64,000 nucleotides of DNA from Candidatus Bathyarchaeota archaeon (GTDB taxonomy: Archaea > Thermoproteota > Bathyarchaeia > Bathyarchaeales > Bathycorpusculaceae). The DNA lies in assembly GCA_029907545.1 (NCBI GenBank), contig JARYLR010000001.1, positions 1-64,000 on the forward strand. The letters run 5' to 3'. Every line of letters starts with the position of its first letter. The first letter of the stretch is position 1. Under the pieces are notes generated by a model that did no database searches, had not been told where the DNA came from, and saw only the letters and a list, made by a program, of their open reading frames with translations. Positions 1 to 64,000 of this stretch are shown piece after piece. A program made the translations under genes and the position numbers.

Positions 1-3
1 AAA

Positions 4-1254
4 ATGAGAAAAGTATTAATCATAGCTCACCTGTACCATGCATCCCCAAGAGTCCCCGGCCTGACCAAATATCTTCCAGAGTTCGGCTGGGAGCCAGTTA
101 TCTTGACAACACCGCTCGGCGAAAATCCTGAAGCCCATTTTGGACCCCCGAATGATTTCAAGAAAACCACGCGGGTTGTGGAAACATTTGGGTACAGTTC
201 ACCTTACGGAAAGCGTCATGCGGCAAGCGGGAAGCAGGGGAAGGTTTTTTCTCTGCTGAGGTTTTTCTATCGATATTATCGGGAGATAGCGCAGTACCCT
301 GATGCGGAGAAAGGGTGGAAACCGTTTGCTCTCAGTGCAGGAAGTCGGTTGCTACAGGACGAGAAAATAGATGCGATTATAAGTAGTTCTTCGCCAGTAA
401 CCAGCCATCTTATCGCGTCTGAGCTTAAAAAAAGACATGAAACGCCTTGGATTGCTGATTTTCGCGATCTATGGACGCAGAATCATAGTTACCCTTACAG
501 TTTCGCAAGAAAAGTGTTAGAAACCAGACTGGAACTAAAAACCATGGCAAATGCGGATGCAATGATCACCGTTTCCGAAGACTGGGCAAGAAAGCTAGCA
601 ACACTGCACCAAAAGAAGGTAAAAACAATCTATAATGGCTTTGACCCCGAAATGCTGAACACTGGAAAAACACCTTTAACACCTAATTTTTCAGTAACCT
701 ACACTGGACAAATCTATCGGAAACAAGATCCCTCAAAGTTCCTCGTAGCTTTAAAGGAGCTGATTGATCAAGGAAGGATCCCCAGAAGCAGGATTGAGGT
801 CAGATTTTATGGACCACATAACGAGCAGCTAGCAAGCTGCACTGAAAAACTTGGCTTGTCAGATATAGTCAAGCAGCACGGCGTAATCTCAAGACAAGTT
901 TCTCTGGAGAAGCAGAGAGAATCACAGCTTTTGCTTCTGCTTAACTGGGAGGATGCCAAGGAAAAAGGTGTGCACACTGGTAAAATATTCGAGTACTTGG
1001 CATCTCAAAGACCTATTTTCGCTACAGGCGGTTTTGGCGATGATGCTGTGAGCAGATTGCTGATCGAAACAGATTCTGGCATCTACTGTTCAGATAAAAA
1101 TACAATTAAGAAAGTCTTAGCTACTTTCTATGAAGAATACGAGAAAAAAGGCAGCGTGCCGTACAAAGAAAACGTGCCGAAAATTAGCAGATATAGTTAC
1201 CGAGAAATGGCAAAAAGATTTGCCGAAATTCTCAAGAAAGTGGCTAAAGACTAA
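4..1254 (+). CDS. GT4-type glycosyltransferase
   Basis: This 416-residue protein looks like a GT-B fold glycosyltransferase of the GT4 type, which moves a sugar from a nucleotide-sugar donor onto a lipid or glycan acceptor at the cytoplasmic membrane face. The N-terminal acceptor lobe begins with a VLIIAHLY strand followed by a proline/glycine loop. The C-terminal donor lobe begins near residue 225 (FSVTYTGQIY) and carries a TGKIFEYLASQRPIFA stretch near residue 325, the usual nucleotide-sugar end of the family. The next two genes encode a nucleotide-sugar dehydrogenase and a flippase, so a surface polysaccharide or glycan-assembly role is likely. The donor and acceptor cannot be told from sequence. 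The ATG is four bases into the window, so an upstream start cannot be excluded. Confidence 0.8.
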   Translation: MRKVLIIAHLYHASPRVPGLTKYLPEFGWEPVILTTPLGENPEAHFGPPNDFKKTTRVVETFGYSSPYGKRHAASGKQGKVFSLLRFFYRYYREIAQYPDAEKGWKPFALSAGSRLLQDEKIDAIISSSSPVTSHLIASELKKRHETPWIADFRDLWTQNHSYPYSFARKVLETRLELKTMANADAMITVSEDWARKLATLHQKKVKTIYNGFDPEMLNTGKTPLTPNFSVTYTGQIYRKQDPSKFLVALKELIDQGRIPRSRIEVRFYGPHNEQLASCTEKLGLSDIVKQHGVISRQVSLEKQRESQLLLLLNWEDAKEKGVHTGKIFEYLASQRPIFATGGFGDDAVSRLLIETDSGIYCSDKNTIKKVLATFYEEYEKKGSVPYKENVPKISRYSYREMAKRFAEILKKVAKD

Positions 1255-1314
1255 GAGTAACCTTATAATGGCGAAATAGTTAATCTGTGAACCTAACAGA
1301 GGCGCATATCCAAA

Positions 1315-2136
1315 TTGAATGTTTGCGTTTTAGGTCTTGGCGAGGTAGGATTGCCTTCGGCGAGATATATTCTTGAGAAAAATATGAAGGTTTTCGGCTA
1401 CGACATAAATGAGGACGCAGTTGGAAGAGCCAAAAAACTTGGAATAGAAGCTACAACGGATTGGCGGAAAATACCTTTTTCGCAGGTTTACATCATATGT
1501 GTTTATGCAGGTCTCAAAAATGACAGCCCAGATTTTTCGTCTATCTATGAGGTGTGCAGAAAAATCGTTGAGAAAAAACGCGAGACTTCCACTTCCGAAA
1601 AATGCTTAATCTCCATAGAAAGCAAGATCATTCCAGGTTTGTGCAGAAAGCTCTATGAAGAGATTTTTAAAAGACACGTGTACTTAGTTCACGTTCCTCA
1701 TCGTTTCTGGGGTGGAGACCCTGTTAGGCATGGAGTTAGACAAAGCAGAGTAATCGGCGCCGTAGATGACGCCAGTTTGAGAAAAGGCTGGGCTTTCTAC
1801 AATGATCTGCTGCGAATACCCTTACACAAGGTTTCCTCAATAGAGGTTGCCGAGATGTCTAAGATCTCCGAACAAGCCTTCCGATACATTCAGATAGCCT
1901 TTGCTGAAGAACTTAAAATGGTATGCAACGAGCTTGGCATGAATTTTGATGAGTTACGCATCGCGTGCAACACAAAATGGAATATAGAGATCCCTGAAGC
2001 ACGAGACGGAATTGGAGGTCACTGTCTGCCAAAGGACTCTAGATATTTCACATCCCTAACAGGTTTAGCAAGACTTGTGCAAAGCGCGATGCAGGTTTAT
2101 GATGCCTATAAGAAGATGATTCGCAAGTTGAAGTAA
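1315..2136 (+). CDS. Short UDP-glucose/GDP-mannose dehydrogenase-family protein
   Basis: Resembles the UDP-glucose/GDP-mannose 6-dehydrogenases, which oxidise the C6 hydroxyl of a nucleotide sugar in two NAD+-dependent steps. The N-terminus has the Rossmann motif GLGEVG at residues 7-12. The family catalytic cysteine motif GGHCLPKD is present, with Cys237. The protein stops at 273 residues, whereas family members usually exceed 400, so the C-terminal UDP-sugar-binding domain is absent. The start is a TTG; no ATG gives the complete Rossmann strand. It sits between a glycosyltransferase and a flippase and probably makes a sugar acid or related donor for them, or has a different substrate because of the truncation. 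Confidence 0.75.
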   Translation: MNVCVLGLGEVGLPSARYILEKNMKVFGYDINEDAVGRAKKLGIEATTDWRKIPFSQVYIICVYAGLKNDSPDFSSIYEVCRKIVEKKRETSTSEKCLISIESKIIPGLCRKLYEEIFKRHVYLVHVPHRFWGGDPVRHGVRQSRVIGAVDDASLRKGWAFYNDLLRIPLHKVSSIEVAEMSKISEQAFRYIQIAFAEELKMVCNELGMNFDELRIACNTKWNIEIPEARDGIGGHCLPKDSRYFTSLTGLARLVQSAMQVYDAYKKMIRKLK

Positions 2137-2154
2137 TTGCCATTGTGAAGAACA

Positions 2155-3669
2155 TTGACGAAAAACGAAATCAAGTTACAGTATTCGGGTTTCGTGATTT
2201 TCGCCGCAAGACTGGTAAGCGTAGTTACAGGTTTTGCCTTCCAGCTGATGATTGCCCGGCAGACCTTGGGATTGGGACTGAGAACTGAGTATGATACGTG
2301 GTTTAACATAAATGATGTAACTGCGTACTTCACGTTGCTGGCTGGCATAATTCCCTTTTGGTCTATGCGGTTCATGGCGAGAGGCGAAGAGGGGGCCGCA
2401 AAAACCGGAATAGCTGCTAACTTGGTGATTTCTCTTATAGCTACGCTTGTTTATGTTCCACTCGTCCCTTTAATCACAATGTTGCTTAGGATTGGCGAGA
2501 GATATGTCATTTTGTACTATATTGTTGCCGTGCAGATCGTGGAAATCTATACAATCAATGCCTTTGAATCATGCCTGCGGGTAAAAAAGGCTCATGTTCT
2601 CGGTTTCGGCTTGATAATCGCGGAAGCCTGCAAGATCGTTGTAGGCTACATATTTATTATAGAGTTTAAGCAGCCACTTCAAGGGGCACTTATAAGCCTA
2701 ATTTTCGCAATGGCGCTACAAGCACTGTACTACTTGACATTGCTCAGAGAAGAGCTACTTGACAAGATTAAATGGAGCTACGCGAGAGAGTGGCTGAAAG
2801 GGTCGGTGCTGAACATTTACCAGTTCGCTGGGGGGCAGGTGGCAGCCTTCATATTAATAATGTTATTCAGTCAAGGCGGAGAAGGCGGAAGAAGCAACTA
2901 CGGCGTATCTTCACTCATTGCTAACGTGATCACATATTCAGCTTTCCTAGCCTTTGCTTTAACTCCTAAACTGCTTGCCGAGCGCAAACCAGAAGACATT
3001 ACAACCTCGTTAAGGACGGTGCTCATGTTTGCGGTTCCCATGACGACTGGTGTGATAGCGCTGTCTTATTCTTACTTGACGATTATGGGAACAGGCTATG
3101 AAGGCACGGTGGGTTACGAGCAAAACGTGCCAATACTGATTGTTTTGGCTCTTGACGCCTTAGTGGTGACGATAGGAACACTCTTCGGATATGTTCTTTT
3201 TGGAGCGGAGACTGTGGACGAGAAAGCAAAAATATCGTTCAGAGAGTTGCTTAAGAGCCGCCTCTTTATTGCTTTCTCGTTGCCATACATTCACTTCATG
3301 ATAACTATACCATCAACGTACTACGTCCTAACAAGCTTGGCCGGAGAACAACCGTTACAAGCTGCTTTCTATACTAGTATAATTAACGCGTCCGCAAGGT
3401 TGGTAACATTTGCTATACAGCTCTCCATCGTGCGCAAAATGATTAAAGTTGAGATTCCGTGGAACAGCATTGCAAAATACGTTTTAGCTTCTTTAGTGAT
3501 GGGAACAATCTTGTACATTCTTCCGCGCCCAACCAAGATCATACCAACCGTAGGCATGACTGCTCTCGGCGGAATTATTTACTTTGCCATTTTGGCTGCT
3601 GCTGATGCAGAGGCAAGATATCTAATAGCAACTGTACTGAGGAAAGTGAAAAAGCCGTTTGGAGATTAG
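2155..3669 (+). CDS. Polysaccharide/lipid-linked oligosaccharide flippase-like membrane protein
   Basis: A 504-residue, strongly hydrophobic protein with roughly a dozen predicted membrane segments, fitting the Wzx/MATE-like flippases that move lipid-linked glycans across the membrane. The N-terminus (FVIFAARLVSVVTGFAFQLMIARQTLG) has the usual pattern of an amphipathic first helix ending in an ARxxLG-like turn. It starts at a TTG 18 bases after the dehydrogenase stop, so the two are probably co-transcribed. Its stop codon overlaps that of the convergent TrmB-like gene (shared bases 3666-3669). The assignment rests on hydropathy, the N-terminal pattern and gene context. Confidence 0.72.
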   Translation: MTKNEIKLQYSGFVIFAARLVSVVTGFAFQLMIARQTLGLGLRTEYDTWFNINDVTAYFTLLAGIIPFWSMRFMARGEEGAAKTGIAANLVISLIATLVYVPLVPLITMLLRIGERYVILYYIVAVQIVEIYTINAFESCLRVKKAHVLGFGLIIAEACKIVVGYIFIIEFKQPLQGALISLIFAMALQALYYLTLLREELLDKIKWSYAREWLKGSVLNIYQFAGGQVAAFILIMLFSQGGEGGRSNYGVSSLIANVITYSAFLAFALTPKLLAERKPEDITTSLRTVLMFAVPMTTGVIALSYSYLTIMGTGYEGTVGYEQNVPILIVLALDALVVTIGTLFGYVLFGAETVDEKAKISFRELLKSRLFIAFSLPYIHFMITIPSTYYVLTSLAGEQPLQAAFYTSIINASARLVTFAIQLSIVRKMIKVEIPWNSIAKYVLASLVMGTILYILPRPTKIIPTVGMTALGGIIYFAILAAADAEARYLIATVLRKVKKPFGD

Positions 3670-4538
3670 TTGCTACTATTCCAAAGCTCTAAGAACAGCG
3701 CCTTGAGCGCTTTTGTGAAAGCATCATAGTTTGTCCAAAGAGCGGCGACGCGTTTCTTACCATTATTCTTCCTAATCAGCAGAAGCAGCTGCTCATTGTC
3801 TGTAAGTATGAAGGTTGGCAGTCCATCTACTGTTGATGCGGAGTATTTGGCTTTTTTCAGTTTTGTCTTTTCCAAGAAGAAGCAGCTTTTAGGTGAATAG
3901 TTCGCCAGTAACTGAATGTTTATGCCGCTTCGCGATGCTGTTTCAAGTTTGTCTAGGAGACCAGCGTGGTAGAATCCTGCTATGTCTTGTTCGGAGAAGA
4001 ATACAAACATTTCTTTCGCCGTGGTGGTTACGATTTCGTCTGCTTTGAGGTTGATTTGTTCTTCGCCTTCGAGGATCTGGAATACTTCTTTTCTTTCTTG
4101 TTCGATTTCGGTTTTTGGGAGTGAAAGCCAAAGGCTGCAAAGGTTGCTTTTTCTTTTTTCAAGCAGGTTTATTTTCATTTTTTTAGTTTCTATGAGCACG
4201 TCTAAAGCTTTTTCAAACGGGGTAGCAATAAATTTTAGAGGTTTTTCGAAAACCGAAGAGGTTAAGCCTTTCTTTTCAAGGTCCCGCAGTATTCGGTAGG
4301 TTTCAGTTCTATGAAGTGCTAGCGCTTCGGAGATTTCGCTTGCTTTGTGTTCGCCTGTTCTTGCTATGTATAGGTAGACTCTAACTTCGTTTTTTGACAG
4401 CCCGAGTCTGTGCAATGCTTTTTCTATGGTTTCCAGGGATTTGTTTGGTCCCTTGTCGGTGCGTACAAATTTCCATAGACCGGAATTTTCATCGTAGAGT
4501 TTGACTATGGTTTCTGGTTTTTCTATTGATAATTCCAT
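3666..4538 (-). CDS. TrmB-family transcriptional regulator
   Basis: A 290-residue protein with a TrmB-type winged helix at about residues 40-110: LGLSKNEVRVYLYIARTGEH, then a recognition helix (LHRTETYRILRDLEKKG). A coiled-coil stretch rich in Lys and Leu follows near residues 115-135. The C-terminal half resembles the phospholipase-D-like sensor region of these regulators. TrmB proteins usually bind promoters in response to sugars. The neighbouring glycan genes are convergent, so the target is unknown. A palindromic TATA region lies about 65 bases upstream and could allow autoregulation. Confidence 0.8.
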   Translation of the reverse strand: MELSIEKPETIVKLYDENSGLWKFVRTDKGPNKSLETIEKALHRLGLSKNEVRVYLYIARTGEHKASEISEALALHRTETYRILRDLEKKGLTSSVFEKPLKFIATPFEKALDVLIETKKMKINLLEKRKSNLCSLWLSLPKTEIEQERKEVFQILEGEEQINLKADEIVTTTAKEMFVFFSEQDIAGFYHAGLLDKLETASRSGINIQLLANYSPKSCFFLEKTKLKKAKYSASTVDGLPTFILTDNEQLLLLIRKNNGKKRVAALWTNYDAFTKALKALFLELWNSSN

Positions 4539-4600
4539 TTTTGTTCCCTTGTTGCCTTGCTCCTTGTTCGGTTTCTGAGACAGAATCCGATTGACTTTGG

Positions 4601-4613
4601 GTATATTTTATAC
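4601..4613 (-). promoter_or_regulatory. Palindromic TATA region upstream of the TrmB-like gene
   Basis: The 13 bases read GTATA-TTT-TATAC, a perfect inverted repeat that on the minus strand also gives the TATA-like sequence TATAAAATATAC. It lies about 65 bp before the start at 4538, so transcription would begin near 4580 with a leader of about 40 nt. An inverted repeat lying on the TATA box is a common place for an archaeal repressor to bind, but binding is inferred. Confidence 0.45.
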
Positions 4614-5021
4614 TTCTGAATTCGTAAGATAGGTTACAAATATGTATCCACGATCCAGATTACCAATATATGATCTTGCATGACCATAAAGCAGAAGCCT
4701 TGTCTGTTTGAGGTTTTACAAGCTCGTGGTTAGGACATTTCTGCCTGTAACGTGTGTTTTTGCTGTTTCTAATGCGACCAGCTACAGATGGAAACCAACC
4801 AATTAAAGGAACAGATCGTGAGTCCAAAGATTAACATTTGTATTCAAACGCTGTATGAAGCCGTAAGATCGAAGGTTAATGTTTTTTACAGCTAATCACC
4901 ATGCGCACTATCTGCTGTAGCCATCTTGTGTGTGAAAGCCTGCAACATACTAACCCTATTATTCGTTGCACCCTGACAGTCTTCACAAGGGCCTGATTAT
5001 CGAAGAATCTGAGGAAACCTT
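4614..5021. other. Non-coding gap, no gene seen
   Basis: About 400 bases between the divergent TrmB-like gene and the hypothetical pair. I find no open frame with coding character, no tRNA T-loop motif and no repeat array. The A+T content is a little higher than in the flanking genes. It presumably holds the promoter for the gene at 5022, but I cannot single out a convincing TATA box. Confidence 0.5.
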
Positions 5022-5567
5022 ATGGAGACAACAGAAAACACGACCCAGACAAACGAGCCACCAGCATTTCAGTTTTCCGCAACGCTTTCAGAGGAAACTG
5101 AAAGCGAAGAAAAGCTTCAAGACCTCTTGACCATTCTTAACCAAGAGACCCAGCAATTAAGCGAGTACATAACAGAAGAAAACGTGCTTGCCAAAGAAGT
5201 GTGCCGCCTGCTGAAGCATGTTCTGAAAGAAATGCAAGTCAGCCTCAACATACCGGCACACAGTCTAAATGGGAAAGACAAGGTTGTCAAAAAAGCAGTG
5301 CTAGACGAAGAAGGATGTCTGACGCTGATCTATGAAAATAATGAAAAAACTACGGCAACCCTAGCGGAATATCCACCGCACATCGTAATGGCTGTTCTGC
5401 GAAACGTGGTTCCAGAACTTGCTAAAGCCGTAAACGCGTACAAGAAGAGGCTGAATGTGCGGACAAAGTTTTTGGAAAATGTCAAAAAAGAGCTGAAAAG
5501 CCTAGTGAAAGCCATCAGCGCGAACACTGAGCAAGAACGCTATAGTGAAGAAGAATTAAAAAAGTAG
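5022..5567 (+). CDS. Hypothetical acidic helical protein
   Basis: Not recognised. The 181-residue product begins with a Thr/Glu-rich tail (about 30 residues), then appears almost wholly alpha-helical. A middle segment (about 90-130) alternates charged and hydrophobic residues and may form a small beta-containing domain. The C-terminal half is basic, helical and possibly coiled coil. There is no signal peptide or membrane segment. It overlaps the next gene by one base (TAGTG), so the two are translationally linked and may form a complex. Confidence 0.6.
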   Translation: METTENTTQTNEPPAFQFSATLSEETESEEKLQDLLTILNQETQQLSEYITEENVLAKEVCRLLKHVLKEMQVSLNIPAHSLNGKDKVVKKAVLDEEGCLTLIYENNEKTTATLAEYPPHIVMAVLRNVVPELAKAVNAYKKRLNVRTKFLENVKKELKSLVKAISANTEQERYSEEELKK

Positions 5568-6115
5568 TGGTGTTAGAAATGGATGGATGTTTAACCGAAA
5601 TTAGAACTTTTTACTCTCTGAAAGAGCTACGCGAGACCACAGAGGCGGAAATCACCCAGAACAAAATGCTTCTGGAAGATTATAGCCAGTGGCTTGGAAG
5701 CCTTCTAAGAAAACCGGAATCATCGAAAGACATGGAGTGGACAAAGAAAGCAGCAGAACTGCAGAAGCTGTTTAAAACAGGAGGCAAAACAGCTAAAAAA
5801 GAAAACAAGAAAGCCAACACCCCAACAGAGTGGGTGCAATTCAGAGACATCATGCTGTGCGCAGACAACATAGGAGAAGCAGAAATACTTTTCGAAGCAA
5901 TAGAAGAACTGAAAAGCAAGATCGATAAACTTGAAAAAGCCAGAAACTCCGTCGCCGATCTAGAAAAACACGGTCTTGGAAAGGATCTGCTCTACATCGT
6001 CTACATGCACGACGGCGTGCCAGAGAGAATATACTTAAAGCCTAAAAACGTGGATGTTGCCAGCAAATTCGAGTTTGCTGCAGATTTCTCAGTTCTTAAG
6101 CAAGCTGAGCCCTAA
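5567..6115 (+). CDS. Hypothetical helical protein, partner of the preceding gene
   Basis: Not recognised. The 182-residue product has an N-terminal helical region, a Lys-rich linker near residues 65-85, then a helical hairpin (IGEAEILFEAIEELKSKIDKL) and a C-terminal segment with short beta strands (LLYIVYMHDGVPERIYLKP). The GTG at 5567 overlaps the previous stop; an in-frame ATG at 5579 is an alternative start. No membrane segment or metal-binding motif is visible. Its length nearly equals that of its neighbour, which may suggest a paired complex, but no sequence relationship between the two is obvious by eye. Confidence 0.6.
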   Translation: MVLEMDGCLTEIRTFYSLKELRETTEAEITQNKMLLEDYSQWLGSLLRKPESSKDMEWTKKAAELQKLFKTGGKTAKKENKKANTPTEWVQFRDIMLCADNIGEAEILFEAIEELKSKIDKLEKARNSVADLEKHGLGKDLLYIVYMHDGVPERIYLKPKNVDVASKFEFAADFSVLKQAEP

Positions 6116-6141
6116 AAAAGCGGGAATAATGCCTCTCTCGC

Positions 6142-6411
6142 TCAGGACAGCAGCTCAGTCAGCAAGCTTCGTAACTCTTCTTTGCCTTTCAGCTTTCTGA
6201 AAATGGCTTTGCCCGTTGCATAGACACGAAAAGATGCGTTTCTGAAAGTTAGCTCGAAAATCATGGCTGACACCGTTTTTTCTTTTTTCGCTTTTTCAAG
6301 AATTTTCTTAATTGCCTCGTCTTTTTTATCGTATTTGAATATGACTATGAGATCTTTTTCTTCACCGCACGCCTCGTCGATTCTGGCAACATAGTTATCG
6401 ACTACGCTCAT
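6142..6411 (-). CDS. Small hypothetical protein of the Fe-S operon
   Basis: An 89-residue protein that starts on the stop codon of the SufS gene (TAATG overlap) and is the last gene of the Fe-S assembly operon. It has an alternating alpha/beta pattern with two strands (DLIVIFKYD and SAMIFELTF) and a Lys/Glu-rich helix between them. No cysteine beyond Cys15 is present, so it is unlikely to be a scaffold. Position suggests an accessory role in sulfur or cluster transfer, but that is inference only. Confidence 0.6.
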   Translation of the reverse strand: MSVVDNYVARIDEACGEEKDLIVIFKYDKKDEAIKKILEKAKKEKTVSAMIFELTFRNASFRVYATGKAIFRKLKGKEELRSLLTELLS

Positions 6412-7646
6412 TAGACCTGTTCGATCTCCTGAAGAACCATAATAAGGCGATCAATCTCTGCTTTTGTGTTGTAAATGTAAAAGCTTGCTCTCGCAGAGGA
6501 TTTCAGCCCTAGCAACTGATGTAACGGCTGAGCACAATGGAAACCGCTTCGAAGCATAATACCATAACTATCAAGCAGCAAAGCCACGTCATGAGAACTC
6601 ATTCCTTCAATATTGAAGGGTATTATGCCGCATTTTTCTTTCGGATTTTTCGGTCCGAGAACCGTGATTTTTTCGCATTCCTTCAATCGACCCATGGCAT
6701 AATCTGTCAATGCTTTCTCGTGATTAGCTACGTTGCCCATGCCGATGTTTTTCAGATAGCGCACAGCCTCCATTAAGCCTATACCACCGCAACTGTTAGG
6801 CGTGCCAGCCTCAAACTTCCAAGGCAATTCATTCCAAGAAATGGAACAGCGATCTCGGCTATGGTCGTATGAAACTTCACGGATCATCTCACCGCCGCCA
6901 TGGAAGGGTTCCATCGCTTCAAGAAGTTCGCGCTTTCCATAGAGTACACCGATTCCTGTCGGCGCCAGCATCTTATGCCCTGAAAACGCAAAAAAATCCA
7001 CATCCAAGCCTTTGACATCCACGGGCATGTGCGGGACAGATTGAGCGCCATCAACAAGCACCAAAGCATCGAACTCGTGAGCTAACTTGGCGATTTTTTT
7101 AATATCGTTGACAACGCCGGTAACATTGGATACGTGGGATACGCATACCAGTTTTGTTTTTTTGGAGATCATGTCTTCGAGAGACGGGTAGTCTAAGGTT
7201 CCATCTTCTTGAATTCTAGCATACTTAACTCTAAAACCGCGAATTTTGGACAAATTCTCCCAAGGAACAATATTGCTGTGATGTTCCATCAAAGTGGCGA
7301 GAACTTCATCTTCCTTTCGCAGCTTGCGAAGACCCCAAGTGTAGGCAACAAGGTTTATCGCCTCTGTGGTTCCCCGCACAAAAATCGTTTCTTCCATTCC
7401 TTTTGCGTTTATGAACGAGGCAACCTCTTCGTGTGCTTTCTCGTAAAGTTCCGATGCCTCTCGTGAAAGCGTGTAAACAGCACGGTGAATGTTCGCATTA
7501 TGTTGTTCATAGAAATCTACCGCTGCGTTGATAACTTGTTTTGGCTTCTGAGATGTTGCCGCATTATCAAAATAGATCAAGGGATGCCCGTTGATTTTAC
7601 GCTTTAATATTGGAAAATCTTCTCGAATTTTATCTACATCTAGCAT
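6411..7646 (-). CDS. sufS: SufS-type cysteine desulfurase
   Basis: Class V aminotransferase fold, group II cysteine desulfurase. It removes sulfur from L-cysteine as an enzyme-bound persulfide and yields alanine, using PLP. The 411-residue length is normal. The PLP lysine is Lys225 in FSGHKML, the catalytic cysteine is Cys371 in RSGFHCAQPLH, and the cofactor-stacking EHHSN motif is at 121-125. The gene overlaps the upstream IscU-like scaffold gene by seven bases, so sulfur is likely handed directly to that scaffold. All usual active-site residues are present, unlike in the second desulfurase-like protein of this operon. Confidence 0.92.
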   Translation of the reverse strand: MLDVDKIREDFPILKRKINGHPLIYFDNAATSQKPKQVINAAVDFYEQHNANIHRAVYTLSREASELYEKAHEEVASFINAKGMEETIFVRGTTEAINLVAYTWGLRKLRKEDEVLATLMEHHSNIVPWENLSKIRGFRVKYARIQEDGTLDYPSLEDMISKKTKLVCVSHVSNVTGVVNDIKKIAKLAHEFDALVLVDGAQSVPHMPVDVKGLDVDFFAFSGHKMLAPTGIGVLYGKRELLEAMEPFHGGGEMIREVSYDHSRDRCSISWNELPWKFEAGTPNSCGGIGLMEAVRYLKNIGMGNVANHEKALTDYAMGRLKECEKITVLGPKNPKEKCGIIPFNIEGMSSHDVALLLDSYGIMLRSGFHCAQPLHQLLGLKSSARASFYIYNTKAEIDRLIMVLQEIEQV

Positions 7647-8152
7647 TGTCCTTCTCCTTCTGCTCCAGCCTTCATTCTTTTTAGCAAAAGTTTTCCCAGT
7701 TCTTCTTCCTCCAAGGCTTGCTTTTCCTCAAAACTTGGTTCACTCTGCACCCAAGAAGGCGAGAGACCCTTTTGCTTAAGATATTTCCTAATAGCTCGTT
7801 TCAAAGCTCCAACCGCAAGGATTCCGCAGTGAAACTTTACACTTGGAAGCCCGCCTACCGCCTCTGTCACCTTTTTCCATGAAATTCCCCAGGCCTCTTC
7901 AAGCGTAAGCCCCTTAACCATTTCGGTAACGATGCTTGAGGTTGCTATGTTAGCGGCGCAACCGTAGCTTTCAAAAGAAGCCTTCTCAATCACGTGACGA
8001 TCACTGATTTTTAGATAAAAGGTGATCATGTCACCGCATGAAGGATTACCTGCAACCGCTGAGACAGAGGCATCCTCCATTTTTCCTAGGTTTTTCGGGT
8101 TTTTAAACAGCTCAAGTATTTTAGGATTGTATGGCAGTGGTATTCTTGACAT
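7640..8152 (-). CDS. IscU/SufU-type Fe-S cluster scaffold
   Basis: A 170-residue NifU-N/IscU fold protein on which Fe-S clusters are built before transfer to apoproteins. The three ligand cysteines are Cys39 (NPSCGD, with Asp41), Cys65 (GCAAN) and Cys109 (FHCG). The C-terminal 40 residues are a charged extension beyond the IscU core. It lies between two desulfurase-like genes and is tightly coupled to both, with one base between it and the upstream gene and seven bases overlapping the downstream gene. Confidence 0.9.
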   Translation of the reverse strand: MSRIPLPYNPKILELFKNPKNLGKMEDASVSAVAGNPSCGDMITFYLKISDRHVIEKASFESYGCAANIATSSIVTEMVKGLTLEEAWGISWKKVTEAVGGLPSVKFHCGILAVGALKRAIRKYLKQKGLSPSWVQSEPSFEEKQALEEEELGKLLLKRMKAGAEGEGQC

Positions 8153-8153
8153 G

Positions 8154-9377
8154 CTATTCCACCTTTGTTGAACCCACGATCCCTCTTATTCTTTCTACCG
8201 CCTTAGGAACTACTTCTAGCGCGTAGTTTATGTCTTCTTCTGTGTGGTAACGCGTGACCTTCATTAGGATGCTTCCGTGAGCCTCCTCATGTTTTCTACC
8301 GATCGCCACCAGCACATGACTCGGCTGAAGGAGTCTACGCGTACAGGCGCTTCCACTTGAGACATACACGCCGCTTAGGCTTAGTTCGATTGTTAACGCT
8401 TCCCCCTCGCACTGCATGAAGCTCAGGTTTACGTTATCAGCCACTCTTCGCTCGCCTCTAGGCCCATTCAACCTGACGCGCGGAACCCGCTGGGTTACGC
8501 CATCAATAAGTTTGTCTCGCATTCTCCGCATGCGATTAAGATTCTGCTCGAAATTTTCAAAAGCCAATTCAGAAGCACTTGCAAAGCCGGCGATCAAAGG
8601 CGTATTCTCAACTCCCGGCCAGAGCTTCTGTGTTCCAACCTGCCCTTCCAGAATTCTTTCCACGCTAACTCCTTCCTTCACGTATAGGGCGCCTATTCCT
8701 CTTGGACCTTGAATTTTGTAGCTGCTCACGGTTGCTAGATCTACATTCAGGTCCTGAACGTTAAGTGGTGTCCTGCCGAAGGCGTCTGAGGCGTCTGTAT
8801 GAAAGATCGTTTCAGGATTCTTGTCCTTGACTATTTCCAAGGCTTCTTTAATAGGTTCTATTGTTCCAATTTCGTTGTTGACGCTCGAAAAGCTTGCGAG
8901 AACAGTGCTTTTGTCAACGACTTCTTTAAGATGTTCAAGATTTAAAAAGCCTTCACCGTCTACAGGGATCTTGATAAGGGTGAATCCGTTTCTCTGAATC
9001 ATCTCTGCAACATGCAGCACACTTAGAGGCTCGATTTCTGAAATGACGATTGTTTTCCCCTTGCTTTTCATTATGGAAATGGTGCCAAGTAAAGCCAAAT
9101 TGTTGGCCTCAGTCTCGCCGGGAACAAAATTTACTTCCTCGACTGCACCACATCCTAGACATCCCGCGATTTTATGTGCTGACTCCATTATGGTTTCGAA
9201 GGCTTCCCAGCCGGGTTTGTGAGTGAGTGTGGGATTGCCATACCCCTTCTCTGCATAGTAAGGAAGCATGGCTTCTATGACTTCGGGGGGAACTATGCTG
9301 GAGTTTTCGTGATCTAGGTATACTTCGTGTTTCAGGTTTTCATGCGCTCTAAGCAGTTCTCTAACGTTTTCGACCAT
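8154..9377 (-). CDS. Divergent NifS/IscS-like cysteine desulfurase paralogue
   Basis: A 407-residue class V aminotransferase resembling group I desulfurases (NifS/IscS). The PLP lysine is Lys221 and the flexible-loop cysteine is Cys345 in SSGSACTRR. Several usual active-site residues differ. The histidine before the lysine is Tyr220 (SSYK, not SGHK). The cofactor-stacking histidine of the TEH motif is not seen (SEIEPLS). The glutamine of DATQ is Asp198 (DASD). It opens the operon with the scaffold and SufS. It may be a desulfurase with altered mechanism, or it may make a different thiol or selenium product. Persulfide formation is plausible because the cysteine remains. Confidence 0.8.
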   Translation of the reverse strand: MVENVRELLRAHENLKHEVYLDHENSSIVPPEVIEAMLPYYAEKGYGNPTLTHKPGWEAFETIMESAHKIAGCLGCGAVEEVNFVPGETEANNLALLGTISIMKSKGKTIVISEIEPLSVLHVAEMIQRNGFTLIKIPVDGEGFLNLEHLKEVVDKSTVLASFSSVNNEIGTIEPIKEALEIVKDKNPETIFHTDASDAFGRTPLNVQDLNVDLATVSSYKIQGPRGIGALYVKEGVSVERILEGQVGTQKLWPGVENTPLIAGFASASELAFENFEQNLNRMRRMRDKLIDGVTQRVPRVRLNGPRGERRVADNVNLSFMQCEGEALTIELSLSGVYVSSGSACTRRLLQPSHVLVAIGRKHEEAHGSILMKVTRYHTEEDINYALEVVPKAVERIRGIVGSTKVE

Positions 9378-9530
9378 TCACAAACCAGCTCTTTCCTTGC
9401 CACGGCCATTACTGTCTAGTAGCAGCGTCTAGTAAAAAAACATAACCCAGAAAAAAGAGGCGGTTAATACATAACACTTTAAGCTGCTGGCTTCGTAATT
9501 GCATGTGAAAAGAGCGATGGAAGCATCCAA

Positions 9531-11762
9531 GTGAAGATAGCAGATCTACCCATACCTGAGCCAGTAAAGGAATTGACAGTCAAGTCGGGAATCGTCGAGC
9601 TTTATCCCCCTCAAGAAGAGGCAGCCAAAGCAAAGGTGCTAGAGGGAAGAAACCTTGTCCTAGCAAGTCCAACTGCCTCCGGAAAAACCTTGATTGCCGA
9701 ACTCTGCGCATTAAAACATGTTTTGGAAAAAAATGGCAAAGCAATCTATCTAACACCGCTTAGAGCCTTGGCCAGCGAGAAATTTGACGAGTTTAAGAAA
9801 TACTCCACGGTCAGGAAGGATTATGGCAGGCACATCAGAATAGGCATCAGCAGCGGTGACTATGACAGTACTGACCCTTGGCTTGAGAGATACGACATAA
9901 TTGTGACCACAAACGAAAAAGCAGATTCACTGCTTAGACACCGCGCCAAATGGATGGATGGTATTTCGCTTGTCATCGCTGACGAAGTGCATCTGCTGAA
10001 TGACGCGGAACGCGGTCCAACCCTCGAAGTAGTTCTGGCAAGACTGATGCAGACGAACCCAGATATTCAGGTGCTGGCTTTAAGCGCGACAATAAGCAAT
10101 GTGCAGGAGATTGCTGAGTGGCTCAATGCAGGGTATGTGACGACTGAGTGGAGGCCCATAACATTAAGAGAAGGTGTACTACTGGATGATGAGATTCAGT
10201 ATAAAGATGGGGAAGCAAGAAAAATAGAGAAGAAAATCAGGGATCCAGCAACAAGTCTGGCGTTGAATACTGTTAAAACAGGAGGGCAAGCGCTGGTTTT
10301 TGCATCTACCCGCAAGAGTTCAGTTACACAGGCGAAAAAAATTGCTGGGGAAATGGAGAGCTTGCTCTCGAAGCCCGCAAAAAGAGCCCTGGAAAATGAG
10401 GCTGAGCGAATTCTGGCTTCGGGAGAAAAAACACGAATAAGCGAAACACTCGCAGAAGTTATCAGACACGGCGTAGCATTTCACCACGCAGGCCTAGGTG
10501 GAGCGCACCGCAAAATAATAGAAGATTCGTTTCGCTCAGGAAAAATCAAGGTTCTGACAGCTACTCCGACACTGGCCTTCGGTGTTAACCTTCCAGCCAG
10601 AACGGTGATTATTCAAGATTATAGGAGATATGAACCTGGCTACGGCTATTATCCAATCAGTGTGTTGGAGTACAAGCAGATGGCTGGGAGAGCTGGAAGA
10701 CCGAAATACGATAAGATAGGCGAGGCTGTGCTCGTTGCGAAGACCAATGATGAAGCGGATTACCTTCTTGAAAGCTACATTCTTGCTCGCCCTGAGCGGA
10801 TTTGGTCAAGACTGGCTGTTGAGCGAATATTGCTGGATCATGTGCTGGCAACCATAGCCGCAGATTTCGCTCACACTGAACGAGGTATTCTTGAGTTTTT
10901 TGGCAGGACATTTTACGCCTACCAGTATGACACGCAGTCAATCAGCAACATGATTGCTAAGATACTGAAATATCTCTACGAGAAAGAAATGATTGAGGTT
11001 TTAGGTGAAAGTATCAACGCTACAAGATTTGGAAAGCGAGTAAGTGAGCTTTACATAGATCCTGTCTCGGCAGTGATAATCCGTGAAGCCTTAAGACACA
11101 AAATTGGAAGCCTAACAGACCTAAGTCTTCTGCACCTTATCTCCACCACGCCAGACATGGGACCGGCATTGAGACCCTACTCAAGCGAAACAGACGAGAT
11201 TGCTGTCTTCATGGAGCAACATAAAGAAGAATTTCTTGTAAATATTCCAAGCGAGTGGGAAGACAGAATAAGCTATGAAGAATTTTTAGGCAGTGTAAAA
11301 GCCACCATTGTCCTGAAAGCTTGGATAGAGGAAACAAGAGAAGACGAACTTGTAGGGCGCTACGGTGTGCAGCCTGGAGACCTCTACAGGGCTATAGAAA
11401 ATGCCAGATGGCTACTTCATTCCACCCATGACCTAGCCATACTTTTCGGTAACAAACCAGTCTCTCTTCTGGCTTTTGAGTTGGAGGAAAGGGTAGCCAA
11501 AGGAGTTCAGAAGGAACTGCTGCCTATAGTCAAGCTTGAGGGAGTCGGCAGATCAAGAGGGCGCGTGCTGTATAACGCAGGATACAGAAGCATTGAAGAC
11601 ATCAAGCATGCTCCTATAGAGGCACTAACAAATCTACCGTTGATAGGGCCTCGGGTGGCGAAGAAGATAAAGGAGCAGGTAGGTGGCTTTGTGAAGAAGG
11701 AAAAGTGGGAAAAACTCGATCGCGGAGAAGAGTGGAAACAGAAAGCGTTGACCGAATACTAA
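9531..11762 (+). CDS. hel308: Hel308-type ATP-dependent DNA helicase
   Basis: A superfamily 2 Ski2-like 3'-5' DNA helicase that acts at stalled replication forks. Length is 743 residues. Motif I is ASPTASGKT (Lys52), motif II is DEVH (151-154), and motif VI is QMAGRAGRPKYD near residue 383. The C-terminus has a helix-hairpin-helix (IEALTNLPLIGPRVAKKIKEQ) typical of Hel308 domain V. The start is a GTG. The stop overlaps that of the convergent purB gene by four bases (11759-11762). Confidence 0.93.
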   Translation: MKIADLPIPEPVKELTVKSGIVELYPPQEEAAKAKVLEGRNLVLASPTASGKTLIAELCALKHVLEKNGKAIYLTPLRALASEKFDEFKKYSTVRKDYGRHIRIGISSGDYDSTDPWLERYDIIVTTNEKADSLLRHRAKWMDGISLVIADEVHLLNDAERGPTLEVVLARLMQTNPDIQVLALSATISNVQEIAEWLNAGYVTTEWRPITLREGVLLDDEIQYKDGEARKIEKKIRDPATSLALNTVKTGGQALVFASTRKSSVTQAKKIAGEMESLLSKPAKRALENEAERILASGEKTRISETLAEVIRHGVAFHHAGLGGAHRKIIEDSFRSGKIKVLTATPTLAFGVNLPARTVIIQDYRRYEPGYGYYPISVLEYKQMAGRAGRPKYDKIGEAVLVAKTNDEADYLLESYILARPERIWSRLAVERILLDHVLATIAADFAHTERGILEFFGRTFYAYQYDTQSISNMIAKILKYLYEKEMIEVLGESINATRFGKRVSELYIDPVSAVIIREALRHKIGSLTDLSLLHLISTTPDMGPALRPYSSETDEIAVFMEQHKEEFLVNIPSEWEDRISYEEFLGSVKATIVLKAWIEETREDELVGRYGVQPGDLYRAIENARWLLHSTHDLAILFGNKPVSLLAFELEERVAKGVQKELLPIVKLEGVGRSRGRVLYNAGYRSIEDIKHAPIEALTNLPLIGPRVAKKIKEQVGGFVKKEKWEKLDRGEEWKQKALTEY

Positions 11763-13132
11763 GCCAGTCCACGCTCTTTTCTTTCTTTCTTCGTTTTCTC
11801 AATTAAACGCTCTATCTGTTTTTCGGCAGTTCCAAGATAGTTCCTCGGATCCAAAGCGTCATCGATTTCCTTTTCGCTTAACATTTTCCGGATGTAAGCT
11901 TCCTCGAGAAGAATTTTCTTGAAAGACTTTTTTTCCGCTATGCTTTTCAGAGCAAGCTTTCTAAGAAGTTCATGCGCTTCCTGTCGATTCATGCCTTTCC
12001 TTGTCAGCGCCACCATAACTGACTCAGACATGTTGCGTCCATCAGCGATCTTCAGGTTTTCCAGCATGCGCTTTTCATCAACACGAATGTTCACTACGAT
12101 ATTATTCATAAGGTAAAGCATGTAGTCAGCCAGTATACATGCCTCAGGAATTATGAATCTCTCTACCGAAGACTGAGTTAAGTCACGCTCATGCCAAGTC
12201 ACAATGTTCTCCAGTGCTGGAACAACGAGACTTCTCATGATTCTAGCTATTCCGCAGATGCGCTCACATATTTCGGGGTTCTGCTTGTGAGGCATTGTTG
12301 AACTGCCAACCTGTTTCTCCACATCAAACGCTTCAAAGAGCTCCCCGATTTCGGGTCTTTGAAGTTCACGGATTTCGGTTGCAAAATTATCCAGAGAAGA
12401 CGCAATAGCTGCCAAGACGCATATTGCTTCTGCATGTCGATCTCGCTGCACAATCTGTGTTGACACCTCGGCTATGCCGAGTCCAAGACGCTGCATGACA
12501 AGTTCCTGAATTTTTTCAGCATGTTCGCCTAAGCCAGCTTGAGTGCCAACTGCGCCGCTCATTTTCCCCGTCAGAACCCTGTCCTTGCACTGCCGAAGCC
12601 TCTGAATATGCCTAGAAATCTCGCGCATCCAAACTACGAACTTGAAGCCTAACGTTATTGGCAACGCGTGCTGTCCGTGAGTTCTTCCAGTCATCAACGT
12701 CTTTTTATAAGCTAAAGCCCTTTCCATCAAGATTTTCTCGAGATCGTCTAGTTTGCATCCGATAAGCTGCAAGGCATCCTTGATCTGTAGAGCATTTGCA
12801 GTGTCCACAATATCGTAGCTTGTTGCTCCTAGATGGACGTAGGCTCCGCTGGAGCCGCATGCTTCTGCTAGAGCTCTTACAAGAGAGGCGACATCGTGTT
12901 TTACTTCTTTTTCGATTTCTTTTATTCGGCTTAACTTAACATGTTTCAACGAAGCCGTGGCGGCTATCTTTTCAGCATCTTTACGCGGAATGTTTCCTAC
13001 TTCAGCATGTGCCCATGCAAGCGCGGCCTCAACATCAAGCATCTTCTGAACCCGCGTTTCCTCCTCGAAAATGTTCTTCATTTCATATGTCCCATAGCGT
13101 CCTGTTTCGATTGGGAGAATCGGCAAGTGCAC
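11759..13132 (-). CDS. purB: Adenylosuccinate lyase
   Basis: Fumarase/aspartase superfamily enzyme that cleaves SAICAR and adenylosuccinate, releasing fumarate, in purine synthesis. The 457-residue protein starts at a GTG; this start keeps the PIETGRYGTYEM segment that matches the usual family N-terminus. The signature loop GSSTMPHKQNPEICERI is intact and contains the flexible catalytic serine. It is separated from the other purine genes of the window, which lie 10-20 kb away, and stands alone as a convergent partner of hel308. Confidence 0.92.
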   Translation of the reverse strand: MHLPILPIETGRYGTYEMKNIFEEETRVQKMLDVEAALAWAHAEVGNIPRKDAEKIAATASLKHVKLSRIKEIEKEVKHDVASLVRALAEACGSSGAYVHLGATSYDIVDTANALQIKDALQLIGCKLDDLEKILMERALAYKKTLMTGRTHGQHALPITLGFKFVVWMREISRHIQRLRQCKDRVLTGKMSGAVGTQAGLGEHAEKIQELVMQRLGLGIAEVSTQIVQRDRHAEAICVLAAIASSLDNFATEIRELQRPEIGELFEAFDVEKQVGSSTMPHKQNPEICERICGIARIMRSLVVPALENIVTWHERDLTQSSVERFIIPEACILADYMLYLMNNIVVNIRVDEKRMLENLKIADGRNMSESVMVALTRKGMNRQEAHELLRKLALKSIAEKKSFKKILLEEAYIRKMLSEKEIDDALDPRNYLGTAEKQIERLIEKTKKERKERGLA

Positions 13133-13162
13133 TTTCCCTCACAGAGAAGATTAAGAGTGATT

Positions 13163-13176
13163 AAGCATTAATGCTT
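13163..13176. promoter_or_regulatory. 14-bp perfect palindrome between divergent purB and asparagine-synthetase-like genes
   Basis: AAGCATTAATGCTT is identical to its own reverse complement and lies in the 84-base gap between two divergent genes, about 30 bases before the purB start and 40 bases before the other. It is AT-rich in the centre and could be an operator or part of a bidirectional promoter. No regulator is identified. Confidence 0.35.
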
Positions 13177-13216
13177 TACCAAACACACAAAAGCTCAAAG
13201 CAAAAAGGTTTCTTGC

Positions 13217-14680
13217 ATGGGAACAATTGTTGCAGTCATAGACAAGAAAGGCGAAGACGCCACGAATGCCGCAGTGACGATGCTTAAATCATTAAGCGCC
13301 AAGACGGAAATCTGCAAGCTAGCTACACCGGCTGTCACAAGAATCGAAAAGTCTCTCGAGTCGCTAGAAAGCGAAAGCATGAACTCTTCAATACTGATCG
13401 GGCAGATTCTGTGCACGACTCGTTCTGATACTGTGACAAAATGCGTGCAACCTGAAACTAGTTTCATTTTTGAAGGACAAGTATATTCTGAAACGAAAGC
13501 CTCTTGCGACACTCTCATAACGAAAGAACGAAGGGACGAAAAAAAAGCAGCAGAATTCATGAAACAGGCAGATGGCGACTTTGCCTTCATCTTCGCAACC
13601 TCAGATCGCCTTGTCGCAGGACGAGCCCCAATTGGTGTATGCCCGCTGTATTATGGGGAAAACGCGTTTTTTGCCGCATTAGCTTCTGAGCGCAAGGCAT
13701 TATGGAAGATTGGAGTGAAGGAAACAGCCTCGTTTCCGCCTGGACATGTGGCGTCTGTTAGCAGAGAAGGATTCTGCTTTAAACCTGTTAAAACGCTTGC
13801 CTGTCAACCCAAGATGAAAACGACTCACTTAAGAATGGCGGCGATGGCGTTGCAGGCATTGTTGCAGAAGTCGGTTTGTGAAAGAGTGAAAGACCTTAAA
13901 GAGGTAGCGGTGGCATTTTCCGGCGGGTTGGACAGCAGTGTTGTCGCGTGGCTAGCCAAGAACTCTAAGGTGGCCGTTTTTCTTATGCATGTAAGTTTAA
14001 GAAAACAGCCGGAGACGCAGTATGCAAAGCAGGCTGCAGAAGCACTTGGGCTGTCATTAAATGTTCACGAGTACAGTGAAGAGGATTTGGAAAGGGTGTT
14101 GCCGGATGTTTTGTGGGCGATTGAGACGGCGGATCCGCTTGCTGTAAGCATCGGCATTCCGATGTATTGGGCTGCAGAAAAGGCTGTAAGCATGGATTGC
14201 GAGGTTGTGTTGGCTGGTCAAGGTGCTGACGAGCTTTTCGGAGGCTACAAGCGGTATGTGGATTGCTACATACGTCATGGAAGCAGGGAGACGCAGAGAA
14301 TGATCACTAACGATATTCTTAGATTGCATGAAACCAACATAGAAAGAGACCGGAAAATTTGTGATACTCACGGAGTGGAGCTACGCTTGCCCTTTGCAGC
14401 GTATAATGTAGCGAGATTTGCACTAGATTTACCTTTGAAACTGAAAATCGAGCCTAGAACTCTAACTAGAAAGTTTATCTTGAAAAAAACAGCCGCAAAC
14501 ATGGGGCTTCCGCAAATGATAGTGGAAAAGCCGAAAAAGGCGATGCAATATGCTACCGGAACAACTGCGGCACTGAAGAAAATGGCTCAGAAGAAAGGAA
14601 CACCTTTGAAAGATTATTTGCTAGAAATATTCCAGAAGATCTTCGAAAGAGAAGATAAAACATGCACAAAACAGCAGTAG
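13217..14680 (+). CDS. Asparagine-synthetase-like protein lacking the glutaminase cysteine
   Basis: A two-domain protein of 487 residues shaped like AsnB: an N-terminal Ntn/glutaminase-like domain (about 1-190) and a C-terminal ATP-pyrophosphatase domain. The PP-loop FSGGLDSS lies at about 232-239, and QGADELFGGYKRY follows near 335, as in asparagine synthetase B. AsnB proteins begin Met-Cys-Gly because Cys2 is the glutaminase nucleophile; this one begins Met-Gly-Thr-Ile, and no upstream start supplies a cysteine at the right place. It may therefore use free ammonia or another amine, or modify another acid. Its end overlaps the deacetylase gene by 19 bases, so the two are likely co-transcribed. 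Confidence 0.8.
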   Translation: MGTIVAVIDKKGEDATNAAVTMLKSLSAKTEICKLATPAVTRIEKSLESLESESMNSSILIGQILCTTRSDTVTKCVQPETSFIFEGQVYSETKASCDTLITKERRDEKKAAEFMKQADGDFAFIFATSDRLVAGRAPIGVCPLYYGENAFFAALASERKALWKIGVKETASFPPGHVASVSREGFCFKPVKTLACQPKMKTTHLRMAAMALQALLQKSVCERVKDLKEVAVAFSGGLDSSVVAWLAKNSKVAVFLMHVSLRKQPETQYAKQAAEALGLSLNVHEYSEEDLERVLPDVLWAIETADPLAVSIGIPMYWAAEKAVSMDCEVVLAGQGADELFGGYKRYVDCYIRHGSRETQRMITNDILRLHETNIERDRKICDTHGVELRLPFAAYNVARFALDLPLKLKIEPRTLTRKFILKKTAANMGLPQMIVEKPKKAMQYATGTTAALKKMAQKKGTPLKDYLLEIFQKIFEREDKTCTKQQ

Positions 14681-15723
14681 TTTTCTCTCCAATCTATTAC
14701 CGGCATGACCCAGGCAAGAGCCATCCGGAATCGGCAAGACGTTTGCACGCAATCGTTAGAGAGCTTAAAAAAGGAGAAGTTACCGCTCAAAAAAACTGGA
14801 AAATTGTGAAGCCGGAGAATGCATCAATAGACGATGTTGAACTTGTGCATGGCATTGAGTATATCAGGCTGGTAGAGGCTGTTTGCCGCTCTGGCGGAGG
14901 ACTTTTGGACTTGGAAGACACCATTGTCTCGCCTGAGAGCTATAGAGTTGCGCTACATGCTGTTGGAGGAGCATTAAAGGCAGTTAAACTTGTCTTGAAA
15001 GGTTATTTCCAAAACGCGTTCGCCCTTGTTCGCCCACCAGGTCATCATGCCTCGAAATACCGTGCGTGCGGTTTCTGCCTTTTTAACAATGTAGCCATAG
15101 TAGCCAAATACTTGATTGAGAAATGCAAAGTCGAGCGCGTGCTGATATTGGATGTCGATGCACACCACGGGAATGGAACACAGGAAATCTTCTTTGATAC
15201 GAACAAGGTTCTATATGTCAGTCTTCATGAAGATCCCTATGGGTTTCCGGGAACAGGATTTGCCGGAGAAGTTGGCGAGGGCGAAGGTGAAGGCTACAAT
15301 GTTAACGTTCCTTTGCCATTTATGACGGCTGATGACATGTATCTGAGAGCGATGAAGGAAATTGTTGAGCCCATAGTGCTTCAATATGATCCTCAGTTTG
15401 TTTTGGTTTCCGCGGGCTTTGATGGACACCTTTCTGACCCTGTGGGAAATCTTTCCTTGTCTGAATCCTGCTATCAGAAAGTTTTTGGGTCTATCGTTGA
15501 TTTAGCATCGAAAACGGCTTGTGATAGGCTTGTTTCGGTTCTTGAAGGAGGGTATAACGTCAGGTTTCTCGGAAAAAATGCTGCTATAGCTCTCGCGGTG
15601 ATGAGTAGCACTTCTTGCAAAATACATTCGAAGTTTAGGAAGTCAAGTCGCGGTGTGAGAAAGCGGGGTGAAAAAGTGATAGAGGAGGTAAGGAAGCTTC
15701 ATAAGAAGTATTGGGATCTATAG
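14662..15723 (+). CDS. Histone-deacetylase-family (AcuC-like) amidohydrolase
   Basis: A 353-residue arginase/deacetylase-fold zinc enzyme of the HDAC family. The metal site is visible: DVDAHHGNGTQ (about 165-175) supplies the Asp and His ligands, and SAGFDGH (about 250-256) supplies the second Asp. The catalytic His pair is in PPGHHAS (about 125-131). Family members remove acetyl groups from lysines, polyamines or acetoin-metabolism proteins. Archaeal substrates are mostly unknown; Alba-like chromatin or metabolic enzymes are possible. The tight overlap with the asparagine-synthetase-like gene could mean a shared amide-related pathway. Confidence 0.88.
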   Translation: MHKTAVVFSPIYYRHDPGKSHPESARRLHAIVRELKKGEVTAQKNWKIVKPENASIDDVELVHGIEYIRLVEAVCRSGGGLLDLEDTIVSPESYRVALHAVGGALKAVKLVLKGYFQNAFALVRPPGHHASKYRACGFCLFNNVAIVAKYLIEKCKVERVLILDVDAHHGNGTQEIFFDTNKVLYVSLHEDPYGFPGTGFAGEVGEGEGEGYNVNVPLPFMTADDMYLRAMKEIVEPIVLQYDPQFVLVSAGFDGHLSDPVGNLSLSESCYQKVFGSIVDLASKTACDRLVSVLEGGYNVRFLGKNAAIALAVMSSTSCKIHSKFRKSSRGVRKRGEKVIEEVRKLHKKYWDL

Positions 15724-15758
15724 GCGGCGCTGTTTGCCGAGTTGCCAAGTGTTATCTG

Positions 15759-15947
15759 CTATTCGATTACTTGAATTGCAGCTTCGGGGCATTGGACTTC
15801 GCATGCTCTGCAGACCAGACATTCTTCAGGTTTTACAGGAACCGATTTCCCGTCTTTGATCTCGTAAACACCCACTGGGCATGTTTCAACACATGTGCTA
15901 CATCCAGTGCATTTTTCGTTGTTAACAAGGATCTTCACCATTTCCAT
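15759..15947 (-). CDS. Dicluster 4Fe-4S ferredoxin
   Basis: A 62-residue bacterial-type ferredoxin with two classical motifs, CTGCSTCVETCP and CLVCRACEVQCP, each ligating one [4Fe-4S] cluster. It probably carries low-potential electrons in the cytoplasm. The KorABC oxidoreductase in this window has no delta/ferredoxin subunit in its operon, so this small ferredoxin is one candidate electron acceptor. It lies just downstream of the ribophorin-like gene on the same strand. Confidence 0.9.
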   Translation of the reverse strand: MEMVKILVNNEKCTGCSTCVETCPVGVYEIKDGKSVPVKPEECLVCRACEVQCPEAAIQVIE

Positions 15948-16003
15948 CCCTCTTAGATTTTCATGGGATTGATGCAGGCAGAATAAAAGGATTTAGGTTA
16001 GGT

Positions 16004-17761
16004 TTAGCGGATTTCTTCACGAAGTCTTATGATTATGCCGTTGATTTTGGTCTGCGCGTTTTCTTTTCTGCGTTGGTAGTCCCCGAGAAGACCGCGATAA
16101 GCTTCCAGAGAGAGTTCGCCTCTTTCGTGGCGTGCTTCAATGCTCTTCATGTTTGTCTCGGCTTCAATTATGTCTGTCTCAGCAATCTCGAGCTGGCGCA
16201 CCAAGTCAGCATAGTGACCGCTTGTTACACGCATTCTGCTTCGAAGTTCTCCTAGGTCTCTGGAAAGCGTGTTCAAACGGGCTTCCAACGTTTTCTTTTG
16301 CACCTTATATCGGCGTCTGGGAATTCTGCCCTTCTGCACCTTAGCGTCGAGAGAATCAATCTCCGCCATTATTTTCATCTTTTCTTCATATTTATCTGCA
16401 AAGTCCCTTATGTCGTCAAGACGAATTCTCGCACCCCTTAACGGAACAGCAACCTGTTCAGGAGCCTTAGGTCTTTTTGCAACAACGACAACTGCACATC
16501 CAACAATAGCTAGAGCCCACATGATCAGTGTCGGTCGGAAAGACATCCATAGAGAATTGTACTCGTAGACTATCCAGATGCTGAAACTGTCCCTCGAGAT
16601 CACGTTTCGTTTACTAAAGAATAAAGATTCTTGGAAGACAGTTTTGGAAAGCCCATAGTCTTCGCCTATCATGGCTTTGTCGAAGTCTGATATTTTTGCG
16701 CCTTCGGGGAAGCTAAAGGAAACTGAAGCTTGCTCGATGAAGTAATCTGCTTTCTGGAAGAGTTGAAAGGTTACGTTGTGCACATTGCTTACGTCCTGCG
16801 CTACTGAATAGTAGACATCTTTCGGCAAAGGATATGTCAGCGTAAAGACAGCTGATTCCCCAGTCTTCAGAGACGAGTACAGAGTGACCTTGAATGTGTT
16901 TGTGATTCTGTCGGACTGTGTGGGCGTACTAAGTGCTCTACCGGACTGGTCCTGTGCCTTTGGGTTGGAAGCATTAGAAGGCAACATCACCTCAATGAAG
17001 CTCAGCTCTTTGGAGGCCTCGTTGGTTATCCTATAGGTGTCTGAAACCTCTATATCGTTGAACTCGTTTATTGTTACCTTACGCTTCAGCTCTTTCATGT
17101 CGAAAACCTGTATCTTGTCTCCGCTCAGCAGAAAAGTCACGTTTGCCGGAGCATATCGAAATGCAGAAAGAGCCGATACGCTGTAATTCAGACTTCCCTG
17201 TGTCCCAGAAATATAAGTCACATTGCCAGGAATAATTATCGAAGCGTTGCATTTAGCTGCTATTTTAGTTAAGCTGGGATACGCTGGAAAATCTAGAGTG
17301 AAAATGCTTGAGTTCTGGGAATCCTGTGTCAACAGACTGTTTGAGAAAACTATTCCGATGTTAAAAACTTGGCGCGATCCATTGGATACAGACATGGGAC
17401 TTGGAAAGTTTACTCTAACGCCATAGAAGCCAGCGCGATCTTCCAGCGACACATCTTGCACTACCGCGAATACGCTGGATGCGTTGTAGGCAAAACAGCG
17501 GATAACTTGCAGACCGTACTTGTATGGGACGCCGATAAGGAAGTGGTCGATTGCTCCGCCATCTAGAGATTCGCCAGCCAACGTTATAGTCTCGTTCATA
17601 AGAACATACCCGTTGTACATTACCTTTATCTTGTGATCAACATGCTCGATGCGGTAATCAGCGCTCGTTGCGCGAGCAGGGCAAACAGCTTGGGAAACTA
17701 TGGCAACAGCCAAGATTATTAAAGCTACTAAATTGATGACCAATGTTCTTTTTTTCGGCAT
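16004..17761 (-). CDS. Ribophorin-I-like (OST1-like) membrane protein
   Basis: A 585-residue type I membrane protein. It has a signal peptide (residues 1-32), two consecutive extracytoplasmic beta-rich domains (about 35-225 and 226-400), one membrane span (about 410-428), and a cytoplasmic tail of about 155 residues that is basic and coiled coil. The order, domain sizes and span position match eukaryotic ribophorin I (about 600 residues, span near 440, cytoplasmic four-helix bundle of about 150 residues). Specific stretches also recall it from memory: the FPEGAKI strand, the YPLPKDVYY turn, and an aromatic-rich approach to the span. Ribophorin I is the subunit of oligosaccharyltransferase that touches the ribosome. 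Several NxS/T sequons lie in the outer domains. A generic surface-anchored beta protein is the alternative. Confidence 0.6.
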   Translation of the reverse strand: MPKKRTLVINLVALIILAVAIVSQAVCPARATSADYRIEHVDHKIKVMYNGYVLMNETITLAGESLDGGAIDHFLIGVPYKYGLQVIRCFAYNASSVFAVVQDVSLEDRAGFYGVRVNFPSPMSVSNGSRQVFNIGIVFSNSLLTQDSQNSSIFTLDFPAYPSLTKIAAKCNASIIIPGNVTYISGTQGSLNYSVSALSAFRYAPANVTFLLSGDKIQVFDMKELKRKVTINEFNDIEVSDTYRITNEASKELSFIEVMLPSNASNPKAQDQSGRALSTPTQSDRITNTFKVTLYSSLKTGESAVFTLTYPLPKDVYYSVAQDVSNVHNVTFQLFQKADYFIEQASVSFSFPEGAKISDFDKAMIGEDYGLSKTVFQESLFFSKRNVISRDSFSIWIVYEYNSLWMSFRPTLIMWALAIVGCAVVVVAKRPKAPEQVAVPLRGARIRLDDIRDFADKYEEKMKIMAEIDSLDAKVQKGRIPRRRYKVQKKTLEARLNTLSRDLGELRSRMRVTSGHYADLVRQLEIAETDIIEAETNMKSIEARHERGELSLEAYRGLLGDYQRRKENAQTKINGIIIRLREEIR

Positions 17762-17925
17762 ATTCTTCCTCCACTAGTTACCAAGGTTTTTGGCTTCCTA
17801 TTTATTCATAAGCCCATTTATTTACTTTTGGAAAAAGATTGATTTATCGAACGGACACGTGGCTTAATTTTGCATGTTCGAATGAAGCCTCAGACCACCG
17901 AGCGAGTTCTGAATTAGCTATAGAG

Positions 17926-18270
17926 CTATGTTTCGCCATGTTTAAGATAGTAATCATCCTCTTTTTTGGATCCGAAACTTCTAACGCCGCTTGTTTTAAG
18001 CTGTCTTCGAAGTTTTGCAGCGTATTGCTTGTCGATTTCGCCTCTTTTCTCCATGTATGTGATTATTTCTTCCGCCTGAGCATCAGTATCGCATCGCCTG
18101 ACAAAATCGATAACGTCGGGATCGTAGCTGGCAAACTTTCGCGAAGACGCTTTTTTGCCTCTTTCGGCGTCTGTCCGTACAGAGTTTATGCTAACCCTGT
18201 TTTCGTCTAGCTCCATTTCCTTGACTAAGTTTGGAAACATTCGTTTGAAAGATTCTTTGTCGAATGCCAT
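17926..18270 (-). CDS. Small conserved archaeal protein (DUF2095-like)
   Basis: A 114-residue soluble protein beginning with a FKRMFPNLVKEME helix and a SINSVRTD turn, then a charged helical C-terminus. I associate this pattern with the archaeal DUF2095 family, which has no assigned function; the match is from memory. It lies between the nucleotidyltransferase and the ribophorin-like gene on the same strand, with gaps of 81 and 164 bases, so a shared transcript is possible. No cysteines and no membrane segment are present. Confidence 0.6.
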   Translation of the reverse strand: MAFDKESFKRMFPNLVKEMELDENRVSINSVRTDAERGKKASSRKFASYDPDVIDFVRRCDTDAQAEEIITYMEKRGEIDKQYAAKLRRQLKTSGVRSFGSKKEDDYYLKHGET

Positions 18271-18351
18271 GGATCCTCACATTATTTTATCGTAAGATCA
18301 GATATTTAAACGTCACAAAAGGCTGCATGATTTCTGGTTGCAGAAAAAAGG

Positions 18352-18969
18352 TTATTCAGGGAGGAATTTGCGTTCTGGATTCTCTTTGAGAACTTTTTCC
18401 AGTTCATTAATACGCAGTCCCGAAACTATATCGCCGTATATTTCGCATTTTTCTTTGACTTCTGCTTCTTCAGGGTTTCTGACAACTATTTCGATGTTCT
18501 CTTTGATTGGAGATAGGGCATGAATGTGGAATGAGGCTTTTTTTACACCGCGTTTTGTTACAGTCATCCACTGGGTTTGCAGTATCTGAAAGTTGCTTGT
18601 TTCCAGCGTTTTCAGAACTTCTTCGGGGTGGTTGCTGTAAGCTGTTATGTCTATGTCGCTTCGTCTGGTTATTGTTCCGCGCCACACACTTCCGACCAGA
18701 ACTGGCTTGTATTGTTTAAGAAGCATCAGTAATTCCATTGCTTCCTTGCGCATCTGCACTAGCCGCTCTTTTCTGCCTAGTCCTTCTAGCTCTTCTGCTA
18801 TCCTGTCAAGTTCTAAAGCTATTTCAAGGTTTGTTGGAAGAACATTGGCGTTAAGCATTCTTGCCGCTTTTTCTTTGGCTTGTTTATACTCTTTTTCAAT
18901 GTCTGAATACAGAAGGCAAGCAGCTTCTTCTGCAACTCTTTTTCTTAAATTGGAAGGCGGATTTGTCAA
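18352..18969 (-). CDS. Nucleotidyltransferase-fold protein
   Basis: About 205 residues with a pol-beta/minimal nucleotidyltransferase signature: GSVWRGTITRRSDIDI, in which the GS and DxD catalytic elements are correctly spaced. An upstream helical region contains LPTNLEIALELDRIAEELE. The longest open frame reaches 19107 and would overlap the glycosyltransferase by 100 bases. I place the start at the TTG at 18969 because a GGGAG ribosome-binding site precedes it by five bases and this removes the overlap. The substrate (nucleotide onto tRNA, protein or antibiotic) cannot be told. Confidence 0.75.
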   Translation of the reverse strand: MTNPPSNLRKRVAEEAACLLYSDIEKEYKQAKEKAARMLNANVLPTNLEIALELDRIAEELEGLGRKERLVQMRKEAMELLMLLKQYKPVLVGSVWRGTITRRSDIDITAYSNHPEEVLKTLETSNFQILQTQWMTVTKRGVKKASFHIHALSPIKENIEIVVRNPEEAEVKEKCEIYGDIVSGLRINELEKVLKENPERKFLPE

Positions 18970-19004
18970 AATGCTCCCAAGCAGGAAAGGATTTTGGTTG
19001 ATCT

Positions 19005-20255
19005 CTAGCGCTTTATTATTTGCTCGTAGAGTCCCAGCGTTTTTTCTGCTATCCTGTCCCAAGAAAATTCTTCCAAGACGCGTTTTCTGCCATTTTTGCC
19101 GAGCCATTTCCTTTTTTCAGGGTTTTCTAAGGCGCTGTTGATGCCCCATGCAATGTCTGCGGGGTTACTTGGGTTGATGTGGTAGCCGCATTGTTCTTCG
19201 CCGCAGCAGATAACTATTTCTCGCATTCCACTTACTCCTGATGCGCCAACGACAACTGGGCGCTCCATGCTCATTGCTTCCAGCACGACTATGCCGAAAG
19301 GCTCGTAGTGGCTGGGGAAAACCGCGACGTCGCATGCAGCGTAGTGCAGAATACGTTCTTCTTCGGGGATGAATTCGAAGCGGAACTTCACATAGTCGCT
19401 CATCCGGGTGGCTTTGACAAGGTTGGTTAGATATTCCTGCAGGTCACCTAGTCCTACTATGACTAGCTTGGCTTTAGGGGTTTTCTGCAGTATGTGGGGC
19501 ATTGCCATTATCAGTTTGTCAACGCCTTTGACGCCTACGAGTCTGCCGATGAAAAGAATCATTAGCTCGTCGTCTTTCACGTCATAGAGTGCTCGGATTT
19601 TCTTAATCTGCTCTGAGGTGACGGCGTTTGGGTCGTATTTCTGTGGGTCAACTCCGTTGTAGGAGACTTGGATCTTGTCTTTTGGGAAGCCTAAGCTTAC
19701 AAGCTCGTCTTTCATGGCGTAGGAAACTGTGACGATCATGTCGGCAGCCATTGCGCCGTGGAGTTCAATGTTGCTCACGACTTCGGAGCCGTTGCCAAGT
19801 GTTCTTCCTTTTTCTGTTGAGTGAACGTGAAACACGAAGGGTAGCCCGATCTCTTTTTTCACGGTGATTCCGCCCATCGCGGAAAGCCAGTCATGAGCGA
19901 CAACTAGGTCGTATTTGATGTTTTCTTTTCTTATGAGTTCGTTGACAAGTTTGGATGCGCTGAGGTAGTTGTATGTCATGATTTTCGCAAACAGGTGGAT
20001 GCCTCTGCCCCATTTCTTGATGTCTTCCGCTATAACGTCGGGAAGAGAGTCAGAAATGTCAATGTGCTGAGGGCGGTGGATTTCTATGCCACGCCATATC
20101 TCTCTTGTGGGTAGGCTGCCTGCATCGTCGTTCATCGTGAAAATCGTAACATCATTATCCATCAGCACAAACTTTCTAGTGATTTCGGCAGCGTATGTTC
20201 CTAATCCGCCAACTATTTTCGGCGGGTACTCGTAGACTAGGACGGCTAACTTCAT
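19005..20255 (-). CDS. Glycogen-synthase-like glycosyltransferase
   Basis: A 416-residue GT-B enzyme near the GT4/GT5 border. The N-terminal loop KIVGGLGTYAAEI resembles the K-x-GG-L motif of glycogen/starch synthases that binds the nucleotide diphosphate. The donor lobe has FIGRLVGVKGVDKLI and the retaining-transferase motif PSHYEPFGIVVLEAM. It most likely elongates an alpha-glucan from ADP- or UDP-glucose. It is divergent from a wHTH gene (20410) whose C-terminal domain resembles one I associate with archaeal glycogen genes. Trehalose or other glucoside synthesis remains possible. Confidence 0.82.
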   Translation of the reverse strand: MKLAVLVYEYPPKIVGGLGTYAAEITRKFVLMDNDVTIFTMNDDAGSLPTREIWRGIEIHRPQHIDISDSLPDVIAEDIKKWGRGIHLFAKIMTYNYLSASKLVNELIRKENIKYDLVVAHDWLSAMGGITVKKEIGLPFVFHVHSTEKGRTLGNGSEVVSNIELHGAMAADMIVTVSYAMKDELVSLGFPKDKIQVSYNGVDPQKYDPNAVTSEQIKKIRALYDVKDDELMILFIGRLVGVKGVDKLIMAMPHILQKTPKAKLVIVGLGDLQEYLTNLVKATRMSDYVKFRFEFIPEEERILHYAACDVAVFPSHYEPFGIVVLEAMSMERPVVVGASGVSGMREIVICCGEEQCGYHINPSNPADIAWGINSALENPEKRKWLGKNGRKRVLEEFSWDRIAEKTLGLYEQIIKR

Positions 20256-20409
20256 GTGTTTTTCGCCTTTCCCATATGGGCTAGGTTGTGTCTTTATGCT
20301 AACTAAAGTATTGCTTATTTACCTTCCTAAGTTTGAATCAATGATATGGCTGGTGAAATGTGAAAAATCTATTAGGCACTTCTGTTCTATTGTAATAAAG
20401 TGCGGTAAA

Positions 20410-20958
20410 ATGAGCATATCGCCTGTTAAACGTTTGATTCTTGAGACCATGTGGCTAATCGACAAGCCTGCGAAGGCTACTGAGATCGCGAAGGACATTG
20501 GAGTCCAGTTTCCAGCCGTCATGATGCATCTTGTTGGGCTTGCAAAGTCGGAATACGTGAAGTCTCCATCTAAAGGGTTGTATATTATTACTGAGAAAGG
20601 CAAGAAGATGCTGGGTCTTCCTGAAGTTGATAAGGAGAAAGCCTCGGAGATTCTGTCATACCAGCCAGCAGAGAAGGCTTTTCACTTTTATGCGGACTAT
20701 GGTAAGCCACTGAATGTTTTTGCGACAAGTCTCGGCGACTTCTGCGAGAAAATCAAGGATATCGATCCAAGCGCTGTGGAGTTTCACCTTCATCGAGGCG
20801 ATTTTGAGGCTTGGTTTACAGGACTTGGTGATCTTGAGTTGGCTAGAAAAACGCTGCTTGTAAGAGAGCAGAAGATGTTTGGTGAAGAGCTTAGGAAAAA
20901 GCTTTGCGAAATCGTTAGAACACGATGCGAGGAGCTAGCTAAGCTTAGAGGCGTGTAG
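20410..20958 (+). CDS. Winged-helix protein with DUF5752-like C-terminal domain
   Basis: The open frame begins at 20254, but the ATG at 20410 gives a normal winged-helix start (SPVKRLILETMWLIDKPAKA) and avoids the divergent glycosyltransferase start. The N-terminal 75 residues form an HTH ending in a YIITEKGKKML wing. The C-terminal 100 residues (FHFYADYG, then IDPSAVEFHLHRGDFEAW) resemble DUF5752, a domain I recall near archaeal glycogen-metabolism genes. It may sense a carbohydrate state and control the neighbouring glycogen-synthase-like gene. The product is 182 residues. Confidence 0.65.
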   Translation: MSISPVKRLILETMWLIDKPAKATEIAKDIGVQFPAVMMHLVGLAKSEYVKSPSKGLYIITEKGKKMLGLPEVDKEKASEILSYQPAEKAFHFYADYGKPLNVFATSLGDFCEKIKDIDPSAVEFHLHRGDFEAWFTGLGDLELARKTLLVREQKMFGEELRKKLCEIVRTRCEELAKLRGV

Positions 20959-20982
20959 CTGTCTCCACTGCCAGAGGCTAAA

Positions 20983-22104
20983 TTAGGCTGATGTGAATCG
21001 CGTTCTAAGTTTCTCAAGAACCTGCTGAATCGTTGTATACTCCATTTCTTCCGGTCCAAGTCGAGCTGGCTCAAACTCGCCCATTCGCCTAAGCAGCGTT
21101 GCAAGCTCTAGAGCTTCATGCCTCGCCATGTCAAATGCGGGGTCGTCAAAGAGATCAGCTATCATGGGTCTTCCGTTATCGTCGCATGCGATTCCGCCGT
21201 TTGTAACTTGAAAGCCTAGAGCGACAAGCCTTGGTGGCCCGTCAAACGCCGTGCATTTGGAGTCTTTCAGTCCGACAGGCATTACTGGTCCCCAGTGGCT
21301 TCCGCGCATCCAGCCTTCGACTAGGTAGCTGTGTATGAATGGTACGAGGATTTCGCCTACGGCTGGCAGTCCATGTTGGGCGCGTACAATCATTACTGGG
21401 TCGTCTTTTCCAACGTATTTTCCTGCTATTTGTGAGAGCTTGGTTATGCTGCTGGCGGCGCATATCATGTTGTCTCTTGCTCGCCAGATGCGGGAGACCA
21501 TGTAGCGTTGCACTGTTCCGATGAGGGCGATTAGCTCATACATTTCTTCTGGAGTTTTTAGCACTGCTTTTTTGTTTTCGATTGTGTCGGTGACTTCGAA
21601 TTTGAAGCCTTCAGTCATGTTTGGGTCTATTACCAGCCCAGCAGTGCTCATCGGGTCGGCGAATATGCGGAAGAGCGGGAAGTTGAATGCCCCCGCAGAG
21701 GTTTTGTCGGCTGCGAAGACGACGACGGGGTCGGATCCTCTTTCTTCTATTTCCATTTCTGCAACTCCGGGTCCGAGGCCGCGGATGTTTCCGCTGAACG
21801 CGTTTTTCAAGAGGTCTTGTCCTGCGCCGTAGAGTTTCAGTTGTAGAGCTTTGTCTGCGGCTTCGTGGAAGGTTTTCCATGCAAGTTCGTGGATTTGGGG
21901 GTTGGATTCTCCTTTTTCGTGCACCATGAGGAGTTGTAGGTCGTCTCCGGCATTGAATACGTAGTAGCTGTTGATGAGGTTCTGGTCTTTAGCAGTTTTA
22001 AGGTTTTTTTCTGCTATGCTAAGTAGGGGTCTGGGAACGGTGTAGTGACCAGCAAGGGAGCCTATGTCGCATTTGATGAGGGAGATTGTAGTTTTTTTTG
22101 GCAT
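20983..22104 (-). CDS. fbp: Fructose-1,6-bisphosphate aldolase/phosphatase
   Basis: The archaeal bifunctional enzyme that condenses triose phosphates to fructose-1,6-bisphosphate and then dephosphorylates it to fructose-6-phosphate, making gluconeogenesis one-way. Length is 373 residues, as expected. The Schiff-base lysine and proton-donor tyrosine are present as Tyr230 and Lys233 in YVGKDDP. Metal-binding acidic motifs include KCDIGSLAGH near the N-terminus, AGDD (52-55) and AADK. Its product feeds both the glycogen-like branch and the Hps/Fae ribulose-phosphate route coded elsewhere in this window. Confidence 0.95.
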   Translation of the reverse strand: MPKKTTISLIKCDIGSLAGHYTVPRPLLSIAEKNLKTAKDQNLINSYYVFNAGDDLQLLMVHEKGESNPQIHELAWKTFHEAADKALQLKLYGAGQDLLKNAFSGNIRGLGPGVAEMEIEERGSDPVVVFAADKTSAGAFNFPLFRIFADPMSTAGLVIDPNMTEGFKFEVTDTIENKKAVLKTPEEMYELIALIGTVQRYMVSRIWRARDNMICAASSITKLSQIAGKYVGKDDPVMIVRAQHGLPAVGEILVPFIHSYLVEGWMRGSHWGPVMPVGLKDSKCTAFDGPPRLVALGFQVTNGGIACDDNGRPMIADLFDDPAFDMARHEALELATLLRRMGEFEPARLGPEEMEYTTIQQVLEKLRTRFTSA

Positions 22105-22149
22105 GCTCGTTCACCCAAACGTTGCTTGTGATAAACTCAGAGGGAAGGT

Positions 22150-22161
22150 TTTAAAAAAGTT
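22150..22161 (-). promoter_or_regulatory. TATA-like element for FBP aldolase/phosphatase
   Basis: An A/T run (TTTTTTAAAACC on the minus strand) lies about 50 bases before the ATG at 22104, placing the transcription start near 22128. A GGGTGA ribosome-binding site precedes the ATG. The same A/T run reads as a TATA-like box on the plus strand for the divergent RHH gene. Confidence 0.4.
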
Positions 22162-22218
22162 CCGAAAGAAAACAGCAAATAGATCATTAGGCAAAGAGGC
22201 TGTGGCGAGAGAGCTGAC

Positions 22219-22722
22219 ATGGGTGAGCTGAGAGTTCTTTCGGTGAAGATCCCGGACGAGGTTTACAAGGAGATGATGTTGCGGGTTCCGGAAGGGGATC
22301 GGAGCAGTTTTGTTAGGGATGCGGTTGTTGAGAAGCTGCAGAAGACGCCGAAGCCTGATAAGGTTTTGGAGCTTGAGCAGAGGATCAGCAAAATCGAAAG
22401 TGAGGTTTCTGAGATAAGGAAGTATCTTGCTGATTTGGAGCTTCTTACCTATGACCGCGGAAAAGTGAACCCTTACACTTTCGCTATTGACGACTCGGAT
22501 CGCAAAATACTGGATTTCCTTATGCACTACAAAGGAGCCACCACTCCTGAGCTGGCAGATTATCTTAAGACGAACAGGTGGTTTGTGCTGAATAGGCTAA
22601 GAAGAATGCAGAAGAACTCTAGGAAACAGCTTGGCAAGCCTATTTTGGAGTTTTGCTCAGGCGAAAAATCTGGCAAGAAAAAGGCTTGGTGGCTTAACGA
22701 AGAGTTAATGGAGCCGCATTGA
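22219..22722 (+). CDS. Ribbon-helix-helix plus winged-helix DNA-binding regulator
   Basis: A 167-residue protein with an N-terminal ribbon-helix-helix (LSVKIPDEVYKEMMLRV, then SSFVRDAVVEKL), a coiled coil (about 50-75), and a C-terminal helix-turn-helix (about 95-135: TTPELADYLKTNRWFVLNRLRRM). The combination fits a dimeric transcription factor with two DNA-binding modules. It is divergent from FBP aldolase/phosphatase and shares a 114-base promoter region with it, so it may control gluconeogenesis. This link is inferred from position. Confidence 0.72.
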   Translation: MGELRVLSVKIPDEVYKEMMLRVPEGDRSSFVRDAVVEKLQKTPKPDKVLELEQRISKIESEVSEIRKYLADLELLTYDRGKVNPYTFAIDDSDRKILDFLMHYKGATTPELADYLKTNRWFVLNRLRRMQKNSRKQLGKPILEFCSGEKSGKKKAWWLNEELMEPH

Positions 22723-22873
22723 GAGCTCGCTAGGGCAGATAAATCCCCTTATATATAGGCGCGTTGTTCTTTTTGGGTTGTTTGTGTTTTTCTAGTTTTG
22801 TTTTCTAGAGGTTTTCTCTGGAACAACTAAAATACAACCCTTTGCTCATACTATAATGCCAGAGGAGAACATC

Positions 22874-23305
22874 ATGCGGGGAAAGCTGACAATATACGTT
22901 GCCGTTATCGTTTTGTTAGTTTTGGTTAATGTTTCTGTCATAGGCTTGGAAAGCAGAGCTTTAGCATGCACAGACTGTGGGGGCGGTGTGGTTGACAAAT
23001 CTCCATCGGAAGCTTTCACTGTAGAGATCGGCTTCAAGAATGTGGGAAAAACCGAGGGAACGTGGCGGATCAACATCGCCTTCGAAGGAGAAAAATGGAC
23101 GTGGACAGGAACGCCGCAGAACCTGACACTTAAATCGTACAAGTCAAAGATCCTAAGGTGGAATGGAACGGTGCCTGCGGAGGCGCCGATAGACTCCGTG
23201 GCAAGGCTCATAGTCTACTATGATGATTCGTTTACGGCGCTGAAATGGTGGATCCACGTGGTCCCTAAGGCAGAACTTGCCATCACATCAAGCACCGTGC
23301 GATAG
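22874..23305 (+). CDS. Exported beta-rich hypothetical protein
   Basis: About 143 residues from the ATG at 22874 (the frame extends to 22856). The N-terminus is a membrane-spanning signal (KLTIYVAVIVLLVLVNVSVIG). The rest has an Ig/CARDB-like pattern: FTVEIGFKNVGKTEGTWRIN, later ILRWNGTVP and ARLIVYYDD. A CTDCGGG motif just after the signal might be a lipid-anchor or disulfide site. A TATATATA stretch at 22750 could drive it. It is likely membrane-anchored and faces outside. No function is assigned. Confidence 0.6.
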   Translation: MRGKLTIYVAVIVLLVLVNVSVIGLESRALACTDCGGGVVDKSPSEAFTVEIGFKNVGKTEGTWRINIAFEGEKWTWTGTPQNLTLKSYKSKILRWNGTVPAEAPIDSVARLIVYYDDSFTALKWWIHVVPKAELAITSSTVR

Positions 23306-23370
23306 GCCACATCAACTATGCCATTCAGAGATACGTCGATGTTTTTTAGTTGAATGTGTCCTCAAAACTG

Positions 23371-23412
23371 ATAAATATCTGGCTCACTATTTGCCGACCA
23401 GACCTAGGAGGG
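23371..23412 (+). promoter_or_regulatory. purF promoter and ribosome-binding site
   Basis: ATAAATAT at 23371-23378 looks like a TATA box, which would place transcription start near 23400-23404. A strong AGGAGGG ribosome-binding site lies at 23406-23412. The combination places translation start downstream of 23412 and argues against the in-frame TTG at 23391. Confidence 0.5.
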
Positions 23413-23420
23413 CACTTAAT

Positions 23421-24920
23421 ATAGGCTGCGGAGTCTTCGCCGCAATCAGCTACGAAAACCAACCTGTATTTCCGTACATATATTGGGGACTCCGTGCTCA
23501 AAACCACCGAGGACACCAATCACACGGCTTCTTAACATACAACAACGGCAAATTCCACGTACACCGAAACCTAGACCTCGTGCCTAAAATAAAATCAAGC
23601 GCCATACAACAATGGTTCGGACGTCTCCCCGGAAATGTAGGCATCGGCAATGTCCGCTACACAACCTCGGGAAAGACAGATGAAAAATCGCTTATAAAAG
23701 GCACGCAGCCTGTGACTGCCTCAAAAAACGGGCTAAAGATCGCTATATCCTTCAACGGCAACATCGTTAACACCTTCCAGCTTGCCGAAGAGATAAAGAC
23801 AAAATTTCCCAGCTTCTCCTACGAATGCGACGCCGAACTCGTCTGCCACAAACTCATGATCGAACTGCTAAAGGGCAAAGGCATAACCTCAGCCGTCAAA
23901 GCATGCATGCAGGAAATCGACGGAGCCTTTTCAGTAACATGCATAACGCGAGACGGACAGCTCTTCGCCTTCAAGGATCCGCATGGAATACGTCCCCTGT
24001 GTGCAGGGCATAGTCGAACCAGCTCCCTCTACGCTTTTTCATCGGAAACCGTAAGCTTGGACATAAATGGGTTGGAAAAAGATTTTGAACTTGAACCAGG
24101 CGAGCTTGTGAAAGTCACCAAAAGCGGCTTTATGAGACAGAAACTTGTCAAAGACAAGAAAGCTTTCTGCGCTTTTGAGTACGCGTATTTCGCCCGACCA
24201 GATTCACGTTTTGACGGCAAGTACGTTTACGAGATACGTGAAGAATTCGGCAGAAATCTTGTGCGGGAAAATCCTGAAATTGTCAAAGACGCGGATATTG
24301 TGCTCTCGGTGCCCGAAACAGGCGACGACCCAGCCATGGGTGTACATGAGGAATCTGGACTTAGATGGGAAAGAGCTTCTCGAAGGCACCGCTATGTCAC
24401 GGAAAGAGCATTTCTCCTCTTGAACAAGGAGAGGCACTCAACGATAGATAGAAAGATCAACATCCAGCCTCCGAAAATCAAGGGAAAACGGGTCATAGTA
24501 ACCGAGGATAGCATAGTCCGAGGCGACACTACAAGAGTCATAGTAGACAAGCTCCGCCGAATGGGCGCCAAAAAAGTCTATCTTTTCGTCACCTTTCCAC
24601 GCATAATTGGACCATGCCTCTACGGAATAGACATGGCAACATACGGGCAACTCATAGGCTCAAAGCATAGCTCCGAGGAAATTGCGAAAATCATCGGAGC
24701 CAACGCTGTCTGCTACCAGTCGATAGAAGGCTTAATCAAAGCCACAGGCTCCAAAAGCGACGAACTGTGCACAGCATGCGTGACAGGCAAGTATCCAACG
24801 CTGATGGCGCAGAAAATCGCAGACGCCATGAAAAAGAAGCTCCAAGAAGGGCACGAAGAAATCGGCAGAATCTATGAAATAGAGGAACTTGCCAAAAACT
24901 GTAGTGGCAAAGCAAATTAG
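23421..24920 (+). CDS. purF: Amidophosphoribosyltransferase
   Basis: First step of purine synthesis: glutamine plus PRPP gives phosphoribosylamine. The N-terminal glutaminase begins at GCGVFAA, in which the cysteine is the nucleophile; GIGNVRYTTSG follows. The PRPP loop is VTEDSIVRGDTTR. All four [4Fe-4S]-ligand cysteine positions of the B. subtilis type appear present (FCAFEYAYFARPDS, GPCLYGID, CTACVTGKYP). The frame has no ATG or GTG near the cysteine. The AGGAGGG site at 23406 points to a rare ATA start at 23421 that places Cys at position 3. The alternative is TTG at 23391 with a 12-residue propeptide, but this lies before the predicted transcript start. Product is about 499 residues. Confidence 0.9.
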   Translation: MGCGVFAAISYENQPVFPYIYWGLRAQNHRGHQSHGFLTYNNGKFHVHRNLDLVPKIKSSAIQQWFGRLPGNVGIGNVRYTTSGKTDEKSLIKGTQPVTASKNGLKIAISFNGNIVNTFQLAEEIKTKFPSFSYECDAELVCHKLMIELLKGKGITSAVKACMQEIDGAFSVTCITRDGQLFAFKDPHGIRPLCAGHSRTSSLYAFSSETVSLDINGLEKDFELEPGELVKVTKSGFMRQKLVKDKKAFCAFEYAYFARPDSRFDGKYVYEIREEFGRNLVRENPEIVKDADIVLSVPETGDDPAMGVHEESGLRWERASRRHRYVTERAFLLLNKERHSTIDRKINIQPPKIKGKRVIVTEDSIVRGDTTRVIVDKLRRMGAKKVYLFVTFPRIIGPCLYGIDMATYGQLIGSKHSSEEIAKIIGANAVCYQSIEGLIKATGSKSDELCTACVTGKYPTLMAQKIADAMKKKLQEGHEEIGRIYEIEELAKNCSGKAN

Positions 24921-24958
24921 GCTTCTACGTTTACACTCTTAGTTCAGGCGCATCAGTA

Positions 24959-26374
24959 ATGGAGAAAGTAGGCATACTGGTTGTAGTCTATGGCTCTCGA
25001 GAAGCCGCGGTCATAGATGCCTTCTCCAGAAGCCAGAACTACCAAACGGAGCTCTACATAGTAGACATGCGGCAAAACCCCTTCAACATCCAAAAAGCCG
25101 CAAAACACACAGTCATACCGGACCTAAACGTAGGCGAAATCTGCAAGTTCGCAGAGAAAAACAAGGACAACATTGACTTCGGCATGGTCTGCCCAGAAAA
25201 ACCCATCATCGAAGGTGTACGCGACCTAGTGGAAAAGCAGACCGGCATACCAATGATCTGCCCAACAAAAGAGTGCGCCATAGAAGCAAGCAAAATCCAG
25301 CAAAGAATGCTCTTCCAAGAAATCATCCCGGAAGCAAACCCGCGCTTCAGAATCTTCGACCCCAAAAACCACGTAAGCAGCCAAGAATTGAAAAGAACAG
25401 TTTACAGCTGGCTTGACGAACTTGCCGATAGCGCGGTCGTTAAGCCCGACAAGCCTGCAGCAGGCAAAGGCGTAGGCGTCTGGGGAGATCACTTCACGTC
25501 CCGCGAGCAACTATTCGAGCATTTCATGTCCAACTATCAGCACGGCGCCGTCATAATAGAGGAAAAAGTCGAGGGAGAAGAATCAAGCTTCCAAGCGCTG
25601 TGCGACGGAAAACACCTTGTCACTCTTCCAGACACGAGAGACTATAAACGCGCCTTCGACGACGACAAGGGACCAAACACAGGTGGGATGGGCGCCTATA
25701 AGGATGAAGGAGAAAACCTGCCATTCCTGACTGACACCGAGCGAGAACAAGAAAATAAAAATGTCATGCAGATCTTCGAGAAATGGAAAACCAAGGTATC
25801 CGACCCATCCGGTCTAAGAGGGATCCCGCTATACGTGGCTTTCATGCACACAGGCAAGCACCCGAAAATCCTTGAAAACAACAGTCGACCCGGAGACCCC
25901 GAAATCATCAATATCCTACCCATAATCAAAGACGATTTTGTTGACGTATGCTTCAAAATATTAGAGGGCAACCTGACAAAAATCGAACTGGAAAAAGCAG
26001 CCACGGTGGCAACATACAGAGTTCCGCCCAGCTACGGCGACTACATGATCACGTTCCCAAACAAGGTCAACAAAGCCGAAGTCGGTAGCCCAATAGATCT
26101 AAGCAAGGCATACGAGTTAAGCAGGAAATACAAGGACAGATTGCGCATTTACCCTGCCTCCGTAGAACAGCGTGGTAGCCAAGTCTTTGCGCTTAAATCC
26201 AGAACCGTAGCCGTTCTTGGAATGGCAGACAACATCGAAGAAGCAAGACAAATCTCGCTGGAAGGAATCAACGCCATCAAAGGCGGCGCCCTATGGAACC
26301 GCACAGACATTGCGTCAAAACAGCACATAGAAAAATGCGTCAAACACATGGAAAAACTGAGGCGCCACAAGTGA
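24959..26374 (+). CDS. purD: Phosphoribosylamine-glycine ligase
   Basis: ATP-grasp enzyme joining glycine to phosphoribosylamine, the second purine step. Length is 471 residues, somewhat longer than the roughly 430 usual. ATP-grasp elements are visible: SAVVKPDKPAAGKGVGV near residue 160, IIEEKVEGEESSFQALCDG near 200, and GGMGAY near 243. It follows purF by 38 bases. Its stop overlaps the GTG of the HAD gene (GTGA), consistent with a single operon. Confidence 0.93.
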   Translation: MEKVGILVVVYGSREAAVIDAFSRSQNYQTELYIVDMRQNPFNIQKAAKHTVIPDLNVGEICKFAEKNKDNIDFGMVCPEKPIIEGVRDLVEKQTGIPMICPTKECAIEASKIQQRMLFQEIIPEANPRFRIFDPKNHVSSQELKRTVYSWLDELADSAVVKPDKPAAGKGVGVWGDHFTSREQLFEHFMSNYQHGAVIIEEKVEGEESSFQALCDGKHLVTLPDTRDYKRAFDDDKGPNTGGMGAYKDEGENLPFLTDTEREQENKNVMQIFEKWKTKVSDPSGLRGIPLYVAFMHTGKHPKILENNSRPGDPEIINILPIIKDDFVDVCFKILEGNLTKIELEKAATVATYRVPPSYGDYMITFPNKVNKAEVGSPIDLSKAYELSRKYKDRLRIYPASVEQRGSQVFALKSRTVAVLGMADNIEEARQISLEGINAIKGGALWNRTDIASKQHIEKCVKHMEKLRRHK

Positions 26375-27453
26375 AAAAAGCATTCATCACCGACTGCGAA
26401 GGACCAGTATCAAAAAACGACAACGCCTTCGAAACAGCAGCACATTTCATCCCACATGGAGCTAGACTTTTCACAGTCATAAGCCGTTATGATGACGCAC
26501 TCGCCGACGCACTTAAAAGACCAAACTACAAACCCGGAAGCACCTTGAAGTTCATTATGCCCTTTCTCAAGGCGTACGGCGTTACTGACAGTGACATGAA
26601 AAAGTTTTCAGCTCAAACCCTCATCTTGATCTCAGACGCCAAAGAAGCACTAGAGCATGCGAGGAAAATGGCTTACGCATTTATTGTCAGCACCAGCTAC
26701 GAGCACTACATAGCCGCCGTCTGCAAAACTATCGGATTTCCCTTCGAAAACACGTACTGCACGAGAGCCAGCCTTGACAAATACCGCATAACCGAAACAG
26801 AAATAGCTCTCTACAAGCAGCTTGCAAAAACGATCTCGCGGATGCCGCTGATAGAAATCCCGCAGAAAGCAAACTCGCTTCAAGACTTTTCGCCAAGAGA
26901 TCGAAAAACCATAGAAAGGCTTGACCAGATATTTTTCGAAGAACTAGCGAAAACATGTGCTGGCAAAATGTTCTCGGAGATAGACCCTGTCGGCGGCAGC
27001 GAAAAAGCAGAAGCAATAAGAGACGCCGCTAAACAGTTTGGCTTCAGCTTGAGAGACGTTATGTATGTTGGAGACAGTATAACAGATGAGGAAGCCTTCA
27101 AACTCGTAAGAAAAAATGGAGGGCTTGCCGTGGCTTTCAACGGAAACCACTACGCTGTCAGAAACGCCGAGATTGCAGTACTGTCCGAAAGTAGCTTCGC
27201 CACAGCCGCGATAGCCGACATCTTCTCCAGACTTGACAAACAAGAAACCCTTGAAGCCGTAGCAGAATGGAATCTGGAAACACTGGAAACACTCCACATA
27301 GATAAAAACCTCCTCGCTCGCCTTTTTGCATCGCCACCAGAAACACCGCCCAAAGTTAAAATAGTGACGCCTGAAAATATGGAGGCTCTAGCTGAAGAAA
27401 GCAGCAAGTTCAGGAAAAAAGTGAGAGGAGAAACAGTCGGAGGACTAGCATAG
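26371..27453 (+). CDS. HAD-family phosphatase-like protein (EhaR/COG4030-like)
   Basis: About 360 residues from the GTG at 26371, which overlaps the purD stop. The HAD motif I is [11 protein letters not shown]: the nucleophile Asp is present, but the second acid is Glu rather than Asp. Motif IV is [10 protein letters not shown] near residue 230. The opening sequence resembles archaeal proteins annotated as EhaR (energy-converting hydrogenase A subunit R) or COG4030 phosphatases, by recollection. Context between purD and ftr suggests a phosphatase acting in purine or pterin/one-carbon metabolism rather than hydrogenase work, because no hydrogenase genes are nearby. Confidence 0.7.
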
Positions 27454-27454
27454 A

Positions 27455-28369
27455 ATGATGACAAAAGATCAGATTGAAGACACTTACGCTGAGGCTTTCG
27501 ACGGACTTTACTGCAGAATAATCGTGACCGCTGAAGACGAGAAAACGCTTGCAAAAGCCGCTGAAGACGCCACCGCAACGCCGTCAGGAGTTATCGGAAG
27601 ACTAGACAACGGCATCGAGAGATGGCTAAGCAAAGCAGAGACACCTGACAAACGGCAAGGAGCCATCCTACAGTTCTGGAAAGGCTTAGAAAAAGGAAAA
27701 ACACTCAGCGAAGTAACCGCGAAGTTCGAGAGAGAACTTTCCTACAGAATTCGTCAAGACATCCTTGTCAAGCCCTTCACAGCCGTCTTCGACGCACTAT
27801 CCACGAAGCCCTTGGGAAAGTTCGACACGCTGGAGCGCGTCGGACACTGTGGTGACGGCTACGAATGGGAGGAAAAACGGTACGGGCGGAACATGATTGT
27901 AGTTCCCATAATGGTACCTGACTTCCTGATAGAACGCCACATCGGCTTCGCCCAAGGCATATGCGGAGGCAACTTCTGGATGATGTGCGCAACCAAGAAG
28001 GCGATGAACGAGGCAGGCGAAAAAGCCTTAGAAGCCATCCACGGAATAGAAGGCGTAATCACCCCTTTCGACGTATGCTCCGCTGGCTCAAAAACCGAAA
28101 CCAAATTCCCACTAATTGGACCTACAACCAATCACCCCTATTGCCCATCACTTAAACAAAAACTTGGAGCAGAGTCAAAGGTTCCTGAACACGTTCACTT
28201 TATACCTGAAATAGTGATTAACGGCGTCTCGCTGCAAGCAGTTAAGCAAGCCATGAAAGTAGGCATAGACGCGGCTCTCAGCGTCGAAGGCGTTCTAAAG
28301 ATCTCAGCGGGAAACTACGGTGGAAAACTTGGCAAATACAAAATACCTCTGCGTGAGCTCTTCCCATGA
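27455..28369 (+). CDS. ftr: Formylmethanofuran:tetrahydromethanopterin formyltransferase
   Basis: Moves a formyl group between methanofuran and tetrahydromethanopterin. The 304-residue length matches Ftr. Recognisable stretches are [10 protein letters not shown] at the N-terminus, [10 protein letters not shown] in the middle, and the C-terminal [19 protein letters not shown] that closely follows the methanogen protein. It lies in an operon with purF, purD, a HAD phosphatase and a PfkB kinase, and overlaps pfkB by four bases (ATGA). It shows this archaeon uses H4MPT-type carriers. Fae-Hps elsewhere in the window feeds the same carrier pool. Direction of the reaction cannot be told. Confidence 0.92.
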
Positions 28370-29283
28370 TAAACTTTGACGCTGTAGGATTCGGCGCCCT
28401 CAATGTGGACAAACTGTTCAAAGTTCACCGCATAGCCGGCGCAGAAGAGGAAAGCTTCATAACAAGCTGCGTGGAGGCAAGCGGAGGCTCAGCAGCCAAC
28501 ACAATTGTTGGCTTGGCAAGGCTGAAGTGTAAGGTTGGCTTCATAGGGAAAGTAGGCTCCGACAGAGAGGGAAAAATGCTTCTAGATGACTTGAAAAGAG
28601 AAAAAGTCGACACTGGCGGCATAGTATGCGCAATGCATGGACGAAGCGGCACCGTCATGGGATTCGTGGATGAAAAAGGAGAAAGAGCACTCTACATCGA
28701 CTCGGGAGTAAACGACGCCTTAAATTTTAACGAGGTAGGAGTTGACTACGCGTGCCGAACACGGTTCCTGCATTTAACGTCATTCGTTGGCGATAAACCC
28801 TTCAAAGCGCAGAAAAAGCTGCTGACGTACATTCCGGAAAAAGTGAAAGTCAGCCTCGACCCAGGTATGTGCTACGCAAGAATGGGTTACGCGAAGCTGC
28901 AGCCGCTTATTGAAAAAAGCTTTGTCGTAATGCCTAATCTAAGTGAACTTGCGCTGATCGCAGGCAAGAGCGATTACCGTGAAAGCGCCGCGTTTCTGCT
29001 TCAAAAAGGCGTAGCAGTCGTTGCGGTTAAGCTTGGCGCAAAAGGATGCTACGTGACAGATGGAAGAGAAAGCCACCTAATAAAGCCCTTCAAAGTTAGG
29101 GTTGTGGACACAACGGGCGCGGGCGACGCTTTTTGCGCGGGGTTTCTCTACGGATTAATTAACAATAAAGGACTCTATGAAAGTGGAAGAATAGGGAATT
29201 TTGTTGCGTCCAGATGCATCATGGAAATGGGCGCCAGAGCAGGGCTGCCTATCCTTGCTGATTTAGAAAAAGAGGGACTGTAA
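28366..29283 (+). CDS. PfkB-family sugar/nucleoside kinase
   Basis: A 305-residue ribokinase-fold kinase. Signature 1 is [15 protein letters not shown] (about 39-53), and signature 2 is [13 protein letters not shown] (about 247-259), which holds the catalytic Asp and anion hole. Family members phosphorylate ribose, adenosine, fructose or related alcohols. Being in an operon with purF and ftr, a nucleoside or a pterin-precursor substrate is attractive, but nothing in the sequence settles this. Confidence 0.85.
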
Positions 29284-29308
29284 ACTGCGCGAGCACGAGA
29301 AGCGGTAT

Positions 29309-29814
29309 GTGCTGAAGAATGGCGCAGCGCTCACAGTCAGAGAAGCAGATGAGCGCGACGCAAAAGCAATAATACATATAATTGACAGCGTTGCAGCGGA
29401 AAGAATCTATCTTGACATTGATCGCTCAAGAGAAGACTGGGACGAAGCCACACGAGAAGTGAGAAAACGAGATAGCATTACCATTGTTGCAGAGACAAAT
29501 GGCAAAGCTGTAGGAATGGCGCATCTTGTTAAAGGCAAATACGAGAAGAATAGACATGTCGCATTCTTGGGCATGTCGGTTACAAAGGAATATAGAGGAT
29601 AGGAGTTGGAACCGCCATGATAAATTACCTACTGGGATGGACTGAAAAACAGAGGGGACTGGAGAAGATCTCGTTATCTACCTTCTCCACGAACCTTCCA
29701 GCAATAAAGCTTTACCGCAAGTTTGGGTTCAAAATTGAAGGAAGAAGCAGGAGACAGTACAAGATTCATGGGAAATACGTTGACGAGATAACGATGGGAA
29801 AATTCCTGCGTTAA
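29309..29814 (+). pseudogene. GNAT acetyltransferase interrupted by a one-base deletion
   Basis: Two consecutive frames, 29309-29602 (97 residues) and 29617-29814, together form one GNAT N-acetyltransferase of about 168 residues. The first half holds the N-terminal helices and ends at VTKEYRG; the second continues with motif-A and motif-B parts (MINYLLGWTEKQRG, then NLPAIKLYRKFGFKIEG). At 29599-29603 the bases read GGATAGGAG, where GGAATAGGAG would restore R-G-I-G-V-G, the acetyl-CoA pyrophosphate loop. A single A is therefore missing. This may be a real frameshift or an assembly error. The stop shares four bases with the convergent purQ stop. Confidence 0.75.
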
Positions 29815-30626
29815 CCCTTCCTCTCTAAGTAATCTATCAGACTTTCAAAGACCAGTTTTCCATCGCCGTACTCTTGCATCCTTTTTTTGCTTGTCCAATC
29901 TGGCTGCTGCCACCAGTAAAAGGCTCGCTCAGGATGCGGCATCAAACCGAACACCGTTCCTTCTGGGTTGCAGATTCCTGCTATATCGTGAAACGAGCCG
30001 TTAGGGTTCTCTGGAAATCCTCCTTCTGCATACTCTCCGTCGCCATTGCAGTAGCGGAAGACAAGTTGATCGTTGTCGTAAAGTTTCTTCAGAAATTCTT
30101 TTTCCTTTTCTTTCGGAAAAATAAATCTGCCTTCTCCATGAGCAATGGGCATACGCAGAACCATGCCTTTCGGCACCTTCCATGTAAAGACACACTTGTC
30201 CATGTTCTCATGCTTAAGGTAAACCCACCGGCAACTGTATCCCCGAACGTTGTTGGCAAGCGCCGCCTCCGGCTGCTGGCTCACACCTTCAAAAGCGGGA
30301 AGCAGCCCAGCCTCCACGAGCACTTGAAACCCGTTGCATATTCCCAAAATCGGACGACCGTCATCGACAAAAGCCTCAAGGTCTTTACCTAGTTTGGCAA
30401 GAATCCACTTTGCCCAAATTGCTCCGGCGCGCACGTAATCGCCATAGGAAAAACCGCCTGGAAAGACTAGCGCGCTGTATTCAATGAGGTTTCGTTGTTT
30501 CACAAGCTCGTTTACATGCACTATGTCAGCTTTAGCGCCGAGTGCTTCAAATGAGCGCTTGGTTTCCGCATCGCAGTTTGTCCCGCCCACACGCAGTAGG
30601 CAAATCTTGATGTCTGCACGCTTCAT
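29811..30626 (-). CDS. purQ: FGAM synthase glutaminase subunit
   Basis: Class I glutamine amidotransferase that supplies ammonia to PurL in step four of purine synthesis. Length is 271 residues. The nucleophile lies in GICNGFQ (about residues 95-101), and the His/Glu of the triad are in PHPERAF near residue 233. It overlaps purL by four bases and forms a complex with PurL and PurS. Last gene of the minus-strand purine operon. Confidence 0.95.
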   Translation of the reverse strand: MKRADIKICLLRVGGTNCDAETKRSFEALGAKADIVHVNELVKQRNLIEYSALVFPGGFSYGDYVRAGAIWAKWILAKLGKDLEAFVDDGRPILGICNGFQVLVEAGLLPAFEGVSQQPEAALANNVRGYSCRWVYLKHENMDKCVFTWKVPKGMVLRMPIAHGEGRFIFPKEKEKEFLKKLYDNDQLVFRYCNGDGEYAEGGFPENPNGSFHDIAGICNPEGTVFGLMPHPERAFYWWQQPDWTSKKRMQEYGDGKLVFESLIDYLERKG

Positions 30627-33013
30627 GGCTGAACCTCGCTGCTAAGCGCTTTTCGCCACATTGACCCTAGCTCGTCGACAGAAGCTTCCAAGACGACTTT
30701 GCCTTTTAGACCGATGAAACGCAGTCTCCTGTCTCTCGTGGTCTTTCCGAGAGCTGCAAAGGGTTTGCCCTTCATTAGGTTCTCGAATTCTGCATTTCCT
30801 TGTTCAGAAAGTTCTACGAGAAATCGGCTGTTTGATTCGGAAAACAGAATAAAGTCATCGCGATCTAAAGAGGCCTCCTGTGGAACCTTGCGCAAGTCCA
30901 GCTTCATACCATAACCTCCAGCAAAGCACATCTCGGCAGCAGCCACCGCCAACCCTCCTTCAGACAGGTCATGGCACGCCTTAACAAGCCCTGCGTCAAT
31001 AGCCGCGGTAACCGCTTTGAAAATTCTTTTCGCCTGAACTACCTGCACCTTCGGCACGGTTTTTCCAAGAATGCCTCTAAGCCTATAGTACTCTGATCCG
31101 CCGAGTTCCTTGAATGTTTCTCCGACAACGTAGATGATATCGCCTGAAGTTTTAGTTTCCATTGAAACTGCAAGCCGAATATCAGGAATGACGCCGAGCG
31201 CGCTTATCAAAAGAGTAGGCGTCACCGGCCCCAGCGGAGACTCATTGTAGAGGCTATCTTTCCCAGAGATAAACGGCGTTCCCAAAGCGGTTGCAACGTC
31301 ATAGCAGGCTTCGCACGCCCTTACGAGACTGCCGAGCCTTTCAGGCTTTTCTGGGTTGCCCCAAGTGAAATTGTCAAGCAAAGCAATTCTTCTTCCGCCA
31401 ACAGCCACGTTATTTCTTATCGCCTCGTCAATGGCGGATGCAGCCATCCAGTAGGGATCAATCTTCCCATAGCTGGGGTTTATTCCACAGGAGAGAACGA
31501 TTCCCTTCCAAGAATCAGACAAAGGTTTCAAGACAGCCGCGTCATTTGGCCCTGCATATATGCCTTGCAGTGGCTTTATCACCGTGTTTCCTTTAACTTC
31601 ATGATCGTAGATGCGGACAACACTTTCCTTGCTTGCTATGTTCGGTGAAGAAAGCAGCAGCTTTAAAACTTCTGCCAAATTGCTAGGCTCAGGGAAATCT
31701 GGTTCTTCAAACTCCGGAGACTCGTATTTTGCTATCCTTACTGTGCGAGGTGGCTTAAAGAGAAAGGATATATCCAACTCAGCAACTTTGACTCGCTCAT
31801 AACGCAAGATCAAAACGTTATCAGCCGTCAGCTGACCGATTGGAGTAGCCTCAACATCTTCTCTTTCAAAGATTTTCAGTACTTTTTCAAGATTCCCCCT
31901 AGGCACGGTTAGAAGCATTCGCTCCTGAGACTCGGAAACATAAATCTCCCAAGGAGCCATTTCGCCATACTTAAGTGGAACTTTGTCCAACTCGACTTCG
32001 GCACCGCAACCAAACTTTTTTGCAGTCTCCCCGACAGCGGATGATAAGCCGCCTCCGCCCAAATCAGTTATGGCAGACGCTAACTCCAGGTCTCTGATTT
32101 CGACGATGGCTCTCTTCAGCTTCTCCTCTTCTATAGGGTTGGCAATCTGAACAGCCGGTCTGGAAACTGCCTCAGACTTCTCCGTAAGCTCAGCAGAAGC
32201 AAAAGTAACACCGTGAATCCCATCAAGACCCGTTCTTCCTCCAGCCACAACAATAACATCACCCGCCTGAGCGTTCTTTCTAAACTTGCCCAAAGGAAGA
32301 AGACCCACACAGCCACAGTAGACAACGACGTTTCCAACGTAGCTCTCGTCAAAGCACACAGCGCCGTTCACTGTGGGAATCCCCATGTTGTTGCCGTAGT
32401 TGCCTATGCCGGCAACCACGCCCATGTAAACATACTTCGGATGATTAACGCCTGCCGGAAGCTTCTTGTAGTCAAAATTCAGCGGACCAAAGCCCAAGAC
32501 ATCTGTACACGCGATAGGGTCTGCCCAAACGCCCAAAATATCGCGGATGACACCGCCCGTGCCCGTAGCTGCGCCGCCGAAAGGCTCCACGGCAGAAGGA
32601 TGGTTATGGGTTTCAACTTTGATGGCGACACCGTAGCCCTTGCCAAAAGAGACTATGCCCGCATTATCTTCGAAAACCGAGAAACACCATTTGGGATCGA
32701 CTTTTTCCGTGGCTTTTGCAATATATGTCTTGAAGAGGCTGTCTATCTTTTTCCCGTTGAATTGTATCTTGCCTTTGAAAGTCTTGTGGAAGCAGTGTTC
32801 AGACCACGTTTGTCCTATGGTTTGCAGCTCTACATCTGTCGGAGTACGTTTTTTTCTCCGAAAATAGTTTTGAACCTTTTCCATTTCTCTCAAGTTCAAG
32901 CCTATGCCGAGTTCGCGGCTTACTTCAAGAAGCTGCATGTCCTCGGCGCCGAGCAGATTGATCTCGTAAAGTGGAAAACGGGTTTTCCTGCGAATGAAAA
33001 AGCGCTGCGTCAT
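30623..33013 (-). CDS. purL: FGAM synthase large subunit
   Basis: Small-form PurL (796 residues) that uses ATP and PurQ-derived ammonia to make formylglycinamidine ribonucleotide. The DVELQTIGQTWSEHCFHKTF segment near residue 58, ETHNHPSAVEPFGGAATGTGG near 133, and the duplicated AIRS-like halves match the family. It lacks a fused glutaminase, as expected when PurS and PurQ are separate. It overlaps purS by four bases upstream and purQ by four bases downstream. Confidence 0.96.
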   Translation of the reverse strand: MTQRFFIRRKTRFPLYEINLLGAEDMQLLEVSRELGIGLNLREMEKVQNYFRRKKRTPTDVELQTIGQTWSEHCFHKTFKGKIQFNGKKIDSLFKTYIAKATEKVDPKWCFSVFEDNAGIVSFGKGYGVAIKVETHNHPSAVEPFGGAATGTGGVIRDILGVWADPIACTDVLGFGPLNFDYKKLPAGVNHPKYVYMGVVAGIGNYGNNMGIPTVNGAVCFDESYVGNVVVYCGCVGLLPLGKFRKNAQAGDVIVVAGGRTGLDGIHGVTFASAELTEKSEAVSRPAVQIANPIEEEKLKRAIVEIRDLELASAITDLGGGGLSSAVGETAKKFGCGAEVELDKVPLKYGEMAPWEIYVSESQERMLLTVPRGNLEKVLKIFEREDVEATPIGQLTADNVLILRYERVKVAELDISFLFKPPRTVRIAKYESPEFEEPDFPEPSNLAEVLKLLLSSPNIASKESVVRIYDHEVKGNTVIKPLQGIYAGPNDAAVLKPLSDSWKGIVLSCGINPSYGKIDPYWMAASAIDEAIRNNVAVGGRRIALLDNFTWGNPEKPERLGSLVRACEACYDVATALGTPFISGKDSLYNESPLGPVTPTLLISALGVIPDIRLAVSMETKTSGDIIYVVGETFKELGGSEYYRLRGILGKTVPKVQVVQAKRIFKAVTAAIDAGLVKACHDLSEGGLAVAAAEMCFAGGYGMKLDLRKVPQEASLDRDDFILFSESNSRFLVELSEQGNAEFENLMKGKPFAALGKTTRDRRLRFIGLKGKVVLEASVDELGSMWRKALSSEVQP

Positions 33014-33261
33014 TTCGTTTCCTCAACCACTATCGCGTAATCGTCTTTAGTGGGATTAGCCAAAAGTCTCTTACACATTTCTTCTGCTTTCCGTTCAGCT
33101 TCTTTCGTAGTGTCCGCTTCAAGAAGCACCCTGTACACTTTACCAACGCTAACATTTTCAACCTTGTAACCAAGTTCCCTAAGCAAGCGAGCAGTAGTTT
33201 CGCCTTCAGGATCGCTGTGCCCCAATTTAAGACTGACATGGATTTTCAGGCGGTATTTCAT
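33010..33261 (-). CDS. purS: FGAM synthase PurS subunit
   Basis: An 83-residue small subunit that bridges PurL and PurQ. It shows the family beta-alpha-beta pattern: YRLKIHVSLKLGHSDPEGETT, then LRELGYKVENVSVGKVYRV. It is a normal full-length PurS and lies directly before purL. Confidence 0.93.
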   Translation of the reverse strand: MKYRLKIHVSLKLGHSDPEGETTARLLRELGYKVENVSVGKVYRVLLEADTTKEAERKAEEMCKRLLANPTKDDYAIVVEETK

Positions 33262-33317
33262 AAATTAAGCTTGAAACCCGCTGAATTTAAGTGCTTTCAT
33301 CATCAAAAAGGCAAAGC

Positions 33318-34397
33318 TCACTTCAAAACGATCTTCTTGCCTTGGTACAGAACTTTGATTCCCTCAGCCGCCTTTACAGAGCCGATTTGTTCAGCATGCA
33401 TCCCCAACTTTGATAGAATATCCAGGATTTTGTCTTTTTCAGCCTCATCCGCCACCAACGCAAATCCCCAGCCCATATTAAACGTCTTAAACATTTCCTC
33501 ATCCGCGATTTTTTTCCCCAGCTCAGAAGCCGTTTTCTGAATCAGCTTAAAGATCGGCGGCGGGTTAAAATTGTTAAACTCGAAACCCACGTTTTTTGAG
33601 AATTTTGATAAACGCTCAAATTTCAGATAGGCATCGCCTGTAACATGAACAGCCCCTTTTATTGTGCATTGCGCAGCAACAGCCAACAACGGCTTCGCAT
33701 AGATTTTTGTAGGCTCCAGAACTTCGAGAACAAGCTCTCTACCTATATCGTCCAGCACACACTGTGGCTCATATTTTCCACCCCACTGCCGGAAAAGAAC
33801 CCGTCTCGCCAACGATATGCCATTGCTATGAATACCGGAACTCTGCATGCCAACTACGATGTCGCCGGGTCTTATGTTTCTTCCAGAGATCAACCTTTTC
33901 TCTGAAACCTCGCCTAGGGCTGCCACGACAAAGTCAAACCCCTTTCCTTCGACTAGCCCCTTTATCAGATCAGGAACGTCGCCTATTTCTCCGCTCGGCA
34001 CAATACAACCAGCTTCCATCGCTCCTTTTGCCAAGCCTTTTATCCATTCCTTGACAAGCAGCGGGTCTGACACTTGCGCGTGTATGTTGTCTGCTATGGC
34101 TAAAGGTTTAGCTCCGGATCGGATGACATCGTTAACCGCCATCGCAACGCCGTCAATCCCGATGGTGTCGTACTTAGCAGCAAGCTGGGCGACTAAAACC
34201 TTTGTCCCGATGCCTTCTATTTGCAGGTCCAGAAAACGTTTTCTTCCAATAGGAAAGACGTTTCCAAATGGAAGCTGGACGACTTCGCCGTAGTAACTGT
34301 GCCTATAGGTTTTTCCCAGACGCCGTAGCGCTTTCTTTGATTCCGCTCTAAGCTTCCTGTCAACTCCAGCGTCGGCGTACGAGAGTTTTCTGGACAC
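33318..34397 (-). CDS. purM: Phosphoribosylformylglycinamidine cyclo-ligase
   Basis: AIR synthetase of purine synthesis; first gene of the minus-strand purM-purS-purL-purQ operon. I choose the GTG at 34397 (SRKLSYADAGVD, 359 residues) over the TTG at 34430 because GGGGAG lies eight bases before the GTG. The IEGIGTKVLVA and VNDVIRSGAKPLAIAD motifs bind the nucleotide. The HSNGISLAR segment near residue 205 fits the family. A 56-base gap separates it from purS. Confidence 0.93.
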   Translation of the reverse strand: MSRKLSYADAGVDRKLRAESKKALRRLGKTYRHSYYGEVVQLPFGNVFPIGRKRFLDLQIEGIGTKVLVAQLAAKYDTIGIDGVAMAVNDVIRSGAKPLAIADNIHAQVSDPLLVKEWIKGLAKGAMEAGCIVPSGEIGDVPDLIKGLVEGKGFDFVVAALGEVSEKRLISGRNIRPGDIVVGMQSSGIHSNGISLARRVLFRQWGGKYEPQCVLDDIGRELVLEVLEPTKIYAKPLLAVAAQCTIKGAVHVTGDAYLKFERLSKFSKNVGFEFNNFNPPPIFKLIQKTASELGKKIADEEMFKTFNMGWGFALVADEAEKDKILDILSKLGMHAEQIGSVKAAEGIKVLYQGKKIVLK

Positions 34398-34565
34398 TTG
34401 TTTCTCTCCCCGTTTTTGAAGTCTAAGCAATACACTTCATGAGATAACACAGGTTGGCTTAAGTTTATTGACTAAAGCAAACGCCAAGAGCCTTCTACTT
34501 CGCTTGAAACGTAATAAAGTTTTTAAACGCGGTTCTACTATTGATTATTTATAGAGGGAGAAGTA

Positions 34566-34862
34566 GTGTTCGCCATAAAGTCAGCGCTGTCCTTGTCTTT
34601 TCTCCATGCTTTCAAATACAGAGATAGAGTAGGCATAATGGCTGACATACTTAAAGCTGTCAAGTCAACCAGAGAAGGCGAAAGCAAATATGGCATAATG
34701 CAAAACGCGCGGCTAAATTATGTGCAGACAAAGAAGTACATTCACTACATGGTTAACTGCGGCTATCTTGTGGTTTCGCAGCGGGAAACGTATCTGATAA
34801 CAGAAAAGGGCGCTAGGTTCCTACAGTTTATTGAGATCCAGAGAATGCAAGCGATAAAGTGA
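34566..34862 (+). CDS. Small winged-helix protein
   Basis: A 98-residue protein starting at GTG, fitting the archaeal single winged-helix family (HTH_45-like): YRDRVGIMADILKAV, a recognition helix near NYVQTKKYIHYMVNCGYL, and a wing that ends YLITEKGARFLQ. A TTTTTAAA element about 45 bases upstream would give a short leader. The 3' end overlaps the convergent korC gene by 42 bases, so transcripts of the two would be antisense. It may regulate korABC or purM. Confidence 0.7.
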   Translation: MFAIKSALSLSFLHAFKYRDRVGIMADILKAVKSTREGESKYGIMQNARLNYVQTKKYIHYMVNCGYLVVSQRETYLITEKGARFLQFIEIQRMQAIK

Positions 34863-35390
34863 CGCCGCTAACTCTTTTCCTTTTTTAACTGCTTCTACGT
34901 TCAAAGTAGCTGTTTTCCTCGGAAACGTATCTGCCACAGCTTTTTCCACGCTTTCTTCGCTCACTATGCTGGTGATTCCTACGAAGGCGCCGAGGATCAC
35001 CATGTTCGCATACATTTTCTCGCCAAACGCCTCTTCCGCAATCTTTGTGGCAGGCATCGCATAGGCATGTTTAATGTTTTTAGGGACGCTCTTAACGATG
35101 CTATCATCCACGATAAGTACTCCGCTGGGTTTCAGGTCTCTGAGGTTCTTGTCAACAGCCTCTTGGTTCATTGCCACCAGCAAATCACATTTTCGAACGA
35201 ACGGAAAACCGATCTTGCCGTCTGAGATTATGACTTCGCTTTTGGCTCCGCTGCCCCTTGCTTCTGCTCCATAGCTTTGAGTCTGAACCACGTTCATCCC
35301 ATCGTAAACTGCGGCTCTACCTATAACCTGCCCAATCATGACTATGCCCTGCCCGCCTAAGCCTGCTATTCTAATCTCAAATCTCTTCAA
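34821..35390 (-). CDS. korC: 2-Oxoacid:ferredoxin oxidoreductase, gamma subunit
   Basis: A 189-residue gamma subunit with the signature RIAGLGGQGIVMIGQVIG at the start and GAEARGSGAKSEVIIS near 42. It completes a KorABC enzyme that oxidatively decarboxylates a 2-oxoacid, probably 2-oxoglutarate, with CoA and ferredoxin, or works in the reverse carboxylating direction. It overlaps korB by 14 bases. Confidence 0.9.
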   Translation of the reverse strand: MKRFEIRIAGLGGQGIVMIGQVIGRAAVYDGMNVVQTQSYGAEARGSGAKSEVIISDGKIGFPFVRKCDLLVAMNQEAVDKNLRDLKPSGVLIVDDSIVKSVPKNIKHAYAMPATKIAEEAFGEKMYANMVILGAFVGITSIVSEESVEKAVADTFPRKTATLNVEAVKKGKELAASLYRLHSLDLNKL

Positions 35391-36213
35391 CTTTCTTTCT
35401 TGCCTCCTCGATCATGCTGTAAACAACTTTGTCAAGGGTTGGTCTCTGCTTTTGAACAAACTCGCCTGTGACTATCTTGCCCGCTAGCTCGTCTTCAGCT
35501 AGCTTTTCAGCCTCTTCAAGCGGAACTGCGTTGTCTCTGAGCCACCGCACCATTTCACCTGCGTTTTTGAAGCCCGCGCGTCTGCCGAAGGCTGTGGGAC
35601 ATTGGCTTACGGCTTCGATAAATCTGAAACCCTTAAGTTCAAGTGCCTTCTTCAGCGAGCTTCTCAGCTCAGTTGTCTGCGCTGTTGTCCATCTTGCAAC
35701 GTACGCGGCGCCTGCTGTCGCAGCTAGCCTTGCTGCATCCAGCGGGTACTCAAAACTCCCATACGGAGTAGTCGTGGTTTTGGACTTAAAAGGTGTGGTC
35801 GGCGCGACCTGTCCGCCGGTCATTCCGTAGATCATGTTATTAACCATTATGACGAAAATGTCAAGATTCCGCCTAGCTGCGTGTATAAAGTGGCTTAGAC
35901 CGATTCCTACTATGTCTCCGTCTCCGCCGAATACGACGACGTTAACATCTGGGCGCATAAGCTTGATGCCTGTCGCCACAGGGATGCTACGCCCATGCAA
36001 AGTGTGAACGGAGTCTGCCTTGAAATGTGGCGAAGGTATCCACGCTGAGCAGCCTATCCCGCTGCAAAAGACAAACTTGTCCAGGTTTCTATAACCTGTC
36101 TCGTGAACTGCTCTAAGAAACTCACTCATAACCGTCACAGCGCCACAACCCGGACAGAACGGCAAAGGCACATCACGCAGATACTTCTTAATGGAAAAAG
36201 ATTCTTCGGTCAT
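35377..36213 (-). CDS. korB: 2-Oxoacid:ferredoxin oxidoreductase, beta subunit
   Basis: The thiamine-diphosphate-binding subunit (278 residues). CPGCGAVTV near residue 20 and CSGIGCSAW near 50 hold cluster-associated cysteines. The ThDP/Mg motif is GGDGDIVGIGLSHFIHAARRN. It is located between korA and korC with four- and 14-base overlaps. Confidence 0.93.
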   Translation of the reverse strand: MTEESFSIKKYLRDVPLPFCPGCGAVTVMSEFLRAVHETGYRNLDKFVFCSGIGCSAWIPSPHFKADSVHTLHGRSIPVATGIKLMRPDVNVVVFGGDGDIVGIGLSHFIHAARRNLDIFVIMVNNMIYGMTGGQVAPTTPFKSKTTTTPYGSFEYPLDAARLAATAGAAYVARWTTAQTTELRSSLKKALELKGFRFIEAVSQCPTAFGRRAGFKNAGEMVRWLRDNAVPLEEAEKLAEDELAGKIVTGEFVQKQRPTLDKVVYSMIEEARKKVEEI

Positions 36214-37352
36214 CTAATCTCCTCTTCAATTTTCGCAAGCATCTCTTCAGGAGTGATGGGCACACCGCCGCCGATCTTGTTTAACGGAACAACCTTCGTC
36301 GAATCCCCAGCTACGCGTTGAACCTCATAAAAAACCTGTTTTAGATTCATTTCAGGAATGATGATTTTGCTTGCCGTCTTGGACAGTTGTTTAACAGTTT
36401 TTTCCGGAAAAGGCCACATGGTCTTGAGGCGCACGTACCCCACTTTGTGTCCTTTCGCCTCGGCTAGTTCAACAGCGTCATAAACTGAGCGCGATGTGCA
36501 GCCGAAGCAGACAATCCCTACCTCGCATTTGCTGATGTTGTAGGTTTCTGTTTCAACAATTTCCTCTGCGTGGTCGAGTATCTTGCCATTTAGCCTTTCA
36601 ACCAGTCGCTTGTGCACGTCTGGATCAGATGTGAAACGGATTCCGTACTCGTCATGTGTAGACCCTGTTACAGCAACATCAAATCCTTCGCCAACAGAGG
36701 GCATCGGTGGAACCTCATCGCTGCCAAAAAACATCTTTTCGTTAGGCTTGGGTTTTCTTCTGTTGATGATTTCCATGCTTTCAAGAAAAGGCACGGTTAC
36801 TCGTTCTCGCATATGGGCAATTTCCTCATCTGTCAAAAGCACGACTGGAGTGCGGTATTTCTCGGCAAGATTAAACGCCCGAATTGTCAGGTCAAATGTC
36901 TCCCGCACCGAATTAGGGGAGAGAGCTATCGCAACGTAGTCTCCGTGAGTCCCCCAACGAGCTTGCATGACGTCACCCTGACCGCACTTGGTAGCTTGAC
37001 CCGTGCTTGGTCCAAGCCTTTGAACATCAACAATGACACATGGTGTCTCCGTCATGAAAGCCCAGCCGATCGTCTCTTGCATTAGGTCGAAGCCTGGTCC
37101 AGAGGTTGCAGTCATCGCTTTTGCACCAGCCCAGCTTGCGCCCACGACTGCCCCGATTGCTGCCAGCTCGTCTTCCATCTGCAAAGCTACTCCTCCGGTC
37201 TGCGGAAGCCTTCTAGCCAAGTGCTCAGCTATTTCGCTTGCAGGCGTGATGGGGTAACCAGCGAAAAATCTGCAGTCCGCCGCCAAAGCGGCTTCGGCGC
37301 ATGCTTCATTTCCCTGCCAGAAATAGACGTTTTCAACTGAACGTTTTTTCAA
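36210..37352 (-). CDS. korA: 2-Oxoacid:ferredoxin oxidoreductase, alpha subunit
   Basis: A 380-residue alpha subunit beginning at TTG after a GAGAGGAG ribosome-binding site. FFAGYPITPASEIAEHLA and ATSGPGFDLMQETIGWAF are standard for KorA/PorA alpha chains. The lack of a fused gamma domain and the presence of a separate gamma gene favour the Kor type. No ferredoxin-like delta subunit is in the operon; the 62-residue ferredoxin at 15759 could serve. Confidence 0.92.
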   Translation of the reverse strand: MKKRSVENVYFWQGNEACAEAALAADCRFFAGYPITPASEIAEHLARRLPQTGGVALQMEDELAAIGAVVGASWAGAKAMTATSGPGFDLMQETIGWAFMTETPCVIVDVQRLGPSTGQATKCGQGDVMQARWGTHGDYVAIALSPNSVRETFDLTIRAFNLAEKYRTPVVLLTDEEIAHMRERVTVPFLESMEIINRRKPKPNEKMFFGSDEVPPMPSVGEGFDVAVTGSTHDEYGIRFTSDPDVHKRLVERLNGKILDHAEEIVETETYNISKCEVGIVCFGCTSRSVYDAVELAEAKGHKVGYVRLKTMWPFPEKTVKQLSKTASKIIIPEMNLKQVFYEVQRVAGDSTKVVPLNKIGGGVPITPEEMLAKIEEEIR

Positions 37353-37561
37353 ATGAATTCTCCTCTCAGGGATTCTGACCTAAGCCTAGAAAGCATTCGT
37401 TAAAAGGTTTTGCTCTCTGTTTCTTGGCAGTTATGGCTGTCTTTACATACCACTTCTTAGCAGCTAGCTGTTGTTCGCGCATGTTTCACAAAGGAAAAAC
37501 CTCACCTAAAAGGTTTTATCCTTTCTTCGACCAATTGCTTGCTCTAAAGAGTTGAGGCAGA

Positions 37562-38980
37562 ATGGATGAAGACATTGTTGACTTTGCACTAAAATATGCA
37601 GAAGACAAGAAAGTCGAGTATGCTGAGGCGAGAGGACAGAGCCAAATTCAGGACAGACTTATGCTGAGAAACGGTATACTTGAAGCTTACACGTCAGCGG
37701 TCGACAGCGGATTCTGCGTGCGCATACTTGCCAACGGCGGAATAGGCTTCGCATCAACAAACAAGTGGACAAAAGAGGAAGCCAAGGAAATCGTGGACCT
37801 AGCTTTCAGATATGCAAAAGCCAGCGGCAGAAAAGACAAGATCAAGTTTGAAAAAGAGAAGGGCGTCGAAACAAAATGGGTTGTTGACCAGAAGAAGAAA
37901 ATCGAAAACGTCTCTCCAGAAGAGAAAATTTCAGCATTCGAAGAGATAAACAAGACCCTGACCTCGTGCGGAGTTAAGATTGCTGCTACAATGGGATCAT
38001 GCAACATAGACCTAATCTCCAAATACTTTGTGAACTCCGAAGGCTCGAAGATCACTTCCTTTGTCCCCAAGCTGGGAGCTTTCTTCTACATTACCGTTGC
38101 AGAGGAAGGCAAAACTGAGCAGGCTTACGAGCAGTTCGGATACAGCGGTGGCTGGGAAGCCTTCGGCCAATGGGGCGTCGCTGAGAAACTTGTCCACAAC
38201 GCCAAAATCCTCAAGGACGTGATCACCAAAGGAAAAGCGGTGAAAGCGGGAAACATGGATCTCGTATGCGGTCCAGAAGTAACCGGCATAGCAGCGCATG
38301 AATCTTGCGGGCATCCTATGGAAGCTGACCGCATCGTGGGACGCGAAATGAGCCAAGCTGGAAGATCATTCATCTACAAAGGCGGTCCATACTGGATCGG
38401 CACCAAAATAGGAAGCAAACATGCCACGATAGTTGACGACCCAACCATTGAGCACAGCTACGGGTACTATGCTTACGATGATGAAGGAGTAAAAGCTAGA
38501 AGACGATTCCTATACAAAGATGGGGTCATAAACGAGTTTCTCCACAACAGAGAATCAGCAGCGAAGCTTGGCACCAAAAGCAACGCTTCTTCAAGAACAG
38601 TGAATTATGACCGAGAGGCAATTGTGCGCATGGCAAACACGTTTGTTCTACCAGGCGACATGACTGAAGAAGAACTCATCGAAGAAGTGAAGCACGGGGT
38701 CTTCATGAAGTCTTTCACCGAATGGAACATTGATGATAAGCGTTTCAACCAGCGCTACGTTGGAAGAGAAGCCTATCTGATAGAGAATGGCGAGCTTAAG
38801 CATCCGGTTGCTCGTCCGATCATCGAGACAACAACGCCAAAGTTCTGGACAGCCGTAGACGCTGTCTCCAAGAAAGTAGAGTTTGACGCAGCTACGTGTG
38901 GAAAAGGAGATCCGGGTCAAGGGATTCCGGTGTTTACAGGTGGCCCCTGTATTAGGCTTAGAGAGGTGTATGTGAAATGA
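37562..38980 (+). CDS. tldD: TldD-family metalloprotease subunit
   Basis: TldD is the zinc-bearing subunit of the TldD/TldE protease, which processes small modified peptides. Length is 472 residues. The metal motif HExxxH appears as AHESCGHPMEADR near residue 242. The tail ends with GKGDPGQGIPVFTGGPCIRL, typical of the family. The gene overlaps tldE by four bases (ATGA), so the pair is coexpressed. The substrate in archaea is unknown, and no RiPP precursor is seen nearby. Confidence 0.93.
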   Translation: MDEDIVDFALKYAEDKKVEYAEARGQSQIQDRLMLRNGILEAYTSAVDSGFCVRILANGGIGFASTNKWTKEEAKEIVDLAFRYAKASGRKDKIKFEKEKGVETKWVVDQKKKIENVSPEEKISAFEEINKTLTSCGVKIAATMGSCNIDLISKYFVNSEGSKITSFVPKLGAFFYITVAEEGKTEQAYEQFGYSGGWEAFGQWGVAEKLVHNAKILKDVITKGKAVKAGNMDLVCGPEVTGIAAHESCGHPMEADRIVGREMSQAGRSFIYKGGPYWIGTKIGSKHATIVDDPTIEHSYGYYAYDDEGVKARRRFLYKDGVINEFLHNRESAAKLGTKSNASSRTVNYDREAIVRMANTFVLPGDMTEEELIEEVKHGVFMKSFTEWNIDDKRFNQRYVGREAYLIENGELKHPVARPIIETTTPKFWTAVDAVSKKVEFDAATCGKGDPGQGIPVFTGGPCIRLREVYVK

Positions 38981-40302
38981 GCGACGCTTTAAACCGCACT
39001 GAAGAGATCGTTAGGAAGGCGAAGTCGCTTGGCGCTGACGAAGTCATAGCCCAAACCACTTTCGGAAGATATAGGCAGGTGCGTTTCAGCAACAATGAGA
39101 TAGACACTACGGTTGCGTGGAATGACTATGCGACTGACATAGCGTTAGCGTGGAAAAAACGTGTAGTAGCCACAAAGATCCACAACTTTGAAGGTGTTGA
39201 TGCCACGGTTAAGAGGCTTATGGAGTTGGCGAAGGTTTCTAAGGAGAACCCCATGTTCGGCGGCTTTGCAAAGGGCAAATTCAAGTATGCATCTCCCAAA
39301 GCAGACAAGAAGCTTATCGAGATTGACGACCCACAGGGATACGTTTTCGAGGCGGTTGAAGCAGCAAGAAAGGAAATAGGCAATGACATTGACAGTGGCG
39401 GCATCTTGTTTACCAAGTTTGAGGATGTCTATCTAGCGTCATCCGAAGGGCCCATAGGAACTGACAGCCGCTCAGCTATCGAGCTTTCCATAAGAGCGTT
39501 TGCAGAGCGAGAAGCATCTGGTCACAGCGTGGAATGTAGTTCAACCTTGAAGGGTTTCAAGCCGGCGAGGGCAGGCACTAAGGCTGGTGAAATCGCGAGG
39601 ATGGCTAAGAATCCGAAGATCGGGGAAGAAGGCGTCTACGACGTGATCTTTGACCCCCTTATATATGGGTCTTCGCTTGGCGTCTATGGCTGGATGGTTT
39701 CCGCTTTTGCTGTGCTGATTCACATGTCGGTTTTCGTGGACAAGCTAGGCAAGAAGGTAGCTCCGGAAATCGTCACGCTCCGAGACAATCCGGCCGAATA
39801 CTCGATGTCTAACAGGGTTTTCGATGACGAAGGCTATCCAGCTAAGGAAAACATGTTCATTGACCACGGCGTGCTTAAAGGATATCTTCATAACACGTCT
39901 ACGGCGAAGATGTTCAAAACAGAGACAACAGGCAACGCTGGGCTGGTTGCTCCAAGCGCTTGGAACCTTGAAATGGACGCGGGAGACATGAACAAAGACG
40001 AACTCTTCGAGGAAACTAAAAGAGGGCTTTACTTGACGAACACATGGTACACGCGCTTCCAGAATTACGCGAAGGGCGACTTTTCAACCATCCCGAGGGA
40101 CGGCATCTTCCTCGTGGAAAAAGGCAAGATAACGCAGTCACTTAAAGACCTAAGGATAAGCGACAACGCCTTAGCCATGCTTGGCAACGTAGCCGCAATC
40201 TCCAAGGAGCGGCAGCACGTGCACTGGTGGGGCGAAGCAGATCCACCATCGCTGAGCCCATACGTACTCGTAAAGAACGTGCACATAACCAAGTCCCGAT
40301 AG
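38977..40302 (+). CDS. tldE: TldE/PmbA-family protease partner
   Basis: A 441-residue PmbA/TldE homologue, which lacks the HExxxH zinc motif, as expected for the non-catalytic partner. It shows the VRFSNNEIDTTVAW opening and the NPAEYSMSNRVFDDEGYPAKE segment near residue 275. It forms the heterodimer with the preceding TldD. A polypyrimidine tract follows the stop. Confidence 0.93.
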   Translation: MSDALNRTEEIVRKAKSLGADEVIAQTTFGRYRQVRFSNNEIDTTVAWNDYATDIALAWKKRVVATKIHNFEGVDATVKRLMELAKVSKENPMFGGFAKGKFKYASPKADKKLIEIDDPQGYVFEAVEAARKEIGNDIDSGGILFTKFEDVYLASSEGPIGTDSRSAIELSIRAFAEREASGHSVECSSTLKGFKPARAGTKAGEIARMAKNPKIGEEGVYDVIFDPLIYGSSLGVYGWMVSAFAVLIHMSVFVDKLGKKVAPEIVTLRDNPAEYSMSNRVFDDEGYPAKENMFIDHGVLKGYLHNTSTAKMFKTETTGNAGLVAPSAWNLEMDAGDMNKDELFEETKRGLYLTNTWYTRFQNYAKGDFSTIPRDGIFLVEKGKITQSLKDLRISDNALAMLGNVAAISKERQHVHWWGEADPPSLSPYVLVKNVHITKSR

Positions 40303-40308
40303 ACACGT

Positions 40309-40337
40309 TCTCTTCCTTTCTTTCTTTTTTCCTGTTT
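40309..40337 (+). terminator. Polypyrimidine terminator after tldDE
   Basis: A T/C-rich tract with runs of five or six T follows the tldE stop by a few bases. Archaeal transcription commonly ends in such T runs without a hairpin. Confidence 0.5.
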
Positions 40338-40394
40338 TGACGCAAGGTTTATGTCAGCTCTAACCACAGAAAGCTATCGTTTATTGCGGTGAGA

Positions 40395-40467
40395 GCGGTT
40401 GTAGTCTAGTTTGGCAGGACATCAGCCTCCCACGCTGACGACCCGGGTTCAAATCCCGGCAACCGCA
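40395..40467 (+). tRNA. tRNA-Gly (CCC)
   Basis: Complete cloverleaf: acceptor stem GCGGTTG (40395-40401) pairs with CAACCGC (40460-40466), with A73 at 40467. D stem GTC/GAC. Anticodon stem TCAGC/GCTGA encloses the 7-base loop CTCCCAC, with anticodon CCC at 40429-40431. T stem CCGGG/CCCGG encloses TTCAAAT. The 3' CCA is not encoded, and there is no intron because the anticodon loop is seven bases. It decodes GGG glycine codons. Confidence 0.95.
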
Positions 40468-40630
40468 CTTTGTAGACTGATCTAAAGAATGGGGGCGTTA
40501 GCGGATGATAGCTTTAAATAGTTTATATGTGGTATGGCTAGTTGGACTGATCTCGCCATTAAATGCTTTGCAAGCTTGCTCGGCAATAAAGGTCGAGGAT
40601 TATGTATACAGCTATGGAGGGAGTTAAGCT
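40468..40630. other. Gap after tRNA-Gly with a candidate TATA box
   Basis: CTTTAAATAG near 40510-40519 is a TATA-like sequence, which would put transcription start about 40540. A GGAGGGAG run at 40616-40623 resembles a ribosome-binding site for the exported protein downstream. No other gene is supported. Confidence 0.4.
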
Positions 40631-40693
40631 CTGCTGAGGGCTTGGTTCAGGTGGCGCGCCGAAAGAACCTCGGTTATCGGCGCAATTCTTATC

Positions 40694-42026
40694 ATGTTTT
40701 TGCTTTGCTCCCAGTGCATATCAGCTATTTTCTCAAATAATCTTGCGATCTGCACCAACAATGTAGGCAAGGATGAATTCATGAGAATTGCCATAGACAT
40801 CGTCGATGGTTCACCACAAGACCTACTGATAAGAAATATCTGGATGGATTTCAATAATATTGATCTGCCACTGAACTATGCACTACCATCCTTCAACGAC
40901 GGCTTCAAAAAGGCACAGCTCGGCATAGAAACTGGTCCTTACAAACTAGAGGTCTATCTAGCACTGTTTTATGATTCTTTTTTGGAGGAAGAAAAATTCC
41001 AGGCATACACTAGCAACGTCGTAGACGAGTTTCGCAATGCATTCGTCAGTTGTCTCAAATTGGCGAACAGCTATTTAAACACCACTACAAAAGAGGCAAG
41101 GTACCATGGCAGCATCGAAAATTTGTTAGTGTCTGTCAGATTGGATTACGCTATGCAATTTCTTAAATACGCTCCATTCGACGGATTCGGATCATTGCTT
41201 ACCAGAGATTTTGTTGCTCCATACGCGGGAGACGACCCATCTAGTGGTTTTATGATTGATTACGTCATAAGCAATAATCAGCAAGAAAGAGCTAAACTCA
41301 GCCTGCTTTTCTCAGAAGCACGAGAATATGATGGACAACCAATGGAGATCAATGTCGACGTTAATGAAATGTTCAATCGCACAGGACCTATTCAGCCATC
41401 CCAGCATGGCTCGTCGCAGATAATCATAGACGTCGATAAAACCGCACAGACATCAAAAGGAACATTTTTTCTCACTGTGCAAGAGAATCCTTACGAAACA
41501 GAGGAGGATGAGTACCGAACACGCGTCACCTGCGTTCTAACACAAGCCATCGACAACATGACAGTCAAAGTAAACATAAAAACCACAGCCCACCAACTGG
41601 ACTCCCTTAATTGTAGCGATCATCATTCTTGGCACATGCAGTATGACCCTAATCTTTCTTGCAAGGAGGCACAAGGCCAAGTACTCAAAGAAACCTACAA
41701 ACCAGCCAGTCACGTTGGAACCCAAACAACAGCAAAGAAGGTAAATGTTTTGAGAGGGAAAAACGCCAAGATGACGTGTGCCGCTGTTCTTCTCTGGTTC
41801 TTCATAGGCATGGAGAACCCCTATCATCAATCCATGCTGGTTTGTAAAAGCTTGGAACCCCTACTTCTGGAAACCCATGACATGCTATGATTATTACCAA
41901 GTAAGAGTTTGGAACATGACTTTCGGCGCAGAAGGCGTATTCGGAGCCCCTCACGATTGCGTAGCCTCTTGGTGGGATCACATTGAGTACTCGCCAGCAG
42001 CACCAGCGCACACTTGGATCAGGTAG
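40694..42026 (+). pseudogene. Exported hypothetical protein broken by a frameshift
   Basis: An ATG frame (40694-41890) codes a 398-residue secreted protein with a short signal-like start and no family I recognise. Its last 25 or so residues lose protein character. If one extra base is skipped in CCCCTATC near 41817-41825, the frame continues smoothly as a Trp/Tyr-rich tail (INPCWFVKAWNPYFWKP, later HDCVASWWDHIEY) to a TAG at 42024. Upstream of the ATG the same frame stays open back to a stop at 40625 and encodes a basic stretch plus TSVIGAILIMFLLC, which recalls archaeal pilin signals, but no ATG/GTG/TTG opens it; CTG at 40631 after GGAGGGAG is possible. Assembly error or decayed gene. Confidence 0.6.
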
Positions 42027-42107
42027 CCCAAATCGCCAACACCACTCAAGACTCATATACTAGCAGCATATACCCATCTACTCCTCAAAAGCAAAAGGTG
42101 ACATTAA

Positions 42108-43643
42108 TTGAGCACAAACCTAATTTCCAGCTACAAAAAGTTGATGGAAAAAACCAAAGACATCATTGTATTCGCCTCTTCAGAAGCCATCGTCCACTGG
42201 GACATGGAAACAATGATGCCTCCCAAAGCCATTGGCTTGCGAAGCCAGCAACTTGCACTGTTAAGCCGAATCGAACACCAAATTAGCACAAGCCCCGAAA
42301 TCGGAAAACTGATACAAGAAATCACACACTCAAAAGACTACGACAAACTAGACGCTGTTCAAAAGAGAAACGTCTACCTCATCAAAAAACACTACGACGA
42401 ACAAACCAAACTTCCCGAAGAACTTGTCGCAGAAACCGCGAAGCAGCAAGCCATAACCATAGACACATGGAAAAAAGCCAAAGCCGCAAAGAACTACGCC
42501 ATGTTCAAACCAGAACTGGAAAAACTCCTTGATCTACGAAAGAAAGCTGCAGAAATACTTATGAAAGCAAAGGAAACCGCCACGCCCTACGACGCCTTAA
42601 TAGACATATTTGAACCAAAAATGACGGCGAAAGAAATAACCCAAGTCTTCAACGACCTCAGAGAAGGCTTGGTTTCCATTCTCAGAAAAAGCGAAAAAGC
42701 ACCCAACCAGCCAGACACCAGCATACTGCAACGCAAAATCCCAATCGACATACAGCGCAAAATCGCAGTAGCCCTCTCAGAAGCCGTCGGCTACGATGTA
42801 ACCTCAAAAACCGCCGGAGGCAGAATTGACGAAACAGAACATCCCTTCACCACAGGCTACTACGACGACGTGCGCATAACCACACACTACTTCGAAGAAA
42901 TGTTCGCATCATCAATATTCTCAGTCCTACACGAAGCAGGACACGCCATGTACGAGCAAAACCTAAACCCTGAATGGATGTACCAACCCGTAGGCAACGC
43001 ATGCTCCTCGGGCTTCCACGAGTCCCAATCACGCATGATAGAAAACATCATAGGCCGCTCCAGAGAATTCTGGACCTACTTTCTACCAAAACTGAAGGAA
43101 CTAGCAGGCAAAACGCTTGCAGACATCAGCCTAGACAAATTCGTACACGCAATCAACCAGGTAAAACCATCCAAAATCCGTGTAGAAGCAGACGAAGTAA
43201 CCTACGGACTCCACATAATCATAAGATTCAACATCGAACGAGACTTATTTGCCAACAAATGCGCCGTAAAGGAACTCCCAGAAATATGGAACCAAAGCTA
43301 CAAAGACTACCTAGGAGTAAAAATCGAAAACGACTCTGAAGGAGTAATGCAGGACACACACTGGGCAAGCGGCTACTTCGGATACTTCCCAAGCTACGCG
43401 CTCGGAAACATCTACAGCGGACAAATACTCGAGGTAATGAACAGAGACTTGCCAAACTGGAAGGCCCAGCTGACAAAAGGTAACTTCAAAGAAACAAAAC
43501 AGTGGCTGGTGAAAAACGTTCACGCAAACGGAAACCTCTTCGATCCAGCAGACCTCTTAAAGAAGATTACTGGAAAAGAACTAACCGTCAAGCCCTATCT
43601 TGGCTATCTAAATGAGAAATACTCGAAGCTCTACGGCTTCTGA
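42108..43643 (+). CDS. M32-family metallocarboxypeptidase
   Basis: A 511-residue Taq-type carboxypeptidase that removes C-terminal residues, using a metal ion. The HExxH motif is HEAGH (about 275-279) with the downstream IHxSxSxxxE-like element HESQSRMIEN near 305. The start is a TTG preceded by AAAAGGTGA. The product is cytoplasmic, with no signal peptide. It overlaps the convergent small membrane gene by 13 bases. Confidence 0.93.
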   Translation: MSTNLISSYKKLMEKTKDIIVFASSEAIVHWDMETMMPPKAIGLRSQQLALLSRIEHQISTSPEIGKLIQEITHSKDYDKLDAVQKRNVYLIKKHYDEQTKLPEELVAETAKQQAITIDTWKKAKAAKNYAMFKPELEKLLDLRKKAAEILMKAKETATPYDALIDIFEPKMTAKEITQVFNDLREGLVSILRKSEKAPNQPDTSILQRKIPIDIQRKIAVALSEAVGYDVTSKTAGGRIDETEHPFTTGYYDDVRITTHYFEEMFASSIFSVLHEAGHAMYEQNLNPEWMYQPVGNACSSGFHESQSRMIENIIGRSREFWTYFLPKLKELAGKTLADISLDKFVHAINQVKPSKIRVEADEVTYGLHIIIRFNIERDLFANKCAVKELPEIWNQSYKDYLGVKIENDSEGVMQDTHWASGYFGYFPSYALGNIYSGQILEVMNRDLPNWKAQLTKGNFKETKQWLVKNVHANGNLFDPADLLKKITGKELTVKPYLGYLNEKYSKLYGF

Positions 43644-43822
43644 GCCCCCTTTCTTTTGCTTACAAACTCGTAAATTTTTTCTACGACTTCGGCAACGACC
43701 CCAGCAAAAATCATGCCGACACCCACCCAGCCGACAATTGCATCATAGTAGTTGGCACCATAGAGAAACAGCACTATTCCAACAACCACCAGAAGCGCAT
43801 ATACTAGTTCTCTCCACGACAT
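43631..43822 (-). CDS. Small two-span membrane protein
   Basis: About 63 residues from the ATG at 43822 (the frame opens at 43846). Two hydrophobic segments (LVYALLVVVGIVLFLYG and GWVGVGMIFAGVVAEVV) are joined by a short loop, and the tail is basic (KRKG). It is probably a small membrane protein of unknown role. The 13-base overlap with the M32 gene is tail to tail. Supported mainly by hydropathy and the clean start. Confidence 0.5.
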   Translation of the reverse strand: MSWRELVYALLVVVGIVLFLYGANYYDAIVGWVGVGMIFAGVVAEVVEKIYEFVSKRKGAQKP

Positions 43823-43923
43823 GACACAGCACCACAGTCCACGCACTCTATCCCGACAAGGTATATAGAGTTAACGATGCCAAACAACAAATCTAAGAGA
43901 ACTCGAGACTGGCGTCACAAAAA

Positions 43924-44056
43924 TCCGACAATCAAGCTGGTGCACATCCGACAATTCATCCAAACTACAATAGCTAACTGTGGATAGACCACGCAAAATC
44001 TAGCGCTATACCGACAGAATCATGCGACAGCCGCCTTTCTCGCACAAGTTCCGACA
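43924..44056 (+). repeat. Cluster of CCGACA motifs before fae-hps
   Basis: TCCGACAAT occurs at 43924-43932 and 43947-43955, exactly 23 bp apart. CCGACA recurs at 44011-44016 and 44051-44056, the last directly before the TATA box. A close variant GCGACA lies at 44034. All are in the same orientation within 133 bp of intergenic DNA. They look like operator sites for a DNA-binding protein, possibly the HTH domain of the downstream fusion protein itself. Confidence 0.45.
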
Positions 44057-44058
44057 GT

Positions 44059-44067
44059 CTTAAATAC
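44059..44067 (+). promoter_or_regulatory. TATA box of fae-hps
   Basis: CTTAAATAC lies directly after a CCGACA motif. Transcription would begin near 44089, 15 bases before the ATG at 44104, and GTGAT is a possible weak ribosome-binding site. Confidence 0.5.
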
Positions 44068-44103
44068 TTGCCTGCAAGTAACATGTTCCATAAGTGATGC
44101 AGA

Positions 44104-45561
44104 ATGTCGGAATATGAGACGAAAAAGCCAGAAACCCGAGAGCAACTGATAGCAATCCTCAAAAAAGCTGCCGAAAAAGAGGCAGAAACCCGCGGCAAAA
44201 TAGCTCGAAAGCCGACAAAGCCTACAATTTCTGGAGTTGCCGCAATTCTAAACGTGCACAGAGACACATTGTATACATGGATGAAGGAGTTTAAGGTCGA
44301 TTTCAAAGAGATATCCGACACTGTCCCAGCGACTTTTATGCCTAAGCTAGCAGAAGCTTCTGAAAAACCAGCATATCTTATTGGCGAAGCGTTAATCGGG
44401 GAGGGAAACGAGGTGGCACACATAGACCTCTTGATAGGAGACAAAGACGGCCCTGTCGGAGAAGCCTTTGCAGCCGGAATGTCTAACCTCTCCTTTGGAC
44501 ACACACCTCTGCTGGCAGTGATAAGGCCGAATCTGCCGCCTAAACCTCACACGCTGCTTGTGCCGAAAGTCACCGTGAAAAATCTTGAAGCCGCAGGCAA
44601 AATCTTCGGACCCGCCCAAGCCGCTGTAGCCAAGGCAGTTGCTGACTCCGTCGAAGACGGAGTCATTCCCAAAGAAAAGGTGGATGACTGGGTCATAGTC
44701 TGCAGCGTGTTCATTCATCCACAAGCAACCGACTACCGAAAGATATACCATTACAACTACAGCGCTACCAGACTGGCAATCAAGAGAGCGATGGCGAATT
44801 ATCCTTCACTGGAAAAGGTTTTCTACGACAAGGACAGGGCGAAACATCCAATCATGGGATTCAAAGTGCCACGCCTCTGGAGACCACCTTACCTGCAGAT
44901 CTCCCTTGACATACCAGATCTTGAAAGAACGAAAAAGATCATAACACAGATCCCGAAAAGTGACAGAATAATATTGGAAGTGGGAACCCCTCTCATAAAA
45001 CGTTACGGCGCCAAAGTCATCAGCGACCTAAGAGAAGTAGTGAAGGACGTGTTTTTTGTAGCTGACCTGAAAACACTGGACGTAGGCAAAGTCGAAGTTG
45101 ACTTGGCTTATGAAGAGACTGCTGACGCTGTCGTGGCATCCGGGCTGGCGCCTGCAGAAACGCTTGACGCATTTGTCCACGAAGGAAAACGACTAGGAAT
45201 CTACGCGTGGATTGACATGTTGAACGTAGAGGACCCGATTAGAAAACTAAAATCGCTGAAAGAGTTTCCAGACGTGGTGATACTTCACAGAGGGATAGAC
45301 CAAGAAACAGGCAGAGAACACGGACTCGAAGCAATCAAAGAAATAAGGCAAACATTCAAAGACAAACGATTCTTAATCGCAGTAGCAGGCGGAATAGTTC
45401 CGGAAACCGCAAAAGAAGCCTTAGCAAAAGGCGCAGACATAATCATAGTTGGAAGATACGTCACACAGTCACGAGACATCGAGCACGCCGTAAGAGACTT
45501 CCTTGAAGCCACGCCCGAAATGCGAGAAGACATAGACCTATTTAGAGTACACGTAGAATAG
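44104..45561 (+). CDS. fae-hps: HTH-Fae-Hps fusion (formaldehyde-activating enzyme / hexulose-6-phosphate synthase)
   Basis: A 485-residue fusion. Residues 91-250 are Fae, which joins formaldehyde to tetrahydromethanopterin ([14 protein letters not shown] with the catalytic His at 107). Residues 265-470 are Hps, the aldolase that links ribulose-5-phosphate and formaldehyde to hexulose-6-phosphate ([16 protein letters not shown] near 320). In archaea without an oxidative pentose route, the reverse reaction makes ribulose-5-phosphate and Fae traps the formaldehyde. Known archaeal Fae-Hps proteins are about 390-410 residues and start directly at YLIGEAL. Here about 85 extra residues precede, including a helix-turn-helix ([20 protein letters not shown], 41-60). 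An internal ATG at 44338 would give the plain enzyme, but it has no ribosome-binding site. The extension may be a DNA-binding autoregulator. Confidence 0.92.
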
Positions 45562-45576
45562 CCCAGCAAAACCCCC

Positions 45577-45585
45577 TTTTTTGTT
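45577..45585. terminator. T-run between convergent fae-hps and MFS genes
   Basis: CCCCCTTTTTTGTTT in the 23-base gap between the two convergent stops. The T run would end plus-strand transcription. The minus-strand gene reads through only A's here, so its terminator lies elsewhere. Confidence 0.4.
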
Positions 45586-46784
45586 TATGTGAAAGCTTTG
45601 AAACTGATCCATGAAAGCATGAAAACTGCGCCAGCGGCAACAAAAACATAGAAAAAGCTGAGTTGAGCAAGAAAAGGCCCGATAAAAGAGCCGCAGGCTC
45701 CGCCGATTCCGATTAGAACGTTGAATAAGCCAGCCTTCCTCGCTGGTATCAGCCGCATAGATAGAGAAAGAGTATGGGCAAGGAACACCGCATAAGCAGC
45801 GCCCATGAGAAACAGGAGCAACGCAGTCATGGCTAACTGGTATATGGCTATGTGGAGAGTTAGTGCCAAAAGGAGTGCCAGCAAGCCTCGCAAGAGCACT
45901 ATTCTACTGATGCTTGCCTTTGCAGCTTCTCGATAAGACCCACGTCCTGTAAATAAGTAGCCAAGAGTTGCGCCAAGCGAGCTTAGAACGTATACGGCAA
46001 AAACTAGGCTTTCTGGCAGTTGGGCATCTCGTGTGATTGCGGAAATGAAAATTGGCATTGGCGTAAAAAGCATGCTTGTTGCTAAAGAGAAAAATGTTAA
46101 GCCGGCACAGAAGGCTAACACGTTTTCCTTCTTCAGTTTTTCTTGAAGAGGAAACCCATCCAGAAGATTTGATGTAAGCACGATTCCGCGTGAGGCAAAA
46201 TCCACTGTTGTTTCCATTCTGACAAGCTTTCTTTCGAAGATGAACATGGGATCGGCTACTAAGACTAGGGAAAGAAGAAAAGCGGCTAAATTCAGAAAGC
46301 AGCAGAATGTGAACGTGAATGTCGAGCTGACGTTCATGACTGATAGAATGAAGCCTGCGAGAAGCCCTATCAACCAGCCTGATTCCGTGAAAACCTTATA
46401 AAAAGCAAAACTTCTTTCCCATTCCTCGCTAGAATACAGCTCGGCAATTAGAACATTTTTGGGTGCCTCATCTGCCACATGAAACGCAGACATGGCAATA
46501 TACAAAGCAACCAGCGAAAAAACACTTGAAGTAAAAGTAAAGGCATACAGGAAAACTGCCGAGGATAAATAGGACAGCAAAATATACCGTTTGTACCGTC
46601 TTGTTCGGTCGGAAAGATAACCCCATAGAAAAGAAAAAGGAATACACGCTAGCAACGCTCCTGCCGACATGACGCCTACGTCGATGACGGATCCGCCGAC
46701 AGCAGGCGACACAATGTATAAGGGAAGAAAAATAGACAAAAGACCGAAACCCATCTCGTGGAAGAAAGCTCCCAGTCGCCACAT
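45585..46784 (-). CDS. MFS transporter
   Basis: About 399 residues from the ATG at 46784 with roughly 12 membrane segments. The motif-A-like loop is FLWGYLSDRTRRYKRY near residue 65 after the start. A TTTTTATTTT element at about 46805-46815 would put the transcript start near this ATG, so it may be leaderless. The longer frame from 46895 adds a region with no membrane character and is less likely. Substrate unknown. It is convergent with fae-hps and divergent from the S6e gene. Confidence 0.75.
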   Translation of the reverse strand: MWRLGAFFHEMGFGLLSIFLPLYIVSPAVGGSVIDVGVMSAGALLACIPFSFLWGYLSDRTRRYKRYILLSYLSSAVFLYAFTFTSSVFSLVALYIAMSAFHVADEAPKNVLIAELYSSEEWERSFAFYKVFTESGWLIGLLAGFILSVMNVSSTFTFTFCCFLNLAAFLLSLVLVADPMFIFERKLVRMETTVDFASRGIVLTSNLLDGFPLQEKLKKENVLAFCAGLTFFSLATSMLFTPMPIFISAITRDAQLPESLVFAVYVLSSLGATLGYLFTGRGSYREAAKASISRIVLLRGLLALLLALTLHIAIYQLAMTALLLFLMGAAYAVFLAHTLSLSMRLIPARKAGLFNVLIGIGGACGSFIGPFLAQLSFFYVFVAAGAVFMLSWISFKAFT

Positions 46785-46920
46785 GCCTAAGGAGCACTCA
46801 AAAAGAAAAATAAAAACCTTTACCAGACAAGTGACAGATCGTCCAAATAACACGGATGTTCGTAAATCCTTAATAGAGAGATGCTTAACTCTCATAAACC
46901 ACTAAGGAGACTCTACGCGA

Positions 46921-47322
46921 ATGGCAAAGTTCAAAGTAATAATCTCAGACACCCAAGCTGGAACCTCAAACAGCGTGGAAGTGGGAGATGCACGCGCCAC
47001 TCCATTGATTGGAAAACGCGTAGGCGAAGTAATCGACGGCGCAATAGTGGACCTGGCAGGCTACAAACTTCAAATAACAGGGGGATCTGACAAAGACGGT
47101 TTTCCAATGAGACCCAGCGTTCATGGTGGCGTCCGCCGACAAGTAGTCCTAAGCGGAGGAGTAGGCTTCAACCCTTCGGATGAAGGTCTTAGAAGGCGCA
47201 AAATGGTTCGAGGCAACATTGTCACTGAAGAAATCGTTCAGCTTAACTTGAAAATAGTCGAGAAACCCAAAAGGAGCGAAAGAAAGCAAAAAAGCCAAAG
47301 AGAAGAAGCAAGAAGCTGCTGA
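46921..47322 (+). CDS. rps6e: Ribosomal protein S6e (frame of the tail uncertain)
   Basis: The 30S protein S6e (133 residues as read). MAKFKVIISDTQAG, KRVGEVIDGAIVDL and SVHGGVRRQVVLSGGVGF are typical. AGGAG lies ten bases before the ATG. The last 18 residues in this frame (ERKQKSQREEARSC) look accidental. If one C is removed from GAGAAACCCAAAAGG near 47263, the frame runs to a TAA at 47378-47380 with an Ala/Lys/Glu tail ([18 protein letters not shown]...EEA), much like the charged tails of S27ae and S24e here. So a one-base insertion in the tail is likely, either real or an assembly error. Confidence 0.9.
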   Translation: MAKFKVIISDTQAGTSNSVEVGDARATPLIGKRVGEVIDGAIVDLAGYKLQITGGSDKDGFPMRPSVHGGVRRQVVLSGGVGFNPSDEGLRRRKMVRGNIVTEEIVQLNLKIVEKPKRSERKQKSQREEARSC

Positions 47323-47445
47323 AAAAGAGGCTGAAACTGAGCCGCAGCTAACAGGCGATAAGCCTTCAGAAGAGGCTTAAGATTTATTAGGTTGCGCAGT
47401 TTATTCCCTCAGTAATTCAATAGCGGTTTATGGGAAAATAAGAAA

Positions 47446-48690
47446 ATGAGTGAAGAAAAACGCTCAACACTGCCAAAGCAGCCTGAAGCCAACATAGGCA
47501 CCATAGGTCACGTTGACCATGGAAAAACAACCCTTGTCCAAGCCTTAACAGGAGTATGGGCATCACGCCACAGCGAAGAACTGAAACGAGGCATAACAAT
47601 TAAGCTAGGCTACGCTGACATGCCGATCTACAAGTGCCCAAAATGCGAACCTCCAAGGAACTATTCAACTAAGCCAGTCTGCCCAAACTGCAATTCAAAA
47701 GCAGTCTTCCTTCGAGCAGTAAGTTTTGTAGATGCGCCTGGGCATGAGGCGCTAATGGCTACAATGCTTTCCGGTGTGGCGATAATGGATGGCGCCATAC
47801 TTGTAATAGCAGCAGACGAACCTTGTCCGCAGCCACAGACGAGAGAGCATCTTGCCGCAGCAGACATCATTGGGATGAAAAAGATCATTATCGTGCAAAA
47901 CAAAATCGACATCGTCAACGAAAACAGAGCACGCAAAAGCTATGATGAAATCAAAAAATTTGTGAAAGGCACCGTCGCCGAAAACGCCCCAATAATTCCC
48001 ATCTCAGCACAGCGCAACGTAAACATAGACGTACTTCTCCAAGCAATGGAAGAAATCATACCTACACCAAAAAGAGACGAAACCAAACCTCCCTTAATGT
48101 ACGTAGTCCGCTCATTTGACATTAACAAGCCAGGTACCCCCATTGAGAAGCTGGAAGGCGGAGTCATAGGAGGAACAATCTTCCAAGGAAAATTCGCCAT
48201 CGGAACCGAGATAGAGATAAAGCCAGGCGTAGCAGTTGAGGGAAAAGGAACATATTGCCCTCTGTCAAGCGAGATTGTTAGCTTGCACGCAGGCGGAAAA
48301 AACGTGAAAGAAGCCCGCTGCGGCGGACTGGTAGGAGTTGGAACCCTTCTAGATCCCTCATATTCAAAGGCAGATGGATTAACTGGAAACATGGCGGGAA
48401 AAGCAGGCTTGCTTCCGCCAACTCTTTGCGAGTTAAATTTGGAAACCCATATCCTAGAGCAAGCTGTCGGCACAAAAGAACTGGTGAAAGTTGATAGGCT
48501 CACAATAGGGGAAACCTTGCTTCTGCATTTAGGAGCCGCCATAACCGTGGGCAAAATAACCGCTGTAAAAAAAGATCAGATCTCGCTTCAGCTTACGAGA
48601 CCGGTCTGTGCACAGCAAGGCTCGAGAGTCGCGTTAAGCCGAAAAATCGGCGGCAGATGGCGACTTATAGGATATGGAATGATAAAGTAA
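47446..48690 (+). CDS. eif2g: Translation initiation factor aIF2 gamma
   Basis: GTPase subunit that delivers initiator tRNA to the small ribosomal subunit. Length is 414 residues. G1 is GHVDHGKTT near residue 21, G3 is DAPGHE near 92, and NKID near 148. A zinc ribbon with four cysteines (CPKCEPP, then CPNC) lies around 64-86, typical of the gamma subunit. The gene is followed by the PIN protein and Rpo7, a common archaeal order. Confidence 0.96.
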   Translation: MSEEKRSTLPKQPEANIGTIGHVDHGKTTLVQALTGVWASRHSEELKRGITIKLGYADMPIYKCPKCEPPRNYSTKPVCPNCNSKAVFLRAVSFVDAPGHEALMATMLSGVAIMDGAILVIAADEPCPQPQTREHLAAADIIGMKKIIIVQNKIDIVNENRARKSYDEIKKFVKGTVAENAPIIPISAQRNVNIDVLLQAMEEIIPTPKRDETKPPLMYVVRSFDINKPGTPIEKLEGGVIGGTIFQGKFAIGTEIEIKPGVAVEGKGTYCPLSSEIVSLHAGGKNVKEARCGGLVGVGTLLDPSYSKADGLTGNMAGKAGLLPPTLCELNLETHILEQAVGTKELVKVDRLTIGETLLLHLGAAITVGKITAVKKDQISLQLTRPVCAQQGSRVALSRKIGGRWRLIGYGMIK

Positions 48691-48691
48691 C

Positions 48692-49117
48692 ATGAACGCG
48701 GAACCTAAGCGGAAAAAGAAGCCTCTTAGGATACTTCTAGACTCTAATGCTTTGCTTGTGCCATTCCAGTTCAAAATAGACATATTTGAGGAACTAAAAA
48801 CTCTGCTGAAAATGAATTTTGAGGCAATCCTACTTTCTCCAGTGCGCGCTGAGCTAGAGGAAATTGCCAAGACAGCGTCTCCTCAAATGCGGAAAGACTT
48901 TGCTTTAGCCTTGGAACTTGCTGGAAAATGCAAGCCTGTTGAGATATGCAGCGAAAAAACGGAATCAACAGATGACGTGATCGTCAAAATCGCCAGCAGA
49001 TGGAGGGCGTCGGTCTTCACAAATGATAAGCACCTTAAAAAGAGGCTAAGAGATATAAATGTGCCAGTTATCTATGTGAGGCAAAAATCAAAATTAGAAA
49101 TAGATGGAAGGATATGA
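48692..49117 (+). CDS. PIN-domain RNA-processing nuclease (Fcf1/Utp23-like)
   Basis: A 141-residue PIN domain with the usual acidic residues: LLDSNAL near 15-21, PVRAELEEI near 50, TDDVIVKIA near 92, and VFTNDKHLKKRL near 107. PIN proteins between aIF2 gamma and Rpo7 in archaea are widely held to act in rRNA processing, similar to eukaryotic Fcf1. It starts immediately after the aIF2-gamma stop. Confidence 0.85.
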   Translation: MNAEPKRKKKPLRILLDSNALLVPFQFKIDIFEELKTLLKMNFEAILLSPVRAELEEIAKTASPQMRKDFALALELAGKCKPVEICSEKTESTDDVIVKIASRWRASVFTNDKHLKKRLRDINVPVIYVRQKSKLEIDGRI

Positions 49118-49120
49118 TAC

Positions 49121-49735
49121 TTGTTCAAACTCATAACTCTTGAAGACACAATCCGCATTCCACCAGAAACCTTTGGAAACCCGTTGGAAGCGGTGGGCCA
49201 ACAGCAGGTCAAGGCAAAGTATGAGGGCGTGGTAGAGGAAGAACTAGGCTACGTCATAGCCGTGGTCAACGTGAACGTGAGCCCCACAGGAAAAATAATT
49301 CCCGGCGACGGCGCCACCTACCATAAAGTCGCTTTCTCTTTGCTAACATTCTACCCGAGACTTCAAGAAGTGGTTGAAGGCGAAGTTGTAGAGATAGCGG
49401 ATTTCGGCGCCTTTGTCCGCATCGGTCCCGTCGACGCCTTGCTTCACGTTTCTCAACTTGTGGACGATTTTATCTCTTATGATGAAAAGCAAGGTGTTCT
49501 GCTTGGAAAAGAGACTAAGCGAAAACTGTGCAGCGGCGATCAAGTTCGTGTTAGAATAACTGCGGTGTCACTTGGCAGAGCAGGCAGCTCTGGAAAGATA
49601 GGCGTCACTGCAAGACAGGCATTTCTCGGCAAACTTGAGTGGATAGAAAATGAAATTCAAAAAGCACGGGAGCCGACAGAGAAAAAACCTTCTGTAGCAG
49701 AAGAGAAACCACGAAAACAGGAGAAAGCTAAATGA
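49121..49735 (+). CDS. rpo7: RNA polymerase subunit Rpo7 (E')
   Basis: A 204-residue Rpo7 that pairs with Rpo4 in the polymerase stalk and binds emerging RNA. The N-terminal tip domain (to about 80) is followed by an S1/OB domain (GEVVEIADFGAFVRIGPVDALLHVSQL, about 85-111). The last 30 residues are a charged low-complexity tail. The start is TTG. It overlaps spt4 by four bases. No Rpo4 gene is in the window. Confidence 0.95.
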   Translation: MFKLITLEDTIRIPPETFGNPLEAVGQQQVKAKYEGVVEEELGYVIAVVNVNVSPTGKIIPGDGATYHKVAFSLLTFYPRLQEVVEGEVVEIADFGAFVRIGPVDALLHVSQLVDDFISYDEKQGVLLGKETKRKLCSGDQVRVRITAVSLGRAGSSGKIGVTARQAFLGKLEWIENEIQKAREPTEKKPSVAEEKPRKQEKAK

Positions 49736-49917
49736 GTGAACGCGCCTGTCCGACATGTCACGTGATAACCAGAGGAAATGTTTGCCCAAAGTGCAAGTCG
49801 TCAAGCCTAAGCGATGATTTTGCTGGTTTGCTTATAATGCTTGACCCCGAAGACTCGATCATCGCGAAGGCAACCAACATCAAAGAAAAAGGGCGCTATG
49901 CACTAAAGGTTAGATAG
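49732..49917 (+). CDS. spt4: Transcription elongation factor Spt4
   Basis: A 61-residue zinc protein: CPTC near the start, then CPKC, which bind one zinc. LIMLDPEDSIIAKATNIKEKGRYALKV is typical. It joins Spt5 to form a clamp-like elongation factor. Directly follows rpo7, the conserved archaeal pair. Confidence 0.93.
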   Translation: MSERACPTCHVITRGNVCPKCKSSSLSDDFAGLLIMLDPEDSIIAKATNIKEKGRYALKVR

Positions 49918-49918
49918 G

Positions 49919-50452
49919 ATGAACATCGCGTACAGGCTTAACGGCGACCTACGCGGAAAGTTAAAAGACCCTATCGGCGTTCTAATCCGTGGATCTTTTT
50001 CTGAAACTATGAGAAGATTCCGAGAGATTATGGCAAAGGAGAAGCCTAGTCAGCTGATATCGGTGGGAGACACAGTTTCAAGAAACCTTTTCAAGAATAA
50101 CATTTCTCCCCACGTTTTCATCATAGACAACCTGCAGATGAGGAAACCAGTCAAAGAAGCCGCGCTTCCGGCAGAGGAAACAATCTACGTTAAGAACCCG
50201 CCAGCCACAATAACAGAAGAAGCCGCAAACGCCATATGCGACGCCTTGAAATCGGATAAAACCACAAAAATAGTGGTAAACGGCGAAGAAGACCTTCTAA
50301 CACTTGTAGCTATCTTGTATGCTCCGGAGAACTCGCTTGTCTTGTATGGTCAACCTCGCGAAGGCATTGTCGTGGTCAAAGTTACAGAGGAAAAAAGACG
50401 CGAGATTCAAGACATTCTCCGAGAAATGCAGAATGCTCGAAAAACTAAATAA
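49919..50452 (+). CDS. GTP-dependent dephospho-CoA kinase
   Basis: A 177-residue member of the DUF359 family, shown in archaea to phosphorylate dephospho-CoA using GTP, the last CoA-synthesis step. LISVGDTVSRNLFKNN, HVFIIDNLQMRKP and VNGEEDLLTL are typical. It lies one base after spt4 and before S24e, the frequent archaeal order. Confidence 0.9.
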   Translation: MNIAYRLNGDLRGKLKDPIGVLIRGSFSETMRRFREIMAKEKPSQLISVGDTVSRNLFKNNISPHVFIIDNLQMRKPVKEAALPAEETIYVKNPPATITEEAANAICDALKSDKTTKIVVNGEEDLLTLVAILYAPENSLVLYGQPREGIVVVKVTEEKRREIQDILREMQNARKTK

Positions 50453-50494
50453 GAAGGCGCTGCATGAAGTCAACACCTTAAGCGAGGAAAGCTA

Positions 50495-50806
50495 ATGAAA
50501 CTAGAAATACTGGCAGAGAAAGAAAACCCCTTGCTCAAAAGAAAGGAGATTCAGTTCCAAGTAGACCATGATGAGAAAGGAAGCACTCCGCCAAGACTTG
50601 AAGTTCGAAGGGCACTAGCAGACACTTTAAAGATTAATGTTGACCAAATCTTTGTCAAGAAACTCAAGACCAAAACGGGAACACACGTTGCTCTTGGCGA
50701 GGCTAATATTTACGAATCGGCTGATCTAGCAAGACGCTTAGAGCCAGCCTACGTGATAAAACGGAATATTCCACCAGAAAAACCAAAAGAAGAGGAGAAA
50801 AAGTAG
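50495..50806 (+). CDS. rps24e: Ribosomal protein S24e
   Basis: A 103-residue S24e of the small subunit. KENPLLKRKEIQFQVDHD and TPPRLEVRRALADTLK match the family, and the C-terminus is a short Lys/Glu/Pro tail. It precedes S27ae by three bases. Confidence 0.93.
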   Translation: MKLEILAEKENPLLKRKEIQFQVDHDEKGSTPPRLEVRRALADTLKINVDQIFVKKLKTKTGTHVALGEANIYESADLARRLEPAYVIKRNIPPEKPKEEEKK

Positions 50807-50809
50807 CCT

Positions 50810-51130
50810 ATGTCAAAAAAAACAGAGGCCAAACAAAAAGACACCTCGAAGGAAAAGGCACCAGCAAAACCGCCGGAAAAAGCAGCAGAACCGGCAGAGG
50901 CTAAAGAGGAAACCAAACCTGAAACGAAGCCTGAAAAAGTTGCGCGTGCTCCGAAAAAGAAGAAAGAGGAAAAACCCATCCACACGCTTTTCAAGATAGA
51001 AAATGGCAAGATTATAAGGCTTCGCCCTACCTGCGAACGATGTGGCACAGGGTACTTCATGGCAGACCACGGAAACAGATACACATGCGGACACTGCGGC
51101 TTCACACGCTATAAGCCGAATGCGAAATAA
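50810..51130 (+). CDS. rps27ae: Ribosomal protein S27ae with a long N-terminal charged extension
   Basis: The C-terminal 50 residues are a standard zinc-ribbon S27ae: CERCGTG (Cys75, Cys78) and CGHCGF (Cys93, Cys96). The first 55 residues are a low-complexity Lys/Glu/Pro/Ala extension, while most S27ae proteins are 50-60 residues in all. The extension is probably disordered and may bind rRNA. Confidence 0.92.
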   Translation: MSKKTEAKQKDTSKEKAPAKPPEKAAEPAEAKEETKPETKPEKVARAPKKKKEEKPIHTLFKIENGKIIRLRPTCERCGTGYFMADHGNRYTCGHCGFTRYKPNAK

Positions 51131-51175
51131 ACAGCTTTAAATTGCTCTGTGCCTAACGCTTTTCTGTTGATCTTG

Positions 51176-51601
51176 ATGATTAGGGTAAACGTTTCAATAA
51201 CTAACGTTTCTGCTAAACGGTTTTTAGACATGCGAAAACCGATACCGCCCATACAGATAAACACAAACCTAAATCTTGTAGGTGTAGAAAAACCTTCAGA
51301 TGATTCGCTTGAAGTGCCCTTTGTCTTGACCATAAGCTACAACCCCTCCATAGCCCAGATAAGCCTAGAAGGAAGAGCGTTCGTATCCGGAGACAAAAAC
51401 GAGCTAGAGAGAATCCTAAAGGATTACGAAGAGAAGAAGCCGCCGCCACCGGTAATCATACAGTCAATATCCAACGTGGTTTTCGTTGAATCTGTGCTAG
51501 TGGCAAGGACAATAAACATTCCACCGCCTATTCCTCTGCCGCAGATAACGCAATCTCAGCCGCCAGCGAAAAAGCCATCAGGCTTTGACTATAGCGCATA
51601 A
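51176..51601 (+). CDS. SecB-like beta-sandwich protein
   Basis: About 141 residues from the ATG at 51176. A TTTAAATT box at 51135-51142 would place the transcript near 51164, which excludes the longer GTG start at 51149. The pattern of strands (IRVNVSITNVSAKRF, PFVLTISYNPSIAQISLEGRAF) followed by a helix and then NVVFVESVLVARTINIPPPIPLPQI recalls the SecB chaperone fold, in which the end of the domain reads FPYxRxxISxLxxRGxFPPLxLxP. Archaeal SecB-like proteins are known from a few methanogens. The call is a fold inference. It could hold unfolded proteins for export or a toxin. Confidence 0.5.
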   Translation: MIRVNVSITNVSAKRFLDMRKPIPPIQINTNLNLVGVEKPSDDSLEVPFVLTISYNPSIAQISLEGRAFVSGDKNELERILKDYEEKKPPPPVIIQSISNVVFVESVLVARTINIPPPIPLPQITQSQPPAKKPSGFDYSA

Positions 51602-51613
51602 AAAAAGAAACGC

Positions 51614-52018
51614 CTATTTCAATGGAACATACATCGATGAACGGGACGCACCAATTCCCGGAGTCCCATGCCTAACCGGCTTGTTGGTGATGGCAAACTC
51701 GCCTAGATAATGTCCAATCATTTCCGGCTGTATCTCTACTTTCACGAATTCTTTTCCATTGTGCACGTGGACTGAAACGCCCACCATTTCTGGAAGAACT
51801 ATCATGTCGCGAACATGTGTCTTAACTTGCATGCTTCCCCCAGTTCTCGTTGCTTCTTTAGCTAATCTCATCTTTTCAAGCAGTATCCTCTGTTCTGGTT
51901 TAAGACCTCGACGCAAACTTCTTCTCTGTCTTGAAGGAAGCATGTTTATGAACTCGTCCATAGACATCTCTTGCAGCTGACTTAGGGCAAGTCCACGATA
52001 GGTGAATTCTTTAGGCAT
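51614..52018 (-). CDS. rps19: Ribosomal protein S19
   Basis: A 134-residue S19. [26 protein letters not shown] and [23 protein letters not shown] match the family. It is the last gene of an L3-L4-L23-L2-S19 series; the usual next genes L22, S3 and L29 do not follow. Confidence 0.95.
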
Positions 52019-52065
52019 TTTTCCTCACTTCCATGGCAATTCCGATTGCTATAAACCTTCTGCTC

Positions 52066-52809
52066 TCAGGTAACAGTCTTCTTCCTTTTCTGACCGGCAC
52101 CTCTGGCGGCAATTAACCCAACCTTTTGTCCTGGCGGCGCGCCATGTGAAGTCGTTGTAACCTTCCGCGCGCTCCTCTTGCTGCTGCCGTATGGATGGAC
52201 AACTGCAACCATGGCTATTCCACGAGTTCTAGGATACTTACGTCCTCTGGCTCTCATTAAATGGAACTTCTCACCTGCCTTCAGAAATGGCTTTTCAGTT
52301 CTTCCGGCGCCTGAAACCACTCCAATTGTGGCTCTGCAGAAATCTCCAATGTACTTATTTTTTCCAGACGGAAGCTTAATCATCGTTCCTTGAGGCGTAT
52401 GGCCGACAACCATTGCATACGCTCCAGAAGACTTTACCAGCTTGCCGCCATCTCCAGGCCGAAGTTCTATATTGCAGATCAAAGTCCCTTCAGGGATTTT
52501 TCCCACTGGTATGATGTTGCCCACCTCTGGCGGTGCATTTCCGCCCATCTGAACCTGCTTATTCACGTGAACCCCCTCAGGAACCACGGTGTAGCAGGTG
52601 TCTCCGTTTTCAAAGCGTATCAAAGCCAGCGGCGAACCGCGGCCTGGGTCATGCGCGAATGACTCAATGGTTCCTTTAACAGTTGCTTCAGATGCTTCTT
52701 TTGCCGAAGTTAACTGAGGATACTGTGCAGGAGCCACTCTTTTGTGTGTTGAGGCTCTGAAGGGCGAACCACCGCGCCCGCGTCTTTGCACTCTAATTCT
52801 TTTTCCCAT
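52066..52809 (-). CDS. rpl2: Ribosomal protein L2
   Basis: A 247-residue L2 starting at the ATG at 52809 (GKRIRVQRRGRGGSPF); the longer frame to 52836 adds nine residues without family likeness. It binds 23S rRNA near the peptidyl transferase centre. VAVVHPYGSS and RGAGQKRKK close the protein as usual. Confidence 0.95.
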   Translation of the reverse strand: MGKRIRVQRRGRGGSPFRASTHKRVAPAQYPQLTSAKEASEATVKGTIESFAHDPGRGSPLALIRFENGDTCYTVVPEGVHVNKQVQMGGNAPPEVGNIIPVGKIPEGTLICNIELRPGDGGKLVKSSGAYAMVVGHTPQGTMIKLPSGKNKYIGDFCRATIGVVSGAGRTEKPFLKAGEKFHLMRARGRKYPRTRGIAMVAVVHPYGSSKRSARKVTTTSHGAPPGQKVGLIAARGAGQKRKKTVT

Positions 52810-52822
52810 AACCAATTCCTCA

Positions 52823-53083
52823 CTAGAGTATGCCAAGCTTGATCGCTACATCAGCAGCACGATAGTCAGGATGAAGCTTGACAAAGGCTTTCTTCTTTCC
52901 CTGCGGTGTAATCAAGAGGTTGACATGTTGAACTTTGACTTCGTAAAGCTCTTCAACCGCCTTTTTCACGTCATTTTTGCTGGCATTCAGATTTACTATG
53001 AAGACAAGTTTATTCTCTTTTTCCACCATCAAGCTTGCAGCTTCAGTCATTAACGGAAACAGTATAACGTCGTAAGGATCCAT
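52823..53083 (-). CDS. rpl23: Ribosomal protein L23
   Basis: An 86-residue L23 (PLMTEAASLMVEKENKLVFIVN, then VKVQHVNLLITPQGKKKAFVKL). It lies at the tunnel exit and is a docking site for SRP and Sec. The start overlaps the L4 stop (TGATG). Confidence 0.94.
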   Translation of the reverse strand: MDPYDVILFPLMTEAASLMVEKENKLVFIVNLNASKNDVKKAVEELYEVKVQHVNLLITPQGKKKAFVKLHPDYRAADVAIKLGIL

Positions 53084-53874
53084 CAGGCTTGCGCTCCTCT
53101 CTCATGAATTTGCCCAAGTTTCTCAATTGCACCGCTAGTCCACAAAGTAAGCCTGCCAGGATGCGTACCCGGCGCCAACATTTCAACATTCAGGTTTTCG
53201 ACTTTGACCACGTCGACTCCAAGCAGGTTCTTTGCGGCTTGCGTTAGTCCCTTGTCTTCCGCGACAACAATCAATGGACCTACGGCATGTTTCATCTTTC
53301 GGCCTCGGCTTTTACCTTTTCCAGCGCGGATCTTTCTGCTTTCTCTTACCCTAAAGATGTCAGCTAGTAAGCCTAGTTGTATGAGTGATTCTTCAATTTC
53401 CTTGGTTTTTTTCAAGTTCTCAATATCATCTGAAACAACCAAGGGAAACGCGGGAACATCTTCGATTGCGTGCCCTCTTGAGGCAACAATGTCTTTTGAA
53501 GCAGTTGCAGCTATGGCGGAGCGTAAGGCAAGCTGCTTCTCTTTCTTAGGAATTTTTTTCACAATCTTTTTCTCAGGGGTTGGCGGATGCGCCAGTCTCC
53601 CGCCTACGACTCCTGGAGCGAAGGCGGCTCTTCCAGACTGCCCTTTTAGACGGGGTATGCGTGCGATCCCGCTGCCTGTTCCTCTGGATTCCGCTGAGGT
53701 TCTTTTTCCAGCCATGTAGTCTCTGCCTTGGCGCTGGAACCGCGTTGACTGTACTGCGAGAACCGCTCTTTTTATTACGTCAGGTCTCAGAGGGGTCGCA
53801 AAAACTGGTGGAAGCTCGATCTTTCCAGCCGGTTTTCCTTCAAGGTTGAAGACTTTCACCGTTCTCCTTGCCAT
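53083..53874 (-). CDS. rpl4: Ribosomal protein L4
   Basis: A 263-residue archaeal L4 (L1e type). I use the ATG at 53874 (MARRTVKVFNLEGKPAGKIELP), just after the L3 stop; a longer frame to 53910 would overlap L3. The rRNA-binding loop GRDYMAGKRTSAESRGTGSG and the LALRSAIAATA helix are typical. Confidence 0.94.
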   Translation of the reverse strand: MARRTVKVFNLEGKPAGKIELPPVFATPLRPDVIKRAVLAVQSTRFQRQGRDYMAGKRTSAESRGTGSGIARIPRLKGQSGRAAFAPGVVGGRLAHPPTPEKKIVKKIPKKEKQLALRSAIAATASKDIVASRGHAIEDVPAFPLVVSDDIENLKKTKEIEESLIQLGLLADIFRVRESRKIRAGKGKSRGRKMKHAVGPLIVVAEDKGLTQAAKNLLGVDVVKVENLNVEMLAPGTHPGRLTLWTSGAIEKLGQIHERGAQA

Positions 53875-53887
53875 CTGTTTTCCCAGC

Positions 53888-54898
53888 CTATTTTCCCTGC
53901 GGAGATTCAAGGGATATCTGCAGGATTTGTGGAGGTTCTTCTGCCACGTTTTTCGGCGGTCGCGCTGGATAGCGAAGTCTTATCGGACGCTTCTCAGTGC
54001 CTGCTATGCTTCCTTCTAGAAGCATGTAAGGTCCTTTAATGATGCCGTATCTTATGAAGCCTCCTTTCGGAGTAACATCTTTCCCGTCATTGCCTATTTT
54101 GAGAATCCTCTTGTTATGTTCTGTTCTTTGGTGAAAGCCCATCTGCCCGGCTCTTGCAACACTGTACATGACATGATGCGGGTTCCATGGACCCAGAGTC
54201 GCTATTCCTCTTTTGGTCTTTCTCCCTTTATGCTGAAGCTTTGTCACGCCAAACCGTTTAACTGGCCCCTGGAATCCTTTACCAACAGAGATGGCTATAA
54301 CGTCTACATGTTGACCTTCTTTGAAGATTTCTGGCGGCGTCACTGTCTTTCCAAGAAGACTTTTCGCATACTCAAATCTCTGCTGGATCGTTCCTCCGCC
54401 GATTTCCAGCTCTACCATGTCTGGTTTCTTTTTAGGCACGCTTGTCTGTTTGGGCTGGGTTATAGCAATAACGCGTATCCGCTCTACCTCGGAGAGGTTT
54501 TCGTCAATTTTTTTCATATTTTCTTCTTTGAAACTTTCCGGAAGGGTTAGTATTCTGTCAAGATCGTCTGGAGGGTCTTTCATCCATGCTTCAGTCTTCG
54601 TTCGCAAGCCATCTGCGCTTCTAGTGTAAGCTCTTACTGCACAAATCAGCATTGGAGGCGTCTCCAGTACGGTGGCCGAGCGCATCACTTCCTTTCCAAA
54701 ATCTGGTGAGCGCTTCCGATCCTCAACCGCGAAGACATGGGTCATGCCTGCTTTATAGCCTACAAAACCCAAGAGCCTAGGAGCCTCTGCCTCTATTTTT
54801 GGCCAGAAACGGATTTCGCCCAGCAAGCGTTTGGCGCGTTTCCTAGGCAAATAAGCTAGAGAGCCATGTCTTGGAGCGTGTGTTTTCCTGTGACCCAT
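53888..54898 (-). CDS. rpl3: Ribosomal protein L3
   Basis: A 336-residue L3 that begins the ribosomal series. GFVGYKAGMTHVF and FQGPVKRFGVTKLQHKGRKTKRG match the family, including the loop near the peptidyl transferase centre. The 228-base upstream gap separates it from the divergent solute-binding protein. Confidence 0.95.
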   Translation of the reverse strand: MGHRKTHAPRHGSLAYLPRKRAKRLLGEIRFWPKIEAEAPRLLGFVGYKAGMTHVFAVEDRKRSPDFGKEVMRSATVLETPPMLICAVRAYTRSADGLRTKTEAWMKDPPDDLDRILTLPESFKEENMKKIDENLSEVERIRVIAITQPKQTSVPKKKPDMVELEIGGGTIQQRFEYAKSLLGKTVTPPEIFKEGQHVDVIAISVGKGFQGPVKRFGVTKLQHKGRKTKRGIATLGPWNPHHVMYSVARAGQMGFHQRTEHNKRILKIGNDGKDVTPKGGFIRYGIIKGPYMLLEGSIAGTEKRPIRLRYPARPPKNVAEEPPQILQISLESPQGK

Positions 54899-55126
54899 TA
54901 TTTTCCCGCTTCGTGTCTCTTAGGAATGAGAACAATAAGTTATAAACATTACCGTTATCTCTGGAACTCTTCTGAACTGGCAACACTTGTATTCTTCCAC
55001 AATTTTCACAGCTACAACATATGATCCTATTTACAGAAACACCATTGCATGACCTTTACAAAATTATAGATAATTGTTCCAAAAAACTTATCTCGGAATT
55101 AAACGGATTAGTATTGGGGAAGGAAG

Positions 55127-57673
55127 ATGAAGAAAGCGTATTCTGAGAAGATAATACGGGTGCCAATAGTTTTGATGCTAACAACAATGCTTAGTGCTCA
55201 ACTCGTAGCCATCTTAACCATCCCATCAAGCGCTTGGGAATACAATAATGGAACGGCTCCGGACAATCTTTCAGAAAGTTTTGGGCCTAGAGCCGACAGA
55301 ATATTGATCCAGCTGTACAGCAACGAACAAAGCATGTGGAACGCTCTTGAAAGTGAACAGCTTGATCTTACGGATTGGCAACTGACCAATGAAGCCTATG
55401 AAAGCTTCAGCACACCACCTCTGAACAACACTGTTAATGTGGTTTCAAGCGGCTCAGATGGCACTTTCTATATACTGGACATAAACAACAATAACAACGC
55501 GTTTCTCGGCAACCCACCAGATCCCGCTTACCCTAACCCTGTTTACCCCAACCCCCGCAGCGTTTTAGGAATGAGAAAGGCCATCGCCTACCTCTGCAAC
55601 AGAGACTACATAATCAACAACATAACAGGCCCGTTTGGCTGCCCGCTTTACACGCCTATGCTCCCCGAAAGCGGCCAATATGTTCACCCAGAAATACGCC
55701 CTGGCGGTGCCAGAGAAGATCTCTGTTACCTGTACTCGAGGGCGATGGCTAATGTTTCTCTTGACTCATCGGGCTTTGCACAGAAAGACACAGAAGGCTG
55801 GAGAATTTGGAACGTCACAGGACAGAGAGTAGAGCTTCGATTCTACATCAAGTACGCGCATGAGGAGAGAAAAGCGTTTGGAGACTATCTTGCAAGCGAA
55901 CTGGAGGCTGTCGGCATCAAGGTTCAGAAAATCTACTGGCCTATAGTAAGTCCAAACGAAGACCCCGCAATTCACAAGAATTTCCATCTTTCCATAGATG
56001 GTTGGAGCGGCTTGGACGTAGAGCCAGATCATCTGATTTTATGGCATTGGGACTACTACTGGCATCCTGGCAGATGCTACAACATTGGTGGTTGCAATGA
56101 CGCTATTTACAATCAAGCCGTGAATAACGCTTTGTATGCTGACACGCTCGAGCAAACAATCGCTCCAGTGCATGTTGCGCAGGAAAGATTCGCGGAAATG
56201 GTGCTTTCAGTTCCGTTATGGTGCGGTTGCAAGCTTCAAGCCGTAAGCAGAAGATATGTAGGAACTCCAAATCCGGACGCAAAAGACCCCTGGGAAGGAC
56301 AATACTGGGAAGGGCTAGTACTCAAAGGCGGCATGTCCGCCAGCGAAAACGGCGTGATCAATCCTATCACTTTAATGAATATGCATCCCGAGAATTATGT
56401 AAAGGGCGACTGCTCCCACATGACAATTAAATGCGGCTTTCCAGTACCAGAGCTGTACTCTCTGAACCCTATCTTCGGCGAATGGAGCCATGACAACAAG
56501 GTCTTAGACATGATGTACGAGAGCTTGCTTAAGCGCGACCCCTACAACCTAAGCAATTTTGTTCCATGGCTTGCACAGTCTTTTGAAGTCGGCACCTACA
56601 CGCACCCAACACTTGGAAACTGCACCAAGATCCGGATCGCGATGCGATCAAATGTCTATTGGAGCGATGGAACACCGCTAACTGCGGCGGACGTTTGCTT
56701 CTCGTTAAGCGAAATGTACAAAATCCTCTACAACAGAGGAATCAACCCGATATGGTGTCCCTGGATGGACTATATCGCGGGATTCAAAATAACCGATCCC
56801 CACAACTTTGACATACTTCTCGACACCAAAGATGTTTGGGCCATAAGCTGGATAGGCACATCTCGTATTCTTCCAAAGCACATATGGGAACCCATATGCA
56901 AAACCGCAGCCCCCTCATACGTAACCGGGTTTGCGCCAGACCCGAACCTTGTTGCATCCGGACCATGGAGACTGAAAGAATACGTTGAAAACAGCCACGT
57001 GGAGCTAGTAAAGAACAGCCCAAGCAGCGTGGTGCAGACCAATCTGGCGGGAAGCACGCCTATAACGTCCCCGCATGGCTGCTTCAAGATCACCCCACTG
57101 GAGGTTAATGTTTACAGCGATGATTATAGAGCGAAAATTCACATCATGGTGTACCCATTTCCAACAACCGTACACTTCACTGCAGACCTGAGAAACCTCT
57201 GGTACGGTGGTAACCTGACTGTGGACAAGTATCTTTACATCGATGACGTAATGCAGCCAGGGTATCCCCTAACCAGCTTAACCTTGACGCCCTACACACT
57301 TCATACACAGCACTTCAACTACTCATGGATCTCTGGCAAGCACAGCATCAAAGTCGCAGCCTACATCAGAGAACCTGAGTGGTGGGCTGGCAAGTGGGTC
57401 AATGCCACATTTTATATCTGGATAACAATCAAAGCTGATATTGTCGGCAGCACATTCTACGATGATATAGGGTACCCAGCACACCCGCTCAAAGCGCAAC
57501 TACCAACGCCAGACCTGCAGGTTGATCTGAAAGACGTGCTTCGGGCTGCACTCGCCTTCGCTAGTATTCCTGGTCATTCAAAATGGGACTCGCTCTGTGA
57601 CATTAACGAAGACAACAAAGTCGACTTAAAAGACTATTTCGCAATCGCTGCGAACTATGGTTGGACAGGCTAG
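55127..57673 (+). CDS. Circularly permuted SBP5-type solute-binding protein with dockerin
   Basis: An 848-residue exported protein. After a signal peptide (1-36), residues about 45-400 match the later part of a family-5 solute-binding protein (NALESEQLDLTDW; RSVLGMRKAIAYLCNRDYIINN; DYLASELEAVGIKVQ; CNDAIYNQAV). Residues about 440-645 match the earlier part of the same family (LNPIFGEW; YESLLKRDPYNLSNFVPWLAQSFEV; VYWSDGTPLTAADVCFSL; ASGPWRLKEYVE). The order is therefore reversed from normal, as in a circular permutation. A beta-sandwich (650-790) and a C-terminal dockerin-like pair follow (VDLKDVLRAALAF and CDINEDNKVDLKDYF with a calcium loop). No permease or ATPase genes are nearby. Start by ATG after GGGGAAGGAAG. 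Confidence 0.75.
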   Translation: MKKAYSEKIIRVPIVLMLTTMLSAQLVAILTIPSSAWEYNNGTAPDNLSESFGPRADRILIQLYSNEQSMWNALESEQLDLTDWQLTNEAYESFSTPPLNNTVNVVSSGSDGTFYILDINNNNNAFLGNPPDPAYPNPVYPNPRSVLGMRKAIAYLCNRDYIINNITGPFGCPLYTPMLPESGQYVHPEIRPGGAREDLCYLYSRAMANVSLDSSGFAQKDTEGWRIWNVTGQRVELRFYIKYAHEERKAFGDYLASELEAVGIKVQKIYWPIVSPNEDPAIHKNFHLSIDGWSGLDVEPDHLILWHWDYYWHPGRCYNIGGCNDAIYNQAVNNALYADTLEQTIAPVHVAQERFAEMVLSVPLWCGCKLQAVSRRYVGTPNPDAKDPWEGQYWEGLVLKGGMSASENGVINPITLMNMHPENYVKGDCSHMTIKCGFPVPELYSLNPIFGEWSHDNKVLDMMYESLLKRDPYNLSNFVPWLAQSFEVGTYTHPTLGNCTKIRIAMRSNVYWSDGTPLTAADVCFSLSEMYKILYNRGINPIWCPWMDYIAGFKITDPHNFDILLDTKDVWAISWIGTSRILPKHIWEPICKTAAPSYVTGFAPDPNLVASGPWRLKEYVENSHVELVKNSPSSVVQTNLAGSTPITSPHGCFKITPLEVNVYSDDYRAKIHIMVYPFPTTVHFTADLRNLWYGGNLTVDKYLYIDDVMQPGYPLTSLTLTPYTLHTQHFNYSWISGKHSIKVAAYIREPEWWAGKWVNATFYIWITIKADIVGSTFYDDIGYPAHPLKAQLPTPDLQVDLKDVLRAALAFASIPGHSKWDSLCDINEDNKVDLKDYFAIAANYGWTG

Positions 57674-57694
57674 AAAAGCTAAGAGCTAGGCGCA

Positions 57695-57711
57695 CCTCCT
57701 TTTTTTCTTTT
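57695..57711 (+). terminator. T-rich terminator after the solute-binding protein
   Basis: CCTCC followed by seven T's, a C and three more T's, about 20 bases after the stop. Typical archaeal T-run terminator. Confidence 0.5.
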
Positions 57712-57777
57712 ACAGTTACTGCTGAATATTTCTCTGTTAACTAGCTGATCCAGTTCCAGACAAATATTAAATCAGAC

Positions 57778-57785
57778 TTTATACA
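57778..57785 (+). promoter_or_regulatory. TATA box of pyrE
   Basis: TTTATACA centred 24 bases before the pyrE ATG at 57806. The transcript would start almost at the ATG, so pyrE is likely leaderless. Confidence 0.5.
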
Positions 57786-57805
57786 TTGTCTTCTGAGGAA
57801 TAAAT

Positions 57806-58432
57806 ATGCCAAGAGTCGCGAAGGTTGCTGATGCGCTTTTTCAGTCAGGATGCCTAAAGTTTGGCACTTTCAAGATCAAGTCTGGTGCCGTGAGCCCCTA
57901 TTACATCGATTTAGCCTGTCTACTCTCCTCTCCTAGAGACTTTTGCACCATCGCAGATTCGGTTGCAGAGGAGATTACGGAGATCATGGCTTCGAGCAAG
58001 ATAGACAAGCTAGCGTCAATTGAGCTGAAAGGAGCCTTGATACTGCCGAGTATTGGTTGCAAGCTAGGATTACCATGTATCATAGTAAGAAAAGAGGACA
58101 AAGTCTACGGCGTCACTGGCAGAGTGGCAGGCGCAGAAGTCACCAAAGGCGAAAGCATACTCTTCTTTGATGACGTAGTCACTGAGGGACTGTCCAAGCT
58201 TGAGGGAATAAAGCCCTTGAAGGAGTTGGGCGCCAAAATTAAGCATTTAATGGTTGTGATTGACAGAGAACAGGGCGGGAAAGAAAACCTTGAAAGGCTA
58301 GGTTACAAAGTTCACGCACTAGCCACAATCTCCGAGCTCGTCGAAAAACTGGTTCAGTGCAATCGTATATTGGAAGAACGCGCTCAAGCTGTTCTAGACT
58401 ATGTAGCACAGTTTAAAGAAAAACGCGCATGA
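57806..58432 (+). CDS. pyrE: Orotate phosphoribosyltransferase
   Basis: A 208-residue enzyme joining orotate to PRPP in pyrimidine synthesis. The PRPP loop is ILFFDDVVTEGLSKLEGIK (about 112-130); the last base-binding residues are as expected. FGTFKIKSGAVSPYYIDL near the N-terminus binds the substrate. No other pyrimidine gene is near. Confidence 0.88.
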   Translation: MPRVAKVADALFQSGCLKFGTFKIKSGAVSPYYIDLACLLSSPRDFCTIADSVAEEITEIMASSKIDKLASIELKGALILPSIGCKLGLPCIIVRKEDKVYGVTGRVAGAEVTKGESILFFDDVVTEGLSKLEGIKPLKELGAKIKHLMVVIDREQGGKENLERLGYKVHALATISELVEKLVQCNRILEERAQAVLDYVAQFKEKRA

Positions 58433-58526
58433 CTGAGTCTTATGAACAAGCTCTCACAAGGTTTATTCTAAAAGTTGTTGAAATATAAATTGAGAAAAGA
58501 GTCTCCTAGCTACAGAGCGGAACAGA

Positions 58527-59546
58527 ATGGGTGCAAATCAAAAACAAGTTGTCGAAGCCTTATTGAAGCCCGATGCCTACGACGAAAAGCCAAGCAAGAT
58601 CGAGCTTGTTCAAACTCACATATCTTTTGTCTTTCTAACCGAAAGATTCGCCTACAAAGTAAAGAAAGCGGTAAATTTCGGTTTCCTAGACTTCACGACG
58701 CTGGAAAAGAGACGCTTTTTCTGCAAAAAAGAGCTGGAGCTCAACAGACGCCTGTGCAGGAACATGTATCTAGAAGTTGTCCCGATCAACAAGTCGGATA
58801 CTATCAAGATAAAAGGTGAAGGAAAAACAATTGAGTATGCTGTGAAGATGAAAAGAATCCCTCAGGAAAGAATGCTAAGCAGACTCTTAGAAGAAAACAA
58901 AGTAAATCCCGAACTGATTGACAAAATAGCACAAGTCATTGCGAAATTTCACTTGAAAGCCGATACGAACAGCACGATAAACAGGTTCGGCTCTCTGCCT
59001 ATAGTGAAGATGAACTGGAAAGAGAATTTTGATCAAACGAGAAAATTCATCGAAAAAACAATTCCAGCCAAGAACTACGAGCTGATAAGCGAACAAGTCC
59101 TCGGTTTCATGAAGAGCAATGCTTCCTTTTTCGAGAAAAGAATAGCAGATGACCGAATCAGAGACTGCCATGGAGACATTCACTCAAACAACATCTTTGT
59201 TGCAGACCAAGTTTACGTTTTTGACGCTATAGAATTTAATGACCGCTTTAGGTTTTCTGATGTTGCCTCTGATGTTGCTTTCTTGGCAATGGATTTAGAT
59301 TTTCGAAAGCGATCTAACCTATCAGAGTTCTTTGTCGAGCGTTATGTAAAATATTCTGGAGATCACGCTATGCTGCGACTTCTTCCTTTCTACAAATGTT
59401 ACCGGGCATACGTGCGCGGAAAAGTCGAAAGCTTCAAACTGGAAGACCCAGCCATAGGAAGCGAAGAAAAGAAAAAAGCAACAGAAGAGGCTAAAGCGTA
59501 TTTTGAACTCGCCGTATCTTATGCAACGACATTCACTTCAGTCTAG
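58527..59546 (+). CDS. Aminoglycoside-phosphotransferase-like kinase (COG2187 type)
   Basis: A 339-residue protein-kinase-like fold enzyme. The catalytic loop is RDCHGDIHSNNIFV near residue 213 (HxD...N), and the metal aspartate is in DAIEFND near 231. In many bacteria the COG2187 kinase is fused to a small P-loop kinase (COG0645). Here a P-loop kinase of that kind lies separately at 60432 on the opposite strand, with a PHP gene between. Substrate unknown. Confidence 0.8.
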   Translation: MGANQKQVVEALLKPDAYDEKPSKIELVQTHISFVFLTERFAYKVKKAVNFGFLDFTTLEKRRFFCKKELELNRRLCRNMYLEVVPINKSDTIKIKGEGKTIEYAVKMKRIPQERMLSRLLEENKVNPELIDKIAQVIAKFHLKADTNSTINRFGSLPIVKMNWKENFDQTRKFIEKTIPAKNYELISEQVLGFMKSNASFFEKRIADDRIRDCHGDIHSNNIFVADQVYVFDAIEFNDRFRFSDVASDVAFLAMDLDFRKRSNLSEFFVERYVKYSGDHAMLRLLPFYKCYRAYVRGKVESFKLEDPAIGSEEKKKATEEAKAYFELAVSYATTFTSV

Positions 59547-60410
59547 AAAATGTCTAGCCACGTAGTTAGGAATCTTTATTGTCCCCATAAGGATTGGTTT
59601 TTGGTGGCAGTCGCTTCCTCCGGTCATAATTAGTCTGTGTTTCTTTGCAAATTTTACGTAATGGTTTGTTGTATCTGCGTCGTTTCTAGAGTGCCAGCAT
59701 TCTACTCCATCAATGTAGCCAAGCATTGTTTTTTCTATAATTTTTGTCTGCTCGGTTAATGATCCTGTCAAACGTGCAAGAGATATTCCGTGGGGATCGT
59801 TGGGGTGAGCCAAAACGACGATGCCTCCAGCATCTCTTAGCAGCTTTGAAGCTTCTTTGAGGTGTACTGGGAATTTTGGGAAGTTACATTTCTCCAAGTA
59901 TTCGTCAAAAGCTTCTTGTCTTGTTTTCACGATCCCTTTCTTTATGAGGTAGTCTGCGATGTGAGGGCGCCCCAATGTGCCCTCAACTGAAGCTTGGATC
60001 TTCTCAAAGTCCTTCTCTGTTAGCTTTTCAATTCCTTTCGTTTCAAACTCTGCGTTAAGGTTTTCCAGAATCCTTGCAGTTCTTTCTTTGCGTTTTTCTC
60101 CCATCAGCCGCAGTTTATCATTCAACGCCGTGTTGTTGATGTCAAATTGATATCCCAGCAAATCCAGCGAGATCGCTTCCTTTCCGTACGCCTTGGGAGG
60201 AGAAAAGGAAATGCCGATTTCTACGCCTACAACATAGTGGATTCTGCTTTTTTTGGCTAGATCGAGGGCTTCTTCTTGGCAACCTATTGAATCGTGATCT
60301 GTGATTGACATTAACCCGATGTTTCTGACTTTGGCTTCGTGGAAAATTTCCTTAACAGTCAGCATTCCGTCAGAACAGTTCTTAGAGTGGATGTGAAGGT
60401 CGATTATCAT
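59538..60410 (-). CDS. PHP-domain phosphoesterase
   Basis: About 290 residues from the ATG at 60410 (MIIDLHIHS); the longer frame to 60431 adds seven residues. PHP metal motifs are HIHS, TDHD, LAHP and GGSDCH. Family members hydrolyse phosphoesters such as 3',5'-bisphosphates or polymerase-linked nucleotides. It overlaps the convergent kinase gene by nine bases and follows the P-loop kinase by 21 bases, so it may be cotranscribed with it. Confidence 0.87.
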   Translation of the reverse strand: MIIDLHIHSKNCSDGMLTVKEIFHEAKVRNIGLMSITDHDSIGCQEEALDLAKKSRIHYVVGVEIGISFSPPKAYGKEAISLDLLGYQFDINNTALNDKLRLMGEKRKERTARILENLNAEFETKGIEKLTEKDFEKIQASVEGTLGRPHIADYLIKKGIVKTRQEAFDEYLEKCNFPKFPVHLKEASKLLRDAGGIVVLAHPNDPHGISLARLTGSLTEQTKIIEKTMLGYIDGVECWHSRNDADTTNHYVKFAKKHRLIMTGGSDCHQKPILMGTIKIPNYVARHFLD

Positions 60411-60431
60411 GGCTAAACAGGTTCCATCCAT

Positions 60432-61034
60432 TCAAATTTTCTCGAACCCTATCACGTACCAGTCTTCTGGATAATCATGTTCCGTGTCAACGGTCATGTG
60501 CACTATTTCAATAGACGGGAACGCTTTTTTCAAGTCGCCGATGTCGACTGGTTCGAATTTTTTCTTGTTGTTGTAGTAAGCTTCTGGAGTGAGAGCGTTT
60601 GACTCGTATTCTTCCTTGGTTCTCTTCGAAATCCTCTTAAGAGACACTTCTTCCGAGCAACGAGTTTGAAGTATTACAAAGGCGGCATTATGATTGGCGG
60701 CGATTGCAGCAGCGCGTCTCCGCAATTCTTGGGTTACAAACGTGGCATCCAGTATCACGCTTCTGTTATTTGCTAGAACAGCAGCTGCGCGGCGAAACAT
60801 CTCGTCATAAACGGACAGACGTTTAGCCATGTCAGCGGCAACTTTCTCGTCGAAAACATCCTCGCCCTTAAGAACCTCGAGCCGAATCAGGTCGGTTCTG
60901 AGAATAGAGAACCCCTTGATCTTTGCGATTTCCTCTGCCGTTTCTGTTTTCCAAGTTCCCGGGAGACCGCAAGTAATCAGCAAGGTTCTGGCTTTTAGTT
61001 CCGTTTTGACAAATTCGCAGAATGGTTCTCTCAA
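60432..61034 (-). CDS. P-loop kinase with altered Walker A (COG0645-like)
   Basis: A 200-residue AAA_33-type small-molecule kinase. The P-loop reads GLPGTWKTE (residues 23-31): the last glycine before the lysine is Trp28. DATFVTQELRRRA (about 95-107) is the Walker-B region. The protein has the LID-like helices expected for this family (RCSEEVSLKRISKR). The Trp may reduce or change ATP binding. It is the separate counterpart of the COG2187-type kinase at 58527. Confidence 0.75.
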   Translation of the reverse strand: MREPFCEFVKTELKARTLLITCGLPGTWKTETAEEIAKIKGFSILRTDLIRLEVLKGEDVFDEKVAADMAKRLSVYDEMFRRAAAVLANNRSVILDATFVTQELRRRAAAIAANHNAAFVILQTRCSEEVSLKRISKRTKEEYESNALTPEAYYNNKKKFEPVDIGDLKKAFPSIEIVHMTVDTEHDYPEDWYVIGFEKI

Positions 61035-61153
61035 TAGGCATCCTCTGCAATTATGTGGAGATGGAGCAAGATTAAATCTTTACGTCACGCTCCAGAGAGC
61101 AGTCAAAGTGTTTTTGCCTTTGCGATGGAACCTTATCATACAACGGTTCTTGC

Positions 61154-61184
61154 GTCGTCGAAGTTTGTATTTCTCATCGACGAC
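61154..61184. other. Hairpin-forming inverted repeat
   Basis: GTCGTCGA (61154-61161) and TCGACGAC (61177-61184) are perfect 8-bp arms around a 15-base loop. The hairpin includes the stop codon of the small minus-strand frame. No T-run follows, so an attenuator or processing site is more likely than a terminator. Confidence 0.35.
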
Positions 61185-61335
61185 TATCACGAGTGCATGT
61201 GCATCTCTTTTGGCTATCTTTCTCGCCGTCAGGGTTGTACCACTTCATAATCTCCCAAACAGCATTGTCTGAGTACCCCTTTTCTTTCAAAAGCCTCTTC
61301 AAATCATCATCAGATCCAACAGTCAAACATGACAC
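61174..61335 (-). CDS. Small hypothetical protein
   Basis: A 53-residue frame starting at a GTG (61335) with AGGAG just two bases before it. The first 35 residues (GSDDDLKRLLKEKGYSDNAV, then WEIMKWYNP) look like a helical hairpin protein and keep good protein character; the last 18 are Arg/Cys/Thr-rich. Not recognised. Tight start spacing weakens the call. Confidence 0.4.
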   Translation of the reverse strand: MSCLTVGSDDDLKRLLKEKGYSDNAVWEIMKWYNPDGEKDSQKRCTCTRDSRR

Positions 61336-61365
61336 TTCTCCTATATAGGATTAGGGTAAGCATAT

Positions 61366-61845
61366 TTATTCCTTGACCTCCGTATGTTCTTCTCTGTCGG
61401 TCTTTATCCAAGCAGTCACATCACTCCAAATGTAGAAAACTAGACTTGCAATTGATGCTCCGTAGACGAGTATTTCGATGTGAAAGATGTTGATTCCGCG
61501 TTCAATGATCGTTGGCAGAAATAGGTTAACAATGAAAGCTGCCGTAATGATGGTATAGATGTAGCAGGCTGCGCCGACAAGAAGCAGAAAAATGACTTTG
61601 TCCCCTGAATGTTCTGGATTCAAGTTCTTCTTGATGAACCAAAGTATGAACGCAACACAAATTATGCACAAGACGTAGAGGGGAATATACAAGTAGATAA
61701 GCCCGAGTTTGGTGAAAAAGCTGGCGAAGACACCTACTTCTCGCAGTGCCAAAGATTCAGACTTACTCATCGTGTGCAAGGTGGTTGCTACATCTAAAAC
61801 AGCAAGAACCGGCAGAATCCAGATGACCATGTCAACTCTGTCCAA
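61366..61845 (-). CDS. Four-span hypothetical membrane protein
   Basis: About 159 residues. I place the start at the TTG at 61845 because AGAGGGGG lies five bases before it (61851-61858). Four hydrophobic segments follow: VIWILPVLAVLDVATTL; LIYLYIPLYVLCIICVAFILWF; VIFLLLVGAACYIYTIITAAF; and IEILVYGASIASLVFYIW. The tail is charged. Function unknown. Confidence 0.65.
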   Translation of the reverse strand: MDRVDMVIWILPVLAVLDVATTLHTMSKSESLALREVGVFASFFTKLGLIYLYIPLYVLCIICVAFILWFIKKNLNPEHSGDKVIFLLLVGAACYIYTIITAAFIVNLFLPTIIERGINIFHIEILVYGASIASLVFYIWSDVTAWIKTDREEHTEVKE

Positions 61846-61950
61846 CGATGCCCCCTCTTTAAGTGTGAAATAGACTTGCAAAAGAAAGCTTTAAGTCTTG
61901 AGAAAATACAACTCACTCCGCCTGCCTTCATATGTTAAGAGCGGGAAAGC

Positions 61951-63306
61951 ATGAACATTCTCATCCATAGCGGCACGATACTTCCATTGAATGGTAAACC
62001 ACTGATCCGCGATGGAGCTGTAGCCATAGAAGGCAACACTATAGTGGCTGTTGGAAAGACAGGCGATCTTAAAGGAAAATGCGGTAAAGGCTTCGAGAAA
62101 ATAGATGCCGAAGGCTGCATAGTGATGCCTGGACTGATAAACACACATCAACACGCCGCCATGAGCCTGCTCCGAGGATACGCAGATGACCTGCCACTGC
62201 AAGAATGGCTGGAAAAACGAATCTGGCCTATTGAAGCGAAAATGACGCCTCACGACATTTATGCTGGGGCGTTGCTTACCGCGGCAGAATCAATCATGAG
62301 CGGCACAACAACGGTCAACACGATGTATCACTATTTCCCAGAAGAAAACGAGGCAAAGGCATTTGCCGACGCTGGGCTGCGCGGAGTAATAGGTCACGTG
62401 TGTTTTTCGTGGAGAAAAAAAGAAGACATAGAGGCGCTGGAAAGACTGGCTAGAGGATGGCATCGCCAGAAAAACGGTTTAATCCGTGTGAGCGTGGATC
62501 CCCACTCTCCATACACGGTGGATCCGGGATACATGAAAGAGCTGGAAGCAACACGAAAGGAGCTAAACCAAAAATACGGCTCAACAGCTGACCCTATTAT
62601 CACGCACATCCATATTGCAGAAACACGTGAGGAAAAAAGTAAAGTTCAAAAAACGTTTAAGCTTCAGTTGAAAAACGGTTTGATGGAGTATCTGGACTCG
62701 TTAGGGGTTCTCCATGAAAACGTGATTGCTGCCCACTGTGTAGCACTGGAAGACATGGATTTTGCTGTCATGAAAAAAAGAAAGGTCAAGATTTCGCACA
62801 ATCCTATTTCTAACCTTAAACTTGCTTCAGGCATAAGCCCCATCAACACGGTGATTGAGAAGGGAATCACCGTTTCGCTTGGCACAGACAGCCCCTGCTC
62901 AAACAATTCTGCAGACATGTTTGAAGTTATGAAAACAACGGCGCTGCTACACAAGGGAGTGAACAACAATCCGACACTGGTCCCTGCGAGCAAGGTGCTG
63001 GAGCTGGCGACAATTGATGGGGCTAAAGCGCTTTCGTGGGAAAAAGAGATAGGCTCAATCGACATCGGTAAGAAGGCGGACCTTGTAATCATCGACCTCA
63101 AAAAGCCGCATTTCTGCCCAGTTCACAACGAAATCAGCCACCTCGTCTACGCGGCAAAAGGATCTGACGCTAAAACAGTCATAATAGATGGCAAAATCGT
63201 CATGGAAAACCGAGAATTAGCTACAGTGAAAACAGACCACGTTATGGAGATAGCGGAAAAGGCGAAAAACACTCTTCTAGAGAAACTTGACGCCAACATT
63301 AAATAG
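61951..63306 (+). CDS. mtaD: MTA/SAH/5'-deoxyadenosine deaminase-type amidohydrolase
   Basis: A 451-residue metal-dependent amidohydrolase. The first metal pair is NTHQH (His66, His68), later HIHIAE, AAHCVALEDMD, and LGTDSPCSNNS. The family deaminates S-adenosylhomocysteine, methylthioadenosine or 5'-deoxyadenosine. The next gene is S-adenosylhomocysteine hydrolase, so it probably clears by-products of methyl transfer and radical SAM enzymes. Confidence 0.87.
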   Translation: MNILIHSGTILPLNGKPLIRDGAVAIEGNTIVAVGKTGDLKGKCGKGFEKIDAEGCIVMPGLINTHQHAAMSLLRGYADDLPLQEWLEKRIWPIEAKMTPHDIYAGALLTAAESIMSGTTTVNTMYHYFPEENEAKAFADAGLRGVIGHVCFSWRKKEDIEALERLARGWHRQKNGLIRVSVDPHSPYTVDPGYMKELEATRKELNQKYGSTADPIITHIHIAETREEKSKVQKTFKLQLKNGLMEYLDSLGVLHENVIAAHCVALEDMDFAVMKKRKVKISHNPISNLKLASGISPINTVIEKGITVSLGTDSPCSNNSADMFEVMKTTALLHKGVNNNPTLVPASKVLELATIDGAKALSWEKEIGSIDIGKKADLVIIDLKKPHFCPVHNEISHLVYAAKGSDAKTVIIDGKIVMENRELATVKTDHVMEIAEKAKNTLLEKLDANIK

Positions 63307-63338
63307 CAAATCCGCAATCTGCATAGCTGAGTGGAAAC

Positions 63339-64000
63339 TTGACTCAAAAATTCAAAGTAAAAAATCCTTCTTTGGCTTCGCAAGGAATGCTGCAGATTGA
63401 GTGGGCATCCAAGCACATGCCTGTCCTAAGCCAGATTAAAAAGCGGTTCTGCAAGGAAAAACCGCTTGCGGGACTGAATCTTGCAGCGTGCCTGCACGTG
63501 ACGAAGGAGACAGGGGTTTTGATGGAAGCTTTGCTTGCTGGTGGGGCGAAGATCGCTTTATGTGGTTCTAATCCGCTTTCCACACAAGACGACGTAGCTG
63601 CGGCGCTTGCAACAGTGGGAGTTCAGGTTTATGCATGGCGAGGACAGAGCACAGAAGAATACTACTGGTGCGTGGAAAAAACGCTGGACTCGAAGCCGGT
63701 AATAACTCTTGACGACGGCGCTGACCTTGTTGGCACATTGCACAGCAAGAGAAAAGAAGAATTGCAAAAAGTTAAAGGCGGAACAGAAGAGACCACAACC
63801 GGTGTCCAGCGGCTAAGGGCTATGGAGAAAAACGGCGCACTGAAATACCCCATTATAGCCGTAAATGATGCTTACACGAAGTATCTGTTTGATAACCGTT
63901 ATGGAACAGGACAGAGCACCATAGACGGAATCATCAGAGCCACGAACATACTGCTAGCAGGCAAAAAATTCGTCGTCTGCGGCTATGGATGGTGCGGACG
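63339..64000 (+). CDS. ahcY: Adenosylhomocysteinase, N-terminal part
   Basis: A TTG frame that runs off the window end. The product begins VKNPSLASQGMLQIEWASKHMPVL and includes GLNLAACLHVTKETGVLMEAL, GSNPLSTQDDVAAAL, and VNDAYTKYLFDNRYGTGQS, all standard for S-adenosylhomocysteine hydrolase. The NAD-binding domain starts at the end (FVVCGYGWCG). It splits SAH into adenosine and homocysteine. Follows the deaminase by 32 bases. Confidence 0.95.
   Translation, partial: MTQKFKVKNPSLASQGMLQIEWASKHMPVLSQIKKRFCKEKPLAGLNLAACLHVTKETGVLMEALLAGGAKIALCGSNPLSTQDDVAAALATVGVQVYAWRGQSTEEYYWCVEKTLDSKPVITLDDGADLVGTLHSKRKEELQKVKGGTEETTTGVQRLRAMEKNGALKYPIIAVNDAYTKYLFDNRYGTGQSTIDGIIRATNILLAGKKFVVCGYGWCG

Follow-up and report, generated by a model that had tools for sequence, protein, structure and literature searches.

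Does a reading frame in an archaeal genome that recalls ribophorin I encode a true relative of this oligosaccharyltransferase subunit, and what could such a protein do in an archaeon? The frame lies in the window, the whole stretch of 64,000 nucleotides that we analyzed from a Candidatus Bathyarchaeota archaeon (contig JARYLR010000001.1), and its likeness to ribophorin I had been proposed from the sequence alone. In 2016, Lombard reported that no archaeal relatives of the non-catalytic oligosaccharyltransferase (OST) subunits had been found (PMC4973528). According to a citation in PMC10307638, OST1 (ribophorin I) and Ost3 were later reported from Asgard archaea. According to Carilo et al. (2024), the range of OST1 and OST3/6 takes in eukaryotes as well as the TACK and Asgard archaea; that study also determined the structure of an Asgard OST1 tail and pulled down ribosomes in vitro with the tails of the MK-D1 and human proteins (PMC11417166). 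Because OST1 is already published for Asgard archaea and stated for TACK archaea (PMC11417166), the novelty of this locus is limited. In the openly licensed literature, we found no paper on OST1 in the host class specifically. We add to this the tailed full-length architecture of OST1 in a TACK class where it is near-universal, evidence that the small partner protein lies close to OSTC, and a tree of the family.

Results

The window protein is a homologue of ribophorin I

The frame lies exactly where the original prediction had placed it and has the predicted length; it is on the minus strand and starts with ATG (Table 1). The gene is under purifying selection, with a dN of 0.064, a dS of 0.527 and a dN/dS of approximately 0.12 against its nearest relative, a sequence from the same genus that is 87% identical. 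Of 61 related genomes, 54 carry a homologue, nearly always as one copy and mostly full-length.

Table 1. Coordinates of the OST1 gene, its encoded parts and the OSTC-like gene of the same genome
Feature	Position	Strand	Details
OST1/ribophorin I homologue gene	16004..17761	-	585 aa, ATG start
Shine-Dalgarno GGAGG	17768..17772	-	6 bases upstream of the OST1 ATG; read from the sequence
Signal peptide	17669..17761	-	Residues 1-31; hydrophobic helix 3-24, from AlphaFold2 secondary structure
Extracytoplasmic beta domain 1	17111..17665	-	Residues ~33-217; AlphaFold2, profile alignment, Foldseek
Extracytoplasmic beta domain 2	16562..17110	-	Residues ~218-400; AlphaFold2, profile alignment
Single membrane span	16478..16555	-	Residues 403-428; AlphaFold2 helix, collinear with the human span
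Cytoplasmic four-helix bundle, proposed ribosome-binding domain	16010..16420	-	Residues 448-584
OSTC-like OST3/OST6-family gene	L087:10148-10561 (contig C44)	+	138 aa, three spans, 4.5 kb from STT3/AglB

A family profile built from 52 relatives of the window protein was searched against the PDB and matched human RPN1 with an E-value of 2.6e-36, in two collinear pieces that together cover nearly the whole chain. Profile positions 22-246 aligned with human residues 22-252, the region of beta domain 1, and the second domain was matched with an i-E of 2.6e-29. The same profile matched yeast Ost1 (3.3e-19) and 8WHN, the crystal structure of the cytoplasmic domain of the MK-D1 Asgard OST1 (4.8e-23); after the OST1 matches, and leaving aside a second RPN1 entry, the next match stood at 0.0019. 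Profile-profile comparison with full-length Asgard OST1 gave 1.1e-38 across 535 columns. When the window protein was searched alone, phmmer placed 8WHN first (E 9.2e-8, residues 448-582) and human RPN1 second (E 0.04), with an alignment that runs collinearly through the membrane span and includes the FPEGAK/LPEGAK pair. BLASTP against a full-length Prometheoarchaeum OST1, a close relative of the MK-D1 protein, gave 9e-15. Overall, 78 of 518 aligned positions are identical to human RPN1 (approximately 15%), and identity to the MK-D1 protein (WP_147663064.1), which has the same full-length architecture, is approximately 18%. The two short stretches that the original prediction had likened to ribophorin I do align with the human protein, as FPEGAKI with LPEGAKN and YPLPKDVYY with YNLPSYEYLY.

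In the single-sequence search of Pfam with hmmscan, the window protein had no match to Ribophorin_I (PF04597) and only a weak coiled-coil match. The original prediction had set such an absence against itself, and the absence holds for the single sequence; the family profile and the relatives, however, do match. Individually, 35 of the 52 relatives matched Ribophorin_I (best E 1.1e-15), and two members of the same family, L015 and L026, exceeded its cut-off with 2.6e-9 and 3.2e-10. Routine annotation would therefore name many of these relatives ribophorin I, and the window copy would simply be one that single-sequence annotation misses. Accepted Asgard OST1 sequences (set A3) likewise lacked a PF04597 match. 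In Pfam, NCBIfam and the PDB, the tail also hit GvpG, tropomyosin, SMC, CdvA and keratin; these hits were discarded as coiled-coil resemblance, being far under the cut-offs and confined to the tail.

Predicted structure

The AlphaFold2 model, computed with the family alignment, has a pLDDT of 90. It consists of a hydrophobic helix at residues 3-24, strands at 36-212 and 220-400, a second hydrophobic helix at 403-428, and four long tail helices at 448-476, 482-512, 515-546 and 552-584. The order of parts in the original prediction (signal peptide, two beta domains, span and helical tail) is thus borne out by the model, from which the topology is taken, whereas the tail, described there as a coiled coil, is better called a four-helix bundle. 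Both extracytoplasmic beta domains have the OST1 topology. In agreement with this, when the model was compared with solved structures, as the original prediction had proposed for human RPN1, Foldseek ranks 1-8 in the PDB were without exception human or yeast OST1/ribophorin I chains, with E-values of 2.1e-29 to 2.0e-20, before falling to 2.3e-7 at the next rank.

Human RPN1 (6S7O, 8B6L) is the best structural match, and its parts follow in the same order, with two beta domains, a single span and a four-helix cytoplasmic bundle. The full-length superposition with the human protein has a modest TM-score of 0.5 and a large rmsd, which fits a different angle between the tail and the extracytoplasmic part in the model. 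The tail superposed on 8WHN with an rmsd of 2.0 Å and a TM-score of 0.87. Yeast Ost1 (6C26, 6EZN, 8AGB) shares both beta domains and the span but lacks the cytoplasmic bundle, which the archaeal protein has, as do metazoan and Asgard OST1; the tail-less yeast chains superposed on the model at 5.5-6.0 Å. The tail of the window protein (residues 430-585) is basic, with a pI of 9.8 compared with 8.8 for the human and 9.4 for the Asgard tail. Since the profile, the fold and the relatives above the Pfam cut-off agree, the homology and the architecture are secure, and we are close to certain that the window protein is an OST1 orthologue.

Genome context and candidate partners

OST1 in the window is flanked on one side by a ferredoxin-like frame and a histone-deacetylase-family gene, and on the other by DUF2095, nucleotidyltransferase and GT4 glycosyltransferase genes. 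The neighborhood at 13217-20255 (Asn-synthase-like, histone-deacetylase-family, OST1, DUF2095, nucleotidyltransferase, GT4) is kept in part in many relatives. In the window and the relatives, this conserved neighborhood contains no OST gene, and OST1 is unlinked to STT3.

As the original prediction had wondered, AglB and an Ost3-type gene do occur in the same genome. STT3/AglB is encoded on contig C44 as a protein of 812 aa (PF02516, E 1.3e-42) with a WWDYG motif, and adjoins a gene of the GlcNAc-1-phosphate-transferase type (PF00953). The small OSTC-like protein encoded on the same contig (Table 1) is closer by profile to human OSTC (3.4e-11) than to MAGT1 (0.076). It shares the three-span core of human OSTC/DC2 (6S7O chain H) and lacks the thioredoxin domain that Ost3, Ost6, MAGT1 and TUSC3 carry. 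Its match to Pfam OST3_OST6 is under the cut-off, and its AlphaFold model has a pLDDT of only 64; the top three Foldseek matches are OSTC, but with E-values of 0.03-0.1. An OSTC-like protein is present in nearly every genome of the host class, and Prometheoarchaeum genomes encode an equivalent of 159 aa. In the human secretory translocon, the OST-A subunit OSTC (DC2) lies packed against the SEC61 plug in its displaced position (PMC12804085). Genome searches for PF04597, DAD1 and OST48 returned no match, and the control genomes were also silent, so this result is not proof of absence; the archaeal partner set is probably smaller than that of human OST, on an OST48/DAD1 search without a working positive control. 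A CDP-archaeol synthase gene in the genome marks the host as an archaeon, and its pattern of kinship suggests a TACK lineage, most likely Bathyarchaeia.

Discussion

Proposed function

Taken together, our data make it quite probable that the window gene is a vertically inherited OST1/ribophorin I orthologue that encodes a non-catalytic, STT3-associated and ribosome-docked subunit of the oligosaccharyltransferase. In the putative mechanism, the catalytic STT3/AglB would have the span and, outside the membrane, the two beta domains as its neighbors, and the basic four-helix bundle of the tail would bind the large ribosomal subunit close to SecY. Docking would keep the enzyme at the point of exit of the nascent chain, allowing Asn-X-Ser/Thr sites to be glycosylated during translocation, and the three-span OSTC/Ost3-type protein would be the remaining member of a minimal complex. 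Assembly of the window protein with STT3 is what we infer by analogy with known complexes. That it functions in the oligosaccharyltransferase is very probable. Docking of the tail on the ribosome, argued from the eukaryotic complex and the pull-downs with the MK-D1 tail, is likely, with less confidence than the function itself.

A ribophorin I homologue could also have no role in the OST or at the ribosome and could instead be a surface protein whose cytoplasmic helices serve as an anchor for the cell envelope, division or the like. The separation of OST1 from STT3 in the genome and the low-scoring coiled-coil hits to CdvA and SMC would suit such a role. However, those hits concern only the tail at scores far under the cut-offs, the protein has the OST1 fold and tail topology, the gene is a near-universal single copy in the class alongside the OSTC-like gene, and the Asgard counterpart binds ribosomes (PMC11417166). 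We therefore consider a role outside the OST unlikely and retain the reading as an OST subunit.

Distribution and descent

Only matches with an E-value below 1e-12 were counted as clear OST1 copies; those from approximately 1e-3 to 1e-12 were taken as coiled-coil artefacts. A clear copy was found in 90 of the 100 sampled genomes of the host class, in approximately 60 of the 297 genomes sampled elsewhere in the phylum, in scattered families, and in nearly all of 146 Asgard genomes. No clear copy turned up in several families represented by complete genomes in the phylum sample, and OST1 may thus have been overlooked in studies of a few cultured model species. The ten class genomes without a clear copy (G011, G181, G254, G317, G383, G027, G220, G276, G075 and G422) keep the OSTC-like protein; loss of OST1, its divergence and assembly gaps are possible alternatives there.

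In a tree of eukaryotic, Asgard and TACK sequences, of the kind that the original prediction had called for, sequences grouped by lineage, with 5 label changes compared with 39.9 in shuffles. The window protein falls within nested starred clades that contain only its own class and follow taxonomic order. Eukaryotes group weakly with Asgard archaea (support 66), and the deep branches between groups are weakly supported. Those weak deep branches leave some room for a gain of OST1 by gene transfer, with a eukaryote or an Asgard archaeon as the donor, instead of inheritance from a common ancestor. Nevertheless, such a gain is very unlikely in view of the nested own-class clades, the scarcity of label changes, and the presence of the gene across many more families of the phylum and in nearly all Asgard genomes. 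Old vertical descent of archaeal OST1 best explains the tree and the distribution, and a recent transfer from eukaryotes does not. Chance resemblance, in which beta-sandwich domains and a generic coiled coil merely recall ribophorin I, would suit the weak single-sequence scores of the beta domains, with human RPN1 at E 0.04, but has a negligible chance of being right given that the profile match takes in both beta domains, the first eight Foldseek ranks are all OST1, relatives exceed the Pfam cut-off, and beta domain 2 residues are common to human and yeast (in the column table, R227, LP260-261, D271, G274, P352 and G354 of this domain are shared with human and/or yeast, and the shared positions further along the chain include Y399 and P410).

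Human OST-A rides the translocating ribosome through the cytoplasmic bundle of ribophorin I, and a tailed full-length OST1 that is near-universal and single-copy in a TACK class suggests that this device extends outside the Asgard lineage. We speculate, with rather less than even confidence, that an OST-A-like oligosaccharyltransferase coupled to the ribosome, composed of STT3, a tailed ribophorin I and an OSTC-like three-span protein, was already present in the ancestor that TACK and Asgard archaea share. If this is true, N-glycosylation during translation at the translocon predates the Asgard lineage, and later changes account for the Ost3/Ost6 subunit with its thioredoxin domain, the lack of a tail in yeast Ost1 and the other eukaryotic subunits. 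Many archaeal orthologues are now at hand for testing glycosylation during translation in archaea.

Variant family members

Several homologues depart from the full-length form. In family f23 of the same phylum (L146, L080 and L167), they are approximately 415-430 aa long and, like yeast Ost1, terminate directly after the span, and the ribosome-binding bundle is missing throughout the family. Others (L082, L083, G043, G054, G308 and G323) match the profile only from approximately position 200-220 onward; in members of the L082/L083 type, the first beta domain may be missing, replaced or too diverged to be seen. Weak second matches to beta domain 2 (E 1e-3 to 1e-5) were found in frames of approximately 250-550 aa (G015:C3, G025:C103:46285-46659 and G019:C87), which are possibly distant paralogues.

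In one Asgard clade (genomes G535-G567), OST1 is approximately 980-1230 aa long (L156, 652-4341 on the minus strand, and L198-L205), and in all nine sampled sequences an extracytoplasmic FKBP-type prolyl isomerase domain lies N-terminal to the ribophorin I part. The FKBP_C match reaches an E-value of 1.9e-11, and some of these proteins also match a bacterial Ig domain. We found no paper on this fusion in the openly licensed literature. Human FKBP11 adjoins OST-A at the secretory translocon (PMC12804085), and the Asgard fusion may mirror the FKBP11/OST-A pairing in archaea.
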